Origin: Aquisalimonas lutea
GTDB lineage: Bacteria > Pseudomonadota > Gammaproteobacteria > Nitrococcales > Aquisalimonadaceae
DNA: 64,000 nt
NCBI RefSeq assembly: GCF_030409225.1
Contig: NZ_JAUFPK010000001.1
Span: 864,191 to 928,190, forward strand
Direction of reading: 5' to 3'
Part shown: one piece after another, positions 1-64,000 of the stretch
How positions within the stretch are numbered: position 1 is the first letter of the stretch
Layout of the letters: the number at the start of each line of letters is the position of its first letter
Notes under the pieces: generated by a model
Told to the model about the DNA's origin: nothing
Databases searched by the model: none
Seen by the model: only the letters and a program-made list of their open reading frames with translations
Program-made: the position numbers and the translations under genes

Positions 1-42
1 CCGCCCTCCCGGGCCGACCCTCCGGAGCCGTTCGGTCCGGAT

Positions 43-3000
43 CTAACGCCGCAACAGGCGCGCGGAAGCGTTCTCCACCAGGGAGTACGCCGCGGGGATG
101 ACCACCAGGGTGAGCAGCATGGACGAGACCATGCCGCTGATGATGGCCACCGCCAGCGGGCCCTGGGTCTCGGCCCCGGCGCCGATGCCGATGGCCGCCG
201 GCAGCATGGCCAGGATCAGCGTCAGCGAGGTCATGAGAATGGGCCGCAGCCGGATGGGGCAGGCCCGTGTCAGGGCATCGTCGATGCTGAGCTCCAGCCG
301 CTCGCGGTACTGGTTGGTGAGATCCACCAGCAGGATGCCGTTCTTCGTGACCAGCCCCACCAGCAGCACCAGGCCGATCATGGAGTAGATGTTCAGGGTG
401 TGGCCGAACAGCCACAACCCCAGCACCCCGCCCACCATGGCCAGGGGCAGCGCGGCCAGGATGATCAGCGGCTGGACGAACGAGTTGAACTGGCTGCCCA
501 GCACCATGTACACGAGCACGATGGCGACCACGAACACGAACATGATGGCCCCCAGCGTGCGCTCGAACTCCTCCGCCTGGCCCACCAGGTTGAGGGAGTA
601 GCCCAGGGGCAGGATCTCCTCGGCTTCGGCCTCCACCAGGCGCACGGCCTCGGCCAGCGACACCGAGGGATTGGAATAGAACTGGGCGGAGTACTCCAGG
701 TTGTAGCGACCGATCACGGCCGGTCCGAGCTCGGGCCGGAAGGTGGCCAGGGTGTCCAGGCGGACCATGTCGCCGGAGTCCGTGCGCAGGAACAGCTTCT
801 CCAGGTCCCCGGGCGTCTGCAGGGTGCCCTGCCGGGCCTTGAGACGGACATCGTAGCGCTGCCCGCCGCCGGGCTCGTCGTTGTAGCGGGCGATGTCGAC
901 ACCGCCGGCCAGGACGTTGGCCGCCCGCGTCACCTCGAAGCTGGTGATCCCCAGCGTGCGCGCACGGTCGCGGTCCACGTCCACCACCAGCTCCGGCTGA
1001 TTCAGGCTCAGGTCCAGGTCCAGGGTCTCGATGGCGTCGCTGGCGCGCAGGCGCTGCTCCATCTCCTCGGCAAGGCGGGCGACCTCCTGGAGATTCGGCC
1101 CGGTGATGTTGAACTGCAGGGGCTCGCCGCGCTGGCCGCCGATGAGCGGTACCGACGAGGTGAACGCCTGCACGCCGCTGAGCCCGGACAGCTCCTCCTG
1201 GACCTGCGCGGAGATCTCCTGCTGGCTCAGCTCGCGCTCGTCCCGCGGATCCAGGCGCACGAAGGAGATGCCCTCGTTCACCTGTCCCTGGCTGCCCAGC
1301 CCGATGGCGGTGAAGTAGGAGCGGACGCCCTGCTGATCCGCCAGAATCTCCTCCACCTCCCGGAGCTTGTCGTCGGTGTAGTCGATGCTGGAGCCCAGCG
1401 GCGTCTGGATATTGACCAGGAACTGGCCCTCGTCTTCCTCCGGCGCGAACTCGCCGCCCAGGTCCCCGAACAGGCTGGCGGTGCCGCCGGTGATCAGCGC
1501 GGCCAGCAGCAGCGTGAGCCAGCGGAAGCGCAGGGCCCGCCCGAGCAGCCAGCGGTAGCCGTTCTCCATGGCGCGGAAGCCGCGCTCCAGGAAGTTGTAG
1601 ACCCGGCCGTGCTCCCGGGGCACGGACAGGAACCGCGAGCACAGCATGGGCGTGAGCGTCAGCGCCACGATGCTCGAGGCGAGCACGCCCATGGCCACCA
1701 CCACCGCGAAGGATTCGAAGAACCGGCCGATGATGCCCTCCATGAACAGCACCGGCAGGAAGATCGAGATCAGTGCCAGGGTGGTGGCGATCACCGCGAA
1801 GAACACCTCGTTGGAGCCCACGATGGCCCCTTCCACGGGATCGTCGATGCCCTCCTCGCGGTGGCGGAAGATGTTCTCGAGGACGACGATGGAGTCGTCC
1901 ACCACCACGCCGATGAGCAGCAGCATCGCCAGCATGGTGAGCGCGTTCAGGGTGTAGCCGAGGAAGTAGATCACCGCGATCACCGCCGCCAGCGCGACCG
2001 GGATCGACAGGGTGACGATGAGCGTCGAGCGCAGGTTCTTCAGGAATATCCACAGGACGAACGCCGCGAACAGCACGCCCAGTCCCAGGGTGACGTACAG
2101 GGTGTCGATCATCTCCAGGATGAACACGGATTGGTCCGAGGAGATGTTGATCTCCATCCCCGGCGGCAGCTGGGGCCGGATTTCCTCGTCCAGGCGCCGC
2201 TTGACCTCGTCGATGATGGCCACGGTGTTGGTGCCCGAGACCTTGACGATGCCCAGGCCCACCGTGGGCTCGCCGTTGAAGCGCGCCAGCGAGCGCCGGT
2301 CCGCCAGGCCGTCCACCACCTCGGCGACGTCCTCGAGGCGGATCAGGGCGCCGTCCTGGGACGCGACGATGAGCTGCTCCAGGGCGTGGGGCTGGTGGTA
2401 CTCCATGTCCAGCTTGAGCAGCCGCTCGGTGCGCTCCGCCACCAGGAATCCGCCGGGAAGCTGGAAGTGCTCCGCCTCCATGGCGTTGATCAGGTCGTTG
2501 ACGGTCAGGCCGTATGCGGCCAGGCGGTCCGGCTTGACCTCCACGCGGATGGTGCGCTCCAGGCCGCCGCCCACCTGGACCTCGCCCACGCCATTGATGT
2601 TCTCGATCCGGGGCCGGACCACGTTGCGGGCGTAGGTGCTCAGCTGCTGCTGCGTGCGGTCGCCCTGCACGCTGAGCCACATGATGGGCTGGGCATCGGT
2701 CTCGACCTTCTGGATCACCGGTGCCTCGGCGTCATCGGGCAGCCGCTGGCGGATCTCGTTGATCTTCGCCTGGACCTCGTTGAAGGCCACGTCGATGTCC
2801 ACGTCGAGATCGAAGGTAATGGTGACCACGGACGTGCCCGGGCTGGAGGTGGACTGGATGGAGTCGATGCCGGGGACGGTGTTCACCGCCCGCTCCACCT
2901 CCGAGGTGATGGCGGCGTCGATGATCTCCGGATCCGCGCCGGGCTGGACCACCGTCACGTTGATGACCGGGAAGTCGATGTTGGGAATGCGGTCGGTGCC

Positions 3001-3096
3001 CACCTCCTGGTAGCCGATGACGCCGAACAGCACCAGCACGGCGCTGATCATCACCGCCAGCACGTGTCGCCGGATGGAGAGCTCGGGCAGGGTCAT
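43..3096 (-). CDS. RND-family efflux pump inner-membrane permease (AcrB-like)
   Basis: This 1017-residue protein is a proton-driven resistance-nodulation-division transporter that would export drugs or other amphiphiles across the inner membrane into a periplasmic adaptor. The first membrane segment lies at about residues 13-30, and a large periplasmic loop follows with the porter-domain pattern of the family. The proton-relay pair typical of transmembrane helix 4 is present (Asp400-Asp401 in GVVVDDSIVVLEN), so the pump looks functional. The second periplasmic loop and C-terminal helices are also present, and the length is normal for the family. It sits 5 bp after the fusion-protein gene and ends a tetR-adaptor-permease operon. 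No outer-membrane channel gene is adjacent, so a TolC-type partner must be encoded elsewhere. The substrate cannot be read from the sequence. Confidence 0.95.
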   Translation of the reverse strand: MTLPELSIRRHVLAVMISAVLVLFGVIGYQEVGTDRIPNIDFPVINVTVVQPGADPEIIDAAITSEVERAVNTVPGIDSIQSTSSPGTSVVTITFDLDVDIDVAFNEVQAKINEIRQRLPDDAEAPVIQKVETDAQPIMWLSVQGDRTQQQLSTYARNVVRPRIENINGVGEVQVGGGLERTIRVEVKPDRLAAYGLTVNDLINAMEAEHFQLPGGFLVAERTERLLKLDMEYHQPHALEQLIVASQDGALIRLEDVAEVVDGLADRRSLARFNGEPTVGLGIVKVSGTNTVAIIDEVKRRLDEEIRPQLPPGMEINISSDQSVFILEMIDTLYVTLGLGVLFAAFVLWIFLKNLRSTLIVTLSIPVALAAVIAVIYFLGYTLNALTMLAMLLLIGVVVDDSIVVLENIFRHREEGIDDPVEGAIVGSNEVFFAVIATTLALISIFLPVLFMEGIIGRFFESFAVVVAMGVLASSIVALTLTPMLCSRFLSVPREHGRVYNFLERGFRAMENGYRWLLGRALRFRWLTLLLAALITGGTASLFGDLGGEFAPEEDEGQFLVNIQTPLGSSIDYTDDKLREVEEILADQQGVRSYFTAIGLGSQGQVNEGISFVRLDPRDERELSQQEISAQVQEELSGLSGVQAFTSSVPLIGGQRGEPLQFNITGPNLQEVARLAEEMEQRLRASDAIETLDLDLSLNQPELVVDVDRDRARTLGITSFEVTRAANVLAGGVDIARYNDEPGGGQRYDVRLKARQGTLQTPGDLEKLFLRTDSGDMVRLDTLATFRPELGPAVIGRYNLEYSAQFYSNPSVSLAEAVRLVEAEAEEILPLGYSLNLVGQAEEFERTLGAIMFVFVVAIVLVYMVLGSQFNSFVQPLIILAALPLAMVGGVLGLWLFGHTLNIYSMIGLVLLVGLVTKNGILLVDLTNQYRERLELSIDDALTRACPIRLRPILMTSLTLILAMLPAAIGIGAGAETQGPLAVAIISGMVSSMLLTLVVIPAAYSLVENASARLLRR

Positions 3097-3101
3097 GGAC
3101 G

Positions 3102-4181
3102 CTACTCCTCGTCCGTGCGGATCGTGGCGCCGTCGGACAGGAAGCCGGCGCCGTCCACCGCGATCACCTCGCCCGCCTCCAGGCCGTCGCGGATCTCCAG
3201 GCGAGCCGGCAGGCGCTCGCCGACCTCGACCCTGCGCTCGTGGGCCGTGCCGTCCCGGATGACGTAGACCACTTCACCGGCGGGCCGCTGGATCACGGCC
3301 GTCGCCGGCACCACGATGCTGTCCCGCTCGGCCACGGTGACCGTGGCGTTGACGCTGCCGCCCCGGCGCCAGCCGCCGGGGTTTTCCACGTTCACGATGG
3401 CCTCGAACGTGCGGCTCTGGTCGGCCAGCCCCGGGCGCAGCTCGCTGATGGTGCTGTTGACAGTGCCCTCCGCCACGGGCGCGCGCAGCCGCACCGGCTG
3501 GCCCACCTCGAGGCGCTGGGCCACGGTCTCCGGGAAGGGCAGGCGCACGCGCAGCAGGTCCTGGCTGATCAGGCGGAACAGGGGCTCGCCCGGCGCCGTG
3601 TAGTCGCCCACCGAGACCAGTCGGGCGTCAATGGCGGCGTCGACGGGTGCCTCCACGGTGGTGTGGCGCAGATCGATCTCGGTGCTCTCGACCCGGGAAC
3701 GGGCGGCTTCGAGATCCTCTTCCAGGGATTCCACCTCGCTTTCGAGGGTGTCGAAACGGGACTGGGTGACGTAGCCGTCTTCCAGCAGCTCCGCGTTGCG
3801 CTCCAGCTCCCGGCGCCGGGTCCGCAGACTGGCCTGCAGCCGCCGCACGTCCGTGCGGGCCTGCGCCAGCGCAAGCTCGTAGGGTTCCGGGTCGATCCGC
3901 AGAAGCGGCTGCCCCTGGGTCACCTCGTCGCCCTCCTCGGCGTGGATCTCCAGGATCGTCCCCGAGACCTCCGCCGTCAGGGTGGGCGCCGTCTTGCTGG
4001 TGAGGCGGCCGATAGTGCTCTCGGTGACGGCAACGGTGTCCCGGCTTGCCTGCTGAGTGGTAATCAGCACGCCGGGATTGTCGGGTTCGCCGTCTCCGCT
4101 GCCGTTGTCGGCGTTGCCGTTGCTGCATCCCGCGACAAGGCCGAGGATCAGCAGGATGAGCAGGCTGTTGATGCGTCCCAT
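3102..4181 (-). CDS. RND efflux periplasmic adaptor (membrane fusion protein), lipoprotein
   Basis: This is a periplasmic adaptor of the HlyD/AcrA family, 359 residues from the preferred start. That start (ATG at 4181) is chosen because an AAGGA-type ribosome site lies about 8 bases upstream. It also makes the protein begin with a clean lipoprotein signal: a hydrophobic run followed by the lipobox LVAGC, with Cys19 as the lipidated residue. An in-frame start 39 bases further upstream would bury this signal. A biotinyl-lipoyl-like half motif (EGDEVTQGQPLLRIDPEPY), a coiled-coil hairpin rich in Arg, Glu and Leu, a second half motif and a beta-barrel region follow in family order. It would link the permease immediately downstream to an outer-membrane channel. 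Confidence 0.93.
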   Translation of the reverse strand: MGRINSLLILLILGLVAGCSNGNADNGSGDGEPDNPGVLITTQQASRDTVAVTESTIGRLTSKTAPTLTAEVSGTILEIHAEEGDEVTQGQPLLRIDPEPYELALAQARTDVRRLQASLRTRRRELERNAELLEDGYVTQSRFDTLESEVESLEEDLEAARSRVESTEIDLRHTTVEAPVDAAIDARLVSVGDYTAPGEPLFRLISQDLLRVRLPFPETVAQRLEVGQPVRLRAPVAEGTVNSTISELRPGLADQSRTFEAIVNVENPGGWRRGGSVNATVTVAERDSIVVPATAVIQRPAGEVVYVIRDGTAHERRVEVGERLPARLEIRDGLEAGEVIAVDGAGFLSDGATIRTDEE

Positions 4182-4216
4182 ACTTGCGGTTCCTTGCAAA
4201 GGTGGGCGAAGAAGGC

Positions 4217-4888
4217 TCACGGAGTTCCGGCCGGGGGCTCCAGGCCCGGGCGCAGCAGCGTCATCAGCGCCGCGCAGTAGGTATCGGGGTCGCAGTCGCT
4301 CCCCGGGGTCTGCAGCCGCGGCAGCACGTCGCGCAGCTCGAAGTACATGAACGTGCTCCCGACCAGTGCCAGGGCGGCGGTCAGGGCCACGGTGTCGTCA
4401 CGGCGCCCGCGCTCGCTCAGCGCCGGCTCGAGCAGTGCCAGCATCTCCCGGAGCCCGTCGCCGAGGGTCTCCTCGGCGCGCTCGCGCTGGACATTGCCGC
4501 GCTGATTGAGCATCTGGCGCAGGAACAGGTTCACCGACGAGGGATCCTCCAGCATCCTTTCCAGGTGCTTGCGGGCGAAGCGTTCCATGCGCTCGCCGAG
4601 AGGGACGGAATCGTCCGCCAGCTCGGTCAGGATCTCGTCGAAGGTCATCCGCGAGTCCTGCAGCACCGCTTCGTAGAGCTGCGCCTTGCTGCTGAAGTGG
4701 TGAAAGACGTTGGCCTTGCTGACCTCCGCGCGGGCGGCGATGTCGCGAATGGAGACGCCGTCGAAGCCCCGTTCCCCGAACAGCTCCCGGGCGGCGGCAA
4801 GGACCCGCTGCGCCGCCTCCGTGCGAACCTCGGTGTGCGGACTGGTCTGTTCCGGCACCACAATACCCCGGCAATTGGTCGTGTTCAT
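4217..4888 (-). CDS. TetR/AcrR-family transcriptional repressor
   Basis: This is a one-component repressor, 223 residues from the preferred start. The N-terminal helix-turn-helix is clear: ARELFGERGFDGVSIRDIA followed by the recognition segment VSKANVFHHFSSKAQLYEAV. The remainder is the variable helical ligand domain. The ATG at 4888 is preferred over one 51 bases upstream because the extra residues are low-quality sequence and a GGGG-type ribosome site precedes 4888. It is the first gene of the operon with the adaptor and pump, 35 bp upstream of the adaptor, so it probably represses the pump and itself. The ligand is unknown. Confidence 0.92.
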   Translation of the reverse strand: MNTTNCRGIVVPEQTSPHTEVRTEAAQRVLAAARELFGERGFDGVSIRDIAARAEVSKANVFHHFSSKAQLYEAVLQDSRMTFDEILTELADDSVPLGERMERFARKHLERMLEDPSSVNLFLRQMLNQRGNVQRERAEETLGDGLREMLALLEPALSERGRRDDTVALTAALALVGSTFMYFELRDVLPRLQTPGSDCDPDTYCAALMTLLRPGLEPPAGTP

Positions 4889-4996
4889 GGCGATCCCCGT
4901 GCACACCGGCCGGTACGCGGGGCCGGAGCTGTTCCGCAACAGCCCGGCGCGACCAGGGATCGCACATCTCCGGACGCCGGGGCAGGCTACCCGGGC

Positions 4997-5012
4997 TGAC
5001 CGGTCGGTCGGA
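4997..5012. promoter_or_regulatory. candidate TetR-family operator upstream of the efflux operon
   Basis: About 110 bases upstream of the tetR start lies GACCGGTCGGTC, which contains the perfect palindrome GACCGGTC and overlaps a second copy of the half site CGGTC. TetR/AcrR operators in high-GC proteobacteria often look like this. The call rests on this resemblance and on its position in the only long gap (4889-5059) before the operon. No good promoter hexamers were recognised beside it. Confidence 0.4.
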
Positions 5013-5059
5013 CAGGGACTTTACCGAGGGCCGGACGCCGATGCAAGCCCGTCCCGGGA

Positions 5060-5413
5060 TTACCCGCCGGCAAGGACCCCGGCGGCGAGGAGCAGGAACG
5101 CGATGACCCCGGCGCTGGCGTGGAGGAGGATCAGCGGCAGGATCACGGGCTCGTCCCGCCGGCGCACCGCCAGCGTGAATGCACCGCCCAGTGCCGCCAG
5201 GAGGAAGACCAGGAAGGCGCTGTTCAGGAGCAGGTTCTCCGGTCCGGTGGCGAGCCGCAGGCCCAGGACGGCAAGCCCCGCCAGGGCGACCAGGGCATGG
5301 GGATACCCCAGGGAGACGACGGGACGCCGCCGGCGGTGACTGCGCGACAGCGTCAACGCCCCCAGGACCATGCCGGCGAGAAACAGGACCAGGCTGGCAG
5401 CGGCCACGGGCAA
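5060..5413 (-). CDS. small integral membrane protein of unknown function
   Basis: This 117-residue protein is not recognised as any named family. It is almost entirely hydrophobic, with four likely membrane segments near residues 3-22, 38-56, 63-83 and 91-115, separated by basic loops (SRSHRRRRP and VRRRDEP). It resembles generic four-helix membrane proteins of the DUF type. Its start lies 63 bp from the divergent gene at 5477, so the two may share a control region. Its end faces the upstream region of the tetR operon. Codon use matches its GC-rich neighbours. Confidence 0.65.
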   Translation of the reverse strand: MPVAAASLVLFLAGMVLGALTLSRSHRRRRPVVSLGYPHALVALAGLAVLGLRLATGPENLLLNSAFLVFLLAALGGAFTLAVRRRDEPVILPLILLHASAGVIAFLLLAAGVLAGG

Positions 5414-5439
5414 TCGCCTCCGCGTCGGCGGGAATCAGT

Positions 5440-5451
5440 CTACCATGGTAG
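5440..5451. repeat. 12-bp perfect palindrome in a divergent promoter gap
   Basis: CTACCATGGTAG is a perfect palindrome in the 63-bp space between two divergently transcribed orphan genes (starts at 5413 and 5477). It could be a binding site for a dimeric regulator. No known motif was recognised, and a chance palindrome of this length is not excluded. Confidence 0.3.
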
Positions 5452-5476
5452 CAGGGGGCCGACGGAGAGACCGGCC

Positions 5477-5806
5477 ATGCGTGGATACGGGCGCAGCGCC
5501 CGGGCAACGGTGCTGGGGCTTGTCCTGAGCGCGTCGCTGTTCGCGGCGGATCGCGATCCCGGGGACTGGCACTACGCCATGGAGGGTCAGCTCCTCCGGG
5601 ACCGCGTGCGCGTGCTCATCGACGGCGAGACGGCGCTGGAGGCGCACATGCGCTTCTTCGGCGGCCGGCGCGAGGCACGCGCCGAAGGCCGCTTCCGGGG
5701 CCGTTCCCTGGTGATCCGGTGCACCCGCAATCCGCTGGTGGACGCGCTCAGCTGCTGGATCCGGGTGGACGGCGAGGTGCGCAGCAACCACGTCGTCATG
5801 CAGTAG
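5477..5806 (+). CDS. small secreted protein of unknown function
   Basis: This 109-residue protein has no family I recognise. The ATG at 5477 is supported by a GGAGAGA ribosome site 6-12 bases upstream. The N-terminus is a probable Sec signal peptide: basic residues, a hydrophobic stretch ending LVLSASLFAADRD, and cleavage likely near residue 24. The mature part is short, Arg-rich and predicted beta-rich, with two cysteines (in VIRCTRN and ALSCWIR) that could form a disulfide in the periplasm. It ends 11 bp from the convergent gene at 5818-7389. A periplasmic or surface role is inferred only from the signal peptide. Confidence 0.6.
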   Translation: MRGYGRSARATVLGLVLSASLFAADRDPGDWHYAMEGQLLRDRVRVLIDGETALEAHMRFFGGRREARAEGRFRGRSLVIRCTRNPLVDALSCWIRVDGEVRSNHVVMQ

Positions 5807-5817
5807 CTCCCCGGGCG

Positions 5818-7389
5818 CTACGGAGCCGGGGCCAGAGCGTCCAGTGCCCGGTACTGCGGGTCTGCCGCCGTGTCCAACTGCAGGGTGTCCGGCAGCTCGT
5901 CGGCATCCGGGAGCTCCGCTGCGCGGAGCTGGTGGTCCAGCACCGTGGTATCCGCCTCGGACGGGTCGCGTCCGGCCTGCTGCCGGGCCCGGATGCGCTC
6001 GCGCAGCACGTTCTCCGGCGCCTGGCACGCCACCACGGTAAAGGGAATGCCGGCGGCCTCCGCGAGTGCGCGGAAGCGGTCGCGCTCGTCGCGGCGCAGG
6101 CTGGCGGCGTCCACCACGACACTGCAGCCGGCCCGGAGCAGTTGCCCCGCGCGTTCCTCCAGGCGTCGGTAGGTACGCTCGGAAGTGGCGCGGTCGTACG
6201 GCCCCTGGCCGACACCGGCGCCGGTGCGCGCGTCCGCGTCCAGGTCCAGCAGCCGCTTGCGCTCCACGTCCGAGCGCACCCGGATCGCCGCCAGGCGCTC
6301 CACCAGCGCGCGTGCCACCGTGGACTTGCCGCTGCCGGAGAGGCCGTGCATGAGAACCAGCCGCGGTGTCGGCAGCTGCGTCTCCGCCTCGGCCTCGTCC
6401 AGGTACTGGTCGCGGTGGCGTCGGGCCTCGTCGCGCGTGCGCGCATCCGCACCGGTGTCGTCCGCCCGCAGGCCGCTGACCTTTGCCCGTACCAGCGCCC
6501 GGTACGCCCGGTAGAACGGCAGCAGGACCGCGCCGTCGTAATCGCCGGTCGCCTCCAGGTAGGCGCTCAGGAAGCGCGCGGCCAGGTCCGGGCGCCCGCG
6601 GCTCTGCAGGTCCATGGCCAAGAACGCCGCTTCGTTGATGACATCGATCCAGCGCAGCTCCGGGGCGAACTCGATGCCGTCGAAGATCACCGGCCGGCCG
6701 TCCACGTCGACGATGTTGCCCAGGTGGAGATCGCCGTGGCACTCGCGGATGCGCCGGTCCGCGCGCCGCTGCCGGAAGACCGGCTCCAGCGCCGCCAGGC
6801 GCTCCTCGGTCCAGCCGGCGAGATGGTCCAGACGGGCATCGACGCCGAGCTGCCCGCGCAGCGCCGTGATGTTGTCGCGGGCCGGGGCGGCCACCGCCTC
6901 CGGTGTGCCCCAGCCGGTGTCCGGCCCGGCCACCGCCGCGGCCTCGTGAAACGGACCCACCTGGGCCGCGACGGCCTCCAGGTCGTCTCCCCGGAGAAGA
7001 TCCTGTTCCAGCAACCGGTGGTAGAGGCGTGTGTCGTCGAAGCGCTGCATCTGCACGGCCCAGTCCAGCAGCGGACCGTCGCCGTCGATCGCCGGGTCGT
7101 CCGGCGTTCCGGTGACAGCGATGCGCTGGAGGTAGAGCTCGGGGGCCAGGCGGCGATTCAGCCGCAGCTCCTCGTCGCAGGCGTGCCGGCGACGGTCGCG
7201 GGTGGTGAAGTCCAGGAAGCCGAGATCCAGGGGCTTCTTGAGCTTGTACGCGTAGTCGTCGGTGAGCAGGACCGTGGAGATGTGCGTCTCCACTACGGTG
7301 ACGCCGGAGACGGCGTGGGGATAGCGGGCGGGTTGCCGGAGGCACTCGGCCATGCGCCGGTGCGCATCCGCTGTCAGCTCGCGGCTCAT
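5818..7389 (-). CDS. fused aminoglycoside-phosphotransferase-like / P-loop kinase protein
   Basis: This 523-residue protein joins two phosphotransfer modules. The N-terminal part (about 25-320) resembles the APH/choline-kinase fold, with the catalytic-loop motif HGDLHLGN (His218-Gly219-Asp220) and a second motif VIFDGIEF that supplies the metal-binding Asp. The C-terminal part is a zeta-toxin/gluconate-kinase-like P-loop domain (AAA_33) with Walker A GLSGSGKST at 349-357. Proteins of this build are widespread and annotated only by domain; the substrate is unknown. The start ATG at 7389 overlaps the aroE stop by 4 bp (ATGA), so the two are translationally coupled. An upstream in-frame extension would read through aroE and is rejected. 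Resistance to aminoglycosides should not be assumed. Confidence 0.88.
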   Translation of the reverse strand: MSRELTADAHRRMAECLRQPARYPHAVSGVTVVETHISTVLLTDDYAYKLKKPLDLGFLDFTTRDRRRHACDEELRLNRRLAPELYLQRIAVTGTPDDPAIDGDGPLLDWAVQMQRFDDTRLYHRLLEQDLLRGDDLEAVAAQVGPFHEAAAVAGPDTGWGTPEAVAAPARDNITALRGQLGVDARLDHLAGWTEERLAALEPVFRQRRADRRIRECHGDLHLGNIVDVDGRPVIFDGIEFAPELRWIDVINEAAFLAMDLQSRGRPDLAARFLSAYLEATGDYDGAVLLPFYRAYRALVRAKVSGLRADDTGADARTRDEARRHRDQYLDEAEAETQLPTPRLVLMHGLSGSGKSTVARALVERLAAIRVRSDVERKRLLDLDADARTGAGVGQGPYDRATSERTYRRLEERAGQLLRAGCSVVVDAASLRRDERDRFRALAEAAGIPFTVVACQAPENVLRERIRARQQAGRDPSEADTTVLDHQLRAAELPDADELPDTLQLDTAADPQYRALDALAPAP

Positions 7390-8228
7390 TCGCCGGTGCT
7401 CTCGTCCATGGCGCGGCGGAGTTCGCGGATGACCGGCCGGGTATCCGGGGCGACGCCGCGCCACAGACGGAACGACTCCGCGGCCTGCTCCACCAGCATG
7501 CCCAGGCCGTCCACCACCGTGGCCGCCCCCTGGTTCCCGGCCCACTGCATGAACGGCGTGGGCTCGGCGCCGTAGACCATGTCGTAGGCGGCCGCGCCGG
7601 CGGCGAACAGGCCGTCCGGCAGCGGCGGGACGGACCCGCTGAGCCCCGTCGACGTGCCGTTGATGACGACATCGAAGGGGGTTGCGCCGGCGAGCTCGTC
7701 GAAGCCGCAGGCGGCGCTGTCGTGGGCCTCGGGACACAGCCGCAGCAGGCCCTCGGCGCGGGAGACGGTGCGGTTGGCGATGACCAGCATGGCCGGGTGC
7801 TCCGCGGCCAGCAGCTGCAGCACGCCCCGGACGGCGCCGCCGGCGCCGACCACCAGGATCCGGCGCCCGCGCAGCGCCACCCCGTGGTTGTCCCGCAGGT
7901 CCCGGATCAGCCCCTCGCCGTCGGTGTTGTCGCCGTGGCGGCCGCCGTCGCTGCGGAACAGCAGGGTATTCACGGCGCCGCAGGCGTCCGCCCGCGGGCT
8001 GTGGCTGTCGGCGACGTCCCAGGCCTCCTCCTTGAACGGCACGGTGACGTTGAGCCCGCGGCCGCCCTCGTCCTGGAACTGCTCCACCGCCTCGGCGAAG
8101 CCGTCCACGGGGACCTCCCGGCGCGTGTAGACGATGTCCTCGCCGGTCTGTTCCGCGAAGCGGGCGTGAATCCAGGGCGACCGGCTATGGGCGACGGGAT
8201 TTCCGAAAACGGCGTAGTGATCGGTCAT
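7386..8228 (-). CDS. aroE: shikimate 5-dehydrogenase
   Basis: AroE reduces 3-dehydroshikimate to shikimate with NADPH, the fourth step of the shikimate pathway, in the cytoplasm. The 280-residue protein carries the substrate-binding N-terminal motif NPVAHSRSP, the catalytic lysine Lys66 in NVTVPFKEEAW, the partner Asp103 in GDNTDGEG, and the nucleotide-binding loop VVGAGGAVRG (about 127-135). Length and motif spacing are normal. It follows hemB by 25 bp and overlaps the downstream kinase gene by 4 bp, so hemB-aroE-kinase is probably one transcript. Confidence 0.97.
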   Translation of the reverse strand: MTDHYAVFGNPVAHSRSPWIHARFAEQTGEDIVYTRREVPVDGFAEAVEQFQDEGGRGLNVTVPFKEEAWDVADSHSPRADACGAVNTLLFRSDGGRHGDNTDGEGLIRDLRDNHGVALRGRRILVVGAGGAVRGVLQLLAAEHPAMLVIANRTVSRAEGLLRLCPEAHDSAACGFDELAGATPFDVVINGTSTGLSGSVPPLPDGLFAAGAAAYDMVYGAEPTPFMQWAGNQGAATVVDGLGMLVEQAAESFRLWRGVAPDTRPVIRELRRAMDESTGE

Positions 8229-8253
8229 GGCTGCACCCTTCGGGGACGCGATG

Positions 8254-9309
<1,056 letters not shown>

Positions 9310-9460
9310 TTATGCCTGCCCGTCACGACTCCGCCCAAGGGTTAGGTACGAGGGCTTGCGGCCGGGCGGAAGGTCGACGGCGTTATGGGTGCGGGTTCCG
9401 ACGGTTGACGCGGCTGGGCCGGCTGCTGAACTCCATGGGCATATCCGGGGCGCCGGGGCG

Positions 9461-9549
9461 GGGAGGCCGGTCCCGGACACGCCGTATATACGTCCCTGTA
9501 GGCTCGACTGCGGCCGTCCTGGCCGCAGACGGTCCGGGACCGGCCTCCC
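9461..9549. repeat. nested inverted-repeat element, part 1
   Basis: Perfect 18-bp arms at 9461-9478 and 9532-9549 are complementary. Between them sits a second hairpin with an 8-bp stem (CTGCGGCC at 9508-9515 and GGCCGCAG at 9521-9528) and a 5-base loop. The segment between the arms, beginning near ATATACGTCCCTGTAGGCTC (9485-9504), resembles repeats I recall from intergenic regions of halophilic gammaproteobacteria; that is recall, not a search. It codes for nothing convincing. RNA from either strand could fold into a long two-tier stem. Confidence 0.7.
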
Positions 9550-9607
9550 GCTCCCGCGCGTGCCGAGGTTCGGTCCATGGGGCGCGCACCGGCGCGTGAC
9601 GATAGCC

Positions 9608-9839
9608 GTCGTTGGTTGGCGAGAACCCGTTGGGGTGGGCGACTTGCGTAGCGCCGGAGCGCAGGCCGTCCGGCCCCGGAGGGGTGGCGGCATGGATGCC
9701 GCCACCGGCTGTCAGCACAGGGATGTGCTGTCAGCCGGCCAGGCCGGAGCGGAGGATAGGTTCCCTGCTTCAAGCCGAAGCAGGTGAACCGTAAGCGGAG
9801 CTCGGAGCCCACCCCAACGGGTTCTCGCCAACCAACGAC
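9608..9839. repeat. 232-bp element bounded by 33-bp perfect inverted repeats (MITE- or REP-like)
   Basis: The 33-bp arms at 9608-9640 and 9807-9839 are exact reverse complements. Inside are three further hairpins: GGCGGC/GCCGCC around 9687-9704, CTGTCAGCACA paired with TGTGCTGTCAG around 9709-9733, and CCTGCTTC/GAAGCAGG around 9763-9783. No target-site duplication was seen beside the arms and no transposase is encoded. It could be a non-autonomous mobile element or a compound REP/BIME structure. It lies between hemB and the radical SAM gene. Together with the element at 9461-9549 it fills most of the 634-bp gap (9280-9913), in which I found no gene. Confidence 0.75.
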
Positions 9840-9913
9840 CCAACCGAAAGCCTCTGGCGTGGTGAATTACGATGGTCTGAATATTGCCAGAGATACCGGT
9901 TGATTATCGGGTG

Positions 9914-10870
9914 CTATCCGCCGCAGCTGGCGCCGCCGAGGACGCAGAACTTGGCGCAGTGGGGGTGATTGAGGGATACGGAGGCGAAGCTCTCGCGCAG
10001 CGTGTGGCCCATCTCGAACTGCGGGTCGTAGGGCAGCAGGGTGCAGGGGACGACCACGGGCCGCTCGGCGCCCTTGCGCTTGAGGACCATGCGCGAGCTG
10101 GCGCACATCTGGTCGTCCGGAGAGACGTTGAGCTTGCCCCAGCAGGCCTCGGTGATCTCGGGCACGTCGATCCGCTCGTCCATTTCCGGAAACAGCACCA
10201 CGCGCGCGCGATCATGGGCATCCAGATCGATGCCCTCGCGGCGGAACAGCCGCGCATAGCCGTCGCGCATCTGCTGTTCCGTCTCGCCGGAGAACAGCCG
10301 CCCGGCGATATCCACGGTGAAGCCGTTGCTGGACAGCCAGTGCAGGCCCTCCACGGTGGGGGCCCAGGATTTCGGCCCGCGCTCCTCCTCGTGGACGGCC
10401 CGGCTGTAGTGGTCGATGGAGACGCGCACGGTCAGGAGGTGGCCGTAGCGCTGCTGCAGGGCGAGCAGGCCGTCGGCCATCTTCATCATGGGCTTCATGG
10501 CGTTGGTGAGCACCAGCGTCTCGAAGCCGCGGGCCAGCGTTTCTTCCAGGATGGCGAGCATGTCCGGGTTCATGAAGGGCTCGCCGCCGGTGAAGCCGAT
10601 GGATCGCGTGCCCAGCCCTTCCTGCTCGATCTCGTCCAGGTAGGCGGTCACCTCGGCGGCGGACAGATACACCAGGCTGTCGTTGCGGGGGGAGGACTCG
10701 ATGTAGCAATTGCGGCAGGCCAGGTTGCACAACGTCCCCGTGCAGAACCACAGCGTCTCCAGGCGCCGCAGGGCGACATGCGCCCGGGCTTCGCCGCTGG
10801 CCGTGGTCTCCGGATCGCGGAATTTCCGCGGGTCGAGGAAGTACTGTCCGGGTTGCGCCGCATTCTCCAT
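9914..10870 (-). CDS. radical SAM protein with SPASM-like C-terminus, substrate unknown
   Basis: The cluster motif Cys48-x3-Cys52-x2-Cys55 (LCNLACRNCY) would hold the 4Fe-4S cluster that cleaves S-adenosylmethionine. GFTGGEPFMNPD is the SAM-contacting GGE region. The C-terminal third has several more cysteines (EACWGKL, DQMCASS, VVPCTLLPYD, HPHCAKFC, GASC) in the style of a SPASM/twitch auxiliary-cluster domain. The 318-residue start at 10870 is chosen for its GAGGA ribosome site; an ATG 54 bases upstream lacks one. Such proteins modify peptides, proteins or small molecules. No precursor-peptide gene is seen nearby, so the substrate is open. It is flanked by the inverted-repeat region and a Nudix gene, without a tight operon. 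Confidence 0.85.
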   Translation of the reverse strand: MENAAQPGQYFLDPRKFRDPETTASGEARAHVALRRLETLWFCTGTLCNLACRNCYIESSPRNDSLVYLSAAEVTAYLDEIEQEGLGTRSIGFTGGEPFMNPDMLAILEETLARGFETLVLTNAMKPMMKMADGLLALQQRYGHLLTVRVSIDHYSRAVHEEERGPKSWAPTVEGLHWLSSNGFTVDIAGRLFSGETEQQMRDGYARLFRREGIDLDAHDRARVVLFPEMDERIDVPEITEACWGKLNVSPDDQMCASSRMVLKRKGAERPVVVPCTLLPYDPQFEMGHTLRESFASVSLNHPHCAKFCVLGGASCGG

Positions 10871-10982
10871 GGATCGTCCTCGCACGTTCGTGGTGTCCGC
10901 CCCGTCGGGCGTCGATGGGATCACCCCGGTTGCAGACGATACACCGGGGTTCCGGCGGAGACATCCGGGAAATCGCGTAGTC

Positions 10983-11453
10983 TCAGGGTCGGCCCGCCTG
11001 CGCGGCGTGGCTGTCGGTGGGGTCGTCCTGGGTGCCCAGGCGCCGCAGGCGCCCCTCGGCCCACTCCAGGACCCGGCGCACGCGCGGCGAGGCGAGCTGG
11101 CGTGCCCGGCGGAAGCTGACCCAGCGGTACTCCTGGTGCTCGGGGCGGCCCAGCTCCGGACTCACGCCCAGCACCACGTGCCGGGTGCGCGTCTGCGCCA
11201 GGTAGTATCGGGCCACCTTGCCGCGGGCATACGGCCCGGTCTCCACGTAGTCATGCCCCAGGAGAAAGTGCAGATCGCGGATCCCGGTCTCTTCCAGGAC
11301 CTCGCGTACCGCGGCCTGCAGGGGCTCCTCGCCGGCCTCGACCCGGCCCTTGGGGGAGTCCCAGTACTGGAACGCGCGCAGGAGCAGGCACCGCCAGGCA
11401 TCGCCCTCGCGGCGCACCACGACCACCCCTGCGGAAAGCGTCCGCACCTTCAT
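10983..11453 (-). CDS. Nudix hydrolase
   Basis: This 156-residue protein has a complete Nudix box, GRVEAGEEPLQAAVREVLEE with TGI following (residues 36-58). The metal-binding REVLEE core is intact, so it should hydrolyse a nucleoside diphosphate linked to another group. The segment WDSPKGRVEAGE resembles bis(5'-nucleosyl)-tetraphosphatase-type members, but the substrate is not determined by sequence alone. It lies 15 bp after hemE on the same strand and is probably co-transcribed with it. The C-terminus ends in a short polar tail. Confidence 0.9.
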   Translation of the reverse strand: MKVRTLSAGVVVVRREGDAWRCLLLRAFQYWDSPKGRVEAGEEPLQAAVREVLEETGIRDLHFLLGHDYVETGPYARGKVARYYLAQTRTRHVVLGVSPELGRPEHQEYRWVSFRRARQLASPRVRRVLEWAEGRLRRLGTQDDPTDSHAAQAGRP

Positions 11454-11468
11454 GCGTACTGTCCCTGT

Positions 11469-12554
11469 TTACCGGGTCTCCCCCTGATGATAGCGGGGAC
11501 TGAGCTCATGCACCGCCTCGATCATGGCAGCGGCGTGCTCGGGGTCCACCTCGGGGTGGATGCCGTGGCCGAGGTTGAACACGTGACCGGTGCCGTGGCC
11601 GTAGTCCGCCAGAACCGCGCCTACCTGCTGCCGGATGGTCGCGGGCGAGGCGTACAGGACGCTCGGGTCCAGATTGCCCTGCAGGGCAACCCGATCGCCG
11701 ACCCGGCGGCGGGCCTCGGCGATGTCCTGGGTCCAGTCGAGCCCCAGGCCATCGGCACCGCAACCGGCCATGGCCTCCAGCCAGGGCCCCCCGTTCTTGG
11801 TGAAGAACACCACCGGAACGCGACGACCCTCTGCATCCTTGGACAGGCCGGAGATGATTCGTTCCGCGTACTGCAGGGAGAACTCGCGGTAGGTCCGCGG
11901 TGTGAGAATCCCGCCCCAGGTGTCGAAGATCATCAGAGCCTGGGCGCCCGCGGCGATCTGGGCGTTCAGGTAGTGGGTGACGGACTGCGCGAGCTTGTCC
12001 AGCAGCCGGTGCATGAGCTCCGGGCGCTCGTAGAGCATGGCCTTGCTCCAGGCGTAGTTCTTCGACGGCCCGCCCTCGATCATGTAGGTGGCCAGCGTCC
12101 ACGGGCTGCCGCTGAAGCCGATGAGCGGCACCCGGCCGCCCAGCTCCCGGCGCACCAGGCGCAGCGCGTCGGGGACATAGCGCAGCTCCTGCTCCGGATC
12201 GGGGATCGGCAGGGCGTCCACGCCGGCCTCGTCCCGCACCGTGTGCTCGAAGTGCGGACCCTCCCCGGGGACGAAGTACAGGCCCAGGCCCATGGCATGG
12301 GGAACGGTCAGGATGTCCGAGAACAGGATGGCCGCATCCAGGGGGAAGCGGTCCACCGGCTGCAGGGTCACCTCGCAGGCCAGCTCCGGTGTCTGGCAGA
12401 GGGTCAGGAAGCTGCCCGCCCGCTCCCGTGTGGCCCGGTACTCGGGCAGATAGCGCCCGGCCTGGCGCATCATCCACACGGGCGTGCGCTCCACGGGCTC
12501 GCGCAGCAGGGCCCGGAGGAGCAGGTCGTTCTGGAGGGGCGCGGTGGTGGTCAC
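11469..12554 (-). CDS. hemE: uroporphyrinogen decarboxylase
   Basis: HemE decarboxylates the four acetate side chains of uroporphyrinogen III to give coproporphyrinogen III. The 361-residue protein begins with the family signature: [15 protein letters not shown], with Arg30 and Arg34 in the substrate pocket. It also carries the conserved [19 protein letters not shown] segment. The start is GTG at 12554, supported by a strong GGAGG ribosome site about 8 bases upstream. It heads a small unit with the Nudix gene; a REP-like palindrome separates it from gltD. Confidence 0.98.
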
Positions 12555-12595
12555 AAAGAAAACCTCCGGGAGCGTCTCGGTTGTCGGAGTGCATG

Positions 12596-12668
12596 GTGGG
12601 AGGGGCTTTAGCCCCGATCATTCCAGAACGCAGACACACTGGAAAGTCGGGGCTGAAGCCCCTCCCAC
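12596..12668. repeat. REP-like intergenic palindrome
   Basis: Two nearly complementary arms, about 12596-12625 and 12640-12668, face each other across about 14 bases. The outer 12 bp (GTGGGAGGGGCT) pair exactly with AGCCCCTCCCAC; one mismatch and one single-base bulge follow inward. The motif GGGAGGGGCTTTAGCCCC is typical of extragenic palindromes in Pseudomonas/Xanthomonas-like genomes. It lies between gltD (upstream in transcription) and hemE, so it could act as an mRNA stabiliser or attenuator. No second copy was seen in this window. Confidence 0.75.
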
Positions 12669-12749
12669 AATCGACCGGCAAAGGTCGCGTGGCCGCCGCC
12701 AAGGGGTGGGTGCGGAGGATTGCCGACTGCCTACTGAAAACTGAACACT

Positions 12750-18711
<5,962 letters not shown>

Positions 18712-18845
18712 GGGGAATGCCTCTGCGTGATGGTTAATGTCGTCCGGGTAGGGGCTCTGCCGGCGCCGGTCGAAGCGGGGCAGCGGCCGCGCACCGGGTG
18801 ACCGGACACGCAACCAGCCCCCGTCCGTGGGGCAAAGGGCCGACC

Positions 18846-18874
18846 AGTATAGCGTCTCGTGGCGGGCGCCACAA
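18846..18874 (-). promoter_or_regulatory. candidate sigma-70 promoter of gltB-gltD
   Basis: On the minus strand the sequence reads TTGTGG, 17 bases, TATACT, a good match to the sigma-70 consensus. The -10 element is at 18846-18851 and the -35 element at 18869-18874. It lies about 135 bases upstream of the chosen gltB start, in the only sizeable gap before the gene. Confidence 0.6.
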
Positions 18875-18879
18875 ATGAG

Positions 18880-18904
18880 GCCCCGGCGGCGGGGGTGCCG
18901 GGGC
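18880..18904 (-). terminator. hairpin after the YfaZ-like gene, possible terminator
   Basis: An 8-bp perfect GC stem (GCCCCGGC / GCCGGGGC) with a 9-base loop lies 20 bases past the stop at 18925 in the direction of transcription. It is followed on that strand by CTCATTT, a weak T-tract. It would separate the YfaZ-like gene from the gltB promoter. Confidence 0.45.
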
Positions 18905-18924
18905 AGGGCGGATCCGGCCCGCGG

Positions 18925-19494
18925 TCAGAACCGCAGGCGCAGGCCGGCGTGCAGGCCGTCGTCGACGCGCTCGTCGCGGTGGCCGTCCATGTGGAACTTG
19001 ATCTGGCGATAGCCGAGGAACGCCTGGGCGCCCCGGAGGACCTCGGCCTCGAGCCGGATCTGCGCCTCCGTGACCCGGTCCGCGTCGCCGCCGGTGGTGA
19101 TGTTGGGCGAGATGAACCCCTGCACGGCGATGGCCATGGGGATGCCCGCGGGGATGCCGATGCCGACGTTGCCGCCGACGGCGAGGGCACCGACGGTCTC
19201 GTCGGATCGCTCCAGGCTGGCCCCGTAGAGCTTGCCGCCCAGGCCGAAGGTCACCGGCTGCCAGCGTCCCTCGATCTCGTTGTTCACCATGAGGAACAGC
19301 GAGCCGAGCAGGTCGTCGTCCTGGTTGTAGAGCACGCCGCCGCCGTAGCGGCTGCTCTGGTTGCTGCCCTGGGACGTGCGGTCCGCGAGGACCGCCTCCG
19401 CCATTTCGTCGCTGAGGACGAGATCCACTTCCTGTGCCTGGGCGGTTGCGGTGGCGCCGGCGAGCACGGCGGCGATGAGAGCGCGTCGAAGCAT
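18925..19494 (-). CDS. YfaZ-like outer-membrane protein
   Basis: This 189-residue protein has a Sec signal peptide (MLRRALIAAVLAGATATAQA, cleavage near residue 20). The body alternates hydrophobic and polar residues with many glycines (SRYGGGVLYNQDDDLLGSLF, VGGNVGIGIP). It ends in an aromatic residue (GLHAGLRLRF), as outer-membrane beta-barrels do. The N-terminal layout resembles the YfaZ family of small porin-like proteins. The start at 19494 is supported by GAGGGAAAG upstream; a start 69 bases further up would spoil the signal peptide. It lies 87 bp after accC. Function is unknown. Confidence 0.65.
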   Translation of the reverse strand: MLRRALIAAVLAGATATAQAQEVDLVLSDEMAEAVLADRTSQGSNQSSRYGGGVLYNQDDDLLGSLFLMVNNEIEGRWQPVTFGLGGKLYGASLERSDETVGALAVGGNVGIGIPAGIPMAIAVQGFISPNITTGGDADRVTEAQIRLEAEVLRGAQAFLGYRQIKFHMDGHRDERVDDGLHAGLRLRF

Positions 19495-19581
19495 GGACTT
19501 TCCCTCGTTGGTTCCGTTTCCGGTGTTGCTGGTTCCATTACACGCACGGCGCCACGCGCGCACAAGTGTCGGCGCCGTGCG

Positions 19582-20925
19582 TCAGTCCTCGCCGAGCCGC
19601 TTCTCCAGGTAGTGGATGTTGGTGCCGCCGGCCTGGAAGTTCGGGTCCAGCAGCAGCTCCTGGTGGAGGCCGACGTTGCTCTTGATGCCGCCGATGACGA
19701 TCTCGGCGAGGGCCGTGCGCATGCGCGCCAGGGCGGAGCCCCGGGTGTCGCTGTGCGTGATGAGCTTGCCGATCATGGAGTCGTAGTACGGCGGCACCGT
19801 GTAGCCGGTGTAGACGTGGGAGTCGACGCGCACCCCGGGGCCGCCGGGGGCGTGATACTGGCTGATCTTGCCCGGGGACGGCACGAAGGTGCGCGGGTCC
19901 TCGGCGTTGAGGCGGCATTCGATGGCATGCCCGCGCACGACGATGTCCTCCTGGCGGTACGACAGCGGGTCGCCGGCGGCGACCCGCAGCTGCTCGCGGA
20001 CCAGGTCCACGCCGGTGACCATCTCGGTGACCGGGTGTTCCACCTGGATGCGGGTGTTCATCTCGATGAAGTAGAAATTGCCGTCCTCGTAGAGGAACTC
20101 GAACGTACCTGCGCCCCGGTAGCCGATCTCGCGACAGGCGAGCGCGCAGCGCTCCCCGATCTCGCGCCGCTGCTCCTCGGTGAGCCCGGGGGCCGGGCTT
20201 TCCTCGATGACCTTCTGGTGGCGGCGCTGCATGGAGCAGTCGCGCTCGCCCAGGTGAATGGCGTTGCCGTGGTGGTCCGCCATGACCTGGATCTCGATGT
20301 GCCGCGGGTTCTGCAGGTACTTCTCCATGTACACCGTGGCGTTGCCGAACGACGAGCGGGCCTCGTTGCGGGTCACGGAGATGGCGCCCAGCAGGTCCGC
20401 CTCCTTGTGCACCACGCGCATGCCGCGCCCGCCCCCGCCGCCGGCGGCCTTGATGATCACCGGGTAGCCGATGTCGCGGGCCAGCTGCAGATTGCGCTCC
20501 TCGTCGTCGTCCAGAGGGCCGTCGGACCCGGGCACGCACGGGATGCCGGCGGCCTTCATGGCGGTGATGGCGGCGACCTTGTCACCCATGACGCGGATGG
20601 TCTCCGCCCGGGGGCCGATGAAGGTGAAGCCGGAGTGCTCGACCCGCTCGGCGAAGTCAGCGTTCTCCGAGAGAAAGCCGTAGCCGGGGTGGATGGCGTC
20701 CGAGGCGGTGACTTCCGCCGCGCTGACCAGGGCCGGGATGTTCAGGTAGCTCTCGGTGGACGAGGGCGGGCCGATGCACACGGTCTCGTCGGCCAGGCGC
20801 ACGTGCTTGAGATCGCGGTCGGCACTGGAGTGCGCGGCAACCGTGCGGATGCCGAGCTCCCGGCAGGCGCGCAGGATGCGGAGGGCGATTTCACCGCGGT
20901 TGGCGATGAGGACTTTTTCCAGCAT
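19582..20925 (-). CDS. accC: acetyl-CoA carboxylase, biotin carboxylase subunit
   Basis: AccC carboxylates the biotin of AccB using ATP and bicarbonate, the first half of malonyl-CoA formation for fatty acid synthesis. The 447-residue ATP-grasp enzyme starts [20 protein letters not shown] and contains the glycine-rich ATP loop [10 protein letters not shown]. It also has the catalytic region [19 protein letters not shown] and the C-terminal FNAEDP-like segment [15 protein letters not shown]. The ATG at 20925 is preferred to a TTG two codons upstream. It follows accB by 24 bp in the classic aroQ-accB-accC order. Confidence 0.98.
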
Positions 20926-20949
20926 GAGCAAGAAACCCCTGGGTAATCG

Positions 20950-21420
20950 TTACTGGATGACGAACAGCGGCTGGTCGTATTCCACCGGCTGTCCTTCCTC
21001 CAGCAGGATGGCGGCCACGGTGCCCGCCTTGTCTGCCTCGATCTGGTTGAGCATCTTCATCGCCTCGACGATGCACAGGGTGTCGCCGACCTTGACCTGC
21101 TGGCCCTCCTCCACGAACGGCTTGGCCCCAGGCGCCGGCGCACGATAGAACGTGCCCACCATGGGCGAGCGCACGGTATGGCCCTCCGGGACGGCTTCGC
21201 CCTCGGGCTCGGCGGGGGCCTCCGGCTCCGCGGGCTGGGCGCCGGCCGGCGGCGGGGCGGCCGCGGCCTGGGGCTGCGGCTGGGCCGGCACCATGTGCAT
21301 GCCGGCGTTGGGGTCGCCGCGGCTGATGCGCACGGACTCCTCCCCTTCGCGGATCTCGATCTCGTTGATCCCGGATTCTTCCAGCAGTTCGATGAGGCGC
21401 TTGATCTTCCGGATGTCCAT
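20950..21420 (-). CDS. accB: biotin carboxyl carrier protein of acetyl-CoA carboxylase
   Basis: This 156-residue carrier swings its biotin between AccC and the AccAD carboxyltransferase. The N-terminal dimerisation part is [19 protein letters not shown] Pro/Ala-rich flexible linker spans about 44-80, and the biotinyl domain has the modification motif EAMKM with biotinyl-Lys122. The start at 21420 is set by AGGATAA 7-13 bases upstream; a second ATG 15 bases upstream, overlapping the aroQ stop, is less likely. Only 4 bp separate it from aroQ. Confidence 0.98.
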
Positions 21421-21424
21421 GAAC

Positions 21425-21874
21425 TTATCCTGCATTGTCGGTTAGGTGCCGAACGGCGGCCTGGAGCGCGAGCTCGTAGCCCTGGGCGCCGAGGCCGCAG
21501 ATCACGCCCACGGCCACGTCCGACAGGTACGAGTGCTGCCGGAAGGGCTCGCGGGCGTGGACGTTCGACAGGTGGACTTCGATGAAAGGGATGGCGACGC
21601 CAAGCAGGGCATCGCGCAGGGCAATGCTCGTGTGCGTCAGCGCCGCCGGATTGATGATGATGAAATCGGTGGCGTCATCGGCGGCCTGATGGATGCGGTC
21701 CAGCAGCGTGCCTTCGTGGTTGCTCTGGAAGCCTTCGAGATCGAATCCGGCGGCTGCTGCCTGCCCGGACAGCCTCTGATGGATCGCCTCCAGGGTGTCG
21801 GTGCCGTACAGGCCGGGCTCGCGGCGGCCCAGCAGGTTCAGATTGGGCCCGTTGAGCACCAGGATGGTCGCCAT
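21425..21874 (-). CDS. aroQ: type II 3-dehydroquinate dehydratase
   Basis: AroQ catalyses the third step of the shikimate pathway by anti elimination. The 149-residue protein is of the small dodecameric class: [17 protein letters not shown] at the start, active-site Tyr23 in [25 protein letters not shown], and [14 protein letters not shown] with the catalytic His. A GGGGGAG ribosome site precedes the ATG. It is the first gene of aroQ-accB-accC and is preceded by a 179-bp gap (21875-22053), where I saw no clear promoter. Confidence 0.98.
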
Positions 21875-22053
21875 GTTTCTCCCCCGGGCAGATGACGCCT
21901 GTGCCTTCCGGGCCGGTATACGGCGGCGGCCGTGATGCCGCCCGGGAAGCGTTGCGCGGAATTGTGAACGAAGGACCGCCGCCTGTCCACGCGATCTCGT
22001 TCATTTTGCGAAGTTCGGCGCATTTCCCGCACGTTTCGCCCGGGAAGGCCCAG

Positions 22054-22566
22054 TCACAGATGCTTGCGGATGAGCGGCTCGATGTCCTCGCGGGTGATCT
22101 CCCGGCGGAATCGATGCACGATGGCGCCGGTGCGGTCGATGACGACGGTGTAAGGGAGTGTTCCGCGCTCGTTGCCGTAGCGCTCGGCGACGGCCATGCC
22201 CCCGGCCACGCCGTAGAGGCTCGGGTAGTTCATGTCCAGCCGGCCGTGGAACGCCCGCGCGCGATCGCGCCGGTCCACGGCGACACCGAGGACCTGCAGG
22301 CCCCGGTTGCCGTAGTCGTCCTGCAGGTCCGTGAACACCGGGATCTCGTTGACGCAGGGCGGGCACCAGCTGGCCCAGAAGTTGAGCACGATGACCCGGC
22401 CGTCCCATTCCGCGATGGCGCGCTGCTCGTTGTCCAGGTCCGGCAGGGTGAATGCCGGGCGCGGCTCCGCCCGGGGCCACAGCTGCCAGGCGCCCATGCC
22501 GCCGGCGACGGCGGCAAGCAGCAGGATGACGGCAAGCCGGTACCGGCGGCGGGGTCGTGCCGCCAT
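22054..22566 (-). CDS. TlpA/ResA-like membrane-anchored thioredoxin
   Basis: This 170-residue protein has one N-terminal membrane anchor (about 11-28) and a periplasmic thioredoxin fold with the active site FWASWCPPC (Cys68, Cys71) and the cis-Pro segment GTLPYTVVID. It resembles TlpA/ResA/CcmG reductants that keep cytochrome c or other periplasmic cysteines reduced. The start lies 2 bp after the dsbD stop, so it is co-transcribed with its likely electron donor. No cytochrome c maturation genes are seen here, so its target is open. Confidence 0.9.
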   Translation of the reverse strand: MAARPRRRYRLAVILLLAAVAGGMGAWQLWPRAEPRPAFTLPDLDNEQRAIAEWDGRVIVLNFWASWCPPCVNEIPVFTDLQDDYGNRGLQVLGVAVDRRDRARAFHGRLDMNYPSLYGVAGGMAVAERYGNERGTLPYTVVIDRTGAIVHRFRREITREDIEPLIRKHL

Positions 22567-22568
22567 GG

Positions 22569-24386
22569 TCAGGCCTCGCCCCGTCCGAGGGCCGCGCGGG
22601 TGCGCTCGATGAACGCCCGCGGCGGCAGGAAGCCGACCACGCGCTGCTCGCGGCGCTCGCGGCCATCGGGCCCGAAGAACAGGACCGCCGGCGGCAGGAA
22701 GACGTCGAGCTCCTGCAACAGCTCGCGGTGGCGGTCGGTCATGTCGGTGACGTCCACCCGCAGGAGCTGCTTGCCGGCCAGCACTTCCGCCACCGCCGGG
22801 TCCGGGAACGTCTGCTCCTCCAGCTGGACGCAGTACACGCACCAGTCGGCGTAGAAATCCACCACCGTGGGTTGGCCCCGGGCGGCCGCCTGGTCGATGG
22901 CCGCGCGCAGCTCCGCCAGGCTGTCCACGTCGCGGAACGCCGCGGCGGTCTGCTGCTCCTCCGGCACTGCCGCCCGGGTGAGCGGGTGCAGGGGCTGCCA
23001 GAAGCGCGAGCCGCCCGCGGCCGCGCCCAGCAGCAGCGCGAGACTCCAGCCCACCAGCAGCAGTCCCGCGACCTGGCGTCCCCGCACCAGCAGCCCTGCC
23101 TGACGCCGGGTGCGGTCGAGGGCGCCCAGCCAGACGGCAACCCCGGTGAGAAGCACGGCCCAGAGCGCCAGCGTGACCGGGCCGGGCAGGAAGCGTTCCA
23201 CCAGCCACAGGGCCACGGCCAGGAACAGCACGCCGAAGAGCTGCTTGATGCGTACCATCCAGGGCCCGGACCGGGGCAGCCAGCGGCCCAGGGCGGTGCC
23301 GACCACCAGCAGCGGCAGGCCCATGCCGTTGCCCATGGCGAACAGTGCCAGCCCGCCGAGGGCGGCGTCGCCGGTGTTGCTGATGAAGGCCAGGGCGGCG
23401 ATCAGCGCCGGGCCGGAGCAGGCACCGATGATCAGTGCCGAGAGCACGCCCATGACCGCGGCGCCGGCCAGGCTGCCGCCCCGCTGCCGGCGGGAGGCCG
23501 CGTCGAGGCGCGTCTGCAGCGCCGTCGGTACGCGGATGTCGTAGAGCCCGAACATGGCCAGGGCGAGGGCGACGAACAGGGCCGCGAACGCCCCCAGGAC
23601 CCACGGGCTCTGGAGGTCCGCCTGGATGGCGGCGCCGCTCACGCCGGCCAGTGCGCCGGCGACGGCGTAGGTCACCGCCGTCGCCTCGATGAACACCAGC
23701 GACAGCCAGAACCCCCGCCAGCCGCTGCGCCGGGCGCCCTCGCCGGCGATCAGGCCGGAGAGAATCGGGATCAGCGGATACATGCAGGCGGTGAACGCCA
23801 GCAGCAGCCCGGCGGCGAAGAATCCGCCGAGGATCAGCCAGACATTGCCGCCGGCCAGCAGCGCGCCCAGGGTGCCGGAGCCGGGTGGCGCGCCGCCGGA
23901 GCCGCCGCCCAGGCCGGCCTCGCTGACGCCGCCGGCCAGGGAGAACTCGCTGCTCAGGGGCGGATAGCAGACCCCGGTGGGCTTGTTGCAGCCCTGGTAG
24001 TCGGCCTGCAGCGTCAGGGACTCGCCGGCCGGGCGCTCCAGCCGGAGGTAGATCTCGACGGGATCCTCGTAGATCTCCATGCGGCCGAAGTTCGGGTCGT
24101 CGATGACCCTGCCCTCGGGCAGCTCGAATCCCTTGATGGCGTTGTCGTCGCCGGCGACGGCGAAATCGAAGCGGTCGCGGTAGAGGTAGTAGCCCGTCGC
24201 CGTGTCCCAGCGGGCGACGATGACGTCCTCGGCCACCAGCTCCGCCGAGAACGGGAACGCCTCCTCCGGCGGCAGCAGCTCGTCGTCGTCGCCGAACAGG
24301 CCGGACAGGCCGCCGCCCTGCTGGGCGGCCACGGGGGCGGAGGCGAGAAGCAGCGCGAGGGCGCAAAGGGCAAGCTGTCGTATCAA
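22569..24386 (-). CDS. dsbD: thiol:disulfide interchange protein DsbD
   Basis: DsbD carries electrons from cytoplasmic thioredoxin across the inner membrane to periplasmic thiol proteins. The 605-residue protein has all three parts. A signal peptide and alpha domain come first, with Cys133-x6-Cys140 in GCNKPTGVCYPP. The eight-helix core contains Cys201 (FTACMYPLIPI) and Cys323 (IGACSGPALIAAL). The C-terminal thioredoxin domain has ADWCVYC (Cys516, Cys519). The start is inferred to be TTG at 24386, which overlaps the cutA stop (TTGA) and gives a proper signal peptide; no ATG or GTG fits. It precedes the TlpA-like gene by 2 bp. Confidence 0.93.
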   Translation of the reverse strand: MIRQLALCALALLLASAPVAAQQGGGLSGLFGDDDELLPPEEAFPFSAELVAEDVIVARWDTATGYYLYRDRFDFAVAGDDNAIKGFELPEGRVIDDPNFGRMEIYEDPVEIYLRLERPAGESLTLQADYQGCNKPTGVCYPPLSSEFSLAGGVSEAGLGGGSGGAPPGSGTLGALLAGGNVWLILGGFFAAGLLLAFTACMYPLIPILSGLIAGEGARRSGWRGFWLSLVFIEATAVTYAVAGALAGVSGAAIQADLQSPWVLGAFAALFVALALAMFGLYDIRVPTALQTRLDAASRRQRGGSLAGAAVMGVLSALIIGACSGPALIAALAFISNTGDAALGGLALFAMGNGMGLPLLVVGTALGRWLPRSGPWMVRIKQLFGVLFLAVALWLVERFLPGPVTLALWAVLLTGVAVWLGALDRTRRQAGLLVRGRQVAGLLLVGWSLALLLGAAAGGSRFWQPLHPLTRAAVPEEQQTAAAFRDVDSLAELRAAIDQAAARGQPTVVDFYADWCVYCVQLEEQTFPDPAVAEVLAGKQLLRVDVTDMTDRHRELLQELDVFLPPAVLFFGPDGRERREQRVVGFLPPRAFIERTRAALGRGEA

Positions 24387-24718
24387 CTCCGGTTCCCGCC
24401 GTCGGTCTGGTAGGTGACCCAGGCCAGGTAGTCGTTCAGCCCGTGGGTCACCGGTACCGCGATGATCTCCGGCACCTCGTCCGGGTGCAGACGCAGGATG
24501 GTCTCCTCCAGACGCCGCCAGGCCGCGCGCGTGGTCTTCATGATGAGCAGCGTCTCCGCATCCCGGTGCACCTCCCCCTTCCAGGCGTAGACGGACGTCA
24601 GGCCCGGCACGATGTTGGCGCAGGCCGCGTGCCCGTCGGCGATCAGGGTCTCGGCGATCTCGCCGGCGACCGTGGTGTCGGGGCAGGTGCAGAAAGCCAT
24701 CAGGTGCTCGCTGTCCAT
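24383..24718 (-). CDS. cutA: divalent-cation tolerance protein CutA
   Basis: CutA is a small trimeric cytoplasmic protein linked genetically to copper tolerance; its biochemical role is unsettled. The 111-residue sequence has the family pattern: MAFCTCPDTTVAGEIAETLI, GHAACANIVPGLTSVYAWKG, ETLLIMKTT and HPDEVPEIIAVPV. The start at 24718 is supported by GGAGAGGT. An in-frame extension of 49 residues upstream is not conserved in character and is rejected. The cutA-dsbD overlap is a common gammaproteobacterial arrangement. Confidence 0.95.
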   Translation of the reverse strand: MDSEHLMAFCTCPDTTVAGEIAETLIADGHAACANIVPGLTSVYAWKGEVHRDAETLLIMKTTRAAWRRLEETILRLHPDEVPEIIAVPVTHGLNDYLAWVTYQTDGGNRS

Positions 24719-24908
24719 GGTGACCTCTCCGTTGCGGTGTTGGTTCAGTCGCTGTGCCGGTCCGGAGGTATCGGCCGTTGCCGCGCCTTGTTCCGGGGGC
24801 GCTGGGGCCCGGCACCGGCGGTGGATGCCTGCCGGCCTTGAATTGTACCAGCGCCGCCCCGACATCGGACCCGTCGCGTCAGGGCACGTGCGGGCGGTGG
24901 AGGCACTC

Positions 24909-24936
24909 TTGACTCATTGTCCGCCGCAATTATCAT
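24909..24936 (+). promoter_or_regulatory. sigma-70 promoter of groES-groEL
   Basis: TTGACT (24909-24914), 16 bases, TATCAT (24931-24936). The CIRCE operator begins at the last base of the -10 element, so a bound repressor would cover the transcription start. It lies about 80 bases upstream of groES. Confidence 0.75.
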
Positions 24937-24962
24937 TAGCACTCACAAAGAGGGAGTGCTAA
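24936..24962. promoter_or_regulatory. CIRCE operator (HrcA binding site)
   Basis: TTAGCACTC, nine bases, GAGTGCTAA is an exact match to the CIRCE consensus inverted repeat. It overlaps the start region of the groES promoter. HrcA, not encoded in this window, would repress groESL through it and release it on heat shock. Confidence 0.95.
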
Positions 24963-25017
24963 CAACACTTGGTACCAATCGGGCGCACGCCCGCCAACGC
25001 ATTAGGAGAGAGGTCCG

Positions 25018-25308
25018 ATGAACATTCGTCCTTTGCATGATCGCGTGATCATCAAGCGTATGGAAGAAGAGCGCACCACGCCGGGTGGCATCGTCATCCC
25101 CGACAGCGCCGCGGAGAAGCCCATCAAGGGCGAAGTGGTCGCCATCGGCAAGGGCAAGCCCCAGGAAAACGGCGAAGTCCGCCCGCTGGACGTCAAGGTC
25201 GGCGACAAGGTGCTCTTCGGCAAGTACGCCGGCACCGAGGTCAAGGTCGAGGGCGAGGACCTGCTGGTCATGCGCGAAGAAGACGTCATGGCCGTGATCG
25301 AGGGCTGA
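25018..25308 (+). CDS. groES: co-chaperonin GroES
   Basis: GroES is the heptameric lid of the GroEL chaperonin. The 96-residue sequence is canonical: [18 protein letters not shown], the mobile loop around [14 protein letters not shown], and [21 protein letters not shown] strong GGAGAGAGG ribosome site precedes it. It is the first gene of the CIRCE-controlled operon, 52 bp upstream of groEL. Confidence 0.99.
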
Positions 25309-25315
25309 GGCCTGA

Positions 25316-27019
<1,704 letters not shown>

Positions 27020-27050
27020 GCCGTCCGGCGTCCCGACGCCCGATCCACGA

Positions 27051-27077
27051 GACCCCGCTTCGGCGGGGTCTTTTTTT
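27051..27077 (+). terminator. rho-independent terminator of groES-groEL
   Basis: A perfect 8-bp stem (GACCCCGC / GCGGGGTC) with a TTCG tetraloop is followed by seven T residues. This is a textbook intrinsic terminator. Confidence 0.95.
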
Positions 27078-27160
27078 GTCCCGGCGGCGTGCACGAACGC
27101 TGGATTTACCGGGCCGGGGCTCAGTACGATGCCGGAACCGGCACGGATACAGGAGGCCCC

Positions 27161-30058
27161 GTGAGCAACGCCAGCGAACTCATCGACCGTGCCATGTCCC
27201 GCCTGCCCAGGATGCTCCGGGACCAGGTCGCCGAGTGGCTGGCGGACTACCAGGACGTGGGCGAGCTGCCCGCCGCCGACCTGCCGCTGCAGTCCCTGCC
27301 CATGGTCTGGGCCTCCAGCTCCTACGTGGCCCGGTCGTGCATCCGCGAGCCGGAGCTGCTCCACGATCTGGTGACCAGCGGCGACCTGGAGCGGCCCTAC
27401 GACGACGGCGAGTACGCCGCCCGGATCCAGCGGGCGCTCGCCGGGGTCACCGACGAGGACACGCTCAACGGCGAGCTCCGCCGTTTCCGCCGTCGCGCGC
27501 TGGTGCGTATCGCCTGGCGGGATCTCGCCGGCTGGGCCGGCCTGGAGGAGACGCTCCGGGAGCTCTCGGATCACGCCGACGCCTGCCTTGGTGCCGTGGT
27601 CTCGTGGCACGAGACCCGGCTGCGCGAGCGCTTCGGCACGCCGCGGGATGACGCGGGCCGCGCCGTGGGCTTCTACGTGCTCGGCCTGGGCAAGCTGGGG
27701 GGGAGGGAGCTCAACTACTCCTCGGACATCGACCTCATCTTCGGCTTCGCCGCCCCCGGCGAGACCGACGGCGAGCGCCGGTCCCTGGCCAACCAGGAGT
27801 TCTTCACCCGTCTCGGCCAGAAGGTCATCAACAGCCTCAACGCACAGCTCATCGACGGGTTCGTCTTCCGCGTGGACATGCGCCTGCGCCCCTACGGCGA
27901 GTCCGGGCCGCTGGTGATGCACAGCGATCAGCTGGAGACGTACTACGAGTCCCAGGGGCGCGAGTGGGAACGCTACGCCATGATCAAGGCACGCGTGGTC
28001 GCCGGCGACCGCGAGGCGGGCGACGCCATGCTCCAGGCGCTGCGGCCGTTCGTCTACCGGCGTTACCTGGATTACGGCGCCCTGGAGTCGTTGCGCGAGA
28101 TGAAGGGCATGATCGCCGCGGAGGTTGCGCGCCGGCGTCTGGAGCACAATATCAAGCTGGGCGCCGGCGGCATCCGCGAGGTGGAGTTCATCGGGCAGGC
28201 ATTCCAGCTCATCCGCGGCGGGCGCGAGCGGGGCCTGCAGGAGCGCAGCATCATCCGCGTGCTGGAGTACCTCGGGCAGCACAACGCCCTGCCCGGCTTC
28301 GCCGTGCGCCAGCTCCTGGAGGGCTACGAGTTCCTCCGTCGCACCGAGAACCGGCTGCAGGCCATGAAGGACAAGCAGACCCACGTACTCCCCGAGGACC
28401 CGTTCGATCAGCAGCGCCTGGCCTACAGCATGGGCTTCGACCACTGGGACCGGTTCCAGGAGCGTCTGGCGGAGGTGCGGCGGCATGTCCACGACCATTT
28501 CGACCAGGTGTTCGCGGCGCCCCAGGCGGAGCATGGGCGCCAGGAGCACGAGCAGCCCGAGCTCGGCGATGTCTGGAGCGGGACGGTCACCGGCGAGGCC
28601 GCGGAGGCGGTGCTGGGCGCCAACGGCTTCGAGGCGCCGTCGGAATGCCTCGAGCGGATCAACGCGTTCCGCGACGGCTCCCATTGCCGCTCGCTGACGG
28701 AGACCGGGCGCGGCCGCCTCGACCGCCTGATGCCGCTGCTCCTCGGCGCCATCGCCGCCGCCGAGCGTCCCGACGCCACCCTGGCGCGCGTGCTGGACCT
28801 GCTCGAGGCCATCGTCCGGCGCACGGCCTACCTGGCGCTGCTGGTGGAGCACCCCATGGCCCTGTCGCAGCTGGTGAAGCTGTGCTCCGCCAGTCCCTGG
28901 ATCGCGCGCCATCTGGCGCTCTACCCCATGCTCCTGGACGAGCTTCTGGACCCGCGCACGCTGTACGCGCCCCTGCGCCGCCAGGCCCTGGCCCGGGAGC
29001 TGCGCGAGCGCCTGGACGCCGCGCCCGGCGACGACCTGGAGCAGCGCATGGAGGTGCTGCGGCAGTTCAAGCAGGCGAACACCCTGCGCGTGGCCGCCTC
29101 GGACGTGGCCGGGGTGATGCCGCTCATGGTGGTGAGCGATCACCTGGTGGATATCGCCGAGGTGGTTCTCGCCGAGGTGCTGGACCTTGCCTGGAGTCAT
29201 CTGGAGGCCCGTCACGGCCGGCCCACGTGCCGGGTCGACGGCGAGGCAGCGTACCCCGGCTTCGGCATCGTCGCCTACGGCAAGCTGGGCGGCCTGGAGC
29301 TGGGCTACGGCTCCGATCTGGACCTGGTGTTCCTCCATGACAGCCGCGGCGAGGACCAGGTGACCGACGGCGACCGGCCGGTGGACAACAACGTGTTCTT
29401 CATGCGCCTGGCCCAGCGCATCATCCACATCCTGGGCGCCACCATGGCCGGCGGCGTGCTCTACGAGACGGACACGCGCCTGCGCCCCAGCGGCCGTGCC
29501 GGGCTGCTGGCGACGACGCTGGAGGGATTCCGCGACTACCAGCAGGAAAAGGCCTGGACCTGGGAGCACCAGGCGCTGGTACGGGCCCGCTACGTGGCCG
29601 GCCCCGAGGCCCTGGGCGAAGCCTTCGAAGGCGTCCGGCGGGAGGTCCTGGCGCAGGAGCGGGATGCCGACACCCTGCGGCGGGAAGTCCGGGACATGCG
29701 CGAGCGCATGCGCTCGGAGAAGGGCTCCCGGGAAGCCGGCCAGTTCAGCATCAAGCAGGACCGGGGCGGTATCGCGGATATCGAATTTATGGTGCAATAT
29801 GGCGTCCTGTCGGGGGCTGCACGCGCGCCCCGGCTCCTTCGCTATACCGATAACATCCGCCTTCTGGGCGAGCTGAGCGAAGCGGGCTGGATCAGCCGGG
29901 ACGAGGCCGGGTTGCTGGTGGACGCCTACCGGGCCTACCGGGCGCGTGTGCACTACCTGACCCTGCAGGAGGAGCCGGCCGTGGTTCCGGCAGAGGTGTT
30001 CGGCGAGCTCAGCGGCCAGGTAGCGGAGATCTGGCAGCGGCTGATGGACGACGACTGA
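27161..30058 (+). CDS. glnE: bifunctional glutamine synthetase adenylyltransferase / adenylyl-removing enzyme
   Basis: GlnE adds AMP to glutamine synthetase to switch it off and removes it again, under control of PII proteins. The 965-residue protein contains two nucleotidyltransferase domains. The N-terminal removase has GKLGGRELNYSSDIDLIFGF, and the C-terminal transferase has GKLGGLELGYGSDLDLVFLH; each carries the catalytic D-x-D pair. I chose GTG at 27161 because AGGAGG stands just before it (4-base spacing); the next ATG is 33 bases inside. It follows the groEL terminator. Its product works with glnK in this same window. Confidence 0.97.
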   Translation: MSNASELIDRAMSRLPRMLRDQVAEWLADYQDVGELPAADLPLQSLPMVWASSSYVARSCIREPELLHDLVTSGDLERPYDDGEYAARIQRALAGVTDEDTLNGELRRFRRRALVRIAWRDLAGWAGLEETLRELSDHADACLGAVVSWHETRLRERFGTPRDDAGRAVGFYVLGLGKLGGRELNYSSDIDLIFGFAAPGETDGERRSLANQEFFTRLGQKVINSLNAQLIDGFVFRVDMRLRPYGESGPLVMHSDQLETYYESQGREWERYAMIKARVVAGDREAGDAMLQALRPFVYRRYLDYGALESLREMKGMIAAEVARRRLEHNIKLGAGGIREVEFIGQAFQLIRGGRERGLQERSIIRVLEYLGQHNALPGFAVRQLLEGYEFLRRTENRLQAMKDKQTHVLPEDPFDQQRLAYSMGFDHWDRFQERLAEVRRHVHDHFDQVFAAPQAEHGRQEHEQPELGDVWSGTVTGEAAEAVLGANGFEAPSECLERINAFRDGSHCRSLTETGRGRLDRLMPLLLGAIAAAERPDATLARVLDLLEAIVRRTAYLALLVEHPMALSQLVKLCSASPWIARHLALYPMLLDELLDPRTLYAPLRRQALARELRERLDAAPGDDLEQRMEVLRQFKQANTLRVAASDVAGVMPLMVVSDHLVDIAEVVLAEVLDLAWSHLEARHGRPTCRVDGEAAYPGFGIVAYGKLGGLELGYGSDLDLVFLHDSRGEDQVTDGDRPVDNNVFFMRLAQRIIHILGATMAGGVLYETDTRLRPSGRAGLLATTLEGFRDYQQEKAWTWEHQALVRARYVAGPEALGEAFEGVRREVLAQERDADTLRREVRDMRERMRSEKGSREAGQFSIKQDRGGIADIEFMVQYGVLSGAARAPRLLRYTDNIRLLGELSEAGWISRDEAGLLVDAYRAYRARVHYLTLQEEPAVVPAEVFGELSGQVAEIWQRLMDDD

Positions 30059-30133
30059 CGGGACCGGTGCGGGCGCCGGATCGTACAATCAGACACCCGC
30101 GGCGTGCGGGCAAGAGCGTGAGGAGAGCCTGCC

Positions 30134-31054
30134 ATGGGGATGGAGGATCGCGACGGCATCATCTGGATGGACGGTGAGCTGCGGCCGTGGCGTGATGCGC
30201 GCGTGCACGTACTGACCCATACCCTGCACTACGGCATGGGCGTCTTCGAGGGCATCCGCGCTTACCATACCGACCGCGGCACGGCGGTGTTCCGGTTGCG
30301 GGAGCATACCCGCCGGCTGTTCGATTCCGCCAAGATCCTGGGCATGACCATTCCGCACACGCCGGACGAGATCAACGACGCCATCCTGCGCTGCATCCGC
30401 GAGAACAACCTCGCCAGCGCCTACGTCCGGCCCATGAGCTTCCTCGGCTCCGAGGGCATGGGCCTGCACGCCGACGGCCTCCAGGTCCACACCATCATCG
30501 CCGCCTGGGAATGGGGTGCGTACCTGGGTGCCGAGAACATCGAGCGCGGCATCCGCATCAAGACGTCATCGTTCAGCCGGCACTACGTCAACTCCACCAT
30601 GTGCCGGGCCAAGGCCAACGGCAACTACATCAACTCCATGCTGGCGCTCAAGGAGGCCACCGACGCCGGCTACGACGAGGCGCTGCTGCTGGACACCGAC
30701 GGCTTCGTCTGCGAGGGCTCCGGCGAGAACTTCTTCATGATCCGCGACGGCGTGCTGATCACCCCGGAACTGGCCGGCGCGCTGGGCGGCATCACCCGGG
30801 ATACGGTGCTGCAGCTGGCGCGGGACATCGAGCTGCCGGTGCAGGAGAAGCGCATTACCCGCGACGAGGTCTACACCGCGGACGAGGCCTTCTTCACCGG
30901 TACGGCCGCCGAGGTGACCCCCATTCGCGAGCTCGACGGCCGGCAGATCGGCGCGGGCAAGCGCGGCCCGATCACGGAGCGCCTGCAGTCCATGTATTTC
31001 GATCAGGTGGAAGGGCGCCGCAGCGCCTACGACGAGTGGCTGACCTTCGTCTGA
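30134..31054 (+). CDS. ilvE: branched-chain amino acid aminotransferase
   Basis: IlvE performs the last step of leucine, isoleucine and valine synthesis, using glutamate as amino donor. The 306-residue fold-type IV PLP enzyme has the conserved HYGMGVFEGIRAY segment. The PLP-binding lysine is Lys160 in CRAKANGNYINSM, and the cofactor phosphate region is EGSGENFFMIRDG. A GGAGAG ribosome site precedes the ATG. It sits 20 bp upstream of the small zinc-finger gene, which is likely translated from the same mRNA. Confidence 0.96.
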   Translation: MGMEDRDGIIWMDGELRPWRDARVHVLTHTLHYGMGVFEGIRAYHTDRGTAVFRLREHTRRLFDSAKILGMTIPHTPDEINDAILRCIRENNLASAYVRPMSFLGSEGMGLHADGLQVHTIIAAWEWGAYLGAENIERGIRIKTSSFSRHYVNSTMCRAKANGNYINSMLALKEATDAGYDEALLLDTDGFVCEGSGENFFMIRDGVLITPELAGALGGITRDTVLQLARDIELPVQEKRITRDEVYTADEAFFTGTAAEVTPIRELDGRQIGAGKRGPITERLQSMYFDQVEGRRSAYDEWLTFV

Positions 31055-31074
31055 CCCGACCGGGAGGAATCGCA

Positions 31075-31329
31075 GTGGCTGATCCACAGACCCACGATCG
31101 CACGGATCTCATCCAGCCCAACGCCGAGAACCGCTACGAGATCACCAAGGCGGACCTGCCGCTGTCCTGCCCCATGCCGGGCATGTACCTGTGGAACTCG
31201 CACCCCAAGGTCTACCTGCCCATCCACAAGACGGGCGAGGCCAAGTGCCCCTACTGCGGCGCCGAGTTCTATATCCGGGATTTCGACCCGGCGGACGAGG
31301 AGCTCGTGCGCCTGAGCCGGCGCGACTGA
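31075..31329 (+). CDS. small zinc-finger (zf-CHCC type) protein
   Basis: This 84-residue protein carries one CHCC zinc site: Cys32 (LSCPMPG), His43 (NSHPKVYLPI) and Cys58-x2-Cys61 (KCPYCGAEF). This is the fold found in the NDUFS6 subunit of respiratory complex I and in short bacterial proteins of unknown role that often follow ilvE in gammaproteobacteria. The start is GTG at 31075 with a GGGAGGA ribosome site. The biological role is unknown; electron-transfer or structural function is only suggested by the fold. Confidence 0.85.
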   Translation: MADPQTHDRTDLIQPNAENRYEITKADLPLSCPMPGMYLWNSHPKVYLPIHKTGEAKCPYCGAEFYIRDFDPADEELVRLSRRD

Positions 31330-31363
31330 GGCGGCAGCCGGGCCGGCGGCGGGCAGCGCGGAT

Positions 31364-32050
31364 TCAGGCCCCGGCGGAGGCTGTCTCCGGCGGGTCGAAG
31401 CGGTAGCCCAGCAGGTCCAGGTCCCGCTGGTAGTGGCGCGCGACCAGCTCCGCCAGCTCATCGGTGTAGTAGCGGCGGTAGTCCTCCCGGTCGTCCGCCC
31501 GGCGCAGGTGGGGCAGGGCCGGGGCGGTAACGCCGATGTGCTCGCAGATGCGGTTGAAATCCGCCTGCAGCCGCTCGTAGCGGCCGATGAAGTCCACGAT
31601 CAGCTCCCCGCGCAGGTTCACCAGGTACTCGTGCTGGCGCTCGGCGGAGATGTCCAGCATGAAGTCGTAGGGGCGCTCCGGGTCGAACTTGCGCCGCAGG
31701 AAGTCCTCGAAGGTGAGGATGCCGGCCAGCACCTCGGGCTTCTCCCGCTGGATGTGATGGTAAGAGCTCACCTGCAGGTCCCACGGGTTGCGCACCACGG
31801 TGAACTTGAAAAAGCCCTCGAAGACCTCCGTGGGCAGCATTTCCAGCGCCGCGATGGCCTTGGCGTGCCGCGGGAACTTCAGCCCCAGCTTGTGGCGCGG
31901 CCGGGTCATCTGGCTGGCCACGCTGGCCAGGCCCAGGGGCACGGAGTACCACCCGCCCCAGCGGTACTTGCGCAGGGCCGCGCGCACGCTGGTGCCGCCG
32001 GTCTTGGCGATGTGGACGAACAGGAAGTTCCTGCTGTAGGAGATCAGCAT
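31364..32050 (-). CDS. sulfotransferase family protein, probably envelope glycan
   Basis: This 228-residue protein fits the carbohydrate sulfotransferase (Sulfotransfer_2-like) pattern. The PAPS 5'-phosphosulfate loop is HIAKTGGTS (13-21), and the 3'-phosphate site is VVRNPWD (85-91) followed by a Ser region. It has no signal peptide and would act in the cytoplasm on a nucleotide sugar, lipid-linked glycan or LPS precursor. It is the last gene of a minus-strand run after a GT4 glycosyltransferase and an LpxL-like acyltransferase, next to LPS core genes. That context makes sulfated LPS or capsule the best guess, but the acceptor is unknown. Confidence 0.82.
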   Translation of the reverse strand: MLISYSRNFLFVHIAKTGGTSVRAALRKYRWGGWYSVPLGLASVASQMTRPRHKLGLKFPRHAKAIAALEMLPTEVFEGFFKFTVVRNPWDLQVSSYHHIQREKPEVLAGILTFEDFLRRKFDPERPYDFMLDISAERQHEYLVNLRGELIVDFIGRYERLQADFNRICEHIGVTAPALPHLRRADDREDYRRYYTDELAELVARHYQRDLDLLGYRFDPPETASAGA

Positions 32051-32101
32051 GATGCCTCCGGGCCCGGTGGGTGGCGATTATACGTCATCGTCCGCGGGGG
32101 C

Positions 32102-33235
32102 TCAGTACCCGAGCACCTCGAGATACCGGCGGGTGCTGGCCGGGAGCCGGTAGTCCGCCACCGCGGCCCGCAGGCGGGCGGGGTCCGGCGGACGATCCAG
32201 CGCATCGCCCATGGCTGCGGCCAGGGCGTGGGCGTCGCCCACCGGGACCAGCGGCGCGATGCGGCCGTGATCCAGGATCTCCGCCGGGCCGCTGGGGCAG
32301 TCGGTGGCCACCACCGGCGTCCCTGCGGCCATGGCTTCGACCAGCACGTTCGGCGCCCCTTCCCAGCGGGACGACAGCACGAAGACGCTGCTGCGCGCCA
32401 TCCAGGCCCAGGGATTGTCGCGGAAGCCGGGCATGGCGACATCCGCGCCGATGCCCAGCTCCCGTGCGAGGGTCTCCAGCCGGTCTCTCTCCGGGCCGTC
32501 GCCCAGCAGGATCAGCCGCCCGGGCCGGCTGCGCCGCAGTGCGGCGAAGGCGCGGAGCAGCGTGGCGAAGTCCTTCTGGGCGGTGAACCGCCCCACGCCG
32601 AGGAACACCGGGGCGTCGACGCTGGCCGGCAGCCACGGGTGAGCGGCCGGGGCCTGCGTGCGCGCCTCCAGGTCCGGCGGGATGGTCGGGTTCCGGATCA
32701 CGGTGAACCGCTCCCGCGGGATGTTGCCGATGCGGGCGAGATCGTCCGCCACCGCATCCGCCACCGTGACGATGGCGTCCGCCCAGGGGTAGAGCCAGCG
32801 CACGGGGAGGTACCGGGACCACCGCCGCAGGGCGCTCTTGCCCGCCAGGGAGCCGCTCAGGTGCATGCCCATGCGCAGCACCACCCGCGTGTCCACGCCG
32901 GTCAGGCGCCGGGCGAGCAGGGCGACCCGGCTGGCCCGGTCCTTGGCCACCAGCAGGGCCTTCGGGCGCTCGCGGCGCAGGTAGCGCATCACCGCCGGCA
33001 GGGCCTGGAGCGAGGTGCGCGCGTTCAGGTGGTGGATGCGCACGGCCGCGGGGATCCGGTCCAGGTGGCCGCCGCGGCCCTTGAGCAGCAGCAGGTCCAC
33101 CGCTACGCCCTCGGCGACGAACCCGTGCAGCAGGTTGGTCACCATGTTCTCCACGCCGCCGTCGCCGGTGAAGGCGATGAGCACTGCCAGCCGCTGCTGG
33201 CGCGCGGTCCCGGCCTCAGCGTCGGCGCCGGCCAT
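32102..33235 (-). CDS. GT4-family glycosyltransferase
   Basis: This 377-residue protein has the two-Rossmann GT-B layout. The N-terminal domain opens LAVLIAFTGDGGVENMVTNL. The C-terminal nucleotide-sugar domain has GVGRFTAQKDFATLLRAFA and the GT4 signature EGAPNVLVEAMAAGTPVVA, including the E-x7-E pair. It likely adds a sugar to LPS core or another envelope glycan. Its start overlaps the end of the acyltransferase gene by 20 bp, implying one transcript. Donor and acceptor cannot be named. Confidence 0.92.
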   Translation of the reverse strand: MAGADAEAGTARQQRLAVLIAFTGDGGVENMVTNLLHGFVAEGVAVDLLLLKGRGGHLDRIPAAVRIHHLNARTSLQALPAVMRYLRRERPKALLVAKDRASRVALLARRLTGVDTRVVLRMGMHLSGSLAGKSALRRWSRYLPVRWLYPWADAIVTVADAVADDLARIGNIPRERFTVIRNPTIPPDLEARTQAPAAHPWLPASVDAPVFLGVGRFTAQKDFATLLRAFAALRRSRPGRLILLGDGPERDRLETLARELGIGADVAMPGFRDNPWAWMARSSVFVLSSRWEGAPNVLVEAMAAGTPVVATDCPSGPAEILDHGRIAPLVPVGDAHALAAAMGDALDRPPDPARLRAAVADYRLPASTRRYLEVLGY

Positions 33236-34160
33236 AGAGGTCGTCCCCCTTGCGTTCCCGGCGCTTGAAGCGCTGGTGCATCCACAGGTACTGCCCGGGG
33301 TAGCGCCGCACGGCCTCTTCCAGCGTCCGGTTCATGCGCGTGGCGTCCGCCAGGTCGTCGCCGGAGGGAAAGCCGTCCAGGGGTGGCTGGAACTCGATGC
33401 GGTAGCTGCCGTCGCCCTCGCGGAAGAAGAACAGCGGGATCACCGTCGCCCGGCCCATGCGGCTGAGCCGGCTCAGCGCCGTCACCGTGGCGGCGGGGAC
33501 GCCGAAGAACGGCGCGAAGACGCTGTGGCGCCGGCCGTAGTCCTGGTCGCCGGCGTACCAGAGCATGCGGCCATCCTTCATGGCGCGCTTCATGCCGCGG
33601 ATGTCGTCCCGGGCCAGCGCGTCGACCACGTTGCGCCGCCGCGCCCGGTACATGGCGCGGTCCAGGACCGGGCGCTTGGTCATGGGCTTGTAGATGGCCA
33701 CTGTGGGGATGGCGTCGGGCAGCAGGCGGGCGCACAGCTCCACCGGCAGGAAATGCCCGGACATGGCGATGACCGGGTGGCCGGCCGCCATGGCCGCGTG
33801 GACGTGCTCCCGGCCCGCGACGGTGACCGGAATGCGCTCCACCTGCGGGCCGCCGTACCATGCCAGTGCGGTCTCCGCCAGGGCGCGGCCGGTGGCGCGG
33901 AAGTTTTCCCGCACCAGGGCCTCCCGGGCGGCGGCGTCCTTCTCCGGAAAGCACAGCTCCAGGTTCCTGCGTGCGATTCGGCGGCGCTCACGGGCGACAT
34001 GGTAGGCCGCCCCGCCGAGGGCCCCGCCCAGGCGCACGCCGATCCGCCACGGCAGGCGCGCCAGCAGCCACAGGCTGGCCAGCATGAGCACCTGGCCCCA
34101 GTTGTACGGGTGGGCAGGATGCGCCGGGAAGCTCCTGCGTTTGCGCCCGCGTTTCCCCAT
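33216..34160 (-). CDS. lipid A biosynthesis acyltransferase (LpxL/LpxM-like)
   Basis: This 314-residue protein is a late lipid A acyltransferase of the HtrB/MsbB family, which adds a secondary acyl chain. A hydrophobic anchor lies near residues 23-52, and the catalytic H-x4-E motif is SGHFLPVEL (His136, Glu141). It also contains GDQDYGRRHSVFAPFFG and RFKRRERKGDDLY near the C-terminus. The start at 34160 follows GGAGCAGCCG; an open frame extends 72 codons upstream but is basic, non-hydrophobic and unlike the family. It is divergent from hldE across 157 bp. Confidence 0.92.
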   Translation of the reverse strand: MGKRGRKRRSFPAHPAHPYNWGQVLMLASLWLLARLPWRIGVRLGGALGGAAYHVARERRRIARRNLELCFPEKDAAAREALVRENFRATGRALAETALAWYGGPQVERIPVTVAGREHVHAAMAAGHPVIAMSGHFLPVELCARLLPDAIPTVAIYKPMTKRPVLDRAMYRARRRNVVDALARDDIRGMKRAMKDGRMLWYAGDQDYGRRHSVFAPFFGVPAATVTALSRLSRMGRATVIPLFFFREGDGSYRIEFQPPLDGFPSGDDLADATRMNRTLEEAVRRYPGQYLWMHQRFKRRERKGDDLYGRRRR

Positions 34161-34317
34161 CGGCTGCTCCGGTGCCGGTTGCGTGGAGCGGATGGTACCA
34201 GCTCGCGCGCAGTGTTGAGCGTTTCCCTGGCGCCGCGACCGCGACGCCGGCGACAGACTCGCGGGCGCGGGATTCTGTAGAATTCCCGGATCGTTCGCCA
34301 GACAGGCAGGCCGGACC

Positions 34318-35754
34318 ATGCAACTTGCCCTACCGGATTTCTCCCGCGCGCGCGTCCTCGTGGTCGGCGACCTCATGCTGGACCGCTACTGGACGGGTGA
34401 TACCAGCCGCGTGTCGCCGGAGGCGCCCGTGCCCGTGGTGCGCGTGGGCGCCACCGAGGACCGCCCCGGCGGCGCGGCCAACGTCGCCCTGAACGTGGCG
34501 GCGCTCCAGGGGCAGGTGGTCCTGCAGGGGCTGACCGGTGACGACGCCGCCGCCGGCGACCTCCAGCGGCGCCTGGGCGAAGTGGGCGTGGACTGCCGCT
34601 TCCAGGCGGTGGCGGGCCACCCGACCATCTGCAAGCTCCGGGTGCTGAGCCGGCGCCAGCAGCTCATCCGGCTGGACTTCGAGCAGCCCTTCGGCGCCGT
34701 GGACGATGCGGCCTTCCAGGCCGCCTTCGAGGCGGCGCTCGGCGACGTCGGCGTGGTGGTGCTGTCCGACTACGCCAAGGGCACCCTGCGCGACGTTCCT
34801 TCCCTTCTGGACGCGGCCCGGCGGTCGGGCCGGCCGGTGCTGGTGGACCCCAAGGGGCAGGATTTCAGCCGCTACCGCGGGGCGGACCTGGTGACCCCGA
34901 ACCTGGGGGAGTTCGAGGCCGTGGCCGGGCCGTGTCCCGACGACGCCGCCTTGGAGGAGCGCGGGCGCGCCATGCTGGCGAGCCTGGACCTGGGCGCGCT
35001 GCTCATCACCCGCGGCGAGCGGGGCATGACGCTGATCCCCCGCGGCGGCGACGTCCTGCACCTGCCGGCCCATGCCCGCGAGGTCTTCGACGTCACGGGT
35101 GCCGGCGATACCGTGATCTCGGTGCTGGCCGCCGCCGTGGCCGCCGGTGCCGAGCTGCCGGTGGCCACGGCGCTGGCTAACGTGGCCGCCGGGCTCGTGG
35201 TGGGCAAGGTGGGCACGGCCACCGTCACCCCGGCGGAGCTGCGGCACGCCCTGCACGGCCTGCGCGAGCAGGACCAGGGCCCGGTGGACGAGGAGCAGCT
35301 GCAGGCGTTGCTGGCGGACGCCCGCGCCCGGGGCGAGCGCCTGGTATTCACCAACGGCTGCTTCGACCTGCTGCACGCGGGGCACGTGGCCTACCTGCAG
35401 CAGGCCCGGGAGCTGGGCGACCGGCTCATCGTGGCGGTCAACGACGATGCCTCGGTGGCCCGCCTCAAGGGCGCCGGGCGTCCCCTGACGCCGCTGACCC
35501 AGCGCATGGAGGTGCTGGCGGCCCTGGCGGCGGTGGACTACGTGGTTGCCTTCGGCGAGGATACCCCGGAGCGGCTGATTCGCGCCCTGGAGCCGGACGT
35601 GCTGGTCAAGGGCGGCGACTACCGGCCCGAGACCATCGTGGGCGCCGATCATGTCCGCGCCCGCGGCGGCGAGGTGGTGGTGCTGGATTTCGTCGACGGT
35701 GTCTCCACCACCGGCCTCGTTCAGCGTATCCGGGACGGTGTCGATCCGGCCTGA
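34318..35754 (+). CDS. hldE: bifunctional heptose-7-phosphate kinase / heptose-1-phosphate adenylyltransferase
   Basis: HldE makes ADP-heptose for the LPS inner core. The 478-residue protein joins a ribokinase-type kinase domain and an adenylyltransferase domain. The kinase domain (about 1-320) has [11 protein letters not shown] and the anion-hole/catalytic segment [14 protein letters not shown]. The adenylyltransferase domain (about 340-478) has [20 protein letters not shown] with its HxGH nucleotide motif. Both active sites are present. It converges on kdkA with a 34-bp overlap of the two 3' ends. Confidence 0.97.
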
Positions 35755-36452
35755 TAGCCGGCCAGCAGCTGCTGCCAGTGGGTCTGCGCCAGGGCGTCCA
35801 GGGTCGGGTCCTTGGCCAGGGAGCGGCGCAGGCGCTCGAGGTTGGCGGTCTGCCAGCGCGGGCTGCTGCGGCGCAGGCGGCCGCGATCCCAGTCGATGAT
35901 CCAGGGCGTGCCGGCGGCGTCCAGGAGGATGTTGCGCACGTTGAGATCCGCGTGCCACGCGCCGGCGCTGTGGCACGCCGCGATCACCGTGCCCACACGG
36001 TACCATGCCTCGCCGTCGGCGCGGCCGGTGCGCAGGCACTCGTCGAAGGGGCGCGCTTCGGGGATGGTCGCGGTGACCAGATCGGCCCGGTAGCCGGTGC
36101 CCCGGCGGCGGACCCGTGCGGCCACCGGGGCCGGGACCGGCAGATCCCGGCTGCGCAGGTGGGCCAGCAGGCGCCACTCGCGGAAGGCGCGCGTGCGCTC
36201 CCGCCCCGTCCAGACATAGACATCCGGTGACAAACGCGCGACGATGCCGCCCCGCCAGTAGTGACGCAGGACCAGCGGCTCGTCCGCGAGACGGAAGAAC
36301 CAGGCCTGGTTGCGGCCGACGCTGGTGCCGTCGATCAGGCCGCGCCGGGCCAGTGCCTCCGGATCGAACAGCCACTCCGGCAGGGGGTCCACGTAGCGCG
36401 GATCGTGAATGGAATGCACCGAGCCATGTTGCTGCACAACCTGATGGTCCAT
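35721..36452 (-). CDS. kdkA: 3-deoxy-D-manno-octulosonic acid (Kdo) kinase
   Basis: KdkA phosphorylates the Kdo residue of lipid A-Kdo. The 243-residue protein has a kinase-like fold: LRHYWRGG (62-69), the catalytic loop [11 protein letters not shown] (166-176) and the metal-binding IIDWDR (185-190). It resembles the Haemophilus enzyme along its length. The start is uncertain. ATG 36452 gives a normal N-terminus but overlaps the 5' end of the divergent heptosyltransferase gene; GTG 36419 would avoid the overlap. Neither leaves space for a separate promoter. Its 3' end overlaps hldE by 34 bp. Confidence 0.88.
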
Positions 36453-37565
36453 AACCCGTCGGCGTCCTTCGCGGAACCCCCGGAGCAGCTGTGCCTGTTC
36501 CGGCTGTCCGCCATCGGTGACTGCTGCCACATGGTCCCGGTGGTCCGTACCCTGCAGTCCGTCTGGCCGCGCACCCGCCTGACCTGGATCATCGGGCGGA
36601 CGGAGGCGGCCCTGCTCGGCGACCTCGACGGCGTGGAGTGTATCACCTTCGACAAGCGCGCCGGGCTGAAGGGGTACCTGGAGCTGCGCCGCCGGCTCGC
36701 CGGCCGCCGTTTCGACGCCTTGCTGCTGATGCAGGTGGCGTTGCGCGCCGGCGTCGCCGCCACCGCCGTGCGCGCGCCCGTACGCGTGGGCTTCGACCGC
36801 GCACGCAGCCGCGACGGCCACGGGCTGTTCGTGAACCGGCGGGTGGCGCCCCATCCGCGCGCCCACGTCATGGACGGCTTCTTCGATTTCCTGCGTGCCC
36901 TGGGCATTACCCGGCAGCACCTGCGCTGGGACATCCCCCTGCCCGAGGAAGCGCGCGACCGGGCGGAGCCGATCATCCCCGACCACCTGCCGACGCTGGT
37001 GATCAGCCCGTGCAGCAGCCAGCGCTTCAACAACTTCCGCAACTGGCCGGTGGAGCGTTATGCCGCGCTCGCCCACGAGGCCGTCACCCGGCACGGCATG
37101 CAGGTGGTTCTCACCGGCGGCCCCAGCGACGAGGAACGCCGCTACGCCGAGGGCATTCGCGCCCGGGCCGGTGTCCCGGTGATCGACTGCATCGGTCGCA
37201 CCGGGCTCAAGGAGCTGCTGGCCCTGCTGCAGCGCGCCACGGTCGTGGTCTCGCCGGATTCCGGTCCCGCGCACATGGCCATTGCCGCGGGGACGCCGGT
37301 GATCGGCCTGTACGCCACGTCCAACCCGGACCGCACCGGCCCCTACCTGGGGCGGCAGTGGGTGGTGAATCGCTATCCCGACGCGCTGCGGGTGGAGCTG
37401 GGCCGCGAGGTCGACCAGGTGCCCTGGGGGCAGCGCGTGCGCAAGGCGGACGCCATGGAGCTGATCCGGGTGGACGACGTGCTGGAGCGGCTGGATGCGC
37501 TGCTGCGCACGCCTCCGGCGGAGCGCCTGGAACCCTGCGGAACGGCGGTGCCGGAGGTCGAATGA
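36444..37565 (+). CDS. family-9 glycosyltransferase (LPS heptosyltransferase-like)
   Basis: This 373-residue protein is of the WaaC/WaaF type, which adds heptose from ADP-heptose to the inner core. The N-terminal motif LCLFRLSAIGDCCHMVPVVR and the C-terminal VVSPDSGPAHMAIAAGTPVIGLYA are typical of GT9. FNNFRNWPVERYAALA lies in the donor domain. The first conserved Met is at 36444; Mets at 36426 and 36414 are alternatives, and all overlap or abut the divergent kdkA start. It overlaps waaA by 4 bp (ATGA). Which core position it serves is not decided. Confidence 0.9.
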   Translation: MVHNPSASFAEPPEQLCLFRLSAIGDCCHMVPVVRTLQSVWPRTRLTWIIGRTEAALLGDLDGVECITFDKRAGLKGYLELRRRLAGRRFDALLLMQVALRAGVAATAVRAPVRVGFDRARSRDGHGLFVNRRVAPHPRAHVMDGFFDFLRALGITRQHLRWDIPLPEEARDRAEPIIPDHLPTLVISPCSSQRFNNFRNWPVERYAALAHEAVTRHGMQVVLTGGPSDEERRYAEGIRARAGVPVIDCIGRTGLKELLALLQRATVVVSPDSGPAHMAIAAGTPVIGLYATSNPDRTGPYLGRQWVVNRYPDALRVELGREVDQVPWGQRVRKADAMELIRVDDVLERLDALLRTPPAERLEPCGTAVPEVE

Positions 37566-38848
37566 GGGTGCTCTACAGCCTGCTGCTGTACCTTCTCACC
37601 CCGGGCCTGCTGGTGTACCTGGGCTGGCGGGCGCGGCGGGAGCCGGCGTACCGCGAGCAGTGGCCGCGCCGTTTCGGCGTGCAGGCGCCGGTGGTGCCGG
37701 CGGGGGCGATCTGGCTGCACGCCGCGTCCATGGGCGAGGTGCAGGCCTCCGCCACGTTCATCCGCGAGCTGCGCCAGGCCTATCCGGGCGTGCCCCTGGT
37801 CGTGACCACCATGACGCCCACCGGGGCCGCGCACGTGGAGCGCCTCTTCGGCGAGGGCGTGCATCACGCCTACCTGCCCTTTGACTACCCGCACGCGGTG
37901 GCCGTGTTCCTGCGCGCCCTCCGCCCGCGGCTGGCGGTCATCGTGGAAATGGAGCTGTGGCCGAACCTGTTCGCCGGCATCCACCGCCGGGGGATCCCGC
38001 TGCTGCTGATCAACGCCCGCCTGTCCGCGGCCAGTGCCCGCGGCTACCGTCGCTTCCGCCGCCTCATGGCGGGGGTGCTGGCCTGCCCGGACGCCATCGC
38101 GGCCCAGAGCCGGGAGCACGCCCGGCGCCTGATTCACCTGGGGGCGCCGGCGGAGCGGGTGACCGTGACCGGCAGCCTCAAGTTCGATGTCAGCGTGCCG
38201 GCCAGCGCCACCGAGCAGGGGGAGGCCCTGCGCGGCATGCTCGGCGGCGAGCGGCCCGTGTGGGTGGCTGCCAGCACCCGCGAGGGCGAGGAAGAGGGCG
38301 TGCTGGCGGCGTTCGACCAGGTGCGGGGCCACGTGCCCGCGGCGCTGCTGATCCTCGTTCCCCGCCACCCCGACCGTTTCCAGCGGATCGAGGCCCTGTG
38401 CCGGGAGCGCGGCGAGACGGTGGTGACGCGCAGCAGCGGCGTTCCCGCCACGCCGGAGACCACCGTCCTCCTGGGGGACACCATGGGCGAGATGCCGGTC
38501 TACTATGCGGCCGCCGACGTGGCCTTCGTGGGGGGCAGCCTGGTGCCCCTGGGGGGACAGAACGTCCTGGAGCCCGCCGCCCTGGGGCTGCCCATCGTCG
38601 TGGGGCCGCACACCTTCAATTTCGAGCAGATCGTCGAGCAGCTGGTGGCCCAGGGGGGCGCCTGCCGGGTGGCGGATCACCACCTCCTGGCCGATGCCGT
38701 CATCGAACTCCTGGAGCGGCCCGAGCAGCGGGCGGACATGGGGCGGCGGGCGCGGGCCCTGATCGAGGCCAACCGCGGGGCCACGCGGCGGGTCATGGAA
38801 CTGGTCGGTGGCTACCTGCCGGCGTCAGGCCCATGGCGTGCCGCATGA
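37562..38848 (+). CDS. waaA: Kdo transferase
   Basis: WaaA transfers Kdo from CMP-Kdo to lipid IVA. The 428-residue protein opens with a membrane anchor (MRVLYSLLLYLLTPGLLVYLG is about residues 1-21). The N-terminal GT-B domain has IWLHAASMGEVQA, containing the proposed catalytic Glu. VEMELWPN and GSLKFDV are also conserved, and the C-terminal CMP site is FVGGSLVPLGGQNVLEPAA. Length matches E. coli KdtA (425). It is translationally coupled to the heptosyltransferase gene, and its last 56 bp overlap the convergent Ubi hydroxylase gene. Confidence 0.96.
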   Translation: MRVLYSLLLYLLTPGLLVYLGWRARREPAYREQWPRRFGVQAPVVPAGAIWLHAASMGEVQASATFIRELRQAYPGVPLVVTTMTPTGAAHVERLFGEGVHHAYLPFDYPHAVAVFLRALRPRLAVIVEMELWPNLFAGIHRRGIPLLLINARLSAASARGYRRFRRLMAGVLACPDAIAAQSREHARRLIHLGAPAERVTVTGSLKFDVSVPASATEQGEALRGMLGGERPVWVAASTREGEEEGVLAAFDQVRGHVPAALLILVPRHPDRFQRIEALCRERGETVVTRSSGVPATPETTVLLGDTMGEMPVYYAAADVAFVGGSLVPLGGQNVLEPAALGLPIVVGPHTFNFEQIVEQLVAQGGACRVADHHLLADAVIELLERPEQRADMGRRARALIEANRGATRRVMELVGGYLPASGPWRAA

Positions 38849-40040
38849 CCGCCCGGCGGCCCGGCGGCAGCCGGTCGGCCAGGCGCAGGACACCGTTGCC
38901 CAGCCGCGGCAGAACGCCGGCTTCCGCGGTGAACAGCCGGTGCAGCGTATCGGTGGCGGCAATCATGGTCAGCGCCCGCGGCCGGTGCCGGCGCTCGTAA
39001 TCGGCCAGCGCCACCGCCGTGCCGGGGTCACGACGGTGTTTCCGAGCATCGAGAATGGCCGCTGCCAGCCGGTTGACGCCCTCCAGGCCGAGGTTCAGGC
39101 CCTGCCCGGCGAGGGGGTGGATGGTATGGGCGGCGTCGCCGACCAGGGCGATGCGGCTGCCGGTATACCGGGTGGCGTGCTGGCTGCGGATGGCAAAGCT
39201 GGCGCGCCCGGTTACCGCCCGGAGACCGCCGAGCTCGGCGGGGAAGGCATCCGTGATCTCGGCGATCAGCGTCTCGTCGTCCAGCGACTCCAGCAGCTGC
39301 ACCGTCTCTGGGCGTGCGTACCACACCAGCGAGGCCCGGTGGCCGCACAGCGGCAGAAAGGCCTGCGGGCCCTCCGGGGTGAAGCGCTGCCAGGTGATGT
39401 CCTGCTGGGGCAGCTCGGTCTCGACGTTGGTGACCAGCGCCCGGGTTTGGTAGTCCCGGGCCGTGACATCGATGCCCGCCAGGCCGCGGATGCTCGAGCC
39501 CGCGCCGTCGGCGCCCACCACCAGGGGGGCGTGCAGGCGCAGGCCGTTGTCCAGGCCGAGCCGCGCCCGGTCGGCGTCGGTCTCCAGGGTCACCGGTGCC
39601 GCCGTGATCCACCGGACGGTGTCGACGCCGGCCAGCGCCTCGCGCAGCCCGGAGAGAATGACGCGGTTCTCCACGAACCAGCCGAACCAGTCGTGTCCCG
39701 TCTCGCGGGCGTCGAACCGCAGCACGCCGCCGTGCTCGTCCATGGCGTGGACGCGGCGGAACGGGCAGACCCGGTGCTGGGTCATGGGCTCCCAGGCACC
39801 GACGGCGCGGAACAGCTCCACCGAGGCCAGGTTGACGGAGGATACGCGCAGGTCGGGCGGTGCGGCGGCAGGCGTGTCCGCGGACGTCGCCGGCTGCTCC
39901 TCGACGAGGACCACGTCCAGCCCGCGCCGGCCGAGGAGCGCCGCCAGGCTCGCGCCCACCATGCCGCCGCCGACGACGACCACGTCCGCCGCCTGGGTCG
40001 CGGCTGTACGGGCGCCGGGGGCGGGCGGATCCATGCTCAT
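38793..40040 (-). CDS. FAD-dependent ubiquinone-biosynthesis hydroxylase (UbiH/UbiF/VisC family)
   Basis: This 415-residue flavoprotein monooxygenase has the dinucleotide loop VVVGGGMVGASLA (about 20-32), the DG motif VVGADGAGSSIR and the FAD-ribityl segment ALVGDAAHTIHPLAGQGLNLG. It would hydroxylate the ubiquinone ring at one of three positions; UbiF-, UbiH- and UbiI-type members are hard to tell apart by motif. No other ubi gene adjoins except ubiK 14 kb away. The 3' end overlaps waaA by 56 bp on the opposite strand. The start at 40040 has an alternative Met two codons in. Confidence 0.92.
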   Translation of the reverse strand: MSMDPPAPGARTAATQAADVVVVGGGMVGASLAALLGRRGLDVVLVEEQPATSADTPAAAPPDLRVSSVNLASVELFRAVGAWEPMTQHRVCPFRRVHAMDEHGGVLRFDARETGHDWFGWFVENRVILSGLREALAGVDTVRWITAAPVTLETDADRARLGLDNGLRLHAPLVVGADGAGSSIRGLAGIDVTARDYQTRALVTNVETELPQQDITWQRFTPEGPQAFLPLCGHRASLVWYARPETVQLLESLDDETLIAEITDAFPAELGGLRAVTGRASFAIRSQHATRYTGSRIALVGDAAHTIHPLAGQGLNLGLEGVNRLAAAILDARKHRRDPGTAVALADYERRHRPRALTMIAATDTLHRLFTAEAGVLPRLGNGVLRLADRLPPGRRAVMRHAMGLTPAGSHRPVP

Positions 40041-40065
40041 GGGGCCCTCTGCCGTGCTCGGGCGA

Positions 40066-40728
40066 TCAGAAATCGAAGCGGCGCGTGCGCGGGGCGTTCA
40101 CCAGCGGCGGCAGCCAGGTATCGAACAGGCTCTCGGTGGACCACTGGTCATCACCCACGCGCGTGATGAGAAGCCCCTCCATGATCGGGACCTCCCCCAC
40201 GATCAGCAACAGCCGACCGCCCACCGTCAGGGAATGGTGGAAGCCGGTGTGCAGCTCCGGCAGGCCGCCGGTGACGACGATGGCATCGTAGCGCTTGCCG
40301 TCGTCCCAGCCGGCGGCGGCATCACCCGCCTTGAGGGTGACGTTGCGGATGGCTTCGCGCTCCAGGCGGTCACCGGCGTGCTCCAGGAAGTCCTCGTGGA
40401 TGTCCACGCTGGTGACATGGCCGCCCAGGCGCGCCAGGCAGGCGGTGAGGTAGCCGCTGCCGGTGCCGATCTCGAGGACCTGCTCGGACGGATCCAGCTC
40501 CGCCGCCTGGGCGATACGGCCTTCCTGTTTCGGCGACAGCATGACTTCGCCGTGGCCGAGGGGCAGGTTCATGTCGGAGAACGCGAGATTGCGCAGGTGA
40601 TCGGGGACGAACCGCTCCCGGGGGGTGTGCTGCAGCACCTCCAGCACCCGTGGGTCCAGGACCTCCCACGGGCGGATCTGCTGTTCCACCATGTTGAAAC
40701 GCGCCTGCTCCACGTTCATCTCGCTCAT
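40066..40728 (-). CDS. PCMT-family SAM methyltransferase
   Basis: This 220-residue protein has a Rossmann SAM site, QVLEIGTGSGYLTACLARLG, and belongs to the protein-L-isoaspartate methyltransferase family by fold. The family's substrate loop, usually of the form T-I-S-Q-P near the N-terminus, is replaced here by VMLSPKQEGRIAQ. True isoaspartate repair is therefore doubtful. Homologues of this shorter kind are common in gammaproteobacteria under the PCMT name without proven substrate. The start at 40728 has GGGAGAA upstream. It lies 25 bp before the Ubi hydroxylase gene and may be co-transcribed with it. Confidence 0.85.
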   Translation of the reverse strand: MSEMNVEQARFNMVEQQIRPWEVLDPRVLEVLQHTPRERFVPDHLRNLAFSDMNLPLGHGEVMLSPKQEGRIAQAAELDPSEQVLEIGTGSGYLTACLARLGGHVTSVDIHEDFLEHAGDRLEREAIRNVTLKAGDAAAGWDDGKRYDAIVVTGGLPELHTGFHHSLTVGGRLLLIVGEVPIMEGLLITRVGDDQWSTESLFDTWLPPLVNAPRTRRFDF

Positions 40729-41052
40729 GCCGTTCTCCCTGTGACGTACGGAGTGCATCGGTCCGCGGGCAAGGCAATCCTAAGCAGATTCCGGCACCGC
40801 GGCAAGCGTCCCCGCCCCTTACTGACCTTGACGCTAAAACGTGACAAGACCTCCGGGACGGTCGTCCACGTAGCCGGCGCGGCGTGCCGCACCCTCTCCC
40901 GAATGACGCGCGATGTCGCGTGGATCCACCGCCGGCGCGCAGTGGCGCGAGCGAGCGGGACCGGGACGATCTGGTGCAGCCCGGCGCGACAGGGCGCACC
41001 CTGCGAGTTGCGGCCGGTGCGCTTCCGGCACTGATCGGTCGCGGTGCGGCGG
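40729..41052. other. 324-bp gene-free gap
   Basis: No coding sequence is supported here. It contains a good minus-strand promoter (40777-40805) for the methyltransferase gene. The remainder is GC-rich sequence after the downstream Hsp20 gene without a clear terminator or repeat. Confidence 0.6.
40777..40805 (-). promoter_or_regulatory. candidate sigma-70 promoter of the PCMT-like gene
   Basis: Minus-strand TTGCCG, 17 bases, TAGGAT (-35 at 40800-40805, -10 at 40777-40782), about 50 bases upstream of the start at 40728. Confidence 0.5.
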
Positions 41053-41556
41053 CTACCGGTGCTGGACGGTAATGCGTCGGGTCCGGGCGCTCCGTGTGCG
41101 CGGCAGTCGTACCACCAGGACACCCTCCTGGTAGCTTGCCTCCGCCCCGCTGTCGTCCACCGGTGACGGCAGCGGCACATTGCGCTGGAAAGCGCCGTAC
41201 GCCCGCTCCATGACATGGTAGCGGCCGTCGTCGATCTGCCGGTTGACACGCTTCTCGCCCTGGATGATCAGGGTCTGGTCGCGAACCGACAGATCGAAAT
41301 CCCCGGCCTGCATCCCCGGGGCCTCGAGCCGTACCTCCACGGCGTCATCGTCTTCCAGGACCTCTGCGGCGAGCAGCCCCCAGGAAGCACCGCGCCGGGC
41401 ATGGGCCTCCTCGCGTGTCGGGGTCTGGCCGCGCGGCCGCAACGGGTAGAACCGCGTCAAAGCGGCGCCGGCGCGATCGCGCAGATGCCGCCAGCCCTCG
41501 ACCGCCTGGTCCCAGGCGTGCTCCAGTCCCTGTCGCAGTTCATCGAACGTTTTCAT
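41053..41556 (-). CDS. Hsp20/alpha-crystallin small heat-shock protein, divergent type
   Basis: This 167-residue protein has an alpha-crystallin domain in its second half. The conserved pieces are VEVRLEAPGMQAGDFDLSV, LIIQGEKR, and the C-terminal A-x-x-x-G-V-L motif ASYQEGVLVVRLPR. The N-terminal 65 residues are amphipathic and unlike the other Hsp20 in this cluster. It would hold unfolded proteins for refolding. It starts 3 bp after the CbpA gene, so it is the last gene of the hsp20-cbpA-hsp20 transcript. A short basic tail (TRSARTRRITVQHR) ends the protein. Confidence 0.92.
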   Translation of the reverse strand: MKTFDELRQGLEHAWDQAVEGWRHLRDRAGAALTRFYPLRPRGQTPTREEAHARRGASWGLLAAEVLEDDDAVEVRLEAPGMQAGDFDLSVRDQTLIIQGEKRVNRQIDDGRYHVMERAYGAFQRNVPLPSPVDDSGAEASYQEGVLVVRLPRTRSARTRRITVQHR

Positions 41557-41559
41557 GGC

Positions 41560-42552
41560 TCACGACACCGTCAGGTTTTCCCGTGGATTCATGGGCATCT
41601 CGCGACTCATCCGTTCATAGAGCTCGCGCGCGGAGTCGGTATCCGCCCTGGGGGTCACGATGCTGAGCTCCGCGTACTGGTCGCCCGGCGGCTTGCCCGG
41701 GAGCCCGCGTCCCTTGAGCCGGAAACGCTGGCCGTTCTGGGCGCCGGGCGGGATCTTCATGTCGATCCACCCGCCCAGGGTCGGCACTTTCACGGTCGCC
41801 CCCAGCGCGGCCTCCCAGGGGGTGACCGGCAGGTCCAGGTACACGTCCTTGCCCTGCAGGCGGTACTGCCGGTGGGGCGCGATGTTCACCTCCAGGTACA
41901 GATCGCCGCGGGAACCGCCCCCCATGCCCGGCGGACCCTGGCCCGCCAGCCGGATCTGCTTGCCCTGGGTGACGCCCGGCGGGATCTTGACCCGCACCTG
42001 GCGCGGCTCGACCTGCCCGTCCTCGCGCTGGGTCTGCAGGTTCAGGTTGCGCGTCGCGCCGTGGTAGGCGTCTTCCAGCGTAATCGTGATGCGCGCATGC
42101 TGGTCCTCGCCGCGGGCGCGGAAGCCCGACCCGCGCGCACGGAACCCTTGGGCGCGTCCACCTGCGAAGGGATCGCCGCCGCCGAACGGCTCGCCGCGCC
42201 CGAAGGGATCGCCGCCGCCGAAGATCGACTCGAAGAAGTCGCTGAACACCGAGTCGGCGTCGGCACCCCCGCGGGCGCCGCGGCGTCCGCCGTGGAACTC
42301 CCAGCCGGGCGGCGGCCGGAAATCCTCGCCCTGCTGCCAGCGGCTGCCCAGCTGGTCGTACGTCGCGCGCTTCTCGGGGTCGCCGAGGACCTCGTAGGCC
42401 TCGCTGATCTCCTTGAAGCGGGCCTCCGCGTCCTTCTCCTCGCTCACGTCCGGGTGATACTTGCGCGCAAGACGCCGGTACGCCTTCTTGATCTCATCCT
42501 GGCTGGCGTTGCGGTCCACGCCCAGCGTCTTGTAGTAGTCCTTGTACTCCAT
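41560..42552 (-). CDS. cbpA: CbpA-type DnaJ co-chaperone (no zinc finger)
   Basis: This 330-residue J-domain protein has the HPD motif at 33-35 in ARKYHPDVSEEK. A Gly/Phe/Arg-rich linker follows (about 75-135), then two substrate-binding beta domains (LEDAYHGATRNLNLQ and ALGATVKVPTLGGWIDMKIP). The four CxxCxGxG zinc repeats of DnaJ are absent, which is the CbpA layout. It would recruit DnaK and may bind curved DNA. The linker contains repeated GGGDPFGRGEPFGGGDPF units. It lies between two Hsp20 genes, a likely coordinated holdase/foldase set. Confidence 0.95.
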   Translation of the reverse strand: MEYKDYYKTLGVDRNASQDEIKKAYRRLARKYHPDVSEEKDAEARFKEISEAYEVLGDPEKRATYDQLGSRWQQGEDFRPPPGWEFHGGRRGARGGADADSVFSDFFESIFGGGDPFGRGEPFGGGDPFAGGRAQGFRARGSGFRARGEDQHARITITLEDAYHGATRNLNLQTQREDGQVEPRQVRVKIPPGVTQGKQIRLAGQGPPGMGGGSRGDLYLEVNIAPHRQYRLQGKDVYLDLPVTPWEAALGATVKVPTLGGWIDMKIPPGAQNGQRFRLKGRGLPGKPPGDQYAELSIVTPRADTDSARELYERMSREMPMNPRENLTVS

Positions 42553-42633
42553 ACGGTGGTATCACCCCTGAGCTGCGTTGTCTTGCGCCGACGGAGCCTC
42601 CGCGGCCGCCACCGCCGGTGGCGGCCGGCGTGC

Positions 42634-43083
42634 TCAGCCCTGCACCGTGATGCGGCGCGGCTGAACCTTCTCCTGCTTCGGGATGACGACTTCCAGCACG
42701 CCGTTGCGGCTGGTCGCGGTGATGTTCTCCGCATCCGCCGTCTCGGGCAGGGTGAAGCGGCGATGGAACGATCCGCGCACGCGCTCGACGCGCTTGTAGC
42801 CGTTGCCCTCCTGCACGTCCTCGGCACTGCGCTCACCCTTGATGGTGAGAATGCCGTTCTCCATCTGCACCTCGATGTCGTCCGGCTTGACGCCGGGCAC
42901 GTCCGCCTGGATCACGTAGCGGTCCTTCTCCTCCTGGATATCCACCGCCGGCGCCCAGTCGCTGGTGGCCATGTTGCTCGGGTCGGCCGCCGCCTGGCCT
43001 GCGGGCGTGCCGAACAGCGAGTTCATCTCGTTGCTGAGCTGGCTCAACACGCTCCAAGGCTCGTAACGCCGCATGTTGTTCAT
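42634..43083 (-). CDS. Hsp20/alpha-crystallin small heat-shock protein
   Basis: This 149-residue protein opens MNNMRRYEPWSVLSQLSNEM and has a typical alpha-crystallin domain: VQADVPGVKPDDIEVQME, LTIKGERS, RSFHRRFTLP-like GSFHRRFTLPE, and SRNGVLEVVIPK. It ends with the I-x-V motif (RRITVQG) that docks into neighbouring subunits. The start at 43083 follows a perfect AGGAGG. It is the first gene of the cassette and lies behind a sigma-32-like promoter. Confidence 0.96.
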   Translation of the reverse strand: MNNMRRYEPWSVLSQLSNEMNSLFGTPAGQAAADPSNMATSDWAPAVDIQEEKDRYVIQADVPGVKPDDIEVQMENGILTIKGERSAEDVQEGNGYKRVERVRGSFHRRFTLPETADAENITATSRNGVLEVVIPKQEKVQPRRITVQG

Positions 43084-43130
43084 GACAACCTCCTGTTTTG
43101 GCTGCTGAAAACGGTCTGTCTGGGACAAGA

Positions 43131-43160
43131 GATGAGGGCGGGCGCGGGGCTTTCAAGTGG
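43131..43160 (-). promoter_or_regulatory. sigma-32 (heat-shock) type promoter of the hsp20-cbpA-hsp20 cassette
   Basis: On the minus strand CCCACTTGAA is followed after 13 bases by CCCTCATC, close to the sigma-32 consensus (CTTGAA, 13-17 bases, CCCCAT-T) with one base inserted in the -10 element. It lies about 50 bases upstream of the first Hsp20 gene. No CIRCE element is present, so this cassette and groESL would be controlled separately. Confidence 0.65.
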
Positions 43161-43213
43161 GGGCCTGAAAAACGGTGAAGCCGGCGGACGCCGGCTCGGG
43201 AGCCGGATCGCGG

Positions 43214-43242
43214 TTGAACGCTAGCCGCGTTGCTGGTATAAA
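43214..43242 (+). promoter_or_regulatory. sigma-70 promoter of rpmB-rpmG
   Basis: TTGAAC (43214-43219), exactly 17 bases, TATAAA (43237-43242). It is a strong match, 54 bases upstream of rpmB. Confidence 0.75.
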
Positions 43243-43295
43243 ACGCGACTCTGCGCCCGCCGGGGTGCGACGCCGGATTGCAGGAGGCGATTTCC

Positions 43296-43532
43296 ATGTC
43301 CAAAGTATGTCAGGTAACGGGCAAGCGCCCGGCTACCGGGAACAACGTATCCCACGCGAACAATACGACGCGTCGGCGGTTCATGCCGAATCTCCACTAC
43401 CACCGTTTCTGGGTGGAGAGCGAGCAGCGCTGGGTCCGGCTGCGGGTGTCCAGCCAGGGCCTGCGGACCATCGACAAGAAGGGCATCGACACGGTGCTCG
43501 CCGAGCTGCGCTCCCGCGGCGAGAAGGTCTGA
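43296..43532 (+). CDS. rpmB: 50S ribosomal protein L28
   Basis: This 78-residue ribosomal protein has the family sequence [20 protein letters not shown], the basic [18 protein letters not shown], and [17 protein letters not shown]. The start at 43296 follows AGGAGG with 8-base spacing; an upstream CTG/ATG extension is not needed. It is in the usual pair with rpmG, 10 bp apart. Confidence 0.98.
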
Positions 43533-43542
43533 GGAGGACGGT

Positions 43543-43698
43543 ATGCGCGACAAGATCCGGATGGTATCCACAGCGGGAACCGGTCACTTCTATACGACCG
43601 ACAAGAACAAGCGCAACACCCCCGGCAAGCTCGAGATGAAGAAGTTTGATCCAGTGGTGCGCAAGCACGTGACCTACCGCGAAGCCAAGATCAAGTAA
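43543..43698 (+). CDS. rpmG: 50S ribosomal protein L33
   Basis: This 51-residue ribosomal protein begins [20 protein letters not shown], matching L33 closely, and ends [18 protein letters not shown]. It has no cysteine, so it is the zinc-independent form. A GAGGAGG ribosome site lies just upstream. An intrinsic terminator follows. Confidence 0.98.
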
Positions 43699-44053
43699 AT
43701 CCGGCGCCCGGCGCCTCCTGCCGCGGGCCTGCGCCGAATGCGCGGGCCCGTTTTCGTAGTGCCCTTCCCTCCGGCCCGCCGCCGCGGGCCACCGACGCGC
43801 CAGCGAACGATACCGGTCGAGCGGGAACTGATGGTACCGTTGCATTCCGTGGGCGGGTGACGCGGGCGGCGCCCTGTTGTCGCCCTGCCGGCTCCGGGCG
43901 CACATTGGTCTGGCGGAAGGGACGCGGGGACGCCATGGCGATAGCATCAGCGCGGCCGGCGCGCATGGCGGCCGGAATGCAGTGCCAGCCCTGCTGCCGG
44001 CGGCGCTCGGCGGCCGGTGAAGCGGCCGGCCGCGCGCTCATGGGGCGGCATCC
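43699..44053. other. 355-bp gene-free gap
   Basis: After the rpmG terminator at 43724-43754 I find no supported gene, repeat or RNA. The sequence is GC-rich and ends at the start of the EAL-HDOD gene, whose promoter is presumably here but was not recognised. Confidence 0.6.
43724..43754 (+). terminator. rho-independent terminator of rpmB-rpmG
   Basis: CGGGCCTGCGC pairs with GCGCGGGCCCG (one G-U-type pair) around a 5-base loop and is followed by TTTT. Confidence 0.8.
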
Positions 44054-45271
44054 ATGAGCGAGGTGTTCGTCGCCCGCCAGCCCGTGTTCAACCGGGACCT
44101 CCGCCTGTTCGGCTATGAGCTGCTGTTCCGCGCGACGGCGGAAGCCGAATCCGCCGACGTCAGCGATGACGAAGCCGCCACCCGCGACGTGCTGAGCAAC
44201 GCGCTCACCGTCATCGGGCTGGAGCGCCTGGTCGGGCGGTACCCGGCAATGGTTAACATGGGGGCGGAGTCGCTAGTGCGCGAGGCGCAGCAGCGCACGC
44301 TGCCCGCCGCCAGAATCGTCCTCGAGGTGCTGGAGACCGTGCCGGCGTCGCAGGATGTGATGCGGGCGCTCCGGGATCTGCGCCGGGCCGGCTTCCGGAT
44401 CTGCCTGGACGACTTCGAGCCGGAGCCGGAGGCACTCCCCCTGCTGGAGTATGCCGACATCGTGAAACTGGAGGTGGAGGGGCGCAGTGCCCGCTCCCTC
44501 GCCCGTACCCTGGAGCAGATCAAGCGCCCGGGCATCCGCTTTCTCGCGGAGAAGATCGCGAGCCAGGACCAGTTCCGCGATTGCCTGGATCTGGGTTTCC
44601 ATTATTTCCAGGGGTATTTCCTCAGCCGGCCCCGGACCGTTCGCGGCGCCGCGGTGCCGGCGAGCCGGCTGCCCACGGTCCGCCTGCTGGCTGCCATTCA
44701 GCAGCCTGAGCTGGAAGTGGCCGAGCTGGAGCGGATCATCGGCACCGACGTCGGCCTCAGCTACCGTCTGCTCCGGTACATGAACTCCGCCTACTACCAG
44801 CTCCAGAAGCCGCTGGATTCCATCCGGCAGGCCATTCTCTACCTGGGGCTCAACGAGCTCCGCCGCTGGGCGTCGCTCATGGCCATTGCGGCGGTGGATG
44901 ACAAGCCGGCGGAGCTCATCGGGGTGCTCACCGTGCGGGCGCGCATGTGCGAGCTTGTGGGGCGCGAGATCCATGGCGGCAATGGCGATACGTACTTTAC
45001 CGTGGGGTTGTTCTCCGGCCTGGATGCGGTTCTCGACATGCCCCTGCGGGAGGTGGTCGCGGAACTGCCGCTGAGCCGCGAGGTCCACCGTGCGTTGCTG
45101 GAGCGTACCGGCGCGGCCGGAGAGGTGCTCGACTGCGTCCTGCATTACGAGGCCGGCGACTGGGAATGGCTGGAGCTGCGGGAGGACATTCCCGGCGCCA
45201 CGCTGATTCAGTGTTACCTGGACGCCATTGAATGGTCGCGCACGGTACTGGAACAGTATCCCCAGCCATGA
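44054..45271 (+). CDS. EAL-HDOD signalling protein (YuxH type), likely non-catalytic
   Basis: This 405-residue protein has an N-terminal EAL-like domain (about 1-200) and a C-terminal HDOD domain (about 205-400). In the EAL part the signature reads YELLFR at 21-26, and the segment that is DDFGTG in active phosphodiesterases reads DDFEPEPE. Catalytic metal ligands therefore look incomplete. Such proteins bind cyclic-di-GMP or act as adaptors. The HDOD part (LEVAELERIIGTDVGLSYRL, RQAILYLGLNELRRW) lacks the His-Asp pair of HD hydrolases, as is usual. It lies 28 bp upstream of the ABC-transporter genes on the same strand, which may tie them to c-di-GMP or surface behaviour. Confidence 0.9.
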   Translation: MSEVFVARQPVFNRDLRLFGYELLFRATAEAESADVSDDEAATRDVLSNALTVIGLERLVGRYPAMVNMGAESLVREAQQRTLPAARIVLEVLETVPASQDVMRALRDLRRAGFRICLDDFEPEPEALPLLEYADIVKLEVEGRSARSLARTLEQIKRPGIRFLAEKIASQDQFRDCLDLGFHYFQGYFLSRPRTVRGAAVPASRLPTVRLLAAIQQPELEVAELERIIGTDVGLSYRLLRYMNSAYYQLQKPLDSIRQAILYLGLNELRRWASLMAIAAVDDKPAELIGVLTVRARMCELVGREIHGGNGDTYFTVGLFSGLDAVLDMPLREVVAELPLSREVHRALLERTGAAGEVLDCVLHYEAGDWEWLELREDIPGATLIQCYLDAIEWSRTVLEQYPQP

Positions 45272-45299
45272 ACCGAGCGGATGGTTCAGCGGAATGCGC

Positions 45300-46232
45300 A
45301 TGACAGCGGAAGTGCTACTGGAAACGACGGGCCTGGCGCGTGCGTTCGGCCCACATGCAGCGGTACGCGGCATCGATCTGCGCGTCGGCCGCGGTGAGTG
45401 CCTTGCCCTGCTGGGCCTGAACGGGGCCGGCAAGACCACGACGCTGGAGATGCTCTGCGGCGTGCTGGCACCCGGGGCCGGCACGATCCGCGTGGCCGGC
45501 CACGATCTGCTGGCGGAACCGCGGGCCGCCCGGCAGTGCCTCGGGTACCTGCCGGAGACCCCGCCGCTGCAGCCGGATGCCCGGGTGATCGACTATCTGC
45601 ACTGGGCCGCCGTGGTGCGGCGGATCCCGCGGTCGCGGCGCCGCCACCTGGTCGAGCGGACCCTGGAGCGCTGCTGCCTGGGCGGCGTGCGCCGGCGCGT
45701 GATACGCAATCTCTCCCGCGGCTACCAGCAACGCCTGGGCATCGCCCAGGCGATCGTGCACCAGCCGCCCCTGGTCGTCCTCGATGAGCCCACGGTCGGG
45801 CTCGATCCCCGCCAGGTGCAGGGCGTTCGTGCCCTGATCGGGGATCTGCGCCGTGACCACGGGGTCATCCTGTCCACCCACGTGCTGGCGGACGTGGAGG
45901 CGGCCTGCGACCGCGTGGCCATCCTCCATGACGGCCGGATCATCCATGAGCAGGCGGTGGCACCAGCCGCGGACGGCGATCGTCGCTACCGCCTGCGCTT
46001 TGACCGGCCGCCGCGTCCGGACGCGGTGCAGGCGCTCGACGGGGTGCTGGCCGCCGAGGCGGAAGGCGAGCAATCCCTGCGCGTCGTGGTCCGGGACGAG
46101 GCCGCACTGGACGGCATTGTCGCGCAGGCGGCCCACGGCGGCTGGCGACTGCGGGAGCTCGCGCGCGAGGTGCGCACGCTGGAGCAGGTGTTCCTGGCCT
46201 GCACCGCGCCGCGGCCGGAGGAGGCCGCATGA
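45300..46232 (+). CDS. ABC transporter ATP-binding protein (GldA-like)
   Basis: This 310-residue ATPase has Walker A GLNGAGKTT (39-47), the signature LSRGYQQR (138-145), Walker B LVVLDEPT (158-165) and the H-loop STHVLADVE. It is of the DrrA/GldA/NodI class whose permeases move lipids, polysaccharides or drugs, or serve gliding. The start is taken at ATG 45300 behind CGGA; another ATG is 2 codons upstream. It overlaps the permease gene by 4 bp (ATGA) and begins the four-gene transporter unit. Confidence 0.93.
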   Translation: MTAEVLLETTGLARAFGPHAAVRGIDLRVGRGECLALLGLNGAGKTTTLEMLCGVLAPGAGTIRVAGHDLLAEPRAARQCLGYLPETPPLQPDARVIDYLHWAAVVRRIPRSRRRHLVERTLERCCLGGVRRRVIRNLSRGYQQRLGIAQAIVHQPPLVVLDEPTVGLDPRQVQGVRALIGDLRRDHGVILSTHVLADVEAACDRVAILHDGRIIHEQAVAPAADGDRRYRLRFDRPPRPDAVQALDGVLAAEAEGEQSLRVVVRDEAALDGIVAQAAHGGWRLRELAREVRTLEQVFLACTAPRPEEAA

Positions 46233-46993
46233 TCGCGCTGCGCCTGGCCGGCCGCGAGCTGCGCACGCTGTTCGCCGCCCCGCTGCCCTGGCTGCTGCTG
46301 GCCCTCGGCCAGGTCGTCGGCGCCTGGTGGTTCCTGACGCTGGTGGAGCGTTTCCGCGGCCAGTACCAGGCGGTGCTGCAGCAGACCAACAGCCCCCTCG
46401 GGGTTACCGACCTGGTGGTGGCGCCGTTCTTCGGCAGCTACGTGCTCCTGGGCGTGCTGCTGCTGGCGGCGGCATTGCTGGCCATGCGGCTGCTGGCCGA
46501 GGAGCGCCGCAGCGGCAGCCTGCGGCTGCTGTTCGCGGCGCCGCTGGCGGTCACCGAGATCGTCCTGGGCAAGTACCTGGCGGCGCTGGCCTACCTGCTC
46601 GTGTTCCTGGCGGGCTGGCTGTTCATGCCGCTGGGCCTGCTTGCCGGCACGGAGCTGGACCTGGGGCGCCTGGCCGCGGCGGCGCTGGCGCTGGGGCTGG
46701 TGGCGGCCGCCATGGCCAGCGTGGCCCTGTTCGCCTCCAGCCTGGTCGCACAGCCCGCCGTCGCCGTGGTGCTCACCGCCGGCGTCCTGCTCGCCCTGCT
46801 CGGCCTGGACACTGCCCTCGGTAGCGGCGACCCGGTGATCGCCTACCTGGCGGTGCTGCCGCACTACGAGGGCCTGGTCCAGGGCCGGGTGGTGTCCACC
46901 GACGCACTGTACTTCCTGCTGCTGACCGCGGGCTTTCTCGGCTTCACCATCCGGCGCCTGGACGGCCTGCGCTGGCACGGGACCGGGGTCTGA
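46229..46993 (+). CDS. ABC transporter permease (GldF-like)
   Basis: This 254-residue membrane protein has about six hydrophobic segments. It carries the family stretch RLLAEERRSGSLRLLFAAPL, which links the ATPase to the membrane part, followed by TEIVLGKYLAALAYLLVFL. It belongs to the ABC-2 type permeases (GldF group). Translation is coupled to the ATPase, and it is followed 12 bp later by the GldG-like gene. The transported substrate is unknown. Confidence 0.9.
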   Translation: MIALRLAGRELRTLFAAPLPWLLLALGQVVGAWWFLTLVERFRGQYQAVLQQTNSPLGVTDLVVAPFFGSYVLLGVLLLAAALLAMRLLAEERRSGSLRLLFAAPLAVTEIVLGKYLAALAYLLVFLAGWLFMPLGLLAGTELDLGRLAAAALALGLVAAAMASVALFASSLVAQPAVAVVLTAGVLLALLGLDTALGSGDPVIAYLAVLPHYEGLVQGRVVSTDALYFLLLTAGFLGFTIRRLDGLRWHGTGV

Positions 46994-47005
46994 GGGCATG
47001 GTGAC

Positions 47006-48349
47006 ATGAACCGGCGCACGCGATTGGGACTGCATCTCAACAGCATCATGGCCGGCGTCGCCCTGCTGGTGGTCCTGGCCCTGCTGGCGTGGCTGAGCGC
47101 CCGGTATCCCGTCGCCGCCGAATGGTCCACCACCGGGCGGGGCGAGCTTGCCGAGGCCAGCATTACGGCAGTGAATCGCCTCCAGGGCGGCGTCGAGGTG
47201 GTCGCCTTCGTGCGTCCGGATGATGTCCTGGCACGCCACGCCCGGCGTCTGGTGGCGCGCTACCAGCGGCACCACCCGCAGATGCGGCTGCGCCTGGTGG
47301 ATCCGGGGGTGCGGCCGGAGCTGGCGCGGGAGTTCGGCGTCCAGAGCGAAGGGGCCCTGGTGGTTTCGTACCAGGGCCGCCACGAGCAGGCCCGGGTGCC
47401 CACGGAGCCCCGGCTGACGGCGGCCCTGGGCCGTCTCCTGGCGGGCGGCGAGCGCACCGTGGTCTATCCCGTGGCGCACGGTGAGCGGGATCTCGCCGGG
47501 GAGGCCAACCGGGATCTCGGACGTTTCGGCGACTCGCTCGAGGAGCAGGGCTATAGCCTGCGCGCCGTGGACGCGCTGGCGAGCGGCGTTCCCGGGAGCG
47601 CGTCGCTGCTGGTTGTCGCCGGGCCTCGGGCGAACTGGTCGGAGGCCGCGCGCACCTCGGTCAGGGACTGGCTGGAGCGCGGCGGCGATCTGCTGTGGCT
47701 GGTCGATGACGAGGACCGGCAGCGGCTGGATTTCCTGGCCCAGACCCTGGGCGTGCGCATTCTCCCGGGGCGCGTCGTGGAACCCCGGGCGGAGGAGCTG
47801 CTGGGCGTGGACAACCCCCGTCTCCTGGCGCTGGGGGACTACCCGGCCCATCCGGCGCTGCAGGGTGTACAGGGCGTCTCCCTGTTTCCGGGTGTGCGGG
47901 CACTGGAGACCACGGGTTCCGGAGTTGACTGGGAGTCCCGGGTGCTGCTGCGCAGCGACGAGCGCCACTGGCAGGAGCGCCAGAACCCCGATGACCCGGT
48001 GTTCGATGCCGATGCCGGCGAGCGGCGCGGGCCCCTGGACCTGGGCCTGAGCCTGAGCCGCCCCCGCGCGGACGGCGGCGAGCAGCGCGTCGTGGTGCTC
48101 GGCGACGCGGACTTCCTCGCCAACGCCTATCTCGGCAACGGCGCCAACGACAAGCTCGGCCGGGCGCTGGTCGACTGGCTTACGTCCGGAGGCGAGATCG
48201 CCGAGGTGCCGGGGCCGGCGGTGCCGGATCAGACCCTGGCCCTGGGGCGCGGGCAGATGATCGCCCTGGGGGCGATCTGGCTGGTGCTGCTGCCGGGAAT
48301 CTGGCTGGCCGGGGCCTGCTGGGCCTGGTGGCGGCGGCTGCGGGGCTGA
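47006..48349 (+). CDS. GldG-like ABC-associated periplasmic protein (ABC_transp_aux)
   Basis: This 447-residue protein has a membrane segment near residues 14-33 and another at the C-terminus (about 414-440, WLVLLPGIWLAGACW). A large periplasmic domain lies between them. The periplasmic part contains a first domain rich in Arg and Gln and a second with VVAGPRANWSEAARTSVRDWL and VVLGDADFLANAYLGNGAND, the pattern of the DUF4350/GldG type. It accompanies GldA/GldF-like transporters and has no known enzymatic role. It sits between the permease and the DUF4340 gene. Confidence 0.88.
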   Translation: MNRRTRLGLHLNSIMAGVALLVVLALLAWLSARYPVAAEWSTTGRGELAEASITAVNRLQGGVEVVAFVRPDDVLARHARRLVARYQRHHPQMRLRLVDPGVRPELAREFGVQSEGALVVSYQGRHEQARVPTEPRLTAALGRLLAGGERTVVYPVAHGERDLAGEANRDLGRFGDSLEEQGYSLRAVDALASGVPGSASLLVVAGPRANWSEAARTSVRDWLERGGDLLWLVDDEDRQRLDFLAQTLGVRILPGRVVEPRAEELLGVDNPRLLALGDYPAHPALQGVQGVSLFPGVRALETTGSGVDWESRVLLRSDERHWQERQNPDDPVFDADAGERRGPLDLGLSLSRPRADGGEQRVVVLGDADFLANAYLGNGANDKLGRALVDWLTSGGEIAEVPGPAVPDQTLALGRGQMIALGAIWLVLLPGIWLAGACWAWWRRLRG

Positions 48350-48353
48350 GCCG

Positions 48354-49190
48354 ATGCGGCGGCGGTTGCTGATCAATCTGGTCATGGTCCTGATTGCCGC
48401 GGCGCTGGCTGCATTCGCCTGGCTGGATGCGCGTCGCGACGGCGGCCCGTCCCGCCTGACCGCGCTCGACGCCGACGCCGTGGACGTGATCCGCCTGCAG
48501 CGGCACGACCGCGACGACGTGCGCATGGAACGCCGCCCCCAGGGCTGGTGGCTCACAGAGCCCGTGGAAGCCCGGGCCAGCGATTTCCACGTCCGGCAGG
48601 TGCTCGCCCTGGCGGATCTCCGCAGCCGCGCGCAGTATACGACCCGCGAGGTGGACCCGGACGAGGCGGGGCTGACCCCGCCGCGGGCGCACGTCACCCT
48701 GGACGGTACCGGCATCCGCCTGGGCGCGCAGGATCCGGTGGACGACGGCCTGCGGTATGCGATGGTGGGTGAGCGGGTGCACCTCGTCCGCAACCGCGTC
48801 ATGCCGCTGGTCAGCGGCCCGTGGTGGAACTTTCTCGATCGCCACGTGCTGGGTGAAGGCCGCGAGGCCGCCGCCCTGGTCACGGAGGCGCTGGAAGTGC
48901 GCCGCGAGGAGGCAGGGTGGCGGGTAGTGCGCGGCGATCTTGATCCCGCCGCGGCCGGGGCGCTGATGGCGGCCTGGCAGGAGCTGGAAGCCCTGGTGGT
49001 CCGCCCCCTCGAGACGGCCCCCGATGGCGGCCAGGGCGCGCGCGTGATCTTCGCCGACGGCGGCGAGAGGCGTTTCATCGCCGGGCAGGCGGACGGCGAG
49101 GTGCGACTCGTCGACGTCGAAGCGCAGCGCGCCTATGTGCTCAACGAGGACGTCCGGCGCTACCTGCTGACCGGAAGGGAGACGGACTAG
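48354..49190 (+). CDS. DUF4340-domain protein, last gene of the Gld-like unit
   Basis: This 278-residue protein has an N-terminal membrane anchor (about 3-22, LLINLVMVLIAAALAAFAWL) and an outward domain of the DUF4340 type. It contains IRLQRHDRDDVRMERRPQGW, LTPPRAHVTLDGTGIRLGAQ and YAMVGERVHLVRNRV. Function is unknown in the family. It is consistently found beside GldG-like proteins. It begins 4 bp after the GldG-like stop, so the four genes 45300-49190 are one operon. Confidence 0.85.
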   Translation: MRRRLLINLVMVLIAAALAAFAWLDARRDGGPSRLTALDADAVDVIRLQRHDRDDVRMERRPQGWWLTEPVEARASDFHVRQVLALADLRSRAQYTTREVDPDEAGLTPPRAHVTLDGTGIRLGAQDPVDDGLRYAMVGERVHLVRNRVMPLVSGPWWNFLDRHVLGEGREAAALVTEALEVRREEAGWRVVRGDLDPAAAGALMAAWQELEALVVRPLETAPDGGQGARVIFADGGERRFIAGQADGEVRLVDVEAQRAYVLNEDVRRYLLTGRETD

Positions 49191-49252
49191 GAGTCGCGCC
49201 CTGGCGCCGCACGGGCGCTCGAAACGCAACGAACCTGGGGGACAGGACACGC

Positions 49253-50068
49253 ATGCCGGAGCTTCCGGAAGTCGAGACCACCCGCCGCGGGATCGCCCCG
49301 CTGATCGCCGGGGCCGAGGTGGTCGACGCCGTCGTCCGCGACCATCGGCTGCGCTGGCCCGTTCCCGGCGATCTCGCGGCACAGGTCCGGGGACGCAGCG
49401 TGCGCGGCGTCGACCGTCGGGCCAAGTACCTGCTCGTGCGGCTGGATGACCGCACCCTGATCATCCACCTGGGCATGTCCGGCAGCCTGCAGCTGGTGCC
49501 CGCCGGCCGCGAAAGCGGGCGCCACGATCACGTCGATGTCGTGTTCTCCGGCGGGCGGGTGCTGCGCTACACCGATCCGCGGCGCTTCGGCAGCTTCCAC
49601 GTGACCGCGGGTGACGCCGCCGATCATCCCCTTCTCGCCCGGCTCGGCCCGGAACCCCTGGAGCCGGCGTTCACGGGCGACTGGCTCCACCGCCGGTCGC
49701 GCGGGCGCAGGCAGGCCGTCAAGGCGTTCATCATGGACGCGGCGACGGTGGTGGGCGTCGGCAACATCTATGCCGCGGAGGCCCTGTTCCGCGCCGGGAT
49801 CCACCCGGCCCGCGCCGCCGGGCGCATCGGTTCTGCACGCTACCGGCGGCTGGCCGAGGCCGTCCGGCAGGTGCTCAGCGACGCCATCACCGCCGGTGGC
49901 ACGACCTTGCGGGATTTTGTCGACGGCGACGGACGCCCGGGGTACTTCCGGCAGTCCCTGTACGTCTATGGCCGTGCCGGAGCGCCCTGCCCGGCCTGCG
50001 GACGCCCTTTGCGGCTGATCCGGGTAGGCCAGCGGAGCACCTGCTACTGCAGCCGCTGCCAGCGGTAG
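49253..50068 (+). CDS. mutM: formamidopyrimidine-DNA glycosylase
   Basis: MutM removes 8-oxoguanine and formamidopyrimidines from DNA and nicks the strand. The 271-residue protein begins MPELPEVETTRRGI, with the catalytic Pro2-Glu3 N-terminus after Met removal. Lys58 (in RRAKYLL) and VVGVGNIYAAEALFRAGI of the helix-two-turns-helix are present. It ends in a zinc finger: CPACGRPLRLI and STCYCSRCQR. It starts 62 bp after the DUF4340 gene, so it may be transcribed with that unit. Confidence 0.97.
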   Translation: MPELPEVETTRRGIAPLIAGAEVVDAVVRDHRLRWPVPGDLAAQVRGRSVRGVDRRAKYLLVRLDDRTLIIHLGMSGSLQLVPAGRESGRHDHVDVVFSGGRVLRYTDPRRFGSFHVTAGDAADHPLLARLGPEPLEPAFTGDWLHRRSRGRRQAVKAFIMDAATVVGVGNIYAAEALFRAGIHPARAAGRIGSARYRRLAEAVRQVLSDAITAGGTTLRDFVDGDGRPGYFRQSLYVYGRAGAPCPACGRPLRLIRVGQRSTCYCSRCQR

Positions 50069-50259
50069 CCGGCGCCCGGCGCGCTTGCGGCAGGCCCACG
50101 GGGTGCTGCGGGCCGGATCATTCCAGGATTTCGAAGGGCCCTGTGATCCATGCCACAGTACCCGTGCGCGCAACCGGCGTAGCCTGGGGGATCGGACGGG
50201 TCCCGCGGCAGCGCCCTGCGCCCGGGACGACAGGATCATGGTCGAGGAGTCGGGGTGTC

Positions 50260-50934
50260 ATGGCACTATTCGGCAGTGGCGGCAAGCAGAAGAAGCGGCG
50301 TGCCGGCGGAACCACCATCATCGCCGCGGGAACGACGTTCACGGGCGAGCTCTATCCGGAAGGGAATCTGCACATCGATGGCCGCCTCGAGGGGCAGATC
50401 GACTCCTCGAGCGATGTCTCCGTGGGCGCGGACGGCAGCTTCGAGGGCGAAATCCGTGCGCACCGGATGGTGGTGAGCGGGTTCGTCCGCGGCCGCGTCG
50501 AGTGCGACAGCCTGGAGATCGTGGACAACGGCCGCGTCCTCGGTGAGGTCGCCAGCCGGCGCTTCGTCATCGAGCCGGGCGGGCAGTTCGTGGGCGAGAG
50601 CCGTTCCACCGACGAGGAGTCGGTGGCCCAGCTGAGCCACTGGCGCGAGGGCGCCGCCGGCAGCAGGCCCGCGGCGCGCGGCGGTGCCGAGCCCGCAGCG
50701 GCGGAGCCGGCGGCGGCCGTCGACACGGTGCCCGAGCCGGATCCGGTGCCGGACGTCGAGCCGGATCTGGACGGCGACGAGGAGCCGCTGTTCGCTTCCC
50801 TGGATGACGCGGCCGGGGATGATGCGGCGGTGGAGCCGCATCAGGACGATCACGAGCCCACGATCCCGGTGGAGCGCGACGAGCCCGATACCGGGCGGGG
50901 CTGGGCCGCGCAGAACGACCGAAGGTGGCGATAA
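50260..50934 (+). CDS. bactofilin
   Basis: This 224-residue protein contains a bactofilin domain (about 18-125), the beta-helical repeat that polymerises without nucleotide. Its pattern is TTIIAAGTTFTGELYPEGN, LHIDGRLEGQIDSSSDVSVG, FEGEIRAHRMVVSGFVRGRV and VLGEVASRRFVIEPGG. A basic N-terminus (GSGGKQKKRRAGG) could bind membrane or DNA. The last 90 residues are Pro/Glu/Asp-rich (VPEPDPVPDVEPDLDGDEEP) and disordered. The start at 50260 follows a weak GGAG; an open frame extends 39 codons upstream without similarity. It precedes an actin-like gene by 114 bp. Confidence 0.88.
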   Translation: MALFGSGGKQKKRRAGGTTIIAAGTTFTGELYPEGNLHIDGRLEGQIDSSSDVSVGADGSFEGEIRAHRMVVSGFVRGRVECDSLEIVDNGRVLGEVASRRFVIEPGGQFVGESRSTDEESVAQLSHWREGAAGSRPAARGGAEPAAAEPAAAVDTVPEPDPVPDVEPDLDGDEEPLFASLDDAAGDDAAVEPHQDDHEPTIPVERDEPDTGRGWAAQNDRRWR

Positions 50935-50962
50935 GGGTCTGAGACGGTTACGATCAGGGGCA

Positions 50963-50976
50963 CGACCGATCGGTCG
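50963..50976. promoter_or_regulatory. 14-bp perfect palindrome between the bactofilin and actin-like genes
   Basis: CGACCGATCGGTCG is self-complementary and lies 73 bp upstream of the actin-like start, in the 114-bp gap. It could be a repressor operator or a binding site for a DNA-linked adaptor of the filament. It resembles the half site in the efflux-operon palindrome at 4997-5012. Confidence 0.4.
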
Positions 50977-51048
50977 CGCGGGGCTGGCAGCCTGCGGTCG
51001 GGATCGAGGGCGCGTCAAACGGAAGCAGAGAAGTCAGGGGGTAGCGCT

Positions 51049-52185
51049 GTGGAACGCATAATCGGACTCGATATGGGATACGGTTTCGTCAAGGCCAACG
51101 ATGGCCGCGACGGCGTCCGTTTCCCCAGTGTGGTCGGCGATGGGAGCGGCGGAGGCCCCATGTCGCTCGGTTTCCAGAAACCGGAGCCGACCAGCGACAT
51201 TCGCATCACCGTGGGTGGCAAGACGTACTTCCTGGGGGATCTCGCCATCCGGCATTCCCGCATCGCCCACCGGGGCCTGTCGGCGACCCGCGCCGAGGGC
51301 GACGATCTCCGGATCCTCTTTCTCGGGGCCCTGAGCATGTTCTCCCGGGAGTCCATGAACGACTTCCAGGTGGTCACCGGGCTGCCGCCCGGGCGCATGC
51401 ATCTCGCCGACGATCTCGTCTCGCGGCTGCGCGGCGATCACACGGTCACCCGGCACGTGGGCCGCAACCGCCAGGACCTCAGCATCCGTCTGGAGCAGAT
51501 CGAGGTCGTGCCCCAGCCCTTGGGGACGTTCTGGGCCGAGGTCCTGGACAGCCGCGGACAGCTGCGCGGCGACTCCCGCCTGCTGCACGGGCGGGTCGGC
51601 ATCATCGACGTCGGGTTCCGTACCACGGACTTCGCCACCATCGTCGAGGGCGAGTATGCGCCGGCCTGGAGCCGTACCGTGCCCCTGGGCATCTCCACCG
51701 GCTACGACGCGCTGGCGTCGGCCCTGGCCACGCAGTACGGCCTCGAGCGCGAGACCTACACCCTGGACCAGGCGGTGATCGAGGGCGAGATCAACGTCTC
51801 CGGCCGGCGGGTGGATATCACGGACCTGCGGGACCAGATCCTGGGCGAGGTGGCCACCAAGCTCATGGTCGAGCTGCAGTCCCTGTGGCAGCTGGCGGAC
51901 TACGACGCCGTGCTGCTCACCGGCGGCGGCGCCCACGTGCTGGAGCGCTACCTGCGGCCGCAGGTGCCGCAGAGCATCGTGGTCAACGACCCGGTGACCG
52001 CCAACGCCCGCGGCTACGTGGCCTGGGGCACGTTCCAGAGCCAGGACGCCCAGCCGGAAGCCCAGACCACCACCGGGGCCGGCTTCAGCAGCGACGCCGC
52101 GAACCAGGCGGCCGGGAGCGGGTTCGACCAGACCGCCCAGGGGTCGGGCGAGCGGGCGGCCGGCGATTCCTATCGCGAGCAGTAA
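51049..52185 (+). CDS. actin-like ATPase, ParM/StbA (ALP) family, chromosomal
   Basis: This 378-residue protein has the actin-fold nucleotide motifs: phosphate-1 IIGLDMGYGFVKA (4-16), phosphate-2 GIIDVGFRTTDF (184-195) and the adenosine motif VLLTGGGAHVL (288-298). The GFRTTDF variant is typical of ParM/StbA and archaeal Alp proteins rather than MreB or DnaK. The last about 48 residues are Gln/Ala/Gly/Ser-rich and probably disordered. The start is GTG 51049 behind AGGGGG. Such proteins usually segregate plasmids with an adaptor and centromere; none is seen here, and the flanks are chromosomal. Pairing with the bactofilin suggests a cell-shape or positioning role, which is inference. Confidence 0.85.
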   Translation: MERIIGLDMGYGFVKANDGRDGVRFPSVVGDGSGGGPMSLGFQKPEPTSDIRITVGGKTYFLGDLAIRHSRIAHRGLSATRAEGDDLRILFLGALSMFSRESMNDFQVVTGLPPGRMHLADDLVSRLRGDHTVTRHVGRNRQDLSIRLEQIEVVPQPLGTFWAEVLDSRGQLRGDSRLLHGRVGIIDVGFRTTDFATIVEGEYAPAWSRTVPLGISTGYDALASALATQYGLERETYTLDQAVIEGEINVSGRRVDITDLRDQILGEVATKLMVELQSLWQLADYDAVLLTGGGAHVLERYLRPQVPQSIVVNDPVTANARGYVAWGTFQSQDAQPEAQTTTGAGFSSDAANQAAGSGFDQTAQGSGERAAGDSYREQ

Positions 52186-52193
52186 GGCCGATG

Positions 52194-52220
52194 TCGTGCT
52201 GCCGGCTCCCGGCAGCACGA
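52194..52220. terminator. 12-bp perfect hairpin between convergent genes
   Basis: TCGTGCTGCCGG and CCGGCAGCACGA are exact complements around a CTC loop, 9 bp past the actin-like gene stop and before the convergent comM. No T-run follows on either strand, so classical intrinsic termination is uncertain. It may act as a bidirectional end structure. Confidence 0.5.
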
Positions 52221-52270
52221 CACCACGACCGGTTCCCTCCCACCCGCTGTGGGAATGGATCAGCGTCTCC

Positions 52271-53767
52271 TTAGCGGCGTAACAGACGCCGGTAGGTCAG
52301 CGCCTCGCCCAGGTGCTGGACGTCGACCCGTGGCTTGCCCGCCAGATCCGCGATGGTGCGCGCCACGCGCAGCAGGCGGTGATAGGCCCGGGCGGACATT
52401 CCCAGGCGCTCCAGGGCATCCGTGAGAAACCGCCGCTCGGCACCACCCAGGCCGCAGCAGGCCTCCAGGGCGTCCGGGGACAGCGAGGCGGCGGGCGCGC
52501 CGCTGTCGTTCATGCGGGCCTCGCGCGCGCGGGCGACCCGTCGCCGCACCTCCCCCGAGGCCTCACCGCCGGTGTGCTCCTGAAGCTCCTCGGGACGCAG
52601 GCGGGGGACTTCCACCAGCAGGTCGAGGCGGTCCAGCAGTGGCCCGGAAATGCGCCCGTGGTAGCGCGCGATCTGGTCCGGAGTGCACTGGCAGGCATGC
52701 ACCGGGTCGCCCAGGTAGCCGCAGGGGCAGGGGTTCATCGCCGCCACGAGCTGGAAGCGGGCCGGGAACTCCACCTGGGCGGAGGCCCGGGAGATGCTCA
52801 CCCGACCCGTCTCCAGCGGCTCGCGCAGGACCTCCAGCGCCTGGCGCCCGAACTCCGGTAGCTCGTCCAGGAACAGCACGCCGTTGTGGGCCAGGGAGAT
52901 CTCGCCCGGGCGCGGCCGGCTGCCGCCGCCGGTCAGGGCGACATGGGAGGCGGAGTGATGGGGTGCCCGGAACGGGCGCCGTCCCCAGTCGGCGGCGTCG
53001 AAGCCCGGCCGGGTGAGGGAGGCGACGGCCGCCGTCTCCAGGCTCTCTTCCTCGGTCATGGCAGGCAGTATGCCCGGCAGCCGTTCCGCGAGCATGCTCT
53101 TGCCGGTGCCCGGTGGACCGCTCAGCAGCACGGAGTGCCCGCCGGCGGCGGCGATCTCCAGCGCCCTGCGTGCCCCGGCCTGCCCCCGCACATCCGCCAG
53201 ATCCGGGATGGCCGGCGATGCGGCCGGTGACTCCGCCCGCGCCGGCTCGAGGGTCGTGGTACCGTTCAGGTGCCCGCTGATGTCCAGCAGGTGGCCGATA
53301 CCGAAGCTCCGGTCGGGATGCACCAGCGCCGCCTCCGGGCCGTTCGCCGCGGGTACGGCGAGATCCCGGTCGGCGCGGCGTGCCTGGACGGCGACCGGCA
53401 GGCAGCCGTGGACGGGGCGCAGCTCGCCGCTCAGCGCCAGCTCCCCGGCAAACTCCCAGCCCGGCAGCGCCGCCCGCGGCAGCTGGCCCGAGGCGGCCAG
53501 GATACCCACGGCGATGGGCAGGTCGAAGCGGCCGCCGTCCTTGGGTAGATCGGCGGGGGCGAGGTTGATGGTGATCCGGCGAGTGGGGAACTCGAAGCCG
53601 CTGTTGATGATGGCGCTGCGGACACGGTCGCGGCTTTCCTTCACCGCGGTCTCCGGCAGGCCGACGATGGACACGGAGGGCAGCCCGTTGGCGAGGTGCA
53701 CCTCGATGTTGACCAGCGGGGCCTCGACGCCGAGGCCCGCGCGGCCGTAAACCACTGCAAGTGTCAT
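52271..53767 (-). CDS. comM: YifB/ComM family AAA+ ATPase (Mg-chelatase-like)
   Basis: This 498-residue protein has an N-terminal Lon-protease-like domain (MTLAVVYGRAGLGVEAPLVN, LPSVSIVGLPETAVKESRDR). An AAA+ domain follows with Walker A LLSGPPGTGKSMLAERLPGI (about 215), a zinc-binding-like PCGYLGDP insert, and a C-terminal Mg-chelatase segment. ComM is a hexameric branch-migration helicase that helps natural transformation in some gammaproteobacteria. Competence itself is not shown by this window. The gene faces the actin-like gene, and ubiK lies 36 bp upstream in transcription order. Confidence 0.93.
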   Translation of the reverse strand: MTLAVVYGRAGLGVEAPLVNIEVHLANGLPSVSIVGLPETAVKESRDRVRSAIINSGFEFPTRRITINLAPADLPKDGGRFDLPIAVGILAASGQLPRAALPGWEFAGELALSGELRPVHGCLPVAVQARRADRDLAVPAANGPEAALVHPDRSFGIGHLLDISGHLNGTTTLEPARAESPAASPAIPDLADVRGQAGARRALEIAAAGGHSVLLSGPPGTGKSMLAERLPGILPAMTEEESLETAAVASLTRPGFDAADWGRRPFRAPHHSASHVALTGGGSRPRPGEISLAHNGVLFLDELPEFGRQALEVLREPLETGRVSISRASAQVEFPARFQLVAAMNPCPCGYLGDPVHACQCTPDQIARYHGRISGPLLDRLDLLVEVPRLRPEELQEHTGGEASGEVRRRVARAREARMNDSGAPAASLSPDALEACCGLGGAERRFLTDALERLGMSARAYHRLLRVARTIADLAGKPRVDVQHLGEALTYRRLLRR

Positions 53768-53803
53768 GAGCCCGTCCCTGGGCGCGCCATCCGTGCGGCG
53801 CGG

Positions 53804-54088
53804 TCAGCCTTCGTCGGTGGATGGATCCGTGCCGGCCGCGGTCTCCGGGCCCTTGCCTTCCAGGGCCGCAACCCGCTCCTCCAGGGCCTCGAGTTGTGCC
53901 CGCGTGCGTGCCAGGACCTTGGCCTGGGCGTCGAACTCCTCGCGGGTGACCAGATCCAGGCGATTGAACGTGCTCTGCATCGTCGTGCGGAAGTTGCGCT
54001 CCATCTCCTGCTGGAACTCCCGCAGGCCGGGCGGGAGGTTGGATGCGAACTTGCGCGCCATGTCATCGAGCGATTTCGGATCCAGCAT
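53804..54088 (-). CDS. ubiK: ubiquinone biosynthesis accessory factor UbiK
   Basis: This 94-residue protein begins MLDPKSLDDMARKFASNLPP and has a long amphipathic coiled coil (KVLARTRAQLEALEERVAAL). It belongs to the YqiC/BMFP family now called UbiK, which assists the UbiJ complex in ubiquinone synthesis and may bind membrane. The start at 54088 follows AGGAG. A short Gly/Thr/Asp-rich tail ends the protein. Its upstream side is the NtrC/sigma-54 region of glnK, so the two genes are divergent. Confidence 0.92.
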   Translation of the reverse strand: MLDPKSLDDMARKFASNLPPGLREFQQEMERNFRTTMQSTFNRLDLVTREEFDAQAKVLARTRAQLEALEERVAALEGKGPETAAGTDPSTDEG

Positions 54089-54119
54089 TGTGCACTCCTG
54101 ATGGTGTCGGGGGCGTGAC

Positions 54120-54136
54120 TGCACCTGATTGGTGCG
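54120..54136. promoter_or_regulatory. NtrC binding site
   Basis: TGCACC, five bases, GGTGCG matches the NtrC palindrome TGCACC-N5-GGTGCA in 11 of 12 positions. It stands about 112 bases upstream of the sigma-54 promoter at 54232, a normal enhancer distance. A weaker half site lies at 54091-54106. Confidence 0.8.
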
Positions 54137-54231
54137 TTCTGCGCGGAAACGGTGCAGACGTGTTTCGCGTGCTCCTGGAAGTCTCCCTCCCTGATGAAAT
54201 AAGAACATGAATTAACACGAAAAACAACAAA

Positions 54232-54247
54232 TGGCACAGGAAATGCT
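54232..54247 (+). promoter_or_regulatory. sigma-54 promoter of glnK-amtB
   Basis: TGGCACAGGAAATGCT has GG and GC exactly ten bases apart and differs from the sigma-54 consensus core at one base. Transcription would start near 54259, about 110 bases before glnK. With the NtrC site upstream it indicates induction under nitrogen limitation. Confidence 0.85.
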
Positions 54248-54312
54248 GGCCAATGATCGAAGCTGGTGCCCGGGCCTTCGATCTGCCCCGGCACCGGTAA
54301 CCGACCCGCTGA

Positions 54313-54708
<396 letters not shown>

Positions 54709-54743
54709 AGCAACCGGGCACCCATTGAGAGAGGACAACAACG

Positions 54744-55988
54744 ATGGACCAAGTAATCGAGATCGCGTACGCGCTGGATACCTTCTACTTCCTGATCTCC
54801 GGTGCGCTGGTGATGTGGATGGCCGCCGGCTTCACCATGCTGGAGTCCGGCCTGGTGCGCGCGCGCAACACCACCGAGATCCTGACCAAGAACGTGGCGC
54901 TGTATTCCATCGCCTGCATCATGTATCTGTTCTTCGGTTACCAGATCATGTACGGCGGCTCCGCCAGCAGCATCATCCCCGGGCTGGGTTTCGGCCTGAG
55001 CGTCGAGAACTCGGTTGCGGACGTGGTCAACAGCGGCGGTGACGTCTACTACTCCAACACCTCGGACTTCTTTTTCCAGGTGGTGTTCGTGGCCACTGCC
55101 ATGTCCATCATCTCCGGCGCCGTGGCCGAGCGCATGAAGCTGTGGAGCTTCCTGGCCTTCGCCGTGATCATGACCGGCATCATCTACCCCGTGCAGGGCT
55201 ACTGGAGCTGGGGCGGCGGCTGGCTGGCCGATCTGGGCTATTCCGACTACGCCGGCTCCGGCATCGTGCACATGGCCGGGGCGGCCGCCGCGCTGGCCGG
55301 CGTGCTGGTGCTCGGCCCCCGCAAGGGCAAGTACACCGAGGACGGCAAGGTGCGGGCCATCCCCGGTGCCAACCTGCCGCTGGCCACGCTGGGCACGTTC
55401 GTCCTCTGGCTGGGCTGGTTCGGCTTCAACGGTGGCTCCGAGCTGAAGGTCTCCGACGTGGAGTCCGCCAACGCCGTCGCCCTGGTGTTCACCAACACCA
55501 ACATGGCCGCTGCGGCCGGCCTGGTGGCCTCGATGATTCTCAGCCGTGCCATGTTCGGCAAGACGGACCTGACCATGATCCTCAACGGTGCCCTGGCCGG
55601 TCTGGTGGCCATCACCGCCGGGCCCAACGTGCCCTCGCCCGCGCTCGCCGTACTCATCGGCGCCATCGGCGGCGTGATCGTGGTCTTCTCCATCGTGTTC
55701 CTGGACAAGCTCAAGATCGACGATCCGGTGGGCGCCATCTCAGTGCACGGCACCTGCGGCATCTGGGGAGTTCTCGCGGTGCTGCTGTGGTCTGACGGTG
55801 CCACCATCGGCGGCCAGCTCGCCGGCCTGCTCGGGATCTTCGTCTGGGTGTTCGTCGCCAGCCTGATCGTGTGGCTCATCCTCAAGGCGGTCATGGGCAT
55901 TCGCGTCACCGAGGACGAGGAGGAGCAGGGCCTCGACATCGTCGAGTGCGGCATGGAGGCCTACCCGGAGTTCAACGGCAAGCAGTAA
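54744..55988 (+). CDS. amtB: ammonium transporter AmtB
   Basis: This 414-residue trimeric channel protein has eleven hydrophobic segments. It carries the twin pore histidines His176 (GSGIVHMAGA) and His335 (AISVHGTCGIWG) and the conserved Asp near residue 168 in DLGYSDYAG. It imports ammonium when nitrogen is scarce. It lacks the extra signal peptide of E. coli AmtB and begins directly with the first membrane helix. A strong terminator follows. Confidence 0.97.
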   Translation: MDQVIEIAYALDTFYFLISGALVMWMAAGFTMLESGLVRARNTTEILTKNVALYSIACIMYLFFGYQIMYGGSASSIIPGLGFGLSVENSVADVVNSGGDVYYSNTSDFFFQVVFVATAMSIISGAVAERMKLWSFLAFAVIMTGIIYPVQGYWSWGGGWLADLGYSDYAGSGIVHMAGAAAALAGVLVLGPRKGKYTEDGKVRAIPGANLPLATLGTFVLWLGWFGFNGGSELKVSDVESANAVALVFTNTNMAAAAGLVASMILSRAMFGKTDLTMILNGALAGLVAITAGPNVPSPALAVLIGAIGGVIVVFSIVFLDKLKIDDPVGAISVHGTCGIWGVLAVLLWSDGATIGGQLAGLLGIFVWVFVASLIVWLILKAVMGIRVTEDEEEQGLDIVECGMEAYPEFNGKQ

Positions 55989-56013
55989 TGCGGTCGAGTA
56001 CCGCGGAAACGCA

Positions 56014-56040
56014 AACGGGCGCCCTCGGGCGCCCGTTTTT
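56014..56040. terminator. rho-independent terminator of glnK-amtB
   Basis: An 11-bp perfect stem (AACGGGCGCCC / GGGCGCCCGTT) with a 2-base loop is followed by T residues after amtB. It also lies just past the convergent TonB-receptor gene and may end both transcripts. Confidence 0.93.
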
Positions 56041-56058
56041 CATGGGTTTCCGATGATT

Positions 56059-58155
56059 CTAGAAGTCGTAGCTCACCGTGGCCGTGACGCTGCGCTCGTC
56101 GCCGTAGTAGCAGTAGTTCAGGCTGTAGCAGGAGGCCACGTACTCCTTGTCGAAGAGGTTGTGGACGTTGAGCCGTGCCGACAGCCCCTGGATGCCGATG
56201 CTTTCCAGGTCATAGCGCATGCTCGCGTCCACCAGGGTATAGTCGGGGACCTTGCGCGTATTCTCGTCGTCGGCCCAGAGGTCGGCGATATGGCGTACCC
56301 CCAGCCCGGCCTCCAGGCCGTCCAGCGCGCCCTGGTCGAAGAAGTACGTGCCCCACAGGGATGCCTGGTGCCGCGGCGCCATGTTGCTGTAATTGCCTTC
56401 GGTGCCGTCGGCGGCTTCGTGGATCTTCGCTTCCGTGTAGCTGTAGCCGCCGCGGAGAAACAGGCCGCCCGTCACGTGTAGCTGGCTTTCCAGCTCGAAG
56501 CCGCGGGAACGGATCTCGCCCACCGGCCGATAGAAGGACTCCTGGGGTTCTCTCGTGGCAACGTTCTCCTGCTCGATATGGAACAGCGAGGCCGTGACCT
56601 GGCTGGCGCTGCCCGGCGGCTGGAACTTCATGCCCAGCTCGTACTGGCGGCCCTCCGTGGGTTCGAGCAGATCGCCGTCGGCGTCGGCATAGCTGTTCGG
56701 GTTGAACGACTCCGAGTAGCTGGCGTAGGGGGCCAGGCCGTTGTCGAACAGGTAAAGAGCGCCGGCGCGGCCGCTGAACTGGCGCCAGTCGCCGGCGTCC
56801 TCCGTGCCCGTGTCCGGATTCCTGTTGGCGATGTCGACCCGGTCCTGGCGGCCGCCCAGGGTGAAGCGCCAGTTGCCCAGCGCGATCTGGTCCTGCAGGT
56901 ACACCCCGAGCTGATCCAGCTCGCGGTCCTGGCGCTGTGCCGGCCCGATCGCGATGGGGTCCGCGCCGTATTCGGGATCGAATGCGTCGATGGGCGGGAA
57001 CGATCCCGAGGGCCAGGCCACGTCGGCGCGCCGCCGCTGGTAGTCGACGCCCATGAGCAGCGTGTGACGAAGCGCCCCCGTGGCGAACTCGCCCTGGAGC
57101 TGGTTGTCGACGGCGTACGCCTCCAGCGACTCGTCGGCTCCCGAGTAGTACCGGTTGAGCTCCGTGGGCGACGCCCAGCCGAACGCATAGACCTGCTGCA
57201 GCCGCACGTCCGAGTTGAGATAGCGGAAGTTCTGGCGTACCGACCAGGAATCGTTGAACGCGTGCTCCAGCTGATAGCCCAGCATGCGCTGGGTGCGCTC
57301 GAAGAGCTCGTAGTCGGGCTCGCCTTCGAAGAAGTTGTTGGAGATGGTGCGTCCGTTGCGCGGGTACAGCGTCCCTTCCGCCGGCAGGCCGCTGTGGGAG
57401 CCGCCCTCGGGATCGTCCTGGAGATAGGCCTGGAGCGTCAGGGATGTCGCCTCGCTCAGGTTCAGGGTGAGCGAAGGCGCCAGCGCGTAGCGTTCCTGCT
57501 CCAGCTTGTCGAACTGGGTGTCGGAACGGCTGGCCAGGCCGGTGAGGCGGTATGCCGCCCGGCCGCTGTCGCCGATACGGTCCGTGAAATCGAAGGCCGC
57601 CTGGCGCTGCGCCTGCGTGCCGACGCCGAGCTGGATTTCACGGTGGCTGGAGAACCGGGGCTGCTTGCTGGTCAGAGCGACGATGCCGCCGGGGGACGCG
57701 CGGCCGTACAGTACCGAGGCCGGCCCCTTGACCACCTCTGCGCTCTCCAGGAAGTAGGGGTCGATCTGCAGCGTGCTGAAAGTGCCGGGATCCCCGAGCA
57801 TCTTGAGGCCGTCCAGGTAGACGTTGTCGATGCTGCCATCGGAGAAGCCGCGCAGCACCATGTAGTCATAGCGCTTGGAGGCCCCGATCTGGCCGGCGAA
57901 CACGCCCGGGGTGTAGCGTGCGGCTTCCTGGACGGTGCGCGCGCCCTGTTCTTCCATCTCCTCCCGGGTGATCTCCGAGACGGACTGGGGTGTTTCCAGG
58001 AAGGGTGTCTCGGCCTTGGTGGCAGCCTGCCCGATGACATTCAGCGGGGCGAGCTGCACCGACTCCGGGGTGTCGCCGGATTGTGCCGCTACCGCGATCG
58101 GTGCCATGCCTGCCAGAAGCAGCGCGGTCCCTGCGATTCGATGTCCAGAATTCAT
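56059..58155 (-). CDS. TonB-dependent siderophore receptor
   Basis: This 698-residue outer-membrane receptor has a signal peptide (cleavage near AVAAQ, residue 24) and a plug domain with PLNVIGQAATKAETPFLETP and VVKGPASVLYGRASPGGIVA. A 22-strand barrel ends in the aromatic signature VTATVSYDF. The plug resembles ferric-hydroxamate receptors of the FhuA/FoxA group. It starts 13 bp after the IutA-like gene with a perfect AAGGAGG ribosome site, so it shares its transcript. The ligand is not certain. Confidence 0.93.
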   Translation of the reverse strand: MNSGHRIAGTALLLAGMAPIAVAAQSGDTPESVQLAPLNVIGQAATKAETPFLETPQSVSEITREEMEEQGARTVQEAARYTPGVFAGQIGASKRYDYMVLRGFSDGSIDNVYLDGLKMLGDPGTFSTLQIDPYFLESAEVVKGPASVLYGRASPGGIVALTSKQPRFSSHREIQLGVGTQAQRQAAFDFTDRIGDSGRAAYRLTGLASRSDTQFDKLEQERYALAPSLTLNLSEATSLTLQAYLQDDPEGGSHSGLPAEGTLYPRNGRTISNNFFEGEPDYELFERTQRMLGYQLEHAFNDSWSVRQNFRYLNSDVRLQQVYAFGWASPTELNRYYSGADESLEAYAVDNQLQGEFATGALRHTLLMGVDYQRRRADVAWPSGSFPPIDAFDPEYGADPIAIGPAQRQDRELDQLGVYLQDQIALGNWRFTLGGRQDRVDIANRNPDTGTEDAGDWRQFSGRAGALYLFDNGLAPYASYSESFNPNSYADADGDLLEPTEGRQYELGMKFQPPGSASQVTASLFHIEQENVATREPQESFYRPVGEIRSRGFELESQLHVTGGLFLRGGYSYTEAKIHEAADGTEGNYSNMAPRHQASLWGTYFFDQGALDGLEAGLGVRHIADLWADDENTRKVPDYTLVDASMRYDLESIGIQGLSARLNVHNLFDKEYVASCYSLNYCYYGDERSVTATVSYDF

Positions 58156-58168
58156 GATTGATCCCTCC

Positions 58169-60256
58169 TTAGTAGTCCACCGACCAGGTCAAGCTGTAGG
58201 TACGGCCCCGACCCTGGTAGTCGTAGAGGTATTCCGGGCCGTAGTAGGGCGAGTAGAAGTCGGCGGCGCGCTGGCCCCAGACCGTGGAATACTGTTCGTC
58301 CAGGAGGTTCTGCACGCCGACGCTGAAGGTGCCGTAGTCGCTGTCCTGGGTCAGGCTCAGGTCCAGCGTCGTATAGCCGTTGATCTCCCGGCCCTCGGCA
58401 TCTTCAAGATCGAACGTATGGTTGGCCTGCAGCCGGGCGGAGCGGCTGTTCCCGGTCCAGCCGACGAACGCGGTGGCCGAGGACAGCGAGGCATACCGGG
58501 CGTCGCGCTTTTCCCAGTCGCCGTCGCTGTTCTTCTGCTCGGAGCGGACCAGGTGCAGCGTGCCGCCGAGCTGAAAGCCGGTGTCGAAGTAGCGGGTCAG
58601 CGCACCCTCGAAGCCGAAGTCGCGCTTCTCCTCGTCGACCACGGTGACGCTCAGGTCCTGGGCGTTCTCCACCGCCTTGTCGGACCAGGCGTAGTAGAGG
58701 GCGGCCTGGGTAACCCAGTCGTTGCCCCGGTAGCGCCAGCCTGCCTCGACCTGGTCGGTCTTGATGGCGGACAGCGGGTTCTCGGAGACGCTGACGCTGG
58801 CGCTCTTGCCGTAGTACTTGGCCGGGTCCGGGAGCTCGAAGCCCTGGCTGTACTGCAGCCAGTTCTGGTGGCCGTTACGGAAGTCGTACAGGACACTGGC
58901 GTTGACCAGGGTTGCGTCGTAGTCGTTCTCGCCGCCGGGGATGCCCTGGAAGTCGTCCACTTCCACGTCCATGTGCTGCCGGCGGACACCGCCCGACAGC
59001 TGCAGCCCGCGGGTGATCTGCCAGTCGCTCTGGGCAAAGGCCGAGATGCCGTCGATTTCGTAGCCGGGGTAGCGCGGCTCCACCCGGGCGCGGTTCTGGT
59101 CCAGGCCCCCGGTGGCGTCGCTGGTCGCCTTGTCGAAGTACATCTGGCTGGCATCGAACTGCTCCCGCTGGAGATCCAGGCCGTAGGTCAGGCCGAGGTC
59201 GTCCCGCAGCTCCGCGTCGAACAGCGCCTTGATCCCGCTCAGGTCCGTGTTCTGCTTGGACGCCGCGAACTGGTACCCGGTGCTGACTGGATAGGGGAAG
59301 GCGTGAAAGCTGGCTTCCTCTTCGCGGTGAAACACCTGGAGGTGGAAATCCTGGGCCAGCAGATCTGTGTGCCGGTACTGGAGGTTGACCATGTTGCGGT
59401 CCGTCGCCGGGTCCCGGTCCGACTCGAAGCCGCCCCGGATCTCGGCGTCGTTCAGGTTCGGCGGACTGTCCTGCAGGTTGGGGAAGTAGACACCGCGGTC
59501 GCCGTCGTACCCCGAGCGATAGACCTGGGCGCTCATCTGCAGCGACTGGTACTCGGTGAGCTGGAAAGCCAGGTTGCCGAGCACGTCGATGCGCTCGTTG
59601 CTCTGCAGGTCGCTCTGGGCGATGTCTGGGAAGATCTCGTCGCCGCTGGCGTCGAACTGGCGGCCGTTGTCCTGGTAGGAGGCCCCGAGGTAGGCCTGCA
59701 CCCGGTCGGTGCCGCCGCGCACCGACTGGGACACGCGCCAGTCGCGGTCGTCGCTGCGGTTGAAGCCGGTCGTGACACCCGCTTCGGTGCGGAAGCTCGG
59801 CGCCCCGGCCTCGCCCTTTTCCGTGATGATGTTGATGATGCCGCCGGTGGCGCCGCCGCCGTAGAGGCTGCTGGCGCCGGAGAGCACCTCGATGCGTGCG
59901 ATGTTGAACGGGTCGATGGAGTCGAACTGGCGGGAGATCCCGCGGGAGCTGTTCAGCGATACGCCGTCGATCAGCACCTGGGCGCTACGCCCGCGCATGT
60001 TCTGGCCGTAGTTGGTGCGGCCCTGCGGTGCCATGTCCAGGCCGGGCACGAGCCGCCCCAGCGCGGTCTTCAGGTCCGCGCCGGTGTTCAGCTGCTGGCG
60101 CAGCTCGTATTTCTCGATGACCTGGACGGCGCTCGGGATCTGGCTGATCTGCGTGGGTGTTCTGGATCCCACGACGACCACCGGGTCCAGCGTGGTGGTC
60201 TCCGCGGAGACGGTACCTGCGACAACCGCGAGCCCGATGGCAACCGGCTTTCTCAT
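58169..60256 (-). CDS. iutA: IutA-like ferric aerobactin receptor
   Basis: This 695-residue TonB-dependent receptor is close in sequence style to E. coli IutA. Shared blocks include RTNYGQNMRGRSAQVLIDGV, SRQFDSIDPFNIARIEVLSG, SSLYGGGATGGIINI and the C-terminal TVWGQRAADFYSPYYGPEYL. Signal peptide cleavage is near TVSAE (residue 18). The start ATG 60256 is preceded by GGGGGC; a frame extending 50 codons upstream is basic and not a signal peptide. The Fur-type box just upstream implies iron repression. FhuCDB-type import genes are adjacent. Confidence 0.9.
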   Translation of the reverse strand: MRKPVAIGLAVVAGTVSAETTTLDPVVVVGSRTPTQISQIPSAVQVIEKYELRQQLNTGADLKTALGRLVPGLDMAPQGRTNYGQNMRGRSAQVLIDGVSLNSSRGISRQFDSIDPFNIARIEVLSGASSLYGGGATGGIINIITEKGEAGAPSFRTEAGVTTGFNRSDDRDWRVSQSVRGGTDRVQAYLGASYQDNGRQFDASGDEIFPDIAQSDLQSNERIDVLGNLAFQLTEYQSLQMSAQVYRSGYDGDRGVYFPNLQDSPPNLNDAEIRGGFESDRDPATDRNMVNLQYRHTDLLAQDFHLQVFHREEEASFHAFPYPVSTGYQFAASKQNTDLSGIKALFDAELRDDLGLTYGLDLQREQFDASQMYFDKATSDATGGLDQNRARVEPRYPGYEIDGISAFAQSDWQITRGLQLSGGVRRQHMDVEVDDFQGIPGGENDYDATLVNASVLYDFRNGHQNWLQYSQGFELPDPAKYYGKSASVSVSENPLSAIKTDQVEAGWRYRGNDWVTQAALYYAWSDKAVENAQDLSVTVVDEEKRDFGFEGALTRYFDTGFQLGGTLHLVRSEQKNSDGDWEKRDARYASLSSATAFVGWTGNSRSARLQANHTFDLEDAEGREINGYTTLDLSLTQDSDYGTFSVGVQNLLDEQYSTVWGQRAADFYSPYYGPEYLYDYQGRGRTYSLTWSVDY

Positions 60257-60342
60257 ATTCTCGTGCCCCCTGTTCCAGACGTGATCGATCGCCGCCCGCC
60301 GCCTCTCCGGGCGGTATCTGGTGCGGTCATGACGAGGGGGCG

Positions 60343-60370
60343 AGGATAGCAGGACAAACAAAAATCGCAA
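60343..60370 (-). promoter_or_regulatory. candidate promoter of the receptor pair
   Basis: Minus-strand TTGCGA, 16 bases, TATCCT (-35 at 60365-60370, -10 at 60343-60348), 87 bases upstream of iutA. It overlaps the edge of the Fur box. Confidence 0.5.
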
Positions 60371-60388
60371 TAGGAACGATTCTGATTT
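60369..60388. promoter_or_regulatory. Fur box upstream of iutA
   Basis: On the minus strand AAATCAGAATCGTTCCTATT agrees with the Fur-box form AAATGAGAATCATTCTCATT at 16 of 20 positions and is partly palindromic. It borders the -35 element of the receptor promoter, so Fur with iron would repress iutA and its partner. Confidence 0.7.
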
Positions 60389-60436
60389 CCGTTGTTGACG
60401 CGCCATCGACGGGCGCGCGGGGGCGGCGTATCGGTT

Positions 60437-62428
60437 CTACACCCGCCGCAATCCCCACATGAAGTAGGCGCCGCCCAGGAGCGAGGCGACCAGGCCCGCC
60501 GGGATCTCCTGGGGGAACAGCAGCTGGCGACCGGTCCAGTCGGCCAGCACCATGAGCAGCGCCCCCAGGACGGCAGCGCCGGCCAGGTGGCTGCCGGCCC
60601 GGGCGAAGCCCAGCATGCGGGCCATGTGAGGGGCGAGCAGGCCGACGAAGGACAGCGGGCCCACGACCAGGGTGGCGCTGGCGGTGAGCAGCGCCACCAG
60701 TACCAGCAGCACCAGGCGCGAACGGTCCACGTGGATGCCCAGCGCCCGGGCGGTGTGTGCGCCCAGGGGCAGGATATCCAGCCAGCGCACGAAGGGCGTG
60801 GCCGCGAGACCCAGAACGGCGGCCAGCAGGGCGACCACCAGCGCTCCCGGCAGGTCCACGTAGTAGGTGGAGCCCGAGAGCCAGGCGAGCACCTGCTGGC
60901 CGCGCGGGTCGCCGCCGGCGAGCACGATGCTGCGCACGGCATCGAAGACCGCGGTGATGGCCACCCCGGTCAGCAGGAGCCGTTCCGGCAGGAAGCCGTT
61001 GCTGCGGTTGAGCGCCACCAGCACCGCCAGAGTGACCAGGGCGCCGGCGGTGCCCACGGCGACCAGGGTCAGGTTGTCCGGTGACGACAGCAGGAAGATC
61101 CCGCCGATCACGGCGATGGCGCTGCCGCCGCTGATGCCCAGCACCTCGGGGCTGGCGATGGGATTGGCACTGAGGCGCTGGATGATGGCGCCGGCCACGG
61201 CGAGCATGACGCCGCTGGCGGCGCTGGCGGCGATCCGCGGTACGCGCCACTGCAGGACGTCCCAGTCCGGCGGCAGTGCATGCCAGCCGTCAGCCCCCTG
61301 CCCGACGGCGGCCGCGACCAGGGCCGCCAGGAGCACGCCGACACCGAGGAACGCGCCCAGCCGACCGGGTCGCGCCATTCGCTGGCCGATACTGGTGCCG
61401 CCCTCCGGCGGCCGGTCGCCCTGGTGCAGCCGCAGGCGCGGAACCAGCCACAGGAGCAGCGGTGCCCCCAGCAGGGCCGTGGTGGCACCGGTGGGAATAG
61501 CGGTGGGCAGAACCCCCGTGAAGCCCTGCAGCAGGAGGTCGGTTGTCGCCAGCAGCAGCGCCCCGAGCACCGTGGACCACAGCAGGCGCGGGCCGAGGCG
61601 GCGCGCCCCGGCGAGACGGACGATATTGGGCGCGGCCAGGCCGATGAAGCCGATGAGCCCCGCCACGCTGACGACACATCCGGTCAGGAACACGGCGAGC
61701 CCCAGCCCGAGGAGCCGTAGCTGCTTGAGCGAGACCCCGAGGCTGCGGGCGCTGGCATCGTTGAGCTCCAGCACCGCCAGCGGTCGCAGCAGGAGCCACG
61801 CCAGCCCGGCGCCGATGGCCAGCCGCGGGACCAGGAAAGCGGCATCGCCCCAGCCGTTCTGGGCCAGGGAGCCGGCGCCCCAGATCAGCAGGCCCTTGAG
61901 CTCCTCCTGGTGGAACAGCAGCAGCACCATGCCCAGGGCGCCGAAGTAGAGATTGACGACCAGGCCGCCGAGAACCACCACGACGGGTGCGAGGCCGCGC
62001 CGCCAGGCGAGCAGGAAGACCAGCCCCATGGACAGGCCGCCGCCGGCCAGGGCGACCCACTCCCGGCCGACGGCCAGCAGACCCGGAGCCATGAGCGTTG
62101 CGGCCATGAGCGCCAGGTTGGCGCCGCTGGCCACCCCCAGGGTAGTGGGCGCGGCCAGGGGGTTGCGCAGCACCTGCTGGAACAGGACGCCGGCCAGGGC
62201 GAGCCCGGCCCCGCCCAGCAGCGCCACCGCAAGCCGGGGCCACCAGCTGAAATGCAGGGCGGCGCGCAGGGTCGGGTCATCCGGCGGCGCAACCAGCGCC
62301 GCCAGCCCCTCGATCAGCCCGGCCTCCCCATGCAGGGAGGTAATGACCAGGCCGAGGAAACCGCCGGCCAGCAGCAGGCAGATCCGTTCCGGCGTCAGGC
62401 CAGGCAGACGGACCCGGTGCTCAGGCAT
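60437..62428 (-). CDS. fhuB: ferric hydroxamate ABC transporter permease FhuB (fused double permease)
   Basis: This 663-residue protein is two FecCD-type permeases in one chain, as in E. coli FhuB (660). It has about twenty membrane segments. The halves repeat the same blocks, such as [18 protein letters not shown] in the first and [20 protein letters not shown] in the second. It carries Fe3+-hydroxamate from FhuD across the inner membrane. Its start overlaps the fhuD end by 8 bp. It precedes the Fur-controlled receptor unit by 180 bp. Confidence 0.95.
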
Positions 62429-63302
62429 CGGCTTCCTCGAGGGCAGTCACCAGTGCCTCCGCGAACCGCCGCGCGGAAGGAAGGGCACCGAAACTCCACA
62501 CGGGCGGCAGGGTGATGGTCGTGCCCCGGCGTACGCTGGGCAGCGCCTGCCACAGGCCGCTGGACTCCAGGCGCTCCTCGACACCGGCAGGATAGGGGCG
62601 GACCACCACCAGGCGGGCATCGATACCGGCCAGCTCCTCCAGCCCCGCCGTGGCGAAGCCCCAGTAGTTGGTGGTGCCGGGCCAGCCGTTGTCCAGCCCC
62701 AGCTGGTCGAGCACGGCCTGGTACAGGCCGTTGTCACCGAATACCCGCACGTGCCGGGCATCCATGAACTGGACCAGCAGCAGCGGGGTCGAGATGTCGT
62801 CGACGCGGTCGCCGAGCGCCTCGATGCGTGCCTGCGTGTCCGCGATCAGCTGCTCGGCGGCGGCCTCGCGCCCCGCCAGGCGTCCCAGTTCCCGCGTCAG
62901 GGACAGCATCTCGGCCCAGGTATCGGTCTCGGGCGTGTACAGGCTGAGGATGTCGACGGGTGCGATCCGCCGGAGCCGCGGCTCGAGGTTGGCAAACATG
63001 GGCGAGATCAGGATCCGGTCCGGCTCCAGGTCGGCGAGAAGCTCCAGGTTGGGCTGCGTTCGCAGCCCCAGGTCCACGACGTCCGCCGGCAGCTCCGGCT
63101 CGCGGACCCAGGCATCGTAGGCGTCCACCTGGGCCACGGCCGCGGGCGTGACGCCCAGCGCCAGCAGCGTCTCCGCCAGGGTCCAGTCCAGTGTCGCGAT
63201 CCGCGGCGACGAGGCCGGCGCGGCGGCCGGCACGATCAGCCACAGGAAGGCGAGAACGCGAGCGGCCCGCAGGCCCGTGTCCGCTAGCCGGCACGGCGCC
63301 AT
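62421..63302 (-). CDS. fhuD: ferric hydroxamate-binding periplasmic protein FhuD
   Basis: This 293-residue periplasmic binding protein has a signal peptide ([20 protein letters not shown], cleavage near residue 31). The long-helix-linked two-lobe fold of siderophore-binding proteins is marked by [40 protein letters not shown] and [20 protein letters not shown]. It hands ferric hydroxamates to FhuB. It starts 1 bp after fhuC ends. Confidence 0.93.
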
Positions 63303-63303
63303 G

Positions 63304-64000
63304 CTAATGAACCACTGCCACCCGATGAGCGCCGCAGGGGTGCGGCATCACCTGCATGGGGATGCCGTAGATCTCCTCCAGGGTGGCGTCCTGCATCAAC
63401 TCCGCCGGCGTTCCCTCGGCGAGCACGCGGCCGCCGTGCAGGGCGACCAGCTGATCGCAGTAGCGCGACGCCATGTTGATGTCGTGCAGGACAATGACCA
63501 CGCCGAGCCCGAGCTCCCGGCACAGCCGCCGGATCAGGGCCAGGACCTCCACCTGGTGGGCGATGTCCAGGGCGGCGAGCGGCTCGTCGAGCAGGAGGTA
63601 GCGGCTGCCCTGGGCCAGGAGCATGGCCAGCCAGACGCGCTGGCGCTCGCCGCCGGAGAGGGTGTCCACGAGGCGGTCGGCGAATGCGCCGGTATCCGTG
63701 AGCTCGATGGCGCGGTCGATCTGCGCCCGGTCCTCGGCCGAGGCGCGGCCCAGCATGCCGTGCCACGGGTAGCGGCCGAAGGCCACCAGCTCCCGGCCGG
63801 TGAGATTCTCCGCGGCCGGCAGGCGCTGGGGAAGATAGGCGACCTGGCGGGCGAAGGCGCGCCGGTTCCAGGCATGCAGCGGTTTGCCGTCGAGGAGGAT
63901 CTCGCCGGTGCTCGGCACCTGCTGCTGGGCGAGGAGGTTCAGCAGCGTCGTCTTGCCGGAGCCGTTGTGGCCGATGAGCCCGTGGATGCGGCCCTCGTCG
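63304..64000 (-). CDS. fhuC: ferric hydroxamate ABC transporter ATPase FhuC, cut by window end
   Basis: The visible 232 codons cover most of a siderophore ATPase: Walker A GHNGSGKTT near 63955, Q-loop VAYLPQRLPAAENLTG, signature LSGGERQRVWLAM, Walker B YLLLDEPLAALD and the H-loop VLHDINMASRYCD. The N-terminus lies beyond 64000. It energises FhuB-FhuD. The order fhuC-fhuD-fhuB, then iutA and a second receptor, makes a complete uptake set. Confidence 0.94.
   Translation of the reverse strand, partial: DEGRIHGLIGHNGSGKTTLLNLLAQQQVPSTGEILLDGKPLHAWNRRAFARQVAYLPQRLPAAENLTGRELVAFGRYPWHGMLGRASAEDRAQIDRAIELTDTGAFADRLVDTLSGGERQRVWLAMLLAQGSRYLLLDEPLAALDIAHQVEVLALIRRLCRELGLGVVIVLHDINMASRYCDQLVALHGGRVLAEGTPAELMQDATLEEIYGIPMQVMPHPCGAHRVAVVH

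Follow-up and report, generated by a model that had tools for sequence, protein, structure and literature searches.

Do a bactofilin and a ParM-type actin-like protein (ALP) that are encoded side by side on a bacterial chromosome belong to one cytoskeletal device, or are they neighbors that act apart? The question is raised by positions 50,260 to 52,185 of the window (i.e., the whole 64,000-nucleotide stretch of Aquisalimonas lutea DNA analyzed here), for which a sequence-only reading had proposed that two polymers of different type form a single unit.

The gene pair and its products

The two genes lie on the same strand and in frame, with 114 nt and one stop codon between them. The locus contains the following features.

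50260..50934, + strand: bactofilin (partner bactofilin, BacA type), 224 aa; PF04519, 87 bits (curated cut-off, 27.9 bits)
50260..50301, + strand: hydrophobic/basic bactofilin N terminus, MALFGSGGKQKKRR, resembling the membrane-targeting consensus MFSKKKK
50602..50931, + strand: long acidic C-terminal tail of the bactofilin, extending 110 residues beyond the domain with a net charge of -20, low model confidence
50920..50931, + strand: terminal peptide RRWR, corresponding to the aromatic ending seen in partner bactofilins (tail-end comparison)
51049..52185, + strand: ParM/Alp-type ALP, GTG start, 378 aa; ALP_N, MreB-like_C, phrog_691
51070..51084, + strand: nucleotide motif 1, ALP residues 8 to 12 (D8, G10, and G12 universal in an alignment of 62 ALPs)
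51601..51630, + strand: nucleotide motif 2, IIDVGFRTTD, residues 185 to 194 (D187, G189, T192, and D194 universal in the same alignment)
51922..51930, + strand: adenosine motif GGG, residues 292 to 294 (universal in the same alignment)
52192..52222, no strand: perfect 14-bp hairpin with a 3-nt loop after the ALP gene (arms, 52192 to 52205 and 52209 to 52222), from an inverted-repeat search of 52150 to 52260

The earlier description of these features held throughout: a bactofilin with a basic head and an acidic tail, the 114-bp distance, an actin-fold ATPase with three nucleotide motifs and a disordered tail (model confidence is low after about residue 337), and a perfect hairpin closing the pair were all recovered. 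No T-tract accompanies the hairpin and no intrinsic terminator was scored there, nor was any sigma-70-like promoter scored within 50000 to 52300. The pair is flanked by mutM upstream of the bactofilin gene and by a comM-type Mg-chelatase gene downstream of the ALP gene on the opposite strand; between these flanks, the plus strand of the open reading frame (ORF) list holds, besides the pair, solely overlapping ORFs in other frames. Farther out, 45228 to 49190 encodes the ATPase and permease of an ABC transporter and, after them, two proteins matching ABC_transp_aux/DUF4350 and DUF4340, respectively, and a BMFP (PF04380) gene on the minus strand (53804 to 54208) is followed by genes for a P-II regulator (54370 to 54708) and an ammonium transporter (54744 to 55988).

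Both products were modeled together with AlphaFold2 by translating straight through the two genes, serine being put in place of the stop codons; bactofilin-only rows, which fell on the ALP part, were left out of the alignments. In the model of the window pair, the bactofilin and ALP domains were placed with high confidence and the linkers with low confidence. The beta-helix strands correspond to bactofilin residues 18 to 115 (mostly pLDDT 80 to 96), while pLDDT was below 50 over residues 119 to 161 and 169 to 257 of the joined chain. A bactofilin N terminus with the consensus MFSKKKK is described as targeting the membrane in a published account (PMC12448750), and the resemblance of the window bactofilin to this consensus suggests that it would bind the membrane through its N-terminal peptide.

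The ALP scores above the cut-offs of ALP_N (118 bits) and MreB-like_C (62.5 bits) and matches phrog_691 at 192.8 bits. Its closest solved sequences are Dh-cParM1 (9e-16) and pCBH ParM (4e-15), and a Foldseek search with the ALP model returned pCBH ParM as the top match (6e-21), with the ALP sitting among ParMs and Ta0583. With an actin fold and all three nucleotide motifs, the protein is a member of the ParM/Alp actin-like group; its scores lie below the NCBIfam cut-offs for three narrower families, namely, the plasmid ParM equivalog PRK13917 (NF010498; 88.8 versus 417 bits), the FcmB morphology actin (NF052678; 39.5 versus 300 bits), and PRTRC system protein D (TIGR03739; 78.6 versus 214.8 bits). 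The ALP sequence begins near the first nucleotide motif and lacks an N-terminal extension that could form a membrane helix. Therefore, any membrane link would have to come from another component.

Conservation and origin of the pairing

The two cytoskeletal genes of this locus form a conserved pair with a patchy distribution. A bactofilin gene lies directly beside 42 of the 53 distinct ALPs of the clade to which the window ALP belongs, versus 0 of 77 other ParM relatives (all fetched loci counted once; 63 of these 77 are flanked by 600 nt or more on each side). Clade membership was scored with a profile built from 18 clade members, and the scores do not overlap (lowest clade ALP, 405 bits; highest other ALP, 325 bits). 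Among newly met clade ALPs from genomes outside the profile, 18 of 20 adjoin a bactofilin gene (8 of 9 in a first set and 10 of 11 in a second), and none of 14 newly met second-tier ALPs does (6 in the first set and 8 in the second). The 42 pairs occur in two gene orders: 16 with the bactofilin gene first (Gammaproteobacteria) and 26 with the ALP gene first (Bacillota). Adjacency in many genera, named in the sequence-only reading as the support to look for, is thus borne out in two phyla, and adjacency in one strain only, named there as refutation, is excluded. The 0/77 control, together with the inverted gene order seen in Bacillota, rules out chance or local synteny as its cause.

In the window's own order, 18 of 54 genomes encode a close ALP (E ≤ 1.4e-152), and three more gave weak matches. 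The bactofilin gene is directly upstream in 15 of these 18, at a spacing of 90 to 162 nt if the ALP is taken to start at a conserved V/M-E-R. The pairing has come apart in both directions: mutM abuts the ALP gene with no bactofilin gene between them in three genomes (G005, G016, and G017), and in two others (G009 and G015) mutM and the bactofilin gene are kept and the ALP gene is absent. Beyond this order, the distribution of the clade is patchy. A scan of the class gave E < 1e-180 in 3 of 369 genomes, the window's own included, and the threshold of 1e-90 was passed in three Bacillota samples, which partly re-include genomes already collected, by 5 of 391, 9 of 299 (one second tier), and 23 of 154 genomes (eight second tier). 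The scan of named genomes took 80 of 188 relatives. At nine Bacillota loci, the ALPs are 42 to 53% identical to the window ALP, and at eight of these a bactofilin gene lies directly downstream. None of 56 less similar loci (L088 to L143; some incomplete) has an adjacent bactofilin gene, and two have one 1.4 to 1.9 kb away on the other strand. Two tandem bactofilin genes follow the ALP gene at L083 and L085, the second product being short and nearly tail-less, and one genome (G437) carries two separate ALP-bactofilin pairs (L173 and L178).

A plasmid or phage origin of the ALP clade was considered and rejected, as no close member was met. The highest identity to the window ALP was 30.5% among the best 20 of 1,415 plasmid records (all 1,415 below 60%) and 29% among the best 15 of 64 phage records; one viral contig reached 30%.

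In a tree of 62 ALPs chosen from those collected (a quick method with a midpoint root), all 29 bactofilin-adjacent rows fell within one clade of 39 rows (SH-aLRT, 100), compared with none of the 23 rows outside, and adjacency requires six changes on this tree. The bactofilin tree (65 rows and only 97 columns, with L076 and L077 on long branches) groups 10 gammaproteobacterial partners with 7 gammaproteobacterial bactofilins that have no ALP (support, 99), and the Bacillota group (15 partners together with L164 and L170) forms one side of a branch with a support of 95. Since the gammaproteobacterial partners group with native bactofilins of that class and the Bacillota partners stand apart, the ALP has probably joined two different bactofilins, i.e., the pairing was probably made twice.

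The ALP-bactofilin unit is not obligatory. For 11 of the 53 clade ALPs, no bactofilin gene lies alongside; nine of these 11 genomes (all except G499 and G1237) were searched for bactofilins, and those that were read lacked the terminal motif described below. At the solo locus of G499 (L183), a sporulation YtrH gene directly follows the ALP gene. The gene upstream of two further solo ALPs (L054 and L071) presumably encodes an HD-GYP protein, to judge from its appearance. Three clade-specific ALP residues (R116, W162, and W326) are invariant in all 39 clade rows, 10 of which are solo; since the solo ALPs keep them too, they are not markers of bactofilin binding as such. If the ParM topology is as we assume, W162 and W326 could be lining residues of the ParR-binding cleft.

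The bactofilin tail and the M23 link

Partner bactofilins have long tails (median, 100 residues versus 30 in others) that mostly end in an aromatic motif. By a strict definition, the motif terminates 29 of 32 partners versus 1 of 102 other bactofilins, counts that ignore relatedness, and the lone nonpartner comes from a genome with a clade ALP; by a simple criterion (i.e., one or more F, W, or Y among the six terminal residues), the counts are 29 of 32 versus 7 of 102. The 102 nonpartners are not a random sample, since many of them come from the 60 best-scoring loci, and they include a few weak matches. All 16 distinct gammaproteobacterial partners carry a W among their four terminal residues (RRWR, RRWS, TFWGRR, VWDRR, WSRR, etc.). 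The Bacillota ending is F-x-x-S/T plus a final Y, F, I, or V (e.g., FYSSY, FYTSV, FHSSF, and FINSY) and is present in 13 of 16 partners, the exceptions being L077 to L079, in which the aromatic residues lie farther inward. In 10 gammaproteobacterial and 10 Bacillota tails aligned from their ends (L077 to L079 left out), identity over the last six positions is 36% and 47%, respectively, versus 12% and 8% farther in.

When the strict pattern was defined, the first set of new genomes was already known and the second was still to come; in the second, it matched 4 of 10 ends and the simple criterion matched 8 of 10. A wider pattern, tried afterwards on eight sequences, was dropped as post hoc. Two sister bactofilins at the mutM locus without an ALP (L027 and L035) lack the motif. 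A relatedness-corrected independent-pairs test of adjacency against the motif found three pairs on supported branches and none opposite, an underpowered and nonsignificant result. Elsewhere, the second bactofilin of the window genome (L002, at G000:C1:1914557, outside the window) belongs to another lineage and has a long tail with no aromatic end. Two extra bactofilins of one Bacillota genome that has a clade ALP (L164 and L170 in G431) have no neighboring ALP gene and end in FYESF and LESY; they are possible partners of the ALP in trans.

The gammaproteobacterial bactofilin is also accompanied by an M23 peptidase gene, as in the BacA-LmdC system. An M23-like ORF lies upstream of the bactofilin gene at the four loci read (L011, L012, L014, and L015; the L014 ORF was confirmed with Pfam). 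With the L014 protein as the query, a full-length orthologue was found in 8 of 8 genomes with this bactofilin and 0 of 3 without it (11 of the 54 genomes of the order tested); that of the window genome is unlinked, on contig 11. In G005, G016, and G017, the bactofilin and M23 genes are both gone and the ALP persists. Cooperation of bactofilins with M23 peptidases in wall remodeling, and adjacency of their genes in 226 species, is reported in a published account (PMC10945521). Since the M23 gene is present or absent together with the bactofilin, the ALP of the gammaproteobacterial lineage appears to have been added to an established wall module, without which it can persist.

Joint function and its alternatives

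The circumstantial case for a joint function, built from comparative sequence data, is good. Adjacency in two distant phyla, together with an end piece mostly confined to partners, suggests that two polymers of different kind work together. The earlier claim of one unit thus gains indirect support from the opposite gene orders, the different bactofilin lineages, and the partner-biased aromatic end; the role in shape, polarity, or positioning given to the unit there is a proposal. ALPs also occur alone, and the bactofilin occurs without the ALP in G009 and G015.

How might the two be coupled? We give about even credence to a two-polymer cassette in which the bactofilin tail peptide docks ALP filaments and couples them to wall remodeling. 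The bactofilin would polymerize without nucleotide, its N-terminal peptide holding it at the inner membrane, and the ALP, with no evident membrane anchor of its own, would form ATP-dependent filaments. The bactofilin polymer would present many long flexible tails, and by analogy their aromatic C-terminal peptides could dock the ALP filament, doing for the ALP what the C-terminal peptide of ParR does for ParM. Dynamic actin filaments would thereby be tied to a static membrane patch, which in the gammaproteobacterial lineage would also be tied to the M23 (LmdC-type) wall hydrolase accompanying the bactofilin. The likely output would be local control of wall growth and hence of cell form or polarity.

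Docking by the tail is suggested by the lack of a membrane extension on the ALP, the putative membrane-targeting N terminus of the bactofilin, and the precedent of ParR, the C-terminal peptide of which is named together with ParM in the title of PDB entry 4a62. In the joined-chain models of the window pair and of L084 (43 and 33 alignment rows, few of them paired; confidence blocks read without coordinates), the domains were good and the tail-end peptide had no confident place (block pLDDT, 26 to 33), a weak test that speaks slightly against docking. Because the peptide is unplaced in both models, 11 of 53 ALPs are solo, and the corrected test is underpowered, docking is something that we infer.

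Among the alternatives, one keeps the actin in its familiar trade: the ALP would be a chromosomal ParM-like positioning motor and the bactofilin its landmark or cargo adaptor, with the placing of DNA, a pole, or another body as the output instead of wall growth. ParMs, the chromosomal Dh-cParM1 among them, are the nearest relatives with solved structures; chromosomal ParMs with ParR have been described (PMC12270681); and in 6 of the best 15 phage records the matching protein is annotated as one for partition or plasmid segregation. However, no ParR-like gene was noticed beside the pair in the ORF list, and the gammaproteobacterial bactofilin falls in the M23-linked lineage. We regard this reading as unlikely.

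It is also quite improbable that the genes are neighbors merely through operon inheritance or transfer and that their products act separately. Loss of the pairing in both directions (ALP alone in 11 of 53 cases and bactofilin alone at the mutM locus of G009 and G015) and the small number of independent events are what separate action would predict, but it sits poorly with the opposite gene orders, with an aromatic end in both of two bactofilin lineages, and with the pairing of 18 of 20 newly met ALPs. An ALP acting as an ATP-driven regulator that assembles or dismantles bactofilin polymers (i.e., an energy-dependent switch for a nucleotide-free polymer) would suit the combination of a static partner with a nucleotide-dependent one, a tail-borne flexible motif such as a remodeling factor might use, and the minority status (11/53) of ALPs without a bactofilin neighbor, but the ALP fold best matches filament-forming ParMs, and we consider this role very improbable.

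The two-polymer cassette that we prefer can be set against known systems. With ParMRC and cParMR, it shares the ParM/ALP fold and nucleotide motifs and, as a proposed analogy, an adaptor acting through a C-terminal peptide; it differs in that the constant neighbor of the ALP is a bactofilin, with no ParR gene noticed in the ORF list. With BacA-LmdC, it shares a bactofilin from the M23-linked lineage together with a co-occurring M23 orthologue, and it differs in the added ALP, the long bactofilin tail with its aromatic end, and the unlinked M23 gene of the window genome. CorR of Anabaena is, to our knowledge, not a bactofilin. CorM/CorR (PDB 9rmi) likewise consists of a ParM relative and a partner, and CorM is a weak match to the ALP (2.6e-6; 9.7e-13 by profile). 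The MreB elongasome is likewise a bacterial actin tied to wall growth; the ALP, however, carries Pfam ALP_N and MreB-like_C and not MreB_Mbl, and it has no N-terminal room for a membrane helix. A study of chromosomal ParMs looked for ParR neighbors, and the word bactofilin is absent from its main text (PMC12270681). Titles and abstract openings in the open-license literature (preprints excluded) yielded no pair of a bactofilin and a ParM-type protein.

A more far-reaching version of the cassette is that a membrane-bound bactofilin polymer took over the role of ParR for a chromosomal ParM-type actin, through aromatic C-terminal docking and with at least two origins, each from a separate bactofilin lineage. 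The static and the dynamic polymer would then work as a single machine that steers wall remodeling. We put this forward tentatively, as possible though somewhat doubtful. If true, one cassette would combine two kinds of polymer so far known apart, a scaffold that needs no nucleotide and an actin driven by ATP, and a segregation-type actin would have been recruited to another chromosomal role through a change of adaptor. The pair supplies a candidate partner for long bactofilin tails, and the six terminal residues of the bactofilin tail offer a simple handle on it.
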